From assembly GCA_902796945.1 (NCBI GenBank), contig CADBQR010000148.1, positions 1-38,584 of the forward strand: 38,584 nt of DNA, read 5' to 3'. The stretch comes from an uncultured Acidaminococcus sp. GTDB lineage: Bacteria; Bacillota; Negativicutes; Acidaminococcales; Acidaminococcaceae. Positions 1-38,584 of this stretch are shown piece after piece; position 1 is the first letter of the stretch, and each line of letters begins with the position of its first letter. The position numbers were made by a program, and so were the translations under genes. The notes beneath the pieces were generated by a model, which searched no databases, was not told the origin of the DNA, and saw only the letters and a list, made by a program, of their open reading frames with translations.

Positions 1-480
1 GAGCCCCTTCTCATATTGCAGGTCCGCCGTACGCGGCAAATTGGCATTATGCTTCTTGAAAACATACTGGACATATCCGGAACAGTCAAAGGCCCGCGGT
101 GTCGTTCCCCCGAATCGATAAGGCACGCCCTTGTATTTGGAAGCGGTCTTCACGACATCCTTCCCCTTGACGCCATGAATGCCTTCTTTTTCAAAAGCGG
201 CTTCGTTGATGCGGAAATACGTCTTATCATCAACTTTTCCGGTAACGGGCAGATGATTGGCTTTCTGGAAGTTCCGGACCTGTTTCTCCAGGTCCCGGGA
301 ATATTTTCCGGTCTTTGGTGTTTTCATTCCGATCGTATTGAGTTTGATCTGCACCGTCTTGACTTTCCAGCCCTTATCCCCGACCTTCAAAGGGGAATTC
401 TTCGCAGCTGCAAAGCCCAGGGAAACAGGCAGTGCCGAAAAGACGACAAGGAGTGTCGCCAGCGCTTTGCGAATTTTCAT
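1..480 (-). CDS. NlpC/P60 cell-wall endopeptidase with peptidoglycan-binding domain (3' end cut off)
   Basis: Probably an exported peptidoglycan hydrolase of the C40 peptidase family, cutting peptide stems in the periplasm. The start is ATG at 480, preceded by AAAAGAGG. 160 codons are visible and the frame runs off the left edge. Residues 1-25 form a signal peptide (KIRK, a hydrophobic run, then an LGFAAA-like cleavage site). Residues about 30-95 look like a PG_binding_1 domain (VGDKGWKVKTVQ, then a typical VTGKVDDKTYFRI). From about residue 110 the NlpC/P60 domain begins (KYKGVPYRFGGTTPRAFDCSG), with the catalytic Cys at 133. The catalytic His and third polar residue lie outside the window, so activity cannot be confirmed. 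The gene starts 39 bp after the stop of the radical SAM gene on the same strand, so the two may be co-transcribed. Confidence 0.88.
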   Translation of the reverse strand, partial: MKIRKALATLLVVFSALPVSLGFAAAKNSPLKVGDKGWKVKTVQIKLNTIGMKTPKTGKYSRDLEKQVRNFQKANHLPVTGKVDDKTYFRINEAAFEKEGIHGVKGKDVVKTASKYKGVPYRFGGTTPRAFDCSGYVQYVFKKHNANLPRTADLQYEKGL

Positions 481-519
481 AAGGATGCCTCTTTTCTATT
501 GCTCAGTCCATAGATGATC

Positions 520-1428
520 TTAATATTCCATGTTAGTATAAACTTCCCAATCCGTCAATTTGGAAAGCTTCCCGACAGAAATTTCCAGCTCCTTCAAAAG
601 CCGTTCCCGGTCCTTGGGAAGCGTGCCTTTCAAGGCAACATAGTTGGAAATATGGTTGCTGCGGAACAGGCAATGCCGCGCCCCGTCAAAATGAACATGC
701 TCCAGCATGGTGTGGACTTCCTGGGCCAGACCGGCCGGTGAAAGCAGTTCAAATTCACCCTCTTCAAATTGTTTCAGCATCTCCGTGCCCTTATAAAGGC
801 GCAGGGTCAAAACGCTCAGCATATCAGGCATGATTGCCGACACAGCCTTGCCCGTCTCGGTGGCATGCTGTTCACTTCCTGCCGCGCCGCCAAGACCGGC
901 AATGACCATCATGGAAAGCTTCATGCCGCTGCGCACGACCTTCTGGCCTGCCGCAATCGCCTCTTCGGCGGTTACGCCCTTTCGGATGCGCTGCAGCAGC
1001 TGCGTATCACCTGTTTCCAGGCCAAAATAAAGCATCTTGAGACCGGCATTCCGCAAGGCAAGCAGTTCCTCATCGCTTTTCCGCAGGATATCCTTCGGAC
1101 CCGCGTAGCTTGTCACGCGCTGCAGGTTGGGAAAGGTTCCATAAAGGACTTCCAGAAGATGGAGCAGTTTATCCGTCGGCAGGATCAGGGCATCCCCGTC
1201 GGCCAGGAAAATCCGCCTGACCTGCTGGCAGGCATAATGGGCAGCCAACTGGATCTGCCCGTTGATTTCCTCATCCGGACAGACCGAAAAAGGAACGTCT
1301 TTATACATCGCGCAGAATGTACATTTATTATGGGCACACCCTCTCGTTACCCGCAGGATGAAACTGTTCGCCTCGCTGGGGGGACGAAAAACGGGTGTCG
1401 TATAATCATCGAAATAAAGTCCGAACAT
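520..1428 (-). CDS. Radical SAM protein, COG1032/Elp3-like
   Basis: A 302-residue radical SAM enzyme of unknown substrate. The cluster-binding motif is near residues 31-39 (GCAHNKCTFC). It is CX4CX2C rather than the classical CX3CX2C, a spacing I recall from a widespread uncharacterised subgroup. Further support comes from an FLADGDAL strand, TSYAGPKDIL, and a YFGLETGD segment typical of the Elp3/MiaB/NifB-type SAM barrel. No B12-binding, TRAM or SPASM domain is present. ATG at 1428 has GGGAGGAAA upstream. An AT-rich promoter region separates it from the divergent rnf operon, and an NlpC/P60 gene follows downstream. The function cannot be named from sequence; the radical SAM assignment itself is firm. 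Confidence 0.85.
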   Translation of the reverse strand: MFGLYFDDYTTPVFRPPSEANSFILRVTRGCAHNKCTFCAMYKDVPFSVCPDEEINGQIQLAAHYACQQVRRIFLADGDALILPTDKLLHLLEVLYGTFPNLQRVTSYAGPKDILRKSDEELLALRNAGLKMLYFGLETGDTQLLQRIRKGVTAEEAIAAGQKVVRSGMKLSMMVIAGLGGAAGSEQHATETGKAVSAIMPDMLSVLTLRLYKGTEMLKQFEEGEFELLSPAGLAQEVHTMLEHVHFDGARHCLFRSNHISNYVALKGTLPKDRERLLKELEISVGKLSKLTDWEVYTNMEY

Positions 1429-1634
1429 TAGGCATTTCCTCCCTGTTTATTACCATCTGGCTTCCCGGGCTTTCCAAAATATAAATAGAATGGATGGCAG
1501 GAGAATACGATCGGCAGGAAAAACACCTCAACATATGCCAGAACCAATCGGTTTTCTTCCTATATATAGTCAGTTTATTCATAACATTGTCGCAATTCGC
1601 ACACCTGTACAAATCGGACTGTATCGTGTTAATT

Positions 1635-1640
1635 ATTATA
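1635..1640 (-). promoter_or_regulatory. Candidate -10 box for the radical SAM/NlpC unit
   Basis: Perfect TATAAT on the minus strand. The best upstream hexamer at a 16-nt spacing is a weak TGTAAA. The predicted start is near 1628, about 200 nt ahead of the radical SAM ATG. Confidence 0.4.
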
Positions 1641-1656
1641 AACTATTTTACACTTT

Positions 1657-1676
1657 TTTACATTAAATTTTGTAAA
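1657..1676. promoter_or_regulatory. Inverted repeat TTTACA-N8-TGTAAA, candidate operator
   Basis: Perfect 6-bp arms separated by 8 bp (ttaaattt), located between the divergent minus-strand TATAAT and the rnf promoter. The 20-bp dyad is the size expected for a dimeric repressor or activator site. It does not match the FNR, CRP or Rex consensus closely, so the regulator is unknown. In such AT-rich DNA a chance dyad cannot be excluded. Confidence 0.35.
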
Positions 1677-1719
1677 CTTTTTGGAAAAAATTTCAAATCA
1701 TAAGAGAGGCCTTATTCCT

Positions 1720-1748
1720 TTGCAATGAACCCAATCTACTTGTATTTT
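1720..1748 (+). promoter_or_regulatory. Candidate promoter of the rnf operon
   Basis: TTGCAA at 1720-1725, 17-bp spacer, TATTTT at 1743-1748. Each hexamer matches the sigma-70 consensus at four of six positions. The predicted start is near 1755, giving a leader of about 55 nt before the rnfC ATG. Confidence 0.4.
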
Positions 1749-1810
1749 ACCTTCTAACAATATATAATTTTGTTTTGAAGTTGACACATGAAAGGTTAGA
1801 GGTGAACTAC

Positions 1811-3178
1811 ATGTCTGCACAAGAAGCAACTTTTATGGGCGGTGTTCCCGTACCCCCCAGCAAGTCCTTGACCGACAAAGTGGCCATTGAAAGATGCCCT
1901 GCACCTGATATGGTGTACATTCCTCTCTCCCAGCATATTGGCGCCCCGGCAAAACCGGTAGTCAAAGCGGGCGATAAGGTAACGGTAGGTCAGGTTATCG
2001 GTGAGGCAGGCGGTTTCGTCAGCACGAATATCCATTCCAGCGTGAGCGGCATGGTTATGAAACTGGAGAAGCGCTATATGCCCAATGGCATGATTTCCGA
2101 ATGTGTCGTCATCAAGAACGACGGCCAGGACACGCTCTGCGATACAATCAAGGAACGCAGTGACGAGGAAATTACGCCGGAACTGGTGCGGGAGGTTCTC
2201 CGCAATTGCGGCGTCGCCGGTATGGGCGGTGCTACCTTCCCGACGGCAGTAAAATATGCTCCTCCCAAGGAAGGGGCACGGCCAATTGATACGGTCCTGC
2301 TGAATGGCATTGAATGCGAACCTTTTGTCACGGCGGACCATCGCACCCTGCTGGAATACGCGGATGAAATCATTCAGGGCCTGAAGTATTTCATGCTGGC
2401 CTCCGGTGCCCAAAAAGGCGTCATCGGTATTGAAGACAACAAACCCGATGCCATTGCCCTCATGAAGGAAAAGGTAGCCAATGAAGCAAATATCGAAGTC
2501 TGTGTTTGCGCTGAAAAGTACCCCCAGGGCTCTGAAAAACATCTGATTTACGCGGCTACGGGACGTACCGTTCCCGATCGCGGGCTGCCTGCCGATGTGG
2601 GCGTCATCGTTGACAACGTGGGTACGGCCGTTGCCTGCTGCCGTGCGGTAAAGAAAAACATTCCCCTGTATGAACGCGTTGTCACGATCAGTGGTGACGG
2701 CGTCAAAAAACCGGGCAACTATATCGTCCGCCTGGGCACCCTTTACAGCGACGCGGTTGAAAAAGCAGCCGGCGGCCTGGAAGGCGATCCCGGAAAGATT
2801 GTATCCGGCGGTATGATGATGGGCTTTGCTGTCAATTCCCTGGATTACCCCATCACCAAAGGGTCCAGCGGTCTTTTGATCTTCAACTCCAATTCTCCTT
2901 TTGCACAATATGTGGAACCCGGTCCCTGCGTCCACTGCGCCCGCTGCGTAGATGCCTGCCCCATGAGACTGGAACCGACCGAAATCGTTCAGGCTGTCAA
3001 GCGCCAGAACTGGGACGAAGCAGAGAAATTCTTCTGCCATGCCTGCATTGAATGTGGTTCCTGCGCGTTTGTATGCCCTGCCCATATTCCTCTGGTCCAA
3101 TACATCCGCATGGGTAAGCAATTCATCAAAGGGAAGGGTAATGGCGGTCACAATCCCTTCTACAAACTTGATAAATAA
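1811..3178 (+). CDS. rnfC: Rnf complex subunit C, NADH-oxidising
   Basis: Peripheral NADH:ferredoxin oxidoreductase subunit of the membrane Rnf complex, carrying the NAD(H)/FMN site and two [4Fe-4S] clusters. 455 residues from ATG 1811, which has AGAGGTG 7 nt upstream. An in-frame TTG at 1775 would add 12 residues but has no binding site. A biotinyl/barrel-like N-terminal part contains VKAGDKVTVGQVIG (52-65). The glycine-rich nucleotide-binding segment GVAGMGGATFPTA is at 134-146. Two cluster motifs follow: CVHCARCVDACP (373-384) and CIECGSCAFVCP (412-423). The protein ends soon after the second cluster, so this is the short form without the long repeat-rich tail of proteobacterial RnfC. First gene of rnfCDGEAB, the usual clostridial order. 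Confidence 0.97.
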   Translation: MSAQEATFMGGVPVPPSKSLTDKVAIERCPAPDMVYIPLSQHIGAPAKPVVKAGDKVTVGQVIGEAGGFVSTNIHSSVSGMVMKLEKRYMPNGMISECVVIKNDGQDTLCDTIKERSDEEITPELVREVLRNCGVAGMGGATFPTAVKYAPPKEGARPIDTVLLNGIECEPFVTADHRTLLEYADEIIQGLKYFMLASGAQKGVIGIEDNKPDAIALMKEKVANEANIEVCVCAEKYPQGSEKHLIYAATGRTVPDRGLPADVGVIVDNVGTAVACCRAVKKNIPLYERVVTISGDGVKKPGNYIVRLGTLYSDAVEKAAGGLEGDPGKIVSGGMMMGFAVNSLDYPITKGSSGLLIFNSNSPFAQYVEPGPCVHCARCVDACPMRLEPTEIVQAVKRQNWDEAEKFFCHACIECGSCAFVCPAHIPLVQYIRMGKQFIKGKGNGGHNPFYKLDK

Positions 3179-3198
3179 TTACGCGAAAGGACTGGATA

Positions 3199-4215
3199 TT
3201 GATTATGGAACCTATTAAAGAGCCCAAGCCTTTGGTTCTTGTTGCTTCTTCTCCGCATATGCACTGCGGGCTGACCATCAGCAAGTCCATGAGAGAAGTC
3301 ATGCTGGCCCTTGTACCTGCCATCATCGCTTCTGTTTATTATTTCCGTGTCAACGCAGTTGTGGTTATGGCCACCTGTGTGATTTCTGCAATCGTATTTG
3401 AAACCCTGGCCAATAAGGTCATGCACAAGCCAAATACCGTCAGTGACGGCAGTGCGGCCCTGACTGGACTGCTTCTGGCGATGTGCCTGCCGCCTTCTTT
3501 CCCGCCCCTGTTTGCTGCCCTGGGCAGCATGTTTGCCATTGTCATCGGCAAAGCCGTATTCGGCGGACTGGGCTGCAACATCTTCAACCCGGCCCATATC
3601 GGCCGCGCCATCCTGCTGGCTTCCTTCCCGCAGCAAATGACGACCTGGGCCCAGCCTGCTACGGTGGCTGCCGCCGATGCCGTTTCCACGGCAACTCCGC
3701 TGGCAGTCATGAGAGCAACCGAAAAAATCTGGCAGGCCGGAGGCGCTGCCGCAGCTGCCAAGCTGCCTGATCTGGGCAACATGTTCTGGGGAAACATTGG
3801 CGGTTCCCTCGGTGAAACCTGTGTTCCTGCCCTGGTTCTCGGCGGCCTGTATCTCATTTATAAAAAACTCATCGACTGGCGTATTCCGGTCTTCTATCTG
3901 GCAACTGTTGCCATTCTGACCGGTGCTTATGGTGCCGTCATGGGGTATCCCAGTGTCTTCCCGCTGTACCATCTGTGTGCTGGCGGCCTGATGATTGGTG
4001 CCTTCTTCATGGCTACTGACTGGGTTACTTCTCCTATTACCAAAAAGGGTAAAATCATTTACGCAATCGGTCTGGGTGTCCTGACCTCTCTGATTCGTCT
4101 GCGCGGCAGCTACACGGAAGGTGTCTGCTACTCCATCCTGATGATGAACATGGTTACTCCTATGATCGACCGGTTTGTCCGGAACGTATCCTTCGGAGGA
4201 GGTCTCAAGAAATGA
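3199..4215 (+). CDS. rnfD: Rnf complex subunit D, flavinylated membrane subunit
   Basis: Integral membrane subunit of Rnf related to NqrB, with covalently bound FMN in the electron path coupled to ion translocation. About 8-9 hydrophobic segments can be seen. The flavinylation motif is STATPL at 163-168, with Thr166 the expected FMN-phosphothreonine. The DGSAALTGLLLA segment (83-94) is also typical of the family. A TTG start at 3199 lies 8 nt after GAAAGG. The alternative ATG at 3205 (MEPIKEPK) would be 14 nt from the site, so TTG is slightly preferred. It follows rnfC by 20 bp and overlaps rnfG by 4 bp. ApbE encoded downstream is the likely flavin transferase. Confidence 0.95.
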   Translation: MIMEPIKEPKPLVLVASSPHMHCGLTISKSMREVMLALVPAIIASVYYFRVNAVVVMATCVISAIVFETLANKVMHKPNTVSDGSAALTGLLLAMCLPPSFPPLFAALGSMFAIVIGKAVFGGLGCNIFNPAHIGRAILLASFPQQMTTWAQPATVAAADAVSTATPLAVMRATEKIWQAGGAAAAAKLPDLGNMFWGNIGGSLGETCVPALVLGGLYLIYKKLIDWRIPVFYLATVAILTGAYGAVMGYPSVFPLYHLCAGGLMIGAFFMATDWVTSPITKKGKIIYAIGLGVLTSLIRLRGSYTEGVCYSILMMNMVTPMIDRFVRNVSFGGGLKK

Positions 4216-4781
4216 GTAATTTCTTCGTAAAACTTACTTCCACATTGCTGATTACCTGTGCCGTCAGTGTTGCCTTCGTAGCAGGTGCCCATGAAGGAAC
4301 CAAGGAAATCATTGCGGCAAAGCGCGAAGCAGATACCAAAGCTGCTTATAAACAAGTTTTCCCGGATCTGGGGGACCTGGCCAAGGAAAAGGCCCCTGGC
4401 GATATCGTCACGGACATCCAGAAATCCTCCAAGGGTGGCAAGGCCAATGGCTATATTTACACCGTTGAACCTCAGGGGTACGGCGGAAAGGTAAAAATCA
4501 TGGTTGGCTTCGACACCGCTAAAAATGCCATTACTGGGATCAAGGTCCTGAGCCACAGTGAAACCCCTGGTTTGGGAGCGAAAAGCACTGAACCGGCCTG
4601 GCAGGCTCAGTTCAAAGGCAAGTCCTTGAAAGATGCCCTGGTCGTTACAAAGCAGGACCCGACGAAAGAGAATGATGTACGTGCCATTACGGCCGCCACC
4701 ATCACCTCCCGTGCCGTTGTCACCGGCATCAATGCTGCCAGGGATCACTACATGAAGAACTTTGCTAACGGAAAGGGCTGA
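4212..4781 (+). CDS. rnfG: Rnf complex subunit G, covalent FMN-binding protein
   Basis: Extracytoplasmic FMN-binding subunit (NqrC-like) anchored by one N-terminal helix (residues 5-26). The FMN-binding domain includes HSETPGLGAKS (115-125) and the flavinylation motif TAATITS (160-166), with Thr163 as the expected attachment residue. Length 189 aa is normal for the family. The ATG overlaps the rnfD stop (ATGA), suggesting translational coupling. It is one of two Rnf subunits expected to be modified by the ApbE-type transferase encoded three genes downstream. Confidence 0.95.
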   Translation: MSNFFVKLTSTLLITCAVSVAFVAGAHEGTKEIIAAKREADTKAAYKQVFPDLGDLAKEKAPGDIVTDIQKSSKGGKANGYIYTVEPQGYGGKVKIMVGFDTAKNAITGIKVLSHSETPGLGAKSTEPAWQAQFKGKSLKDALVVTKQDPTKENDVRAITAATITSRAVVTGINAARDHYMKNFANGKG

Positions 4782-4786
4782 TAAGC

Positions 4787-5380
4787 ATGCTGCATGAATT
4801 AACTAAAGGTATCATCAAGGAAAACCCCTTGTTCGTCCAGCTGCTGGGTGTTTGTCCTTCTCTGGCTACCAGCAGTTCCCTGGAGAACGCCATTGGTATG
4901 GGCTGTGCCTTTACCTTCGTCCTGATTTTCTCCAATATCATCATTTCCATGATCCGCAAATTTATTCCGGACCAGGTCCACATTCCGGCTTACATTGTCG
5001 TGATTGCTTCCCTGGTAACGATCCTGGAAATGCTCATGAACGCATTCGTTCCTGCACTGTATGCAGCGCTGGGCGTATTCGTTCCTCTGATTGTAGTAAA
5101 CTGCATCGTGTTGGGCCGTGCGGAAGCATTTGCCTGCAAGCACGGTGTCATTGCCTCCGCTCTGGATGCCGTCGGCATGGGCATCGGCTTCACTTTCGCC
5201 CTGAGCCTGATTGCTACGTTCCGTGAACTGCTGGGCTCCGGTAAACTCCTGGGCCATGTGGTCCTGGGGACTGCCTATACCCCGATCCTGATCTTCATCC
5301 TGCCGGCAGGCGCGTTCCTGACCATGGGATTTGTCTTTACCCTGGTTAATTACTTCCGTCAGAGAGGAGAGGCTAAATAA
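4787..5380 (+). CDS. rnfE: Rnf complex subunit E, membrane protein
   Basis: Polytopic subunit homologous to NqrD/RnfA. Six hydrophobic segments alternate in topology with RnfA, and the pair forms the ion-channel core with a shared iron-sulfur centre. Recognisable family sequence: an N-terminal KGIIKENPLFVQLLGVCPSL, the VNCIVLGRAEAFA segment (about 103-115) and ATFRELLGSGKLLG near residue 150. The Cys in each half (GVCPSL and VNCIVLG) corresponds to the conserved ligands. 197 aa, starting 5 bp after rnfG and overlapping rnfA by one base (TAATG). Confidence 0.95.
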   Translation: MLHELTKGIIKENPLFVQLLGVCPSLATSSSLENAIGMGCAFTFVLIFSNIIISMIRKFIPDQVHIPAYIVVIASLVTILEMLMNAFVPALYAALGVFVPLIVVNCIVLGRAEAFACKHGVIASALDAVGMGIGFTFALSLIATFRELLGSGKLLGHVVLGTAYTPILIFILPAGAFLTMGFVFTLVNYFRQRGEAK

Positions 5381-5958
5381 TGGGAGATAGTATTTTTGGA
5401 ATCCTCTTCGGTTCCATTTTCGTCAGCAACATCATTTTGTCCCGTTTCCTGGGTATGTGCTCCTTCCTGGGCGTATCCAAGAACTTCAACAACTCCTTGG
5501 GTATGGGCGCTGCCGTAACCTTTGTTATGCTGCTTGCTACCATGCTTTCCTATGCGTTGTACCATCTGCTCCTGGTACCGTTCAACCTGATGTACCTGAA
5601 GACCCTGGTCTTTATCCTGGCCATTGCCACGCTGGTACAGCTGGTTGAAATGTTCATGAAGAAGACCATGCCCGCCCTGCATAAGGCCATGGGTATTTAT
5701 CTTCCCCTGATCACCACGAACTGCGCAATCCTTGGTATTGCCATCATCAACGTTGACAACAACTACAATTTTGCTCAGTCCATTGCAAATTCCATCGGTA
5801 CCTCCCTCGGTTATACCATGGCAATCCTGCTCTTCTCCTGCATTCGCGAAAAACTGAATGAAGACCAGATTCCCAAATGCATGAGAAACCTGCCGATTGC
5901 ACTGATCACCGCCGCCTGCATGTCCATCTCCATGATGGGAATGAGCGGTATTCATTGA
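5380..5958 (+). CDS. rnfA: Rnf complex subunit A, membrane protein
   Basis: Polytopic partner of RnfE (NqrE-like), with six hydrophobic segments. Typical sequence: NIILSRFLGMCSFLGVSK near the N terminus, with the first conserved Cys, then LPLITTNCAILG (about 108-119) with the second. 192 aa is the usual length. The start codon shares its A with the rnfE stop, and GAGAGGAG lies just upstream inside rnfE. RnfB follows after 17 bp. Confidence 0.95.
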   Translation: MGDSIFGILFGSIFVSNIILSRFLGMCSFLGVSKNFNNSLGMGAAVTFVMLLATMLSYALYHLLLVPFNLMYLKTLVFILAIATLVQLVEMFMKKTMPALHKAMGIYLPLITTNCAILGIAIINVDNNYNFAQSIANSIGTSLGYTMAILLFSCIREKLNEDQIPKCMRNLPIALITAACMSISMMGMSGIH

Positions 5959-5975
5959 GTTAGGAGCTGAAAGAT

Positions 5976-6839
5976 ATGGAAACTGCTGTAATTCTGATTG
6001 CCGTTCTGGGCGGCGTCTTCGGTGCGATCCTGGCCATTGCCGGTAAAAAGCTGGCAGTTGAGGAAGATCCCCGTAAAGATGAAATCCTGGCTTTGCTGCC
6101 AGGCGCTAACTGCGGCGGCTGCGGATATGCCGGCTGCGCTGCCATGGCCGATGCCATTGTGGCCGGTCAGGAAGAAGGCGCAACCAAATGCGCTGCCTGC
6201 GCTGCTGAAAACAAGAAAAAGATCAAGGCTGTCATGGGACTGGAAGATAACGAGGATGAAAATGCAGTCCGCATGATTCCCCGCCTCCATTGCAATGGCT
6301 GCAAGGAAAACCGGACGCCTGTAGCAAACCGGGAAGGCGTAAAGAACTGCTTCCTCGCCGCTGCTACGGCCGGTGGCCCTGGCCAGTGCAACTTTGGCTG
6401 CTTTGGCTGCGGTGCCTGTGCGGATGCCTGCAACTTCGGCGCCCTGACCATCGGCGAAAACGGCCTTCCCCATTTCGATTACGATAAATGCGTCGGTTGC
6501 GGTGCCTGTGCCAAGACCTGCCCTCAGTTCCTGATTGAAATGCAGAAAGCCACCAATAAAGTCCTGGTACAGTGCAACAACCGGGAAAAAGGCAAGGCTG
6601 CCATGACCAACTGCAAGGTATCCTGCATCAGCTGCGGCCTTTGCGCAAAGAACTGCCCGAAACAGGCCATTACCATTGAAGATGGCGTCAATGGCAGCAT
6701 TCCTGTCATTGATTATGACAAGTGCGTCGGCTGCGGTCTGTGCACCATGAAGTGCCCGCGTAAGTGCCTTGTCAAGATTACGCCGCTGGTGACGGCAAAG
6801 CCGGCTGAAGCAAAACCGGCTGAAGCTGCCGCACAATAA
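5976..6839 (+). CDS. rnfB: Rnf complex subunit B, multi-cluster ferredoxin-like subunit
   Basis: Entry point for electrons from reduced ferredoxin. An N-terminal membrane anchor (residues 1-22) is followed by the Fe-S domain motif CGGCGYAGCAAMADAI and a series of ferredoxin motifs: CFGCGACADAC, CVGCGACAKTCP, CISCGLCAKNCP and CVGCGLCTMKCP. At least five [4Fe-4S] sites are therefore plausible. This is the long, cluster-rich form typical of Clostridia and Negativicutes rather than the short proteobacterial one. The C terminus ends in an Ala/Lys/Pro-rich tail with a repeated KPAEA motif. A ribosome binding site (AGGAGCTGAAAG) precedes ATG 5976. Confidence 0.96.
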   Translation: METAVILIAVLGGVFGAILAIAGKKLAVEEDPRKDEILALLPGANCGGCGYAGCAAMADAIVAGQEEGATKCAACAAENKKKIKAVMGLEDNEDENAVRMIPRLHCNGCKENRTPVANREGVKNCFLAAATAGGPGQCNFGCFGCGACADACNFGALTIGENGLPHFDYDKCVGCGACAKTCPQFLIEMQKATNKVLVQCNNREKGKAAMTNCKVSCISCGLCAKNCPKQAITIEDGVNGSIPVIDYDKCVGCGLCTMKCPRKCLVKITPLVTAKPAEAKPAEAAAQ

Positions 6840-6863
6840 GCCTGAACAATTAAACAAAAAGAG

Positions 6864-7880
6864 ATGGATATGATCAAAAAAATATTCCTGGTTCTTTTAA
6901 GCAGCCTTTTTCTGCAAGGCTGCTTTTTTCAAAGCAAAAAAGAAGCAATCCGTCACCATGACACCCGTTTCATGATGGATACCCTTGTATCCATCGAAAC
7001 CACCGGCGATGATGAAAAGGTCCTGACGGAAGCGACCGATGGGGCCTTCCGGCTTTTCCAGGAAATTGCCGACGAAACGGATTCCTATACGGCCCATGGA
7101 GAAACGGACCTGTATGCCGTAAACGCAGCAGCCGGCAAGGGCCCTGTCAAGGCGTCCCCGCACCTGTTCCAGATCATCGAAACCATTTTGCCCAGGCATC
7201 AGGACGAATTGGACCTCACCCTGGGACCCGTCATCGCGGTCTGGAACCGTCATAAGGAAACGCAGTCTGTGCCGTCACAGGCCGAAATTGCAGAGGCCAT
7301 GAAACAAACGGGCAGGGACCGCATCACCCTGTCAAAGGAAAACAGGACCCTCACCCTGGATCCCGGCACCCGGATTGACCTGGGTGCCGTAGCCAAAGGC
7401 TATGCCGTTGAAGAAACAGCCCGCTATCTGCAAGGACAGAAAGGGGTCAGGACCGCGCTCATCAATGCGGGTGGCAATATCAAGGTCCTGGGCAGCAAAG
7501 CAAATGGCAAACCCTGGCGGATTGGCATCCAGGACCCCGTAGACCCGCAAAAACTGCTGGGAACCCTGACCGTGGAAGCCGGGACCGCCATTGCCACCAG
7601 CGGGGACTACCAGCGATATTATGAAGCAGGAGGAATCCGCTACCACCATATCCTGGATCCGGCAACCGGGTGGCCGGCCCGCCATGCCCATTCCGTAACC
7701 GTCGTAACCGATTCGGCTTTCCGGGCCGATTATTATTCCACCCTTCTCTTCGTCATGCCACCGCAAGAGGCCATGAAAACCGTAAAAAACACGGCCGGAG
7801 TTGAAATGGTCTATGAGGACAGCAAGGGAACACTGTATATTTCTGACGGACTCAGGGATCGATTCTCAAGGAATCAATAA
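6864..7880 (+). CDS. apbE: FAD:protein FMN transferase (ApbE), lipoprotein
   Basis: Transfers FMN from FAD onto a threonine of target proteins outside the cytoplasmic membrane, here most likely RnfD and RnfG. The N terminus has a lipoprotein signal (SSLFLQGC). ApbE signatures are visible: RFMMDTLVSIE, a LGAVAKGYAVEE segment (family pattern DLGAxAKGYA) and NAGGNI, plus HHILDPATGWPA near the C terminus with the conserved metal-binding region. 338 aa is normal. Start choice is uncertain between ATG 6864 and ATG 6870, because the purine stretch AAAAAGAGATGG overlaps both. It lies 24 bp after rnfB, so probably part of the rnf operon. Confidence 0.94.
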   Translation: MDMIKKIFLVLLSSLFLQGCFFQSKKEAIRHHDTRFMMDTLVSIETTGDDEKVLTEATDGAFRLFQEIADETDSYTAHGETDLYAVNAAAGKGPVKASPHLFQIIETILPRHQDELDLTLGPVIAVWNRHKETQSVPSQAEIAEAMKQTGRDRITLSKENRTLTLDPGTRIDLGAVAKGYAVEETARYLQGQKGVRTALINAGGNIKVLGSKANGKPWRIGIQDPVDPQKLLGTLTVEAGTAIATSGDYQRYYEAGGIRYHHILDPATGWPARHAHSVTVVTDSAFRADYYSTLLFVMPPQEAMKTVKNTAGVEMVYEDSKGTLYISDGLRDRFSRNQ

Positions 7881-7891
7881 AGGAGATTTCC

Positions 7892-8269
7892 ATGCGCAAA
7901 AACGATCTGCTGCTGATTGTGGCTATGGCCATCCTGGGAGTATTGGCTTATTTTTTCTTCCTTTCCGGAAAAAAACAGTCCAACATCGTCCTCGTCGTGC
8001 GCAGGGACAGGCAGGTCATTCGCCGGATTGAGCTGCAGAAAGTCAGGACCCGTACGAAGCTGCCCATTCCCGTGGATGACGGCGAATTGATTATCGGCTA
8101 TAATCAGGATGGTGCCTGGGTCGAATCCTCACCCTGTCCCGATAAGGTCTGTGTCAGGCAGGGAAAAATCACCCGGCCCGGTGAGACCATTGCCTGCGTG
8201 CCGGAAAAGATCCTGCTGACACTGACCGGCACTGAAAAGGAGAACGATCATGATGCCATCCTCCGATAA
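7892..8269 (+). CDS. NusG domain II-containing membrane-anchored protein
   Basis: A small protein of 125 aa with one N-terminal transmembrane helix (residues 5-25) and an extracytoplasmic NusG-II-like beta domain (COG5341 type). Key features are GYNQDGAWVESSPCPDKVC and a following GxIxxPGETIACVPEKILL segment. The Cys pair SSPCPDKVC is characteristic of the family and could bind metal or form a disulfide; its role is unknown. It starts 11 bp after apbE with an AAAGGAGA site and overlaps the next gene by 20 bp. This pair commonly sits beside apbE/FMN-binding redox genes, so a role in flavin or quinone-linked electron transfer is inferred only from context. Confidence 0.85.
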   Translation: MRKNDLLLIVAMAILGVLAYFFFLSGKKQSNIVLVVRRDRQVIRRIELQKVRTRTKLPIPVDDGELIIGYNQDGAWVESSPCPDKVCVRQGKITRPGETIACVPEKILLTLTGTEKENDHDAILR

Positions 8270-8789
8270 GCTGACTACCCGGGACATGACACAATTGGGC
8301 ATCCTGCTGGCGGCCGCCATTGCCCTCCGCCTGGCAGAATCAACGGTGGCCTACCTGCTTCCCCTGCCAGGGGCACACCTGGGCCTGGCCAATACCGTTA
8401 CCATCATCGTCCTGTACCTGTACGGGACCCATCGGGCGGCCCTTTTCCTGACGGCCCGCGTGATCCTGACCGGATTGCTCTTTACCGGCCTTTTCTCCCC
8501 GGGATTCAATATTGGCCTGGGCGGTGCCACCCTGAGTTTTCTCACCATGGCCGTGGCCGTCACCCATAACTGGTTTTCCAGCATCGGCGTTGGCGTCTGC
8601 GGTGCCTTTTTCCATAACTGCGGACAGATTTTGGTTGCCATGGTACTGATGCGTACCACTTCCCTTCTGTCCTATCTGCCGATCCTGATTGCAATCGGCA
8701 TCCCGACCGGAATTTTTACGGGACTGCTGGCCGGGGTTTTTCTGAAGCGTTCCCCTTCCTACCGGAAAGAAGGAAATTTTCATGAATGA
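8250..8789 (+). CDS. Gx transporter family membrane protein (heptaprenyl diphosphate synthase component I-like)
   Basis: 179-aa polytopic protein of the Gx/COG4769 family, often annotated as heptaprenyl diphosphate synthase component I. About five hydrophobic helices are visible. Typical segments are AIALRLAESTVAYLLPLPGA, GLANTVTIIVLYLYG and the Gly-rich SPGFNIGLGGATLSF. The fold resembles ECF transporter S components, so it may handle a small hydrophobic or isoprenoid-linked ligand; this is not established. ATG 8250 is preceded by AAAAGGAG inside the NusG-II gene (20-bp overlap), and its 3' end overlaps the glycosylase gene by 8 bp, so translation is probably coupled. Confidence 0.85.
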   Translation: MMPSSDKLTTRDMTQLGILLAAAIALRLAESTVAYLLPLPGAHLGLANTVTIIVLYLYGTHRAALFLTARVILTGLLFTGLFSPGFNIGLGGATLSFLTMAVAVTHNWFSSIGVGVCGAFFHNCGQILVAMVLMRTTSLLSYLPILIAIGIPTGIFTGLLAGVFLKRSPSYRKEGNFHE

Positions 8790-9420
8790 TCTTAATTCTC
8801 TTGCCCACGATTTGGATAATTGCGCCAGTTGTCCGCTCCGAAAGGACTGCATTGCCCCGGTCGGCTGGTTTGGCGATTCCCACAGCCCCCTTGTCATTGT
8901 CGGGGAAGGTCCCGGCGGCGTCGAGGATGAATACGGCTGTCCCCTGATCGGGCCGAGCGGACAGCTTTTGGATAAGGCACTCTGGTCCGTCAAGATCACC
9001 AGGGAACATATCCTTACAACCAATGTCATCAAATGCCGTCCTAAAGGGAACCGGACACCGACTCCGGAAGAGGCAAAAATCTGTGCCGACAAATGGCTGA
9101 CACAGGAACTGGCCATCATTCAGCCCAAAGCCATTATTGCCTTGGGAGGCGTGGCCCTGAAATACTTCAGAGGTCCCCAGGCCCGGATTACCCAGGAACG
9201 GGGTAAATGGTTCCGCACGCCCCAGGGGTATGACGCGATTGCCACCTTTCATCCGTCCTATCTGCTGCGCCTGACCGGAAAGGCCCAGATTGCCGCCAAA
9301 TGGGATGTCTTCCACGATTTGCAGGCGGCCAGGGCCAAGGTATTGGAAACCGTGCCGGATTACCATTTTTGTTCGGATCAGCCCTATCCCCTGTTCCGCC
9401 ATTTTACAAAACGAAACTGA
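8782..9420 (+). CDS. Uracil-DNA glycosylase, family 4 (Fe-S type)
   Basis: Removes uracil from DNA, starting base-excision repair of deaminated cytosine. The N terminus has CASCPLRKDC, which supplies the first cluster ligands. Motif A is GEGPGGVEDEYGCPLIGPSG. The family-4 segment TNVIKCRPKGNRTPTPEE follows, and motif B is TFHPSYLLR. The protein is 212 aa, a usual length. ATG 8782 has GAAAGAAGG upstream inside the preceding gene. It is the last gene before a strong terminator. Its presence at the end of a redox operon is an oddity of arrangement, possibly simple co-transcription. Confidence 0.93.
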   Translation: MNDLNSLAHDLDNCASCPLRKDCIAPVGWFGDSHSPLVIVGEGPGGVEDEYGCPLIGPSGQLLDKALWSVKITREHILTTNVIKCRPKGNRTPTPEEAKICADKWLTQELAIIQPKAIIALGGVALKYFRGPQARITQERGKWFRTPQGYDAIATFHPSYLLRLTGKAQIAAKWDVFHDLQAARAKVLETVPDYHFCSDQPYPLFRHFTKRN

Positions 9421-9475
9421 AAGAGGCTGCATTGACGGGATTACCATGATCCCGCCGATGCAGGCTCTTTTTTTA
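9421..9475 (+). terminator. Rho-independent terminator closing the rnf-udg operon
   Basis: Begins directly after the glycosylase stop. Outer stem AAAGAG-g-CTGCAT pairs with ATGCAG-g-CTCTTT. An inner stem CGGGAT/ATCCCG caps it with a 7-nt loop. A run of seven T follows. Confidence 0.9.
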
Positions 9476-9533
9476 TGCCCGGTTCTCCCGATGGCATGAA
9501 CCAGTCCATCTTTTATTCTCCTTCGCTGCATTG

Positions 9534-9542
9534 TGTTACAAT
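9534..9542 (+). promoter_or_regulatory. Extended -10 promoter for the AmmeMemoRadiSam genes
   Basis: TGTTACAAT gives an extended -10 (TGn-TACAAT). No good -35 is seen. The predicted start near 9549 leaves a leader of only about 15 nt, just enough for the AGGGAG site before ATG 9564. Confidence 0.45.
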
Positions 9543-9563
9543 GATAGAAAAGGGAGTGATACC

Positions 9564-10967
9564 ATGTCGATTTTAGCTGCCTTTGCAGTTCCCCATCCGC
9601 CCATCATTCTTCCGGAAGTGGGTCATGGGGAAGAAAAAAAGATTGCCCGCACCACAGAGGCTTACCGGACGGTCATGAAACAGGCCGCAGCCCTGTGCCC
9701 TGACACGCTTGTCATCACAAGTCCCCATGCGGACAGTTATCTTGATTATTTTGCCATATCACCTGGTCCGAAGGCCTCCGGTGATTTTGGTCAATTCCGG
9801 GCTCCCCAGGTAACGATTTCAGTGCAGTATGACGCCCCACTGGCGCAGGCCATCAGCCGCGCGGCGGAGGCCGAGGAGCTGCCGGCAGGCCTGCTGGGAA
9901 CCAGGCATGATGACCTGGATCACGGAACCATGATTCCTCTTTATTTTTTCCGGCAGTTCCTTTCCCTCGACCAGGTTAAAATTGTCCGCATCGGACTCTC
10001 CGGCCTGTCCGCAGGAGCCCATTACCATCTGGGGCAGCTGATTGCCCGCTGCTCCGAAGCCCTGGGTCGACGCACCGTTTTCATTGCCAGCGGCGATCTG
10101 TCCCATAAGCTGAAAAAGGATGGGCCCTATGGTTTCGCGGCAGAAGGGCCGGTTTTCGACAAAGCCTGTATGGAAGCACTCGGCAAAGCGGATTTCCTGT
10201 CCCTTCTGACCATGGATCATGGTCTCTGTACCCGCGCCGCTGAGTGCGGCCTCCGTTCCTTCTGGATCATGGCCGGTGCCCTGGACTGCAAGGCCGTAAA
10301 GGCTGAAGCCCTGTCCCACGAGGATGTGTTTGGCGTCGGCTATGGGGTTGTCTCATTTGAAGTGATCCGTGAGGATGCAACCCGCTGCATTGGTAAAAAA
10401 CTGCGAGAAGCCGTTCTGCAATACCGGCAGGCAAAAAAGGCCGGGGAAGATGACTATGTTCGCCTGGCCCGCCACAGTGTGGAAACCTTCGTTACCACTA
10501 AAAAGCCGGCAAGCCTGCCTGGGGAGCTGCCGGCAGCCATGAAAGAGGAACGGCATGGCGCCTTTGTATCCCTCCATCTGAACGGAGAACTGCGGGGCTG
10601 CATCGGTACGATTTTGCCAACCCGGCAGAATGTGGCCGAGGAAATCCTCTATAATGGGATCGCTGCCTGCAGCGAGGATCCGCGTTTTTCCCCGGTACGG
10701 CCGGAAGAGCTGCAGGACCTGGAATACAGCGTTGATATCCTGGAGGAGCCGGAACCGGTCAGCGGCCCGGAGGAACTGGACGTCAGAAAATATGGCGTCA
10801 TTGTCCAGGCCGCATCGGATCATCGTCGTGGTCTCCTCCTGCCTGACCTGGAAGGCGTGGATACGGTGGAAAAGCAGATCCGTATTGCCCGCCAGAAAGG
10901 ACGGATCGGTGCCGCAGAACCCATTCGCCTATGGCGGTTTACCGTTACCCGTCATGGAGAAAATTGA
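9564..10967 (+). CDS. AmmeMemoRadiSam system proteins B and A fused (MEMO-like + AMMECR1)
   Basis: 467 residues from ATG 9564 (AGGGAG upstream); an earlier in-frame ATG at 9531 lacks a site. Residues about 1-260 form a MEMO1/LigB-like domain of the class III extradiol dioxygenase fold. It has His-rich segments where metal ligands are expected: AVPHPPIILPEVG, TSPHADSYLDYF, GTRHDDLDHGTMIPLYFF and ASGDLSHKL. Residues about 285-460 form an AMMECR1 domain with its invariant LRGCIGT motif and ACSEDPRFSPVRPEEL. In many genomes these are separate genes next to a radical SAM gene; here A and B are one polypeptide and the partner follows. The biochemical function of the system is not established. Confidence 0.93.
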   Translation: MSILAAFAVPHPPIILPEVGHGEEKKIARTTEAYRTVMKQAAALCPDTLVITSPHADSYLDYFAISPGPKASGDFGQFRAPQVTISVQYDAPLAQAISRAAEAEELPAGLLGTRHDDLDHGTMIPLYFFRQFLSLDQVKIVRIGLSGLSAGAHYHLGQLIARCSEALGRRTVFIASGDLSHKLKKDGPYGFAAEGPVFDKACMEALGKADFLSLLTMDHGLCTRAAECGLRSFWIMAGALDCKAVKAEALSHEDVFGVGYGVVSFEVIREDATRCIGKKLREAVLQYRQAKKAGEDDYVRLARHSVETFVTTKKPASLPGELPAAMKEERHGAFVSLHLNGELRGCIGTILPTRQNVAEEILYNGIAACSEDPRFSPVRPEELQDLEYSVDILEEPEPVSGPEELDVRKYGVIVQAASDHRRGLLLPDLEGVDTVEKQIRIARQKGRIGAAEPIRLWRFTVTRHGEN

Positions 10968-11125
10968 TTTTTAAAAGGATATCTTTGGTTTTGAGCCGTT
11001 TTTATTATCACTATAGGGGAATTATCATGTTCAGGGCAAAAACCATTGAAATGTAAAATTTAAGCCTTTTAAAGCCATTTGATGGTTTCCCTGATATCTG
11101 GATGCTCCCCGCAGAGGAGGCTGTT

Positions 11126-11965
11126 ATGGGAGAAGAAGCCCTGATCCAATGCACGCTTTGCCATCACGGCTGCCGTCTGGCACCTGGTGATGTGGGATTT
11201 TGCCGCAGCCGCACAAACCGGAATGGTACAATCAAGCCGCTGGGATACGGCTGCCTGACCAGCCTTGCCCTCGACCCCATCGAAAAAAAACCGCTGGCCC
11301 GTTTTCACCCGGGTTCCCTCATCCTGTCAGCAGGAAGCTTTGGCTGCAATTTCCGCTGTCCGTTCTGTCAGAACCACACGATTTCCCAGCGTGGAAGGGA
11401 AGTGACACAAACCTGCCTCACCCCGGCAGAGCTGGCATCCCTGGCAGTAAAACTGGCAAGGGAAGAAGGGAATGTCGGTCTCGCCTTTACCTATAATGAG
11501 CCGCTGATCAGCCTGGAATATGTACGGGACACGGCCAGTCTTATTAAAAAAGCCGGGCTCCTCGTCGTTCTGGTGACAAATGGCGGCATCCGGCCAAAAC
11601 CATTTACTACCTTGCTGCCCCTGGTCGATGCCATGAATATCGACCTTAAAGGATTTTCCAACGCCTTCTATGAATGGGTTGGCGGAAACCTGGATGATGT
11701 AAAGGAAAACATCCGGTCAGCCTGCCAGGCTGGCATTCATGTGGAGCTGACAACCCTTGTCATCCCGGGGCGGAATGACGGCCCGGATGAAATGGAAGCG
11801 GAAGCCTCATGGATTGCCTCCCTTTCCCCGACCATTCCCCTTCATTTATCCCGTTATTTTCCCCGCTGGCACTGCAGCGATCCCATGACCCCGGATGCCA
11901 CCCTGCTTGCACTGCAGCGGATTGCCAAAAGACATCTGCAGTATGTCTATCTGGGAAACTGGTAG
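11126..11965 (+). CDS. amrS: AmmeMemoRadiSam system radical SAM enzyme
   Basis: 279-residue radical SAM enzyme, the third component of the AmmeMemoRadiSam system. The start chosen is ATG 11126, preceded by AGAGGAGG at 6 nt; an upstream ATG at 11102 lacks a site. An N-terminal Cys/His-rich stretch (CTLCHHGCRLAPGDVGFC) looks like a metal-binding element. The SAM cluster motif is GCNFRCPFCQNH. TYNEPLISLEY and NIDLKGF are typical of the PflA-like subgroup, as are HVELTTLVIPG and the C-terminal HLSRYFPRW. The protein modified by this family is unknown; the fused A-B protein encoded 158 bp upstream is the obvious candidate partner. Confidence 0.93.
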   Translation: MGEEALIQCTLCHHGCRLAPGDVGFCRSRTNRNGTIKPLGYGCLTSLALDPIEKKPLARFHPGSLILSAGSFGCNFRCPFCQNHTISQRGREVTQTCLTPAELASLAVKLAREEGNVGLAFTYNEPLISLEYVRDTASLIKKAGLLVVLVTNGGIRPKPFTTLLPLVDAMNIDLKGFSNAFYEWVGGNLDDVKENIRSACQAGIHVELTTLVIPGRNDGPDEMEAEASWIASLSPTIPLHLSRYFPRWHCSDPMTPDATLLALQRIAKRHLQYVYLGNW

Positions 11966-12026
11966 GCTCCTACAAAACAGTTCCTGCTGATAAGAAGCGG
12001 TTTCTGTTATAAAGGTCGATAATGCA

Positions 12027-12061
12027 AAACAGGGACGTCGCACATTGCGACGTCCCTGTTT
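12027..12061. terminator. Bidirectional terminator between convergent amrS and histidine kinase genes
   Basis: Perfect 16-bp inverted repeat (AAACAGGGACGTCGCA and its complement) with a 3-nt loop CAT. The A/T ends supply short U-runs in both directions. It sits between the two convergent stops (11965 and 12086). Confidence 0.85.
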
Positions 12062-12085
12062 CCGTACCCGGAAATCCTTTTCTTT

Positions 12086-13540
12086 TCACCATTCCAGATA
12101 AAACGTACTTCCCACACCTTGTTTTGATTTGGCATAAGCCTTCACCTTCAGCAGCTTGGCCGCTGCGGCTACAAAAGAAAGCCCCAGCCCCAGGCCGGCA
12201 TTCTTTTTCCGGCTCCGGGACGAATCCGCCTGAAAGAGGCGGTCCCAGATCTTCTTCAGGGTTGCCGGATCCATGCCCTGCCCATCATCACCGACAGACA
12301 GGATTACATGCCCATTACGACGGAAGAGTTCCACATCAACACGGCTGCGGGTGAACTTCATGGCATTATCCAGGTAATTGACGAAAACACGCCCAAAAAG
12401 GGCCTCGTCACTCTTAACGGTAATTCCGTCTTCTATACGGACAGTCCATTCCAGTTCCTGGCTTTCAGGAATTTTTTGGTAATCTTCCAGCATGCCCTTT
12501 ACGAAACCGGATAAGTTCATCTCCCGAAGCGGTACGGTCTGTTTGTTGCCCAGCCGCGACAGTTCAAGCAGCTGGTTGATCATACGGTTCATATTCCGGG
12601 ACTGCTCAAAGACACGGGAAAATTCCTTCTTGGCCTCCTCCACATTTTCTGTATAATCCTTCCCATATTCGCTTTCCGCCATGATGACGGCGATAGGGGT
12701 CCGCAGTTCATGGGATACATCGGAAGTAAACCGTTTTTCCCGCTGCATCAGTTCATCAATCTGGTCAAGCATATGGTTCAGGGTATGACCCATCTGATGG
12801 ATTTCATCACTACCTTCACTGACGGGAAGGCGTTTGGACAGATCCCCCGTTTCGCCAATGGCCCTGGCCGCATTGCTCATGGAGGCAATGGGAGCGAAGC
12901 TCCGGCGTATGATCCGGTATCCGCCTAACGATACGAGGAGCACAAAAAAAGGCAGTATCAGGAAACACGCCAGGACCAGCGTCTGGATCCGCTCCTGGAC
13001 GCTTTCATCGGACATGACGCCCCGGACCCATAAGCGGCGCCCATATTTGCTGCCAGGAAGAAAAGGTCCCTGATTGGCCTTATCCTCGTGACTGCCCTCG
13101 GCATCGTCCTTTTTTTCCATACCGATCTGCATTTCCCGCGGCGGCCGCATCGGAATATCAGCGAAATGATAGCGATTGCCATTGACTTCAAGTGGGACGG
13201 ACCCTTCCCCAAAATGGGGTCGCTCGCTCGGAAATCCTTCTGGCAGGACGCCGTAAACAACCTCCCCTTTTTCATTGAGGACGGAGAGGTACGTGTTTTT
13301 CTGATAAATATCGAATTCCTTTTCATTGCGGGCTGCTTTTTCAACGACCTTGAGCAGCTTCTTTGAGGCCTCACGTCCTTCAAAGACATGAGCCATGCGA
13401 ACAGCCCCTATCATGAGGATGCCAAGCAGGATGGTCAGGAAGATTGTATAGTATGCCGTTACTTTAATGGTAACAGGAATACTGTCCAGTAAAACCAGGC
13501 AACGGGAATGCAGTGCTGTCCATTTACTCTTTAAGGACAT
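12086..13540 (-). CDS. Two-component sensor histidine kinase
   Basis: 484-residue membrane kinase. TM1 is about residues 27-48 and TM2 about 187-207, with a 140-residue extracytoplasmic sensor domain between them that is rich in charged residues and matches no fold I recognise. A HAMP linker follows (about 210-262), then the dimerisation domain with phospho-acceptor His277 in FTSDVSHELRTP. The ATPase domain shows the N box (VFVNYLDNAMKF), G1 (VGDDGQGMD), an F box (WDRLFQADSS) and G2 (NAGLGLGLSF). The start at 13540 lies inside the regulator gene (17-bp overlap), with GAGAGGAG upstream. The signal is unknown. Confidence 0.94.
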   Translation of the reverse strand: MSLKSKWTALHSRCLVLLDSIPVTIKVTAYYTIFLTILLGILMIGAVRMAHVFEGREASKKLLKVVEKAARNEKEFDIYQKNTYLSVLNEKGEVVYGVLPEGFPSERPHFGEGSVPLEVNGNRYHFADIPMRPPREMQIGMEKKDDAEGSHEDKANQGPFLPGSKYGRRLWVRGVMSDESVQERIQTLVLACFLILPFFVLLVSLGGYRIIRRSFAPIASMSNAARAIGETGDLSKRLPVSEGSDEIHQMGHTLNHMLDQIDELMQREKRFTSDVSHELRTPIAVIMAESEYGKDYTENVEEAKKEFSRVFEQSRNMNRMINQLLELSRLGNKQTVPLREMNLSGFVKGMLEDYQKIPESQELEWTVRIEDGITVKSDEALFGRVFVNYLDNAMKFTRSRVDVELFRRNGHVILSVGDDGQGMDPATLKKIWDRLFQADSSRSRKKNAGLGLGLSFVAAAAKLLKVKAYAKSKQGVGSTFYLEW

Positions 13541-14198
13541 AGCCGGCTCCTCTCACGGTATGCAGCAATTTGGGTTCAAAATCATTATCGATTTTCTTGC
13601 GCAGGGTCTTGATATAGACATCCACCATATTGGAAGCCCCTTCGTAAGAAAAATCCCAGGCATGTTCCAGGATCTTGTCGCGGGAAAGGACAATCCCCTG
13701 GTTGCGCAGCAGGTATTCCAGAATGGAAAACTCCTTGGGTGTCAGGGGAATTTCCCGGCCTCCCCGCGTAACCAGATGGGAACTGCCGCAAAGGGTCAGG
13801 TCCGCCAGATGCAGTTCATCCGAAATAGGACTGTTCGCAGCGGTACGGCGCAGGAGTGCCCGGATACGGGCCAGTAATTCAGAAAACTCAAAGGGCTTCA
13901 CCAGATAATCATCGCCCCCGCTGTCCAGACCCGATACCTTATCTTCCGTACTGTCACGAGCCGTCAGGAACAGGACCGGAACCTTGCTTCCGTTGCGACG
14001 AAGGGTCCTGACCATGGTCAGTCCATCCATTTCCGGCATCATGATATCAACAATCAGCAGGTCATACTCGGCCGCTTCCATGTACTGAAGCGCTTCTTTT
14101 CCGTTTTCAGCGCTGTCCACTGAATAGCCTTCAATTTTCAGCCGTTTTACAATAATCTGGTTCAGGGAGGGCTCATCTTCCACAACCAATATTTTCAT
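13524..14198 (-). CDS. OmpR/PhoB-family response regulator
   Basis: 224-residue transcription factor paired with the kinase downstream. The receiver domain has acidic residues in VVEDEPS, phospho-acceptor Asp51 (LLIVDIMMPEMDG), the Thr in FLTARDS and Lys in DYLVKPFEF. The C-terminal winged helix shows LTPKEFSILEYLLRNQG and SNMVDVYIKTLRKKID. ATG 14198 is chosen because GGAGGTGG lies 7 nt upstream; an earlier ATG would add 8 residues without a site. It is preceded by a long inverted repeat at 14241-14302 that may be a structured leader or binding site. Confidence 0.95.
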   Translation of the reverse strand: MKILVVEDEPSLNQIIVKRLKIEGYSVDSAENGKEALQYMEAAEYDLLIVDIMMPEMDGLTMVRTLRRNGSKVPVLFLTARDSTEDKVSGLDSGGDDYLVKPFEFSELLARIRALLRRTAANSPISDELHLADLTLCGSSHLVTRGGREIPLTPKEFSILEYLLRNQGIVLSRDKILEHAWDFSYEGASNMVDVYIKTLRKKIDNDFEPKLLHTVRGAGYVLKE

Positions 14199-14240
14199 TA
14201 CTGCCACCTCCGCGGATTCCAAGGGTCATCCCATCATGGA

Positions 14241-14302
14241 CATGGATTCCTAAAATCCGGTCCCTGCGTCACTGGGAACTGGTTCCCGATTTGGAATCCA
14301 TG
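14241..14302 (-). promoter_or_regulatory. Long inverted repeat ahead of the response regulator gene
   Basis: Perfect 10-bp arms CATGGATTCC (14241-14250) and GGAATCCATG (14293-14302), extended inward on the minus strand by AAATC/GATTT. Inside is a second hairpin, GGGAAC/GTTCCC (14274-14287). The element is 43 nt upstream of the regulator ATG and has no U-run, so it is not a simple terminator. It may be a structured mRNA leader or a dyad bound by the regulator. Confidence 0.45.
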
Positions 14303-14567
14303 ATCGGGATCAATGGAAAGACCCATCTTTTTTATCGTATCATAAAATCCCATCAAGGGGACAGGGTCGTCCAGCTTTGTCTTGTCAGGATAAAAGGAGC
14401 TGTCTTGAAACCTACAGGCCTGCTGAAAACTCCCCTTTTTATCCATATTCTTTACATGCATGAGGCGCTTCCGTTCAGGAAGAAAAATCCTCGCCTGATC
14501 ATGATGTGACAGGATTCATCCTATCGCATCAAAATGAAGGAACCATGAAAAACAATTCCCGGAGAGA

Positions 14568-14596
14568 TAAAAAAAATGAGACCTTGGGGAGGTCTC
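14568..14596 (-). terminator. Terminator of the candidate ncRNA
   Basis: On the minus strand a GAGACC/GGTCTC stem with a 7-nt C-rich loop is followed by A and eight T. The CCUCCC in its left arm and loop can alternatively pair with GGGAGG near the RNA 5' end, so switching is conceivable. Confidence 0.75.
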
Positions 14597-14750
14597 GGAT
14601 ATGGGGATGGCGATCCCGGCCACAGAGCCAAGATCGCCTGGGGAAAAATAGAGGACTGCGAGATAAAAAGGAGAATACGCCGGAGAGGAGTCACCTGCGC
14701 ATCTTTTTGCCAAAGTCTGGAGTAACTTCGCCTTCCTACCTCCCTCTGGC
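14568..14750 (-). ncRNA. Candidate structured non-coding RNA, 6S-like in size and layout
   Basis: An independent transcription unit of about 185 nt: TACAAT -10 box at its 5' side, no ribosome binding site or plausible frame, and an intrinsic terminator at its 3' end. The RNA can fold as a long interrupted hairpin. A closing helix pairs 14747-14752 with 14625-14630. Middle pairs are 14714-14717 with 14654-14657. A distal arm pairs 14697-14708 with 14675-14680 and 14665-14670 around a 4-nt bulge. An alternative hairpin (14609-14615 with 14632-14638) competes with the closing helix. Size and single-hairpin shape resemble 6S RNA, but I cannot confirm the family; a novel RNA or a riboswitch relic is also possible. 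Confidence 0.45.
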
Positions 14751-14754
14751 TCCT

Positions 14755-14760
14755 ATTGTA
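14755..14760 (-). promoter_or_regulatory. -10 box of the candidate ncRNA
   Basis: TACAAT on the minus strand, overlapped upstream by a second TATACT. The -35 region is weak. Predicted start is near 14748. Confidence 0.4.
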
Positions 14761-14884
14761 GTATAGAAAAATGAAGATTTCATGAAAGGCCCCTTCATTA
14801 TGGAGTGTTTTAACAGGATTTTCCCTTTTTCACCATCCGTACTGCGTTTTTACCCATAACAGCACCGCCGTCTGCAGTCCGTCC

Positions 14885-16324
14885 TTATTCAAACTGGGCT
14901 GTAACCGCATCCCACTGTTCATTCACGGCTTCTGCCATCAGTTTCTTGCCCGGTGTGTCCAAATGGATCCCATCCAGACCCAGGTACGTGGAAAGGACTT
15001 GGTTTTCCGGAATCTTTTTGCCCAGATCGATATGGACCTGGGTCCGGATAAAGTCATTTACTTCTGCAAACCGCTGCATCCAATCCGATACGGTCGGCTC
15101 ATCAAAAGCCCTCTTGATATTGGTGGGATTGACGGGCGGCAGTGTCATAAAAATGGGATGGATCCCGTTTTCTTCACATTTCTCCCTCAATGCTTTCAGG
15201 TCTTGGATGACATCCTTGGGATCGGCTCCGCCTCTCAGGCTGTTTGTTCCCGTCATGATGATCAGGTATTTCGGGTGAAAAGGAACCACATCCTCATCAA
15301 AACGGGCCAGGGTTGCTTCGCTCGTATCCCCGCTTTGAGCAAGGTTGATGGAATCAAACTTCAAAAAATGCTGGAAACTATATTCCCAGTCCGACGGGGA
15401 ATAGGAGAGGTTCCCACCCCCGTGGTAGATACTGTCTCCCAACGTTGCGACTTCCCAATGATCATCCGGATCGGTCTTCATGGGCTGGGGCGGGCAGAAG
15501 ATCCCTACAGGCCTGCCGTTGGCATCGATTCCCCGCACCCGCCAGTACATGAGGCCGTGATGGACCCGCTTATCATCGTCATACCAGTCAAATCCGGTCG
15601 ACGTGCCGCGGCCGATGACCATGGAATCCGGCGCCTTTGCATTCGCATGGGGCGGACGGGCATTCAGGATCTCGATTTCATACGTAGCAGCGCCATTGAC
15701 GGGAATCCAGTTATATACCGGGTAAAGGAGCGTGGTGCCAATCCCTTCATTGAACCGATTGGTTGGCACCGGCCGCTGCAGGGCCGGAATCTTTCGGGTA
15801 ACATAGACTTTTTCCCATTGACTGAACGGAGTCAGGGGCTGCCGGTCAAGATTGAGCGCACGCACGCGCCATTCAAAATAATTGCCTGGATACGCATCAG
15901 GAAGAACCACGTTATACCCGTTGATATAAATGTGGTTTTCCGATTGGAAGATGACTCCATCGCGGGCCAGTTGTATTTCATAGGCTACGGCATCCTCTGC
16001 CTTTTCCCACCGTAAAAACGGCTTCATCGTCGCTGGCCGCTCCTTGTCGAAATGACTCAGGATGACGGGTGCCTTGCCGGATGGCACGGTCACCTGGTTG
16101 GAAACGGACAGGCGCTGCGTTCCGGAAGCCCGTACAATCTCACTGGCAGGGACATTGCGCCCGGCCGCCTTCACTACCCTGCTTTCGCTGGCTTCTGCGC
16201 ATTTGCCAAGCGGTTCCCCGCAGTAATTCATGGTTTCATAAATGCAGGGCACATAGCGAAAAAGACCGGTTACCGCAAGGACCATGATGAGGACCATCAG
16301 GCTTATTTGTTGTTTTCGTTCCAT
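14885..16324 (-). CDS. Membrane-anchored SGNH/GDSL-type hydrolase with fibronectin-like modules
   Basis: A 479-residue secreted or membrane-anchored esterase/acylhydrolase. Residues 7-25 are a signal anchor. Residues about 85-175 and 185-280 form two repeats resembling fibronectin type III/Big modules, each ending in a WRVR motif (FEWRVRAL and YWRVRGID). The C-terminal 190 residues are an SGNH domain with ATLGDSIYHGGG (Ser298), an Asn-containing IMTGTNSLRGG block and the Asp-His motif DGIHLD. This supports a complete catalytic set. ATG 16324 has GGGAGG upstream. A likely role is deacylation of a cell-envelope polysaccharide or peptidoglycan; the substrate is not determinable. Confidence 0.88.
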   Translation of the reverse strand: MERKQQISLMVLIMVLAVTGLFRYVPCIYETMNYCGEPLGKCAEASESRVVKAAGRNVPASEIVRASGTQRLSVSNQVTVPSGKAPVILSHFDKERPATMKPFLRWEKAEDAVAYEIQLARDGVIFQSENHIYINGYNVVLPDAYPGNYFEWRVRALNLDRQPLTPFSQWEKVYVTRKIPALQRPVPTNRFNEGIGTTLLYPVYNWIPVNGAATYEIEILNARPPHANAKAPDSMVIGRGTSTGFDWYDDDKRVHHGLMYWRVRGIDANGRPVGIFCPPQPMKTDPDDHWEVATLGDSIYHGGGNLSYSPSDWEYSFQHFLKFDSINLAQSGDTSEATLARFDEDVVPFHPKYLIIMTGTNSLRGGADPKDVIQDLKALREKCEENGIHPIFMTLPPVNPTNIKRAFDEPTVSDWMQRFAEVNDFIRTQVHIDLGKKIPENQVLSTYLGLDGIHLDTPGKKLMAEAVNEQWDAVTAQFE

Positions 16325-16492
16325 AAGTACCTCCCGATAAAATCGTAAATGGGCGGGAACGCGTTTTTCACCGTTCTCCGATACCCGCTTTTACACTTTT
16401 TTCTATAGCCATATTGTAGGTACTTTTCCAGGATTCGTCCAATACCTGCTTTTTGGGCTGCAAGATGCCTGAAAAGCATTTCTGCCGGACGT

Positions 16493-16538
16493 AAAAACAG
16501 CCCTGTTCCCTTTTTAGGGGGAACTGCAGGGCTGTTTT
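16493..16538 (-). terminator. Terminator of the V-ATPase operon
   Basis: Stem AAAACAGCCCTG/CAGGGCTGTTTT with an inner GTTCCC/GGGAAC-type stem, followed on the minus strand by TTTTT. It begins 31 bp after the ntpD stop. The symmetric ends could also stop plus-strand transcription. Confidence 0.88.
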
Positions 16539-16568
16539 CATTCCGCTTTGAAGCAATACAGCAGTACC

Positions 16569-17201
16569 TCAGTGTTTTTCCATGATTTCCTTTGCCTTCA
16601 TGAGGCGCACCGTGCTGGCACGTTCATTTTCGGCAAGTTTCATCGAAATGTATTTGATGCTTTCCTGCATTTCCGGAATCATGACATATTCCAATGCATT
16701 GACGCGCCGCCGTGTCTTTTCGATTTCGTCCGCCAACATATTGCACGTTTTCTCCACTTCTGCCAGTTCCAGAAGCTCCGGCAGGTAGGAAGTAAGATTT
16801 ACGACGGCATTATCCAGTTCGGCCGAAGTAAAGGTAAAAGCGTAAGGCACATGGGTCTGGTCATCCGTTGTTGCACCGGTGTATTTGATGGTTGGTACAT
16901 CAACGCTCATCACGTTCTTCGTACCCACTTCAAATTCGGCACTGCGGGCCGGATAAAGCAGGGCTTCACTCATATAAAGGGAGCCCATCTGCGCCTTTGC
17001 CTGGACAAAATGCTGGGATACGTCCGACAGGGCCTTTTCCATCTTCTCCCGCAGGGCATGATTGCGACGAATATAGATCATGAACTGACGGACCATTTCA
17101 TCCCGTTTATCCTTCAGCAGCTTATGCCCCCGCACGGCCGTAGCGAGCCGCCGTTTCAGTCGGGTCAGCTCCATTCGGGTCGGGTTCACATTTGTAGCCA
17201 T
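16569..17201 (-). CDS. ntpD: V-type ATPase subunit D
   Basis: Central rotor-shaft subunit that couples ATP hydrolysis in A3B3 to the membrane ring. 210 aa with the expected antiparallel coiled-coil ends. The N-terminal NPTRMELTRLKRRLATAVRG is the family signature, and the C-terminal RRRVNALEYVMIPEM helix is equally typical. ATG 17201 has GAGGGGG upstream and starts 3 bp after the ntpB stop. It is the last gene of the operon, followed by a terminator. Confidence 0.95.
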   Translation of the reverse strand: MATNVNPTRMELTRLKRRLATAVRGHKLLKDKRDEMVRQFMIYIRRNHALREKMEKALSDVSQHFVQAKAQMGSLYMSEALLYPARSAEFEVGTKNVMSVDVPTIKYTGATTDDQTHVPYAFTFTSAELDNAVVNLTSYLPELLELAEVEKTCNMLADEIEKTRRRVNALEYVMIPEMQESIKYISMKLAENERASTVRLMKAKEIMEKH

Positions 17202-17204
17202 GGG

Positions 17205-18596
17205 TTATTCCCCCTCGCTGCCTTCTGCCGGTTTGTAATATTTATCCAGGTATTCGTCACGGATACGCTTCAGTTCGGACCGCGGCAGGATGCCCAGAAG
17301 CTTCCAGCCCAGATCCAAGGTCTCTTCAATGGAGCGGTTCGTTTCATATCCCTGGGATACATATTCCTTTTCGAAAGCATCGGCAAACCTGGCATAGAGT
17401 TTATCAACCTTACTCAAAGCCGAGTCGCCCAGGATGGTAGCCAGTTCCTTTGCCGATTTCCCGCGGGAATAGGCGGCAAAGAGCTGGTTCATCGTATCCG
17501 CATGGTCTTCGCGGGTCTTGCCTTTGCCGACCCCTTTATCCTTCAGACGGGACAGGGACGGCAGTACATCAATCGGAGGCTTCAGGCCTTTGCGGTACAA
17601 TTCACGGCTCAGGATAATCTGGCCTTCCGTGATATATCCGGTCAGGTCAGGAATCGGATGCGTCTTATCGTCTTCCGGCATGGACAGAATGGGGATCATC
17701 GTAATGGAACCCTTCTTGCCGCGGATACGACCGGCCCGTTCATACATGGTCGCAAGGTCCGTATACAGATAGCCCGGGTAGCCGCGGCGGCCGGGCACTT
17801 CCTTACGGGCCGCAGAAACTTCACGCAGGGCATCGGCATAGTTCGTAATATCCGTAATGATGACAAGGACGTGCATATCCATCTCAAAAGCCAGGTATTC
17901 AGCAGCCGTAATGGCCATACGCGGCGTGGAAATACGTTCTACGGCCGGGTCATTGGCCAGGTTGATGAACATGACAGCACGGCTCAGGGCACCGGTACGG
18001 TTGAAGTCTTCCATGAAGAAGTTGGCTTCTTCGAAAGTGATACCGACAGCAGCAAAAACAACGGCAAATTTTTCATCCTTGCCGAGGACCTTGGCCTGCC
18101 GGGCAATCTGTGCCGCCAGTTGGGCATGGGGAAGTCCGGATCCCGAGAAAACCGGCAGTTTCTGGCCGCGGACCAGTGTGTTCAGCCCGTCAATGGCACT
18201 GACACCGGTCTGGATGAATTCCGAAGGATAGTCACGGGCTGCCGGGTTCATGGCCACACCATTGATATCCAGATATTCTTCCGGAATGATCTGGGGGCCT
18301 CCGTCAATGGGGGTACCCATTCCATCAAAGACACGGCCCAGCATGGCCGGTGATACGCCAAGCTGGATCCCATGGCCTACAAAACGGGCCTTGGTACTGG
18401 AAAGCTGCAGTCCCGAAGCACTTTCAAAGAGCTGGACCAGGGCCTTGTCCCCATCAATCACCAGGACACGGCCGGCACGTTTTGTACCGTTGGCTTCCGT
18501 GATTTCCACCAGTTCGTCATATTTCGCACCGGAAACGTGGTCAACCAGCATCAGAGGGCCAACAACTTCCCGGATCGTTTTATAATCCTTACGCAT
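17205..18596 (-). CDS. ntpB: V-type ATPase subunit B (non-catalytic)
   Basis: Regulatory nucleotide-site subunit of the A3B3 headpiece. 463 residues from ATG 18596, preceded by GAGGGTG; an in-frame GTG at 18605 is less well placed. As in the family, the P-loop is degenerate ([20 protein letters not shown]). Other typical blocks are [36 protein letters not shown], and the [21 protein letters not shown] region. It overlaps the ntpA stop by 8 bp, implying translational coupling. Confidence 0.97.
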
Positions 18597-20361
18597 TGTC
18601 GTCACCCTCTTCCGTCAGCTGGGCAAAGGCTTCATCCAGCTCCTTGTTCATCTGACCAAACTTTTCTTTCCGTTCCTGTTCCGGAATATACTTTGCACGG
18701 CCAATCTGCTCCCGAATGGGCATATCGATCAGCTTTTCCAGCGGAACGTGCTTATCCGCCATGGAAAGGGCCTTATCATACCAGGACAGGATCAGTTTCA
18801 GCATGTCGTACTGTTTTTCCAGGGAAGTATACGTATCTACTTCATGGAACGAGTTCTGATGCAGGAAATCCTCACGGATGGAACGGGCACATTCCATGGT
18901 GATACGATCCTTGAAGCCCAACGCGTCGATACCGACCAGCCGGACAATTTCGTTCAGGTTGGATTCCTCCTGCAGGATTTCCATCGTCTGTCCCACCATT
19001 TTCGACCAATCCGGAGCCACATGGGCATCATAGTATTTCTGGAGACGGTCGGAATACAGGGAATAGCTCTGCAGCCAATCAATGGCCGGGAAGTGCCGGG
19101 CGTAAGCCAGGGCCGAGGACAGGCACCAGAACACCTTGACGATACGCAGGGTAGCCTGGGATACCGGTTCGGAAATATCACCGCCAGGAGGCGATACGGC
19201 ACCGATTGCAGAAACCGCACCAACCCGCTTTTCCTTACCAATGCAGTCAACCACACCGGCCCGTTCGTAGAATTCGGCCAGACGGGAAGACAGATAGGCA
19301 GGATATCCTTCTTCGCCGGGCATTTCTTCCAGGCGGGAAGACATTTCGCGCAGCGCTTCTGCCCAGCGTGAAGTGGAATCTGCCATGATGGCGACTTTGT
19401 AACCCATATCACGGAAATATTCCGCCAGGGTAATGCCAGTGTAAATGGAAGCTTCACGGGCAGCCACCGGCATATCGGACGTATTGGCAATCAGGACCGT
19501 ACGCTTCATCAGCGGCAACCCTGTCCGCGGATCCTTCAGACCGGGGAATTCATTCAATACATCCGTCATTTCATTGCCCCGTTCGCCGCAGCCGACATAA
19601 ATGATGATGTCCGCATCGGCCCACTTGGCCAACTGGTGCTGTGTAACAGTCTTGCCAGAACCGAAAGGTCCCGGAATGGCAGCAACACCCCCCTTGGCAA
19701 TGGGGAACAGGGTATCAATGACCCGCTGACCCGTAACCATCGGTTCATTTGGGGCCAGTTTATCCTTATACGGTCTGGCTTTACGAACCGGCCAGGTCTG
19801 AAGCATCGGATATTCCTTCACGGTTCCATCCGTTTCCTTCAGCTTATAGACCGGCTCTACAATCGTGGCTTCACCGCTGTAAACCCATTCCACCGTACCG
19901 CTCTTGCCAGGAGGCACCATGATTTTATGAAGTACAGCAGGGGTCTCCTGAACCGTTCCGATGACATCGCCGCCAATCACTTCATCGCCGACCCTGGCAA
20001 CCGGCACAAATTCCCATTTCTTTTCCCGGTCCAGCTTGGGTACGTCGATCCCGCGGGTAATACGGTCGCCGGCAATCTTGTAGATTTCCTCCAGGGGCCG
20101 CTGGATACCATCAAAAATACTTTCAATCAAGCCAGGGGCCAGTTCAACAGACAGCGGGGAACCAGTCGATTCTACCGGTTCGCCCGGCCCGAGGCCGGCC
20201 GTTTCTTCATACACTTCGATAGAGGCCTTATCGCCTCTTAATTCGATGACCTCGCCAATCAATTTCTTGTCGCTGACACGAACCACGTCGTTTACCTGGA
20301 CGTCACTCATACCTTCAGCGACGATCAACGGGCCGGATACTTTTACGATCCTTCCGCTCAT
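18589..20361 (-). CDS. ntpA: V-type ATPase catalytic subunit A
   Basis: Catalytic ATP-hydrolysing subunit, 590 aa. The beta-barrel N terminus is followed by the non-homologous insert typical of V/A-type A subunits (about 110-200). The P-loop GPFGSGKTV is at 231-239, then [16 protein letters not shown] carries the catalytic Glu. [27 protein letters not shown] matches the Walker B/arginine region pattern. The length and motifs are those of a functional enzyme. It follows subunit F by 11 bp. Together with the Na+-type proteolipid it argues for an ion-pumping ATPase rather than an orphan. Confidence 0.97.
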
Positions 20362-20372
20362 CGGTTATATCC

Positions 20373-20699
20373 CTACCCTTCTTTGAATAGAATGTCGGCA
20401 CCTACAGCTTTTTCCACATTTTCCTTTACCCGCTTCATCCCAAGACCAAGGGAACGCTTCCCTGCAGGAATCGGAATGATGGCAGGATAGGTTGCCGTAG
20501 CATATTCTTCGATTACGTCACCAGCCTGCTGGGCTGCAGTTTCCGTAATGTAGATGACCACGTAGCCTTCATCGGCCAATTTGTGGAGCCGCCGTTTGAT
20601 TTGATCCGGCTCTTCTTCATAGAATACGTCAAAGCCAACAGCCTTGAAAATCATAACGGAGCTGGGATCACCGACAACAGCAATCTTTTTCTTGTTCAT
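20373..20699 (-). CDS. ntpG: V-type ATPase subunit F
   Basis: Small rotor-axis subunit (108 aa) binding subunit D, called NtpG in Enterococcus hirae. The start chosen is ATG 20699 (MNKKKIAVVGDP), because GGGAGG lies 6-7 nt upstream. A longer frame would begin inside subunit C without a site. The Rossmann-like fold is visible: IAVVGD start, VIYITE strand and a PAIIPIPAG motif typical of AtpF. Located between subunits C and A as in other bacterial V-ATPase operons. Confidence 0.92.
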   Translation of the reverse strand: MNKKKIAVVGDPSSVMIFKAVGFDVFYEEEPDQIKRRLHKLADEGYVVIYITETAAQQAGDVIEEYATATYPAIIPIPAGKRSLGLGMKRVKENVEKAVGADILFKEG

Positions 20700-20724
20700 A
20701 TGCATCCTCCCAAGCTTCGTGATT

Positions 20725-21720
20725 TTATGCGTACATTTCCGGCAGCTGCGGTTCGAATCCGCCCTGCAGCGCACCAAAAATCAAACGCAGTGCTTCGGCT
20801 TCCGCTTCCCTGGCAAAGAGATATCCCACAATGGGACCCAGGGAGTGTGTATCCCACTTGGCCCGACGAATGATCAGCATCTTTCCTTCCTGCATCCGCT
20901 TTGCCAGGACACCGATATCATTGGTCTGGGCATATTCGTTGATGACCTGTACCAGTTCAGCCCCGTGCGGTCCCTGGTTCAGACGCGCGCCAAGCTGTTC
21001 CGGTGGTGTATCGAGGCATTCCTCGAAAACACTTTTGGCAATGGTACCGGCATCGAGCAGGACCAGTCGCAATTGGTTCAGTTCCCAATGAAGGTTCTGG
21101 GCCCGAATGAGACTGATCGTGTTTTGATAATCGGCCCACAGGGAGAAGAAATCCCGAATGAAGCCGTGTTCATGTTTTGCATCCATGACCTGCCGGGCCT
21201 GCGAGAACATGGCACCATCAATCATGGCACTGAAGCTCAACGGATCGGCCTCACGGCCTAACTCGTTTTCCACTTTATTCAGCGTATCCCGGTAGACAGG
21301 GGGAAGATCCTCATAATATTTGGTCTGGACCATATCTTTCAGTGTCTCCAGTGGGAAATTCCCGCCATCCCGAAGGATTTCATCAGCACTGATGCCAAGC
21401 AGTCTGGCTTTCAGCAAACTCTTGATATTATGGGTATCCACCGGCAGAAGAAATAATCCTGTAAGCTCCGGATCCGGAGTCAATTCCTTGATCCGTTTCC
21501 GGGTCAGCTGAAGCTGGCTGCGGATAATCAAATCAATTTCACCCTGCGCGAGTTCCTGCTCTGTCGCCGCGTTTTCTCCATAGCCCGTTTCGAGCAGAAG
21601 CTTGAACGCCTCCTTCGTAGTCCCCGCTTCCGCAATGCGGCGGATCTGGGAAGCGCTCAAAAGATGGGTAGACAAAGCACTGATCCGGCCCAGGGCAAAT
21701 TCATAACTGGGCTGGGGCAT
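20725..21720 (-). CDS. ntpC: V-type ATPase subunit C (d-type rotor socket)
   Basis: Connects the central shaft to the proteolipid ring. 331 aa, all-helical, with the family features YEFALGRISALSTHLLS near the start, VDTHNIKSLLKARLLG (about 113-128) and YQNTISLIRA near the middle. The C-terminal GPIVGYLFAREAEAEALRLIF is the classic end motif of AC39/NtpC proteins. ATG 21720 has GGAGGTG upstream and follows subunit E with a one-base gap. Confidence 0.93.
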   Translation of the reverse strand: MPQPSYEFALGRISALSTHLLSASQIRRIAEAGTTKEAFKLLLETGYGENAATEQELAQGEIDLIIRSQLQLTRKRIKELTPDPELTGLFLLPVDTHNIKSLLKARLLGISADEILRDGGNFPLETLKDMVQTKYYEDLPPVYRDTLNKVENELGREADPLSFSAMIDGAMFSQARQVMDAKHEHGFIRDFFSLWADYQNTISLIRAQNLHWELNQLRLVLLDAGTIAKSVFEECLDTPPEQLGARLNQGPHGAELVQVINEYAQTNDIGVLAKRMQEGKMLIIRRAKWDTHSLGPIVGYLFAREAEAEALRLIFGALQGGFEPQLPEMYA

Positions 21721-21721
21721 C

Positions 21722-22330
21722 TTACTTCACCTCCGCGCCAAAGAGGATCCCCGCCACGCGATATTCCTCCTCACTGCGGACATCCGCAAGCAGCGTGGCA
21801 AAAGAGCCATCGTAATCGCAATCCTTACCCTGGAGCAGGATTCCGTCAGCAAAGGGGGCCTTTTCGGGGCTCAGCACGATTTCACCCTTTCTGCCCTGAG
21901 CCTTCAGCGCTTCATTGATCTTGTTCAGGAACCCGCCTTCATAGGCAGGACGGTCCTTTTCCGGTACAACGAGGGTTTCTGTCCCTTCCAGGTCGGAAGA
22001 AACAATCAGCTGCAGGATCAGCTTTTCCCATTGTTCATGAGGCAAATGAGCCAGTTGGTCAGCAGCCTTTTCAAAGGCTTCCTCTACAACAGCCCTTTGG
22101 CTGGCCAGACTGTCCTTACGGCTTTTCAGTTCAGCAATCAGGGTCAGGCGGCCTGCGGCCTCCTGGGCATCCACCAGGGACCTGGCCCTGATTTCCTCTG
22201 CCGAGGACCGGGCCTTGCTGAGAATCCGGCTGGCTTCCGCGTCTGCTTTTTCCTTTGCTGCCGCCGTAATGGCCGCCGCGCCCTGTCTAGCCTCTTCCTC
22301 TATCTTTTCCATAATCTTATTGCCTGCCAC
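21722..22330 (-). CDS. ntpE: V-type ATPase subunit E (peripheral stalk)
   Basis: Stator-stalk subunit forming a coiled coil with the small stalk protein encoded first in the operon. 202 aa. The N-terminal half is a long charged helix rich in Ala, Glu and Lys (KIMEKIEEEARQGAAAITAA). The C-terminal globular part has the typical GVLLQ-like segment (ADGILLQGKDCDYDGSF) and ends with VAGILFG. The start is GTG 22330, supported by GAGGTGG at 7 nt; the next in-frame ATG (residue 7) has no site. Confidence 0.88.
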   Translation of the reverse strand: MAGNKIMEKIEEEARQGAAAITAAAKEKADAEASRILSKARSSAEEIRARSLVDAQEAAGRLTLIAELKSRKDSLASQRAVVEEAFEKAADQLAHLPHEQWEKLILQLIVSSDLEGTETLVVPEKDRPAYEGGFLNKINEALKAQGRKGEIVLSPEKAPFADGILLQGKDCDYDGSFATLLADVRSEEEYRVAGILFGAEVK

Positions 22331-22347
22331 GACGCGTCCACCTCACT

Positions 22348-24700
<2,353 letters not shown>

Positions 24701-24707
<7 letters not shown>

Positions 24708-25012
24708 TCGATCACGACCTTTTCCATAATGTACTTCACTGCTTCATCCAGTTTCGTACGCGCCTGTTCGGCCTTTGCTGTATCCTTGGCAGCATTTTCC
24801 TCTATGAGGGTCTGCGCCTTGGCTTTTGCTTCCTCTTCCGCCTTGGCAATGGTCTTCTTGGCTTCATCCCGTGCAGCCGTAACCATGGTTTCGGCCTCAC
24901 GGTTGGCCTTTGCCTGGGCATCCCGGAGCAAGCTGCGGGCATCGGCAGTTGCCTGCTTTTTTACTTCATCGGCAGCTTTTTCCGCCGCTTTGATATCTTC
25001 CAACATGGACAT
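24701..25012 (-). CDS. ntpF: V-type ATPase small peripheral-stalk subunit (G/H type)
   Basis: First gene of the V-ATPase operon, 103 aa. It is almost entirely a charged alpha-helix with heptad-like Ala/Glu/Lys repeats (AKANREAETMVTAARDEAKK), which fits the stalk subunit that pairs with E. The assignment rests on position ahead of subunit I (as E. hirae ntpF) and on composition; coiled coils diverge too fast for motif proof. ATG 25012 is preceded by AAAGGTGGTGAG. Confidence 0.85.
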
Positions 25013-25046
25013 GGTCTCACCACCTTTGTGTCGTCAAAATCGACTT

Positions 25047-25062
25047 AAAACTGTACAGTTTT
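25047..25062. promoter_or_regulatory. Perfect palindrome AAAACTGTACAGTTTT in the V-ATPase leader
   Basis: 16 bp without a spacer, 35 bp upstream of the ntpF ATG and downstream of the predicted promoter. The layout suits a roadblock-type repressor operator. As RNA it would form only a weak hairpin. Confidence 0.4.
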
Positions 25063-25107
25063 TCCCTTTCTGAGAAGCAGGAGGGGGCTAAAGTAACAGT
25101 TTAATTC

Positions 25108-25138
25108 ATTATACAATATTTCAGTTAATTTTTGTCGA
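25108..25138 (-). promoter_or_regulatory. Candidate promoter of the V-ATPase operon
   Basis: Minus-strand TATAAT at 25108-25113 (perfect) and TCGACA at 25133-25138 with a long 19-bp spacer. The predicted start is near 25100, giving a leader of about 90 nt that includes the palindrome. Confidence 0.45.
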
Positions 25139-25209
25139 ATTTTCTTGTGACTTTTTAAATTTTTTATTTTAAAATAATTTTTATTATTTTTAACGGTCGC
25201 CTGTAGCAA

Positions 25210-25239
25210 TTGACAAAGTTCCGGAAATTATGCTACTTT
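25210..25239 (+). promoter_or_regulatory. Candidate promoter of the DMT permease gene
   Basis: Perfect TTGACA at 25210-25215 and TACTTT at 25234-25239, 18-bp spacer. Confidence 0.35.
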
Positions 25240-25313
25240 TTACAGGCTGTCATTTTATTGAAAATGGATTGCTGGAATGATTACCGGGAATCCCAATGAG
25301 GTGAGAAAATATC

Positions 25314-26195
25314 TTGGAGACAGAGAAAAAAGGAATGGTTCAGGTCTTTATCGGAGCTGCCATCTGGGGATCCATTGGCTTTTTTGTCATGGCCATGTCC
25401 CACTATGGGGCTTCAGCTGCTTTGACCAGCTTCCTGCGCGGGCTTTTCGCCACCATGATTATGGTGTTCATCACGGTGGCACGCTGCGGACTTCGATGCC
25501 TGAAAGTCGATCCAAAAACGCTCCTTGTCTGTGCCCTGCTCGGCCTCATCTGCCAAGGAACCTACAATCTCTTTTACTGCCTTGCCATTGTGAATGCCGG
25601 CGTAACAGCCAGCGCGGTTCTCCTGAATGTCGCGCCCGTCTTTGCTGCGGCGGAGGCCCACATTCTCTTCCGCGAACGGATTGGAAAGCAGAAAGCCGCG
25701 GCCCTGCTGCTGGATGTTATTGGCTGCATCCTGGCGGTCACGGGTGGCAGCTTTGATACCACGTCCCTGTCCATTTCCGGGATTCTCTTCGGTGTTGCCG
25801 CCGGGTTCTGCTATTCCCTGACCTCCGTCATCGGAAAAGTGGCCGGCAGCCGGACCAATGCCTTTATCATGAGCGTATACAGTTACCTCTTTTCTGCGCT
25901 CTTTCTGTTTTTCTTTGTAGAAAACGGGGAATGGACCACTCTGGCCCAGCCAGGTCTTCTTGTGGTTGGCTTTTTCTATGCCCTGTTTCCTACTTGTCTG
26001 GCCTATCTGCTTTATTACCTGGGCGTACAAAAAATCAGGGAAAACAGCATTGTTCCGGTCATCGCTTCCGTAGAAACGGTGGTTGCCGCCTTTTTGGGCA
26101 TCCTTTTATATGGTGAGATTCCCGGGCCGGTCAACCTGGCCGGAATTGCACTTGTCCTTTTTTCCATCGCCCTCCTGTCCCGGCGGAATGCATGA
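25314..26195 (+). CDS. EamA/DMT-family permease
   Basis: Drug/metabolite transporter superfamily protein, 293 aa, ten predicted transmembrane helices built from two EamA repeats. Typical sequences are VFIGAAIWGSIGFFVM at the start, NVAPVFAAAEAHILFRERIG closing the first repeat, and VIASVETVVAAFLGILLYGE closing the second. The translation start is probably TTG 25314, because GAGGTGAG lies 8 nt upstream; the first ATG (25335) has no good site. Such proteins export or import amino acids, nucleosides or similar metabolites; the substrate is not predictable. It is a single-gene unit with its own promoter and terminator. Confidence 0.9.
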   Translation: METEKKGMVQVFIGAAIWGSIGFFVMAMSHYGASAALTSFLRGLFATMIMVFITVARCGLRCLKVDPKTLLVCALLGLICQGTYNLFYCLAIVNAGVTASAVLLNVAPVFAAAEAHILFRERIGKQKAAALLLDVIGCILAVTGGSFDTTSLSISGILFGVAAGFCYSLTSVIGKVAGSRTNAFIMSVYSYLFSALFLFFFVENGEWTTLAQPGLLVVGFFYALFPTCLAYLLYYLGVQKIRENSIVPVIASVETVVAAFLGILLYGEIPGPVNLAGIALVLFSIALLSRRNA

Positions 26196-26216
26196 GGCCT
26201 GGCCATAAAACATCAA

Positions 26217-26253
26217 TGGGGCTGCCGCATCAATATGCGGCAGCCCCATTTTT
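26217..26253 (+). terminator. Terminator of the DMT permease gene
   Basis: Perfect 14-bp stem (TGGGGCTGCCGCAT and complement), 4-nt loop CAAT, then five T. It may also act on the convergent ECF operon, whose last gene ends at 26312. Confidence 0.9.
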
Positions 26254-26311
26254 GACGGTTCGCAGGCCCGATGGCCCGGCAGCCGTTTTTTAAGAAGCGA
26301 GTCTCCCCGGC

Positions 26312-26986
26312 TTACAGTCCTACTTTTTTGCTCCAGAGCGGATACGTACAGAGGATAATGGTTATGAGAAGCATCAGGTAATCCCCCAAGCCCAGTTTCA
26401 TGGGACGGCGATTCCGATACGTATTGGGTCCGAACCCTTTCAGTTCCATGGAAAGGGCCAGGGTATCCGATTTTGCCACAGCCCGCATAACGAGTGGCTT
26501 GACAACGGCAAGATAGGCAAACAGCCGTTTCAGGGCATTACCGCGGTTGGAATAGCCGCGACAGGACTGGGCGTCAAGCGTAATGGCACTGTCGGAAAGG
26601 AAATCCGGCACAAAGCGCAGAGCCGTAGTCAGCATGAAAGCATATTCATAAGGCATATGGAACTTTTCCACAAGGGCCTGGGCAATGTCCTGGATTTTGG
26701 TCGATGCCAGAAGGCACAGGAAAGCCGTTGTCATGACAAACATCCGAAGGCCTCCCGTGAGCGCCACGTACAGCTTGGATCCAAAAAGCAGCTGCAGGAC
26801 CACCATCATGGCCGTAAAGACGGTCAGGGTGCCGATGGCAGCCATTGTCATCCGATCCCGCTTGATGTAAAGCAGGATCACCAGTTCCAGGGCCAGTATC
26901 GTTGCAACCGCCGGAACAGGAAGCAGGAAGACCCACGCAGTTACGGCCAGCACCAAAATCAAACGGGTAAAAGCAGTCAGCTTCAT
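26312..26986 (-). CDS. ecfT: ECF transporter transmembrane component T
   Basis: Scaffold membrane protein of an energy-coupling factor importer. 224 aa from ATG 26986, preceded by GGGGTG; its ATG overlaps the stop of the upstream ATPase gene (ATGA). An upstream ATG would put the start deep in that gene. About five hydrophobic helices. The two coupling motifs of EcfT are visible as AQSCRGYSNRG (Ala-Arg-Gly type) and SMELKGFGPN (Arg/Lys-Gly-Phe type). These contact the two ATPases encoded next to it. Confidence 0.92.
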   Translation of the reverse strand: MKLTAFTRLILVLAVTAWVFLLPVPAVATILALELVILLYIKRDRMTMAAIGTLTVFTAMMVVLQLLFGSKLYVALTGGLRMFVMTTAFLCLLASTKIQDIAQALVEKFHMPYEYAFMLTTALRFVPDFLSDSAITLDAQSCRGYSNRGNALKRLFAYLAVVKPLVMRAVAKSDTLALSMELKGFGPNTYRNRRPMKLGLGDYLMLLITIILCTYPLWSKKVGL

Positions 26987-27795
26987 GGCTTCACCCCTTC
27001 CTTCAATACCAGTTTCGCACAGAGATCGGCCGGCGTACGAACCTCTTTTACCTTCATGAGGGCGCAGATCCTGGAAAGAACAGGCTGCTTCAGTCCCCAT
27101 CGTTCGACCGGACGGACGCCGTCAAAAAGCGCCTGGGTGGACCCGTCATAAACCAGGTCCCCGTTATTCAGGACAAGGGAATGGGTCGTATAAGTCCGGG
27201 CAATATCCATATCATGCGTAATCAGGATGAGGGTCATATGCCGTTCCTCCTGAAGTTTGCCCAGATAAGCCATCATATGCTGTTTTTCCTGTTCATCCTG
27301 TCCATTGGTAATTTCGTCCAGGATCAACGTCTTCGGCTGAAGGGCCAGGGCTGTTGCAACGCCAAGACGGCGTTTCTGGCCAAAAGACAGGGAGCGGGGA
27401 TACCGATCCAAAAAGGGTGTAAGGCCCATGGCTTCGACGGCATCGCGGACCTGGCGATCAATCGTGGATTTTGGCAGTTTCTTGTTTTTCAGTCCATAAG
27501 CTACTTCTTCATAGACCGTATCTCCCAGGATCTGCAGATCCGGATTTTGGAACACATACCCGATCTGATCAGCCAGGTCAGCCGGTTCAAACTGAATGAT
27601 ATCACGGCCATCAACCAGGACCTGGCCGCTTCTTGGGTGATCAAGGGCCATGAAAAGGCGACTCAGGGTGGTCTTGCCACTGCCATTATGGCCTAAAAGC
27701 GCAACGGCCTCGCCATCTGGAATGGTGCAGCTGATATCCTTCAGGACAGGGATACCGCGGCGATAGGCAAAGTTTACGGCTTTTGCTTCAATCAT
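26983..27795 (-). CDS. ecfA: ECF transporter ATPase component
   Basis: ABC-type ATPase, 270 aa. Walker A is GHNGSGKTT, the signature is LSFGQKRRLGVATAL and Walker B is TLILDEITNGQD, followed by the switch His in ILITHDMD. The Q-loop is YVFQNPDLQILGDTVYEEVAYG, the EcfA-specific form. ATG 27795 overlaps the previous gene by 4 bp. With the second ATPase it should form a heterodimer. Confidence 0.94.
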   Translation of the reverse strand: MIEAKAVNFAYRRGIPVLKDISCTIPDGEAVALLGHNGSGKTTLSRLFMALDHPRSGQVLVDGRDIIQFEPADLADQIGYVFQNPDLQILGDTVYEEVAYGLKNKKLPKSTIDRQVRDAVEAMGLTPFLDRYPRSLSFGQKRRLGVATALALQPKTLILDEITNGQDEQEKQHMMAYLGKLQEERHMTLILITHDMDIARTYTTHSLVLNNGDLVYDGSTQALFDGVRPVERWGLKQPVLSRICALMKVKEVRTPADLCAKLVLKEGVKP

Positions 27796-28655
27796 TCCCG
27801 GGCACCTCCTCTGAAATGCTTCTGAAGTTCCGCTATGGCTTCTTCTTCATAGCGCCAGCTGCCCAACGCAATGCCGTTCTTCTCCTCCAGGCCCAGCTTG
27901 AGCTGCCAAAGTTCAGGCAGGTTGCCGCATAGGGTCGGATGGTGATAAGCCTTGCGGGCGGCTTCCTCGTAGGTTCCGGATATGGCGATTTCGCCATGAT
28001 CCATAAGAACCATATGGCTCATATAAGGCAGCAGGTAATTCAGGTCGTGCTCCACGACAACCACCGTCATATCATGATCTTTATGGATGCGGTTTACCAG
28101 CTGATAAAGGGACCGGGCCCCATCGGGATCCATGGCTGAGACCGGCTCATCAAGGATCAGTACATCCGGACGGGTAGCCAATACCGAAGCCAGGAGCAGG
28201 CGCTGGCGCTGTCCTCCGGACAGTTCATCGAGCTGGTAATTTTCCCGGTCCGGAAGGCCCACATCGTTCAGGGCCTCGTGAACGCGGGCATCAACCTCAT
28301 CGGGGCTGAAGCCATGATTGAGCAGGCTGAAGCTGATTTCCTCTCCCGCCGTAAGGGATACCATCTGGCTTTCGTAATCATCCAGCATGATCCCGACGTG
28401 CATGGCAATATCGGAAATCTTTTTGCCCCTGATCTCTTCACCCAGCACTTCCACCGTACCGGCATAACGCCCGCCGTAATAATACGGAACAATCCCTGTC
28501 ATTGCCCGGCAAAGGGTTGTCTTGCCGGCACCGCTGGGCCCGGCAATGGCGGTAAAGCTGCCCTTTTCGACGGTCAGGCTGATATCTTTCAGCATGATAT
28601 CGCTGTTTGGATAGGCATAGTAAAAATCAGTAAGCCGAAGCGCAATTTCACTCAT
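27792..28655 (-). CDS. ecfA: ECF transporter ATPase component
   Basis: Second ABC ATPase, 287 aa. Walker A is GPSGAGKTT, the signature is LSGGQRQRLLLASVL, Walker B is VLILDEPVSAMDPDG, and the switch His is in VVVEHDLN. Its Q-loop (VGIMLDDYESQMVSLTAGEEI) differs from that of the partner ATPase, consistent with a heterodimer. It overlaps the S-component gene by 8 bp upstream and the partner ATPase gene by 4 bp downstream. Confidence 0.94.
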   Translation of the reverse strand: MSEIALRLTDFYYAYPNSDIMLKDISLTVEKGSFTAIAGPSGAGKTTLCRAMTGIVPYYYGGRYAGTVEVLGEEIRGKKISDIAMHVGIMLDDYESQMVSLTAGEEISFSLLNHGFSPDEVDARVHEALNDVGLPDRENYQLDELSGGQRQRLLLASVLATRPDVLILDEPVSAMDPDGARSLYQLVNRIHKDHDMTVVVVEHDLNYLLPYMSHMVLMDHGEIAISGTYEEAARKAYHHPTLCGNLPELWQLKLGLEEKNGIALGSWRYEEEAIAELQKHFRGGARE

Positions 28656-29217
28656 CCTGTGCGCCTCCCGTCGTATAGAATACTTTTTCGACCGGCCGGT
28701 AAAGCACCTGGGTAATCAGGGCATTGAGCACGGCCACCACCACGACCACCGGCAGCATTACCTTAAGCCACGTAGAAAATGGCAGCCCCAGGACCAGACA
28801 GAGAATATTGGTAAAAACAGAGCCGCTGACCAGGGTGGCAAAAAAGCCCACAATGAGCGGAACCAGCCTGAACCGGCCCAGATGGACCGCGACAAAAGCC
28901 TTGACCAGAAGGCAGGCCGTCAGTGACCCGGCCAGCTCACTGGCAATATTTCCCAGGGGAAAAGCGGACTTGGATGACGGTACAATTGTCAAGCCAGCGA
29001 CAAAACCGGTCCCCAGGGCACGCAGGATGCCAGGATGGGTCAGGTTCGTCGTAATGGAATACATGGCAATTGTCCAGTTCGGCGTAACGCCGCCTACATT
29101 CGGGCTGATGGTATGCAAAATGACACCAATAGCCAGGAGCAGGGCCGTAATGGCAACCCAGCGGTGACTGTCCCGGGACGATTCGACCGTAATAAGTTCC
29201 GGAATTTCTTTATCCAT
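28648..29217 (-). CDS. ECF transporter substrate-binding component, TrpP-like
   Basis: Membrane S component, 189 aa from ATG 29217 (AAAGGAAG 8 nt upstream). About six hydrophobic helices. The first helix, ALLLAIGVILHTISP, resembles the TrpP tryptophan-transporter subgroup (LLAIGxxLHxxxP), so tryptophan is a possible substrate. The rest of the sequence is divergent, and other ligands remain open. Being encoded with its own A, A and T genes, it is a dedicated group I-type transporter rather than one sharing a central module. A short AT-poor leader with mutually exclusive hairpins precedes it. Confidence 0.8.
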   Translation of the reverse strand: MDKEIPELITVESSRDSHRWVAITALLLAIGVILHTISPNVGGVTPNWTIAMYSITTNLTHPGILRALGTGFVAGLTIVPSSKSAFPLGNIASELAGSLTACLLVKAFVAVHLGRFRLVPLIVGFFATLVSGSVFTNILCLVLGLPFSTWLKVMLPVVVVVAVLNALITQVLYRPVEKVFYTTGGAQDE

Positions 29218-29246
29218 CGAATGTACTTCCTTTCTGAATTTTTTAG

Positions 29247-29289
29247 AAAACCGATGATCCAATCGGAGGCAGCCCTCCCCGCAATGGGG
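29247..29289 (-). promoter_or_regulatory. Overlapping hairpins in the ECF operon leader
   Basis: On the minus strand three short stems overlap each other: CCCC/GGGG (29277-29289), GGAGG/CCTCC (29265-29278) and CCGAT/ATCGG (29251-29266). The last is followed by TTTTC. The exclusive pairing is attenuator-like, but no known riboswitch or T-box core was found in this orientation. This is a low-confidence feature. Confidence 0.3.
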
Positions 29290-29489
29290 CGGAACCGCTT
29301 CAGGAGCCAGTTATTGATCAGGCATGGGAAAGCATTGATCCGCACTGAAAAATAGCCGGTCCATCAAAGCATCGATTTCTTGCTGAATTGACCGGATGGA
29401 ATTGCATTGACTTTTAGTTTATTTTTTTCTACCTGGAATGTCAATCATTCCCGAACAGAAAAATGATTTCTTCCCCATCCTTCCGGGAC

Positions 29490-29516
29490 AAAAAAACAGC
29501 TCCCTCTCAGGAGCTG
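29490..29516 (-). terminator. Terminator overlapping the end of the carboxyltransferase gene
   Basis: Minus-strand stem CAGCTCC/GGAGCTG with a 6-nt loop, then seven T. The TGA stop (29507-29509) lies in the loop, so the left arm encodes the last residues of the protein. Confidence 0.88.
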
Positions 29517-30847
29517 CGATGTTTTTTCAGGAATTCCTTCCCAACCTGGGGAAAGAGCAGGTACGTAAGGACATCTTCCTCGCTTCTGGCAAATTCCTGA
29601 CTTTCCCGGACTCCCTTTTCCCAGCCGGGAGCGATGAGATCGGCCGGCCGACAGGTCAGCGGCACGGCCCCCTTGCGAAGGACAAGTTTTTTAAGTTCCT
29701 CCGCCACCGGGCCAGGAGCTTTTCCGTATTTCCCCATTACATAATCCTTGATTTCCTTAAGAAGGACCTTATACCGGCCACCACTCATGATGTTCATGGC
29801 CGCCTGGGCACCGCACATTTGGGAAAAAGGAGTTCCCAGCGGTGGGTACCCCAGATCCCGACGGACCCGGACCACTTCTTCCAATACCTCAGGAAGCCGG
29901 TCCAGTGCATTCAGCTGGGTCAATTGAAATTCCAGGTTGGACCTCATGCCTCCAGGAATCTGATGGCGGACCACGTTGATATCCACCCCCTTGAGCTTTG
30001 ATTCAAAGGAGGCATGGGCTGCCCTCACTTTTTTCAGATAAGCGGTGATGGGCGCCAGTTTTGTATAATCCAGACCCGTATCCCGTTCTGTTCCCTGGAG
30101 AACCGCAATCAGGCTTTCCGCAGCCGGATGCCCCGTACCCAGGGCAAAAGCAGCCGTATCGACATCGACCACATCGACGCCGGCCCGGATGACTTCCCAA
30201 TACGTAATATCCGTCATGCCGCCGGTGCAGTGTGCGTGATAATGGACGGGCACGTCAAAATGCTCCTTCAGGGCCTTGACGGTTTCCACGGCCTCCCGGG
30301 GTGTCTTCATGCCGCCCATGTCTTCCAGGTGCAGGGCTGTCGCTCCGATATCCAGATACTCCTGAGCGGTCTTCACAAAGGAATCCACCGTATGGACCGG
30401 ACTTGACGTAAACTGGATATTGGCCTCCACCTTCTTGCCCGCCTTCAGCGCGGCTTCGGCCGCACGGCGCACGTTGCGGACATCATTGAGTCCATCGAAG
30501 ATAAGGAAGATATCGATTCCGTTCCTGGCAGCTGCAGTCACAAAATGGTCAACCACGTCATCAGGATACGGCGTATACCCCAGAAGGTTCTGCCCTCGCA
30601 GCAGCATACGCAATGGCGTATGGGTGCAATACTGCTTGATGGTCCGAAGGCGCTGCCAGGGGTCCTCATCAAGGAAGCGGATGCAGGCATCAAAGGTTGC
30701 CCCGCCCCATACTTCCAGGGCAGCAAAGCCAAATTCATCAAGGCCCTTCAGGACGGGCAGCATTTCTTCCGTGGTCATTCGGGTTGCAATACAGGCCTGC
30801 TGTCCATCCCGCAGGTCACAGGATACGAGTTTGACTGGATTTGGCAT
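29507..30847 (-). CDS. Oxaloacetate decarboxylase alpha/pyruvate carboxylase-B-like carboxyltransferase, biotin domain absent
   Basis: 446-residue DRE-TIM barrel protein of the carboxyltransferase family. ATG 30847 is chosen because AAAAGGAG lies upstream; the frame opens 90 bp earlier without a site. Family blocks are clear: LRDGQQ (12-17, metal-binding Asp14), EVWGGATFD (45-53), RGQNLLGY (84-91), VHYHAHCTGG (201-210; His202 and His204) and GTERDTGLDYTKL. A PYC_OADA-type C-terminal domain follows. Two points are odd. There is no biotinyl domain, so the carrier must be a separate protein. The KDMAG motif, whose Lys is normally carbamylated and binds metal, reads LEDMGG with Glu175. The catalytic region TSQPP reads TGHPA. 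The reaction may therefore differ from classical decarboxylation or transcarboxylation. Confidence 0.85.
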   Translation of the reverse strand: MPNPVKLVSCDLRDGQQACIATRMTTEEMLPVLKGLDEFGFAALEVWGGATFDACIRFLDEDPWQRLRTIKQYCTHTPLRMLLRGQNLLGYTPYPDDVVDHFVTAAARNGIDIFLIFDGLNDVRNVRRAAEAALKAGKKVEANIQFTSSPVHTVDSFVKTAQEYLDIGATALHLEDMGGMKTPREAVETVKALKEHFDVPVHYHAHCTGGMTDITYWEVIRAGVDVVDVDTAAFALGTGHPAAESLIAVLQGTERDTGLDYTKLAPITAYLKKVRAAHASFESKLKGVDINVVRHQIPGGMRSNLEFQLTQLNALDRLPEVLEEVVRVRRDLGYPPLGTPFSQMCGAQAAMNIMSGGRYKVLLKEIKDYVMGKYGKAPGPVAEELKKLVLRKGAVPLTCRPADLIAPGWEKGVRESQEFARSEEDVLTYLLFPQVGKEFLKKHRSS

Positions 30848-30942
30848 AATGGATTCTCCTTTTATAAGCGGGTCTGGAGGGTATACCCCTTCCAGGTGCA
30901 CCGGTTCATGCGGCCGATGGCTTACGTTCCCTATCAAATTTT

Positions 30943-30971
30943 ATTGTAGTGATTCCTTTTCTGATTGTCGA
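30943..30971 (-). promoter_or_regulatory. Promoter of the carboxyltransferase gene
   Basis: Minus-strand TCGACA (30966-30971), 17-bp spacer and TACAAT (30943-30948). The predicted start near 30936 gives an 89-nt leader. Confidence 0.55.
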
Positions 30972-30974
30972 TAT

Positions 30975-31025
30975 CGGGCTGTCTATAGTGCCATAGGCGC
31001 TCTTTATGGGCAGCATGGCAGCCCG
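30975..31025. repeat. Nested inverted repeat between divergent promoters
   Basis: Outer arms CGGGCTG (30975-30981) and CAGCCCG (31019-31025), inner arms CCATA (30991-30995) and TATGG (31005-31009). It lies upstream of both promoters, so it is more likely a DNA element than part of either mRNA. Confidence 0.4.
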
Positions 31026-31050
31026 TTGTTTCTTTTCAAGGGCCGATTCC

Positions 31051-31079
31051 TTGACATTCCGGCCGATATCCTTTATAGT
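31051..31079 (+). promoter_or_regulatory. Strong promoter of the MATE exporter gene
   Basis: Perfect TTGACA (31051-31056), 17-bp spacer, TATAGT (31074-31079). The predicted start is near 31086. Confidence 0.75.
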
Positions 31080-31085
31080 AAGTAT

Positions 31086-31171
31086 CACTCATCAGAGGGT
31101 ACACTGTTCACAGGAAACAGCACACCGGATAAGATGTCAGGTTGAAACACCTGGTCTTATCCGGTTTTTTT
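31086..31171 (+). promoter_or_regulatory. Candidate riboswitch (guanidine-IV/mepA-like) in the MATE leader
   Basis: The leader between the promoter and the MATE ATG is about 108 nt and ends in a full intrinsic terminator 24 nt before the start codon. Constitutive termination would silence the gene, so regulated antitermination is expected. Ahead of the terminator is a small hairpin CTGTT/AACAG (31104-31108, 31116-31120) with loop CACAGGA. It can be extended by GGT (31098-31100) pairing with ACC (31124-31126), which are the first bases of the terminator. The CAGG of the loop can pair with CCTG (31150-31153) in the terminator arm. Size, position and gene type fit the guanidine-IV (mepA) class found before MATE exporters. 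I cannot verify its conserved bases from memory, so the class is tentative. Confidence 0.55.
31124..31171 (+). terminator. Conditional terminator in the MATE leader
   Basis: Perfect 11-bp stem ACCGGATAAGA/TCTTATCCGGT, inner CAGGT/ACCTG stem, then T-run 31165-31171. The carboxyltransferase gene on the left is transcribed away from it, so no upstream plus-strand gene needs this terminator. It must act on the MATE transcript. Confidence 0.85.
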
Positions 31172-31194
31172 AATGCTTACAGGGAGGAACTGCC

Positions 31195-32559
31195 ATGGAA
31201 AGACGCATTGATTTTACAAACGGGGGAATACTGGAGCCGCTGCTGCAGTTTGCACTGCCGGTCCTCTTTGCCCTCTTCCTGCAATCCATGTACGGAGCCG
31301 TGGACCTGCTCGTGGTCGGGCAATTTGCCACACGGGCCGATGTTTCCGCGGTTTCTACGGGATCCCAGATCATGCAGACTGTTACAAACCTCATCGGGTC
31401 CCTGTCCACGGGTACGACGGTCCTTTTAGGACAGAAAATCGGGGAAGGCAATGCAAAGGAAGGCGGCCGGATCTGCGGAGCTTCCCTCTGCCTTTTCTTT
31501 ATCATCGCCCTGTTCTTTACGCTTTTACTTACCCTGTTTTCCGCTCCACTGGCTCATTTAATGAACGCTCCAGCCGAGGCTTTTTCCTTAACGGAAACCT
31601 ATACCCGGATCTGCGGGGCCGGTTCCCTCGTCATCATTGCCTACAACCTGATTGGCAGCATTTTCCGCGGCATCGGGGATTCCCGGACGCCGTTCTACAC
31701 CGTAGCCATCGCCTGTGTCTGCAATATCCTGGGCGATCTGCTGCTCGTTGCCGTTTTTGAGATGGGCGCTGCCGGTGCCGCCATTGCCACGGTAGCTTCC
31801 CAGTTTCTCAGTGTTGCCATTTCCCTCTGTCTGATACGCAGGAAATCCCTGCCTTTTGAGCTGCACCGCTGGGATATCCGTTTCCACAGGCAACTGGTCT
31901 ATCAGGTTCTCTCCCTTGGTCTTCCCATCGCCGTACAGGACCTGCTCGTCGGCATGTCCTTCCTGATTATCCTTGCCATTGTCAACCATCTTGGCATCAT
32001 CGCCTCGGCCGGCGTCGGCGTGGCAGAAAAAATCTGCGGTTTTATCATGCTGGTTCCCGCTGCTTTCATGCAGTCCATGTCGGCCTTTGCCGCCCAAAAC
32101 AAAGGGGCTGGCCGTATGGACCGGGCCCGGCAGGGACTGTATTATGCCATCGCCGTTTCCCTCTGTTTTGGCTTTTGTACCAGCTGGACCTCCTTTTTTC
32201 ATGGCGCGGACCTGGCCGGGTTCTTTACCCATGAAAGGGAAGTGGCCCTGGCCGCTGCTGATTACCTGAAAGCCTATTCAATCGACTGCCTGCTTACAAG
32301 CTTTCTCTTTTCCTTTGTCGGCTTCTACAATGGAATCGGCCTGACCCGTTTTGTCATGGTCCAGGGTATCGTCGGCGCTTTTGGGATCCGTGTTCCCGTC
32401 TCCTATTTCATGAGCCTGCAAAAACCGGTTTCCCTCTTTCACGTCGGCCTGGCCACTCCCTGCTCATCGGCGGTCCAGATCCTGTTATGCCTGGCCTGTT
32501 TTTACCTACTTCATGGAACGACCCGGAAACCAACCATCAGGACTTTATGGAAACACTGA
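31195..32559 (+). CDS. MATE family multidrug/cation exporter
   Basis: 454-residue Na+- or H+-driven exporter with twelve predicted helices in two six-helix halves. It starts with RIDFTNGGILEPLLQFALP, and has the typical SMYGAVDLLVVGQFA of the NorM/DinF group, GSIFRGIGDSRTPFY at the end of the first half and GVAEKICGFIMLVPAAFMQS in the second. AGGGAGG lies 7 nt before ATG 31195. The gene has its own promoter and a leader with a terminator, suggesting ligand-controlled expression. If the leader is guanidine-responsive, the substrate would be a guanidinium-like cation. It ends 17 bp from the convergent lactonase gene with no terminator between them. Confidence 0.92.
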   Translation: MERRIDFTNGGILEPLLQFALPVLFALFLQSMYGAVDLLVVGQFATRADVSAVSTGSQIMQTVTNLIGSLSTGTTVLLGQKIGEGNAKEGGRICGASLCLFFIIALFFTLLLTLFSAPLAHLMNAPAEAFSLTETYTRICGAGSLVIIAYNLIGSIFRGIGDSRTPFYTVAIACVCNILGDLLLVAVFEMGAAGAAIATVASQFLSVAISLCLIRRKSLPFELHRWDIRFHRQLVYQVLSLGLPIAVQDLLVGMSFLIILAIVNHLGIIASAGVGVAEKICGFIMLVPAAFMQSMSAFAAQNKGAGRMDRARQGLYYAIAVSLCFGFCTSWTSFFHGADLAGFFTHEREVALAAADYLKAYSIDCLLTSFLFSFVGFYNGIGLTRFVMVQGIVGAFGIRVPVSYFMSLQKPVSLFHVGLATPCSSAVQILLCLACFYLLHGTTRKPTIRTLWKH

Positions 32560-32576
32560 ATTCCCCCGGACACGTA

Positions 32577-33629
32577 CTACTTGGTTTTTCCATTGTAAAA
32601 AGTCACGCAAACCGGGTTATCGGTCTGGATCTGGGTACCGCTGAACTCAAGCGTACCGTCCATTGGCGAGATATCATAAAGACGGATGGAAGCGCTCAAT
32701 TCGTTGGCGACAACCAGTTGGGTTCCATCGGGAGTGATCGTGATAAAACGGGGCTGTTGTCCCCCGGCAGGAATCCATTGTTTGAAAGCAAGCCGGCCTG
32801 TCTTTTCGTGAACCGCAAAAACACTGACGGAATCAGCCTTGCGATTGGAAACGTAGAGATACCGGCCATCCTTTCCTGCGACAATCCCGCTGGCCCAGCC
32901 GTCTTCCGTATACGTATCCGGCAGGGTTGGCACAACCTGGAAAGGGGCAAGCTTGCCCGCTGCCGCATCAAAATGGTAAGCCGTTACGGTATAATCCTTT
33001 TCATTGACCCCATAACAGCAATGTTCAGGACCGGCAAACGCAATATGCCTGGGTTCGGCAATTTCCCGGGAGCGGACGATATCGGTACGGGTCAGGGTTC
33101 CGTCATGGTTGATTTTCAGCACATCGATCTGTCCGTAACCCGCTTTCCGCCCCTGGCACGATACAAGCAGGTATTCCCGGCTGGGATCCTGGAGCACCTG
33201 GTGAGGGTGGGAAATAGCACCCTCTTCCCGGCCCGGCATCGGACAGAGGAAGCAGTAATCCTCTACGCTTCCGTCTTCATGCCGGGGGATGACGGATACC
33301 GTTCCGGTTGCCAGGTTGGCCACATAGATCCACCGATTGTTTTTATCGATGGAGAGATGGACCGGATTCTTCCCACCCGTCCGAGCCGTATTCAGATATG
33401 TCAGGTGCCCGTTCCGCGGATCGATTTCAAAGGCACTGATTTCGCTGAAATCCCCATGAATGGAGTAGAGAAAACGCCCGGTCTCATCAATACATTGAAA
33501 TGAAGGATTGACCAGGTTTTCCAGGAGCTGGTCCAGCGTCCACTTACCATGATCGATTGCATACAGGGAAATCCCCTTTCCCGTCGCGTTCCGTTCCCTG
33601 GTCGTCCTGCAGCCTACGTAAGCAAACAT
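32577..33629 (-). CDS. Lactonase-family seven-bladed beta-propeller protein
   Basis: Related to 6-phosphogluconolactonase of the Pgl/YbhE type. 350 aa from ATG 33629, with AAAGGAG 9 nt upstream; ATG 33635 is also in frame but only 3 nt from the site. Propeller-type repeats recur through the protein: GRFLYSIHGDFSEISAFEID, NRWIYVANLATGTVSVI, GRYLYVSNRKADSVSVFAV and GTQLVVANELSASIRLYDI. The family also includes enzymes acting on other sugar or organic-acid lactones. Here the gene is the last of a tricarboxylate cluster, only 19 bp after the carrier gene. Hydrolysis of an isocitrate-type lactone is therefore an attractive but unproven role. Confidence 0.85.
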   Translation of the reverse strand: MFAYVGCRTTRERNATGKGISLYAIDHGKWTLDQLLENLVNPSFQCIDETGRFLYSIHGDFSEISAFEIDPRNGHLTYLNTARTGGKNPVHLSIDKNNRWIYVANLATGTVSVIPRHEDGSVEDYCFLCPMPGREEGAISHPHQVLQDPSREYLLVSCQGRKAGYGQIDVLKINHDGTLTRTDIVRSREIAEPRHIAFAGPEHCCYGVNEKDYTVTAYHFDAAAGKLAPFQVVPTLPDTYTEDGWASGIVAGKDGRYLYVSNRKADSVSVFAVHEKTGRLAFKQWIPAGGQQPRFITITPDGTQLVVANELSASIRLYDISPMDGTLEFSGTQIQTDNPVCVTFYNGKTK

Positions 33630-33648
33630 ATCCATATACTCCTTTCAC

Positions 33649-34902
33649 TCAATAGGAAATCAACTGGGTGCCGCCAATAAGGGCAAATACAACGACAAGC
33701 GCCACCGCACAGAAAGAAAGCAGGAAGAGCTTCAAAAACAGTTTGGAGGATTCCTCTGCCGAAATTTCCCTGGCCTGTGCCATGGTGGCCATAATGAGGC
33801 TTCCGCCTGTCGACAGGGGGCTGATACCTGCCACCGTGGCCGCGGCAACGACACCGATCAGCATATCAACCAAGCGGACATTGCCACCAACCTTGGCAAT
33901 GATTTCCGGCAAGGTCGGAATCAGCGTCGGAAAAACAACCCCGTTAGCCGAGCTGAACCAGCTCATGAATCCGGCCGTAGCAGCAATAAGCCCCGCTGCC
34001 GTACCTTCCGTCATCATGGAAGCCAAAAAATCAGCCAGCAGCTTGATTCCTCCTGCTTTTTTGATGACGCCCATCAGCACGCTGATGCCGCAGATCAGGA
34101 TCAGGACATTCCACGGGACCAGTTTTACCGGCCGTTTTTTATCCGCCGCTCCCAACAGCATCAGGATAAAGGCCAGGAAGAAGGAAACAAAGCCGACATC
34201 CATCCGGAACAGGACCACCATGATGACAAGGGCCAGCAGCCCGATGAGGCAGATTTTCTGTTCCTTCGTAAAAGCGGTATTTTCAGGCGCTGCCAGGGAG
34301 GCATCCATGCGGATCCTGTACCCTCCCAACGCAAAATAGAAGACGATCGCAATAAACAGATTGGCCGCCGTAACGCCATAGAAAACCGGGACGGCAATGC
34401 CCGGGACCTGGAGGGAAGCGGTCAGGTCCGTGACGATGATTCCGGTAAGGGCAATAGGGGAAGCCGTGCCGCCGACCGCACCTAAAATCGCCATCACGGC
34501 AAGAAGGATTGGATTGGCATGCATCTGCACGGCAAGGCTTACTGCAAAAATGACCATGACGGACTGCACGGAAATGGCGCCCGGACCTGCCGCGGACATC
34601 ACATAGGATACGACATAGATTACGATGGGCATCAAAAAGGGTTTCGTTCGAAAAATTCCGACGATTTTCTGGGAAAGCAGCTCCAGGGTCTTGTTATCCT
34701 GCAGCAAGGCAAAGAAGTACATGGTTCCCAGCAAGGTCAGAAACAGCTTGGTTGGAAACCCTGCCACAAGGACCTTGACGCTCATACCGGTCAAAATTGT
34801 CAGTACGAAGCCCAAGGCCAGGGAAACAATGCCGACATTGATTTTTTTGACAAAGCCAATCGCAATGGCCGCAATCAATACAAACAGTGAAATCGCCTGC
34901 AT
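33649..34902 (-). CDS. MatC/SLC13-type di- or tricarboxylate carrier
   Basis: 417-residue ion transporter superfamily permease with about eleven hydrophobic helices. The N-terminal INVGIVSLALGFVLTILTG is typical of the MatC_N domain, and paired re-entrant-loop motifs are suggested by SAAGPGAISVQSV (first half) and SSANGVVFPTLIPTLPEI (second half). The related AAATVAGISPLSTGGSL follows. It lies 101 bp after the hydratase gene and 19 bp before the lactonase gene. Given its partners, aconitate, citrate or a similar tricarboxylate is the likely substrate, with Na+ or H+ coupling. Confidence 0.85.
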   Translation of the reverse strand: MQAISLFVLIAAIAIGFVKKINVGIVSLALGFVLTILTGMSVKVLVAGFPTKLFLTLLGTMYFFALLQDNKTLELLSQKIVGIFRTKPFLMPIVIYVVSYVMSAAGPGAISVQSVMVIFAVSLAVQMHANPILLAVMAILGAVGGTASPIALTGIIVTDLTASLQVPGIAVPVFYGVTAANLFIAIVFYFALGGYRIRMDASLAAPENTAFTKEQKICLIGLLALVIMVVLFRMDVGFVSFFLAFILMLLGAADKKRPVKLVPWNVLILICGISVLMGVIKKAGGIKLLADFLASMMTEGTAAGLIAATAGFMSWFSSANGVVFPTLIPTLPEIIAKVGGNVRLVDMLIGVVAAATVAGISPLSTGGSLIMATMAQAREISAEESSKLFLKLFLLSFCAVALVVVFALIGGTQLISY

Positions 34903-34944
34903 ATCCTGTCACCCTCACTTTCTGTTCTTGACCGGGAAAGGCGG

Positions 34945-34968
34945 AAACGGGTGTTTATCCACCCGTTT
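34945..34968 (-). other. Intercistronic hairpin between hydratase and carrier genes
   Basis: Nine-bp stem AAACGGGTG/CACCCGTTT with a 6-nt loop and no adequate U-run. It is probably an mRNA processing or stability element that sets different levels for the upstream enzymes and downstream carrier. Confidence 0.5.
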
Positions 34969-35003
34969 TCCCCTTCTTTTCTCCACCTTTCCTCAGGAAG
35001 CCA

Positions 35004-37277
35004 TCATTGGCTGATTTTATAATAATTGATCAGGCACCCGGCGAGGAGCACCTCTTTTTCAGCTTCCGTTACATCAGGCAGGTTGAGTCTCAGCGTTCTG
35101 GTGCTTCCGTCCGGAGCGATAACGGTGGCATTGACTTCCGTTACGCCCGCTTCCACTTGTCTGCGAATGCCCGGCAGGTAAATGGTTTCGCCCGGCTCCA
35201 GCTGGATTTCGGGATCGGCGCAGGTAAAAGGCAGGATGCCCCAGTTCACGCAGTTGGAACGATACCGTTTCGTGGCATATTCGATGCAGATATTGGCAAA
35301 GCCGCCCAGGACTTTCTGGCAGCTGGCAGCGTACTCGCGGGCACTGCCATCGCCGGGTCGCTTCGCATACAACACACTGCCAATGCCAGTATGATTCATC
35401 AGGCGGTCCGCATCGACAGAAATACCCGCTTTCTTCAGGATTTCAAAGTATTCCATCGCTTTGGCCTGATTTCCTGCCAGACGGGCCCGTTCATACTCGC
35501 GGACAGCTTTGGCACGGCCCACATATTCCGGGTCCTTGCGGATGAGGGTGAATTCGGAAATCTTTTCCGGATTCGAACGGTAGGATGCGGTTTCACCCGA
35601 AGGAATCAGCTCGTCCGTTGTGGTCACTTCGTCCCGAATGACACTGGCCACCCGCAGCAGCAGGTCATCAGCCAGTGCTGTCATTTTCGGCCAGTCGCGG
35701 ATATCCGGCCCGTATACCATTTCCGTTGCCTTTTCAGGTTTCCTGAATCCATTATAGACCGTATGTTCATAAATGCGGCGGTTAAAATGATATTTCGGGT
35801 AGGAAAAGTCCTCCCACACATCGGCTGCACTCGTCAGACGGCCGCCATTAAAGGAAGTGGCAGCAATGCTGCGGGAATCCATCAGGGCTACGCAGGCAAA
35901 CTGGTTCATGGCCGGATTGGACCCTTCGCGATTCGGGAAGTTGCGCGTCGTATGGCGGATCGAGAATTCGTTGTTGGCAGGGGTATCACCGGCGCCAAAG
36001 CAAGGTCCGCAGAAAGCGGTCTTGACGCGGACGCCATAGTCCATCAGCGTTTCCAGTGTGCCGGTTTCCATAAGGGCTGTCATGATCGGCTGACTGGCAG
36101 GATAGACGTTGAAATTGTAGCTGCCTACGCCCTGCTTCATATGTTCGGCAATCTTGCCGACGGCGTACAGGTTTTCAAAGGAACCGGAGCAGCAGCCGGC
36201 AATGATGGACTGGTCTGCATACAGTTTGCCGTCATCATGGATCTTTCCGGCAAGGTCCCAATGCACATTGGGGTTGTTCTCAAAGGTCTTCTTTGCGTTT
36301 TCATCAATTACAGCCAACGCATCCTTCGGGTTCCTGATGACTTCTGCCAGGCTGTAGACATTGCTGGGATGGAACGGCAGGGCAATGACCGGTTCAATCG
36401 TATCAAGATCCACTTCAATGAGTTTATCATAGAGAGCCGTCCTGCCCGGCTTCATTTCTTTGTAACCCGCGGGGCGGCCGTGGATGGCAAAGTATTCCTC
36501 CGTCTTTCCATCCGTCATCCACAGGGAGGACAGGCAGGCCGATTCCGTGGTCATCGTATCAATGCCATTGCGGAAATCCATGGAAAGATTCCCGACGCCG
36601 GGCCCTACGAATTCAAGGACACAATTCTTGACAAACCCGTTCCTGAAGACCTTCCCGATTATGGACAGCACCACGTCCATCGGACCGACCCAGGGTTTTG
36701 GCGTTCCCGTCATGAAAACGCCGACTACCTTCGGGTATTTCAGGGCATAGCTTTTGCCCAGCATGGCCTTGGCCAGTTCCGGCCCCCCCTCCCCGATGGA
36801 CAGGGACCCCAGGGACCCATAACGGGTATGGCTGTCGGAAACGATGGACATTTCACCGCTGTTGACCATCATTTCACGCATATACTGGTGAATCACGGCT
36901 TCATGGGGTGGTACGAAAATACCGCCGTATTTCTTGCACGCTGAAAGGGCATACTTGTGCACATCTTCGTTGATGGTGCCACCGACCGCGTTCAGGCAGT
37001 TATGGCAGTTGGTGAACACGCAGGGCATCGGGAATTCCTTCAACCCGCTGGCAATAGCCGTCTGCAGGATGCCCACATAGGTGTTATCATAGACGCCCAT
37101 GGCGTCAAACTTGATCTCCAGGTTCTTCATATCATCTGTCTGGTTATGGGCTTTCAGGACCTGGTAGGTCATCGTTTCCCTGCGGGCTTCCTCCGGGGAA
37201 ATGCCCGGCTTATCCGCTCCCGTATGAATGCGTTGGTTATCCAGCACGTAGGTAGGTTCACTGTATAACTTGATCAT
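35004..37277 (-). CDS. Aconitase-family hydratase, YbhJ-like
   Basis: 757-residue [4Fe-4S] hydro-lyase close in size and sequence style to E. coli YbhJ. The substrate-site block VSDSHTRYGSLGSLSIGEGG (146-164) matches the aconitase TDSHT region. Cluster ligands are expected at the Cys pair in AGCCSGSFENL (362/363) and in CGPCFGAGD (Cys423 and Cys426). The Arg block TTRNFPNREGSN (443-454) and the C-terminal GDGSAREYAASC (642-653, equivalent of the catalytic Ser-Arg motif) are also present. The gene therefore looks catalytically intact. The start has GGGAGGG upstream and follows the isomerase gene by 15 bp. In this context it probably hydrates an aconitate isomer. Confidence 0.88.
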   Translation of the reverse strand: MIKLYSEPTYVLDNQRIHTGADKPGISPEEARRETMTYQVLKAHNQTDDMKNLEIKFDAMGVYDNTYVGILQTAIASGLKEFPMPCVFTNCHNCLNAVGGTINEDVHKYALSACKKYGGIFVPPHEAVIHQYMREMMVNSGEMSIVSDSHTRYGSLGSLSIGEGGPELAKAMLGKSYALKYPKVVGVFMTGTPKPWVGPMDVVLSIIGKVFRNGFVKNCVLEFVGPGVGNLSMDFRNGIDTMTTESACLSSLWMTDGKTEEYFAIHGRPAGYKEMKPGRTALYDKLIEVDLDTIEPVIALPFHPSNVYSLAEVIRNPKDALAVIDENAKKTFENNPNVHWDLAGKIHDDGKLYADQSIIAGCCSGSFENLYAVGKIAEHMKQGVGSYNFNVYPASQPIMTALMETGTLETLMDYGVRVKTAFCGPCFGAGDTPANNEFSIRHTTRNFPNREGSNPAMNQFACVALMDSRSIAATSFNGGRLTSAADVWEDFSYPKYHFNRRIYEHTVYNGFRKPEKATEMVYGPDIRDWPKMTALADDLLLRVASVIRDEVTTTDELIPSGETASYRSNPEKISEFTLIRKDPEYVGRAKAVREYERARLAGNQAKAMEYFEILKKAGISVDADRLMNHTGIGSVLYAKRPGDGSAREYAASCQKVLGGFANICIEYATKRYRSNCVNWGILPFTCADPEIQLEPGETIYLPGIRRQVEAGVTEVNATVIAPDGSTRTLRLNLPDVTEAEKEVLLAGCLINYYKISQ

Positions 37278-37292
37278 GATATTCCCTCCCCG

Positions 37293-38414
37293 TCAGCGGA
37301 TATATACATATCCATCCATGATGCGGCGTGCCGTTCTCAAAACGCCGCCTTTGACGACCCGTTCGCCGTCCATTTCCATATCCACATCCGTGACACCGCT
37401 GGCATGACCCAGCATGAGCTTATGCTTTCCCTGTGCCGGTTGGGCAATTTCGTTCACGATCGTTCCCGGCAGGAGCGCCGCAGCGCCCGTGCAGATGGTT
37501 ACGGTAATCGGATAGGCTTTATGCAGGGCACCGACCGAAATGCCGCGGACGCATAAGTCCATCTCTTCCTTTTTGACCGCCTGTCCGTCCATATTGATAT
37601 AGTCCTGCGGAGCGGAAACAATGGATACTTTCGGAATGGAAGTACATTGGGTCCGGGCATCTTCCCAGTTTTCCACAAAACCGCAGGCCCTGGCTGCCAG
37701 GCAGCGGATGCGCTCAATATGTTCCATCACGTCTTTGTTGGCGTTCAGCTCAGTCAGTTCCGTGCCTTTGATACCAAGGTCCCTGGCCCGGATAAAGACA
37801 ACCGGATTGGAACAGTCCACGATGGAAACCTCAATCGGGCCATAGCCCGGTACATCCAAAACATCTTTTTTGTGGCCCGTCGGCAGCAGTTTCCCCGTGG
37901 CGGCTCCGGCAGGATCCTTGAAATACATATCAATGGGGGATCCCGTTCCCGGAACGCCCTTGATGGAGGCGTCCCCATAGACCTCGGCATGGCCATCCCT
38001 GACACGGACATGCTCTTCAATGATTTTTTGGGTATTCGTATTATAGACGTTGACCACGGTCACCGGCTCTACCGCCCTGACAAGACCCTCATCGATTGCA
38101 TACGGCCCTACGGCGGAGGAAATATTGCCGCAGTTGGCATTCCAGCCGAGGGTAGGCTGCTTGATATCGACCTGGCAGAACGTATAATCCACGTCCGCGT
38201 CCGGCCGTTCGGACCTGGAAATGATGGCAACTTTACTCGTTGAAGAAACGGTGCCTCCCATGCCGTCAATCTGCTTGACATCCGGAGTGCCCATGACCTT
38301 CAGGAAAATTTCATCCCACTGGGAAACATCTTCAGGCAGATCCTCTTTATGGAAAATGACTGCCTTGCTCGTGCCGCCTCTCATGTACACACACGGAAAT
38401 TTACGAATTGCCAT
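37293..38414 (-). CDS. prpF: PrpF-family isomerase (aconitate/2-methylaconitate type)
   Basis: 373-residue protein of the diaminopimelate-epimerase fold. PrpF isomerises trans-2-methylaconitate in the methylcitrate cycle. The N-terminal MRGGTSKAVIF is the PrpF signature. SSTSKVAIIS (Lys61) and WNANCGNISSAVGPYA (Cys95) hold the putative catalytic pair; their spacing of 34 agrees with the Lys/Cys pair I recall for Shewanella PrpF. No AcnD, PrpC or PrpB genes are nearby, so the propionate role is unlikely here. Paired with an aconitase-type hydratase and a carrier, interconversion of trans- and cis-aconitate is the better guess. AAGGAGG precedes ATG 38414. Confidence 0.88.
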   Translation of the reverse strand: MAIRKFPCVYMRGGTSKAVIFHKEDLPEDVSQWDEIFLKVMGTPDVKQIDGMGGTVSSTSKVAIISRSERPDADVDYTFCQVDIKQPTLGWNANCGNISSAVGPYAIDEGLVRAVEPVTVVNVYNTNTQKIIEEHVRVRDGHAEVYGDASIKGVPGTGSPIDMYFKDPAGAATGKLLPTGHKKDVLDVPGYGPIEVSIVDCSNPVVFIRARDLGIKGTELTELNANKDVMEHIERIRCLAARACGFVENWEDARTQCTSIPKVSIVSAPQDYINMDGQAVKKEEMDLCVRGISVGALHKAYPITVTICTGAAALLPGTIVNEIAQPAQGKHKLMLGHASGVTDVDMEMDGERVVKGGVLRTARRIMDGYVYIR

Positions 38415-38442
38415 GGTAATTCCTCCTTACTCTTTTTTTCCA

Positions 38443-38458
38443 TTACCCTTCGTGGTAA
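38443..38458. promoter_or_regulatory. Candidate LysR-type operator between prpF and the divergent regulator
   Basis: Inverted repeat TTACC-cttcgt-GGTAA, fitting the T-N11-A pattern of LysR boxes. It lies 29 bp from the prpF start and 56 bp from the regulator start. Confidence 0.45.
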
Positions 38459-38513
38459 GATAATTCTGATTTTTAATCTGTTTTTTCACTTTCATTCCTG
38501 AAAGGAATCGATC

Positions 38514-38584
38514 ATGGAAACCAAAAAACTGATTTATTTGCTCCGCCTCTATGAAAACAAGAACATTACCCACACCGCCAAGGA
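38514..38584 (+). CDS. LysR-family transcriptional regulator (5' fragment)
   Basis: Only the first 23 codons and two further bases are inside the window. ATG 38514 is preceded by AAAGGAA. The visible sequence METKKLIYLLRLYENKNITH followed by TAK matches the start of the LysR winged helix-turn-helix (xLxYFLxxxExxNxTxAAxxL). Divergent orientation next to the prpF cluster is the classical arrangement for a LysR activator of the neighbouring catabolic operon. The effector domain is not visible. Confidence 0.75.
   Translation, partial: METKKLIYLLRLYENKNITHTAK

Follow-up and report, generated by a model that had tools for sequence, protein, structure and literature searches.

The locus studied here raises the question of how transcription of a MATE family exporter gene is controlled in an uncultured Acidaminococcus sp., and whether the RNA leader in front of this gene belongs to a known riboswitch class. 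The stretch of DNA that was analysed (the window) comprises positions 1-38,584 of contig CADBQR010000148.1, and the promoter, leader and terminator together are located at 31051-31171. The gene itself (31195-32559, plus strand) encodes a MATE family efflux transporter of 454 aa, which was assigned using TIGR00797 (206 bits; cut-off 147.4) and PF01554. A Shine-Dalgarno-like sequence, GGGAGGA, is found at 31182-31188 on the same strand. The MATE gene is the lone plus-strand gene amid minus-strand genes (29507-30871, 32577-33635 and 35004-37277 of the window). Its upstream neighbour is an oxaloacetate decarboxylase alpha-like gene and its downstream neighbours are a 6-phosphogluconolactonase-like gene and an aconitase-family hydratase gene, all on the minus strand.

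A sigma-70-type promoter, TTGACA-17-TATAGT, was located at 31051-31079 of the plus strand and agrees with the consensus at 11 of 12 positions; TTGACA and a -10-like hexamer are also present in three aligned relatives. In the intrinsic terminator (31124-31171, plus strand), a stem of 11 bp (31124-31134/31155-31165) carries a top hairpin (31138-31142/31149-31153), and seven T residues occupy 31165-31171; the ATG of the MATE gene at 31195 lies 23 nt past the last of them. Both the near-consensus promoter and the 11-bp terminator before the start codon had been proposed in a first-pass annotation of this DNA and were confirmed. The minimum free energy of the leader fold (31080-31175) was -34.6 kcal/mol with z = -5.24, and none of 200 shuffled sequences folded equally low.

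The same RNA can adopt a second fold, a module made of helix P0 (CAUC/GAUG), a near-invariant asymmetric internal loop (RGAG on the 5' side, GGAUAA on the 3' side) and a variable hairpin P1 with GGU/ACC at its base. The consensus of the module is CAUCGGAGG ... CYGGAUAAGAUG, and its architecture is nested, with no loop-loop pseudoknot. All its elements are on the plus strand of the window. The 5' strand of P0 (CAUC, 31090-31093) pairs with GAUG (31133-31136), which overlaps the top of the terminator stem; both strands are backed by covariation. The near-invariant internal loop is formed by AGAG (31094-31097) and by GGAUAA (31127-31132), the latter also lying within the terminator stem. At the base of P1, GGU (31098-31100) pairs with ACC (31124-31126), as homologue pairing and folds indicate, and this ACC also provides the first bases of the terminator stem. 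The distal part of P1 is the hairpin CUGUU-CACAGGA-AACAG (31104-31120), where homologues differ on both sides of each of the five pairs. Since one stretch serves both as the 3' strand of the module and as the 5' strand of the terminator, the two structures are mutually exclusive. Minimum free energy folds of the presumed ligand-free state contain an alternative upstream hairpin, GUAUC/GGUAC (31082-31102), which is poorly conserved among homologues and competes with P1 for GGU.

The first-pass annotation had also postulated exclusive states, in which an upstream hairpin borrows ACC from the terminator and its loop CAGG pairs with CCTG. Two mutually exclusive folds were found, and the borrowing of ACC by GGU is conserved in homologues. 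However, the conserved pairing is that of CATC with GATG plus GGT with ACC. Pairing of CAGG (31111-31114) with CCTG (31150-31153) is possible in the window, but the 4-nt match occurs in 1 of 24 aligned homologues, namely in the window itself.

Absence of the leader from relatives would have spoken against its regulatory role, but it was found in relatives and also in distant bacteria. A DNA search detected it in three related genomes, and the alignment retains the promoter hexamers, TCATCRGAGG, the hairpin, and GGATAAGATG with its complement. A covariance model, R1, built from four sequences (the window leader and these three relatives), matched 53 of 380 genomes of the class, taken as Negativicutes, at E <= 0.1 and 26 of 380 at E <= 1e-5. 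R1 also recovered unrelated lineages, with scores up to 91 bits; matches of R1 and of model R3 under about 35 bits were set aside, as most of them are ordinary terminators. The pattern CATCRGAGG-N8..38-CYGGATAAGATG was found at no fewer than 119 loci (at least), compared with about 14 expected by chance according to our own estimate for uniform bases; loci L150 and L190 resemble such chance matches. Among the matches listed, the lineages are Bacteroidales, Lachnospiraceae, Oscillospiraceae, Clostridium, Negativicutes and Ligilactobacillus, together with metagenome-assembled genomes (MAGs) labelled Petrotoga, Treponema, Lentisphaeria and Elusimicrobiales.

Among homologues, the two strands of P0 vary together, with pairings that include UUGCU/GGCAA, UGCU/GGCA, CGCC/GGCG, AUCCC/GGGAU, UUGUC/GACAA and UUCCC/GGGAA. 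For P0 and the P1 base in 39 copies (alignment A7, with copies hand-picked around the core and poorly pairing ones retained), both-side changes were counted in 43 cells versus 11.9 in shuffles. The covariation score was 0.503 versus 0.285, which was reached by none of 500 shuffles and far exceeds the slid controls. The 24 model hits alone gave a weaker signal in the same direction. For the terminator, distal P1 and top hairpin in the 24 aligned hits, 94.8% of cells were paired, and covariation scored 0.396, compared with 0.182 for shuffles.

In some homologues the top loop of the terminator harbours a second, nested copy of the module, which keeps the internal loop and forms P0 from other bases (loci L027, L031, L032, L098, L109, L111, L112, L118, L137, L138, L143, L144, L154, L170 and L203). 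These double copies possibly represent two-site sensing. A divergent copy was found at L065 (431-540, minus strand; G051:C3 168930-169039), where GGAAAA replaces GGAUAA and the terminator is separate; it precedes an SMR gene with a seemingly shortened frame.

Downstream of 147 listed loci, 108 MATE genes, 13 MFS exporter genes, two DUF554 genes, two genes for B3/4-domain proteins and one GNAT gene were identified; 140 of these loci have at least 300 nt of downstream sequence, and two places were counted twice (L018/L162 and L029/L158). In Lactobacillales, model R3 revealed three GNAT leaders, a B3/4 leader and one MATE leader. The B3/4-domain proteins behind the module at L113 and L183 (Ligilactobacillus saerimneri and one further genome) are standalone and CtdA-like; CtdA-type proteins act in the editing of canavanyl-tRNA, and guanidine riboswitches often control them (PMC10018355). 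At L016, L020 and L080 the module precedes apparently broken MATE genes, and at the last two the next long open frame resembles, by eye, a sodium:alanine symporter gene.

The conservation over large distances, the compensatory changes, the exclusive folds and the MATE genes downstream at most loci together make a regulated terminator well supported. The first-pass proposal of terminator-based control before the MATE exporter thus stands, without its guanidine-IV label. Judging from sequence comparison and predicted folds, the leader probably belongs to a widespread and apparently unnamed class of cis-acting RNAs that acts like a transcription-attenuating riboswitch of the ON type. In the window, the fold energy is -34.6 kcal/mol for the terminator and -14.5 kcal/mol with the module forced, yet in the nascent RNA up to 31140 the module lies 2.8 kcal/mol above the best fold. 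Termination would thus be the default, with read-through if the module is stabilised while the RNA is being made. When no ligand is bound, the terminator, being much more stable, would form and transcription would stop ahead of the gene. A small molecule bound to the internal loop in the nascent RNA would hold P0 and P1 together and allow read-through, and this ligand would probably be a toxic compound that the exporters remove. One point against the riboswitch reading is that exporter and GNAT genes also accompany control systems based on proteins or ribosomes.

A search of Rfam 15 with the window and its homologues gave nothing relevant, including no guanidine-I, -II or -III match in the window. 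As a positive control, the guanidine-I leader in L085 was found; a query with a Gdx-like protein against plasmids had yielded only a guanidine-I leader, which was used as the Rfam control. Guanidine-I (ykkC) RNAs have a short ACGGAGGGAUAAAAG beside the terminator (variants in L209 and L207), which superficially resembles CGGAG...GGAUAAG of the leader, but the two share no common architecture and the window has no Rfam match. For guanidine-IV, the silence of Rfam 15 on the window is uninformative because guanidine-IV-type leaders of SMR genes were missed as well. For this reason a self-built model, R2, based on 12 SMR leaders, was used. No description of the leader class was found in Rfam 15 or in the papers searched by sequence fragments and MATE leader motifs, a search outside which most subscription journals lie, and the class may be described elsewhere.

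Ribosome-mediated attenuation would offer another route to induction of an exporter, though we consider it unlikely. Here GGAG and GGA would serve as ribosome-binding sites and GAUG would start a three-codon ORF (AUG-X-Gly-stop), on which drug-stalled ribosomes would block the terminator. Exporters as downstream genes would suit this scheme. In addition, 44 of 104 pattern loci among the matches listed read AUG-X-X-stop, the stop falling precisely at codon 4; in the other two frames a stop at that place occurs in 3 and 0 of 104. Both TAA and TGA are used, in different and distant lineages, and codon 3 is mostly Gly (or Asp). However, the AUG is present by construction, since the pattern scan required GATG, and the ORF of the window would be merely Met-Ser-Gly. 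Members without AUG that were found by the models (L012, L017, L024, L317-L319 and L323) keep P0 with other bases and a UGAAA loop, and this loop is out of frame in other loci, such as L117 and L131. These members, as read from their sequences, argue against a ribosome-based switch, although they do not fully explain the regularity of the codon-4 stop.

Similarly improbable is the possibility that the leader is a divergent member of Gd4v, the orphan guanidine-IV variant. Gd4v and the window class have in common the top hairpin (31138-31153 in the window), the gut habitat and MATE partners. Gd4v is reported to be extremely close to guanidine-IV in sequence, to conserve a GU in loop 2 and to lie mostly before transaminase genes of the PRK07324 type (PMC9788692). 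By this published description the window class is set apart, because it reads GA at that place; it also carries CAUC/GAUG with GGAG/GGAUAA and is mostly located before MATE genes. Moreover, no transaminase is present among the 126 assigned downstream genes, with 15 loci unassigned. A PF02423 search for Gd4v operons led to one Gd4v-like RNA. The Gd4v-like RNA in L287, near an OCD-family gene, has a loop with ACC, GGU and an extra hairpin; it reaches 19.4 bits with R2, whereas R1 gives no match. The window class is therefore probably distinct from Gd4v as judged against the description of the latter, an exclusion weaker than that of guanidine-IV.

Antitermination by a regulatory protein bound to the internal loop is slightly less probable still. 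Proteins, too, typically bind at conserved internal loops within helices, and the data are of sequence only. Nevertheless, distant phyla share the core, which precedes different genes and has no regulator gene seen beside it, and no common RNA-binding protein was noticed in an unsystematic look. CsrA was considered as the regulator and dropped, as Bacteroidales are not known to possess it.

The assignment of the leader to guanidine-IV, in which guanidine would stabilise a loop-loop pseudoknot that blocks the terminator, is the least probable of these readings and can be set aside with little hesitation. The logic of guanidine-IV (mepA motif, GGAM-1) is identical, an ON-switch in which the 5' strand of a terminator takes part in an exclusive fold, MATE, SMR and GNAT genes are partners of both, and MATE genes are typical for the class (PMC12186494). 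An intrinsic terminator as expression platform and an exporter gene (MATE) downstream are indeed present in the window, the latter trait being unspecific. The reference motif for the comparison was taken from SMR leaders of Lactobacillales and of the window's bacterial class, with RCCGGG in the loop of hairpin 1 and AGGYCnnnG in the terminator loop. Its identification as guanidine-IV fits the published mutant numbering, with G66, U67 and G72 in L. lactis (PMC7736828) and A29-U72, C30-G71 and G77 in C. botulinum (PMC11611296), and the associated genes (SMR, GNAT and a family of about 158 aa taken as NimA-like by eye). When the covariance-model check suggested for guanidine-IV was carried out with the self-built R2, the window scored 2.7 bits and its genome had no match, whereas 72 of 379 genomes of the class had matches of up to 65 bits. 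The best R1 score on Lactobacillales SMR leaders was 13.5 bits, and the best R2 score on a sample of module loci was 13.9 bits.

The core of the window leader is also different. The guanidine-IV loops ACCGGG and AGGUCnnnG are absent from it. It has no loop 1 with RCC then GG paired with GGY of loop 2, its pairing strands being CAUC/GAUG, and no G-U-N4-G of loop 2, the base after the pairing G being A rather than U in nearly all homologues. Its conserved pairing is nested (P0, internal loop, P1), unlike the guanidine-IV pseudoknot, and the terminator bears an extra top hairpin. At L035 (about 1390-1475) and, on the reverse strand ahead of an SMR gene, at L047, SMR leaders of guanidine-IV-like type carry a further hairpin in loop 2 (GUAGGCAGC...); the Gd4v paper reports that this further hairpin never occurs before sugE genes (PMC9788692).

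Thus, the leader is a real, conserved, riboswitch-like MATE attenuator, most likely of a class of its own. In a more specific form, held with less confidence and slightly on the doubtful side, this could be an undescribed riboswitch class of Bacillota and Bacteroidota isolates and of MAGs of further phyla, which would sense a toxic compound via the RGAG/GGAUAA loop and control exporters of the MATE and other families, in some cases with two nested copies. Its ligand may be a guanidino-like compound, at which the rare B3/4 and GNAT partners hint, though it is a hint only. More speculatively, it may be flavin-like. The FMN aptamer selected in vitro has the internal loop AGGAUAU/AGAAGG. We take this loop to resemble CGGAUAAG/CGGA-GG of the window class, read across the same helices; the adenine that contacts the flavin presumably has no counterpart there. 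The flavin idea comes from this likeness and from the export of flavins by the E. coli MATE protein YeeO (PMC6092379).

A guanidine-IV call therefore needs more than a terminator leader followed by a MATE gene. If the leader is a riboswitch, it would be a candidate for a new class located before an exporter family that is among the commonest in gut bacteria, and the identity of its ligand would reveal substrates exported by these MATE proteins.
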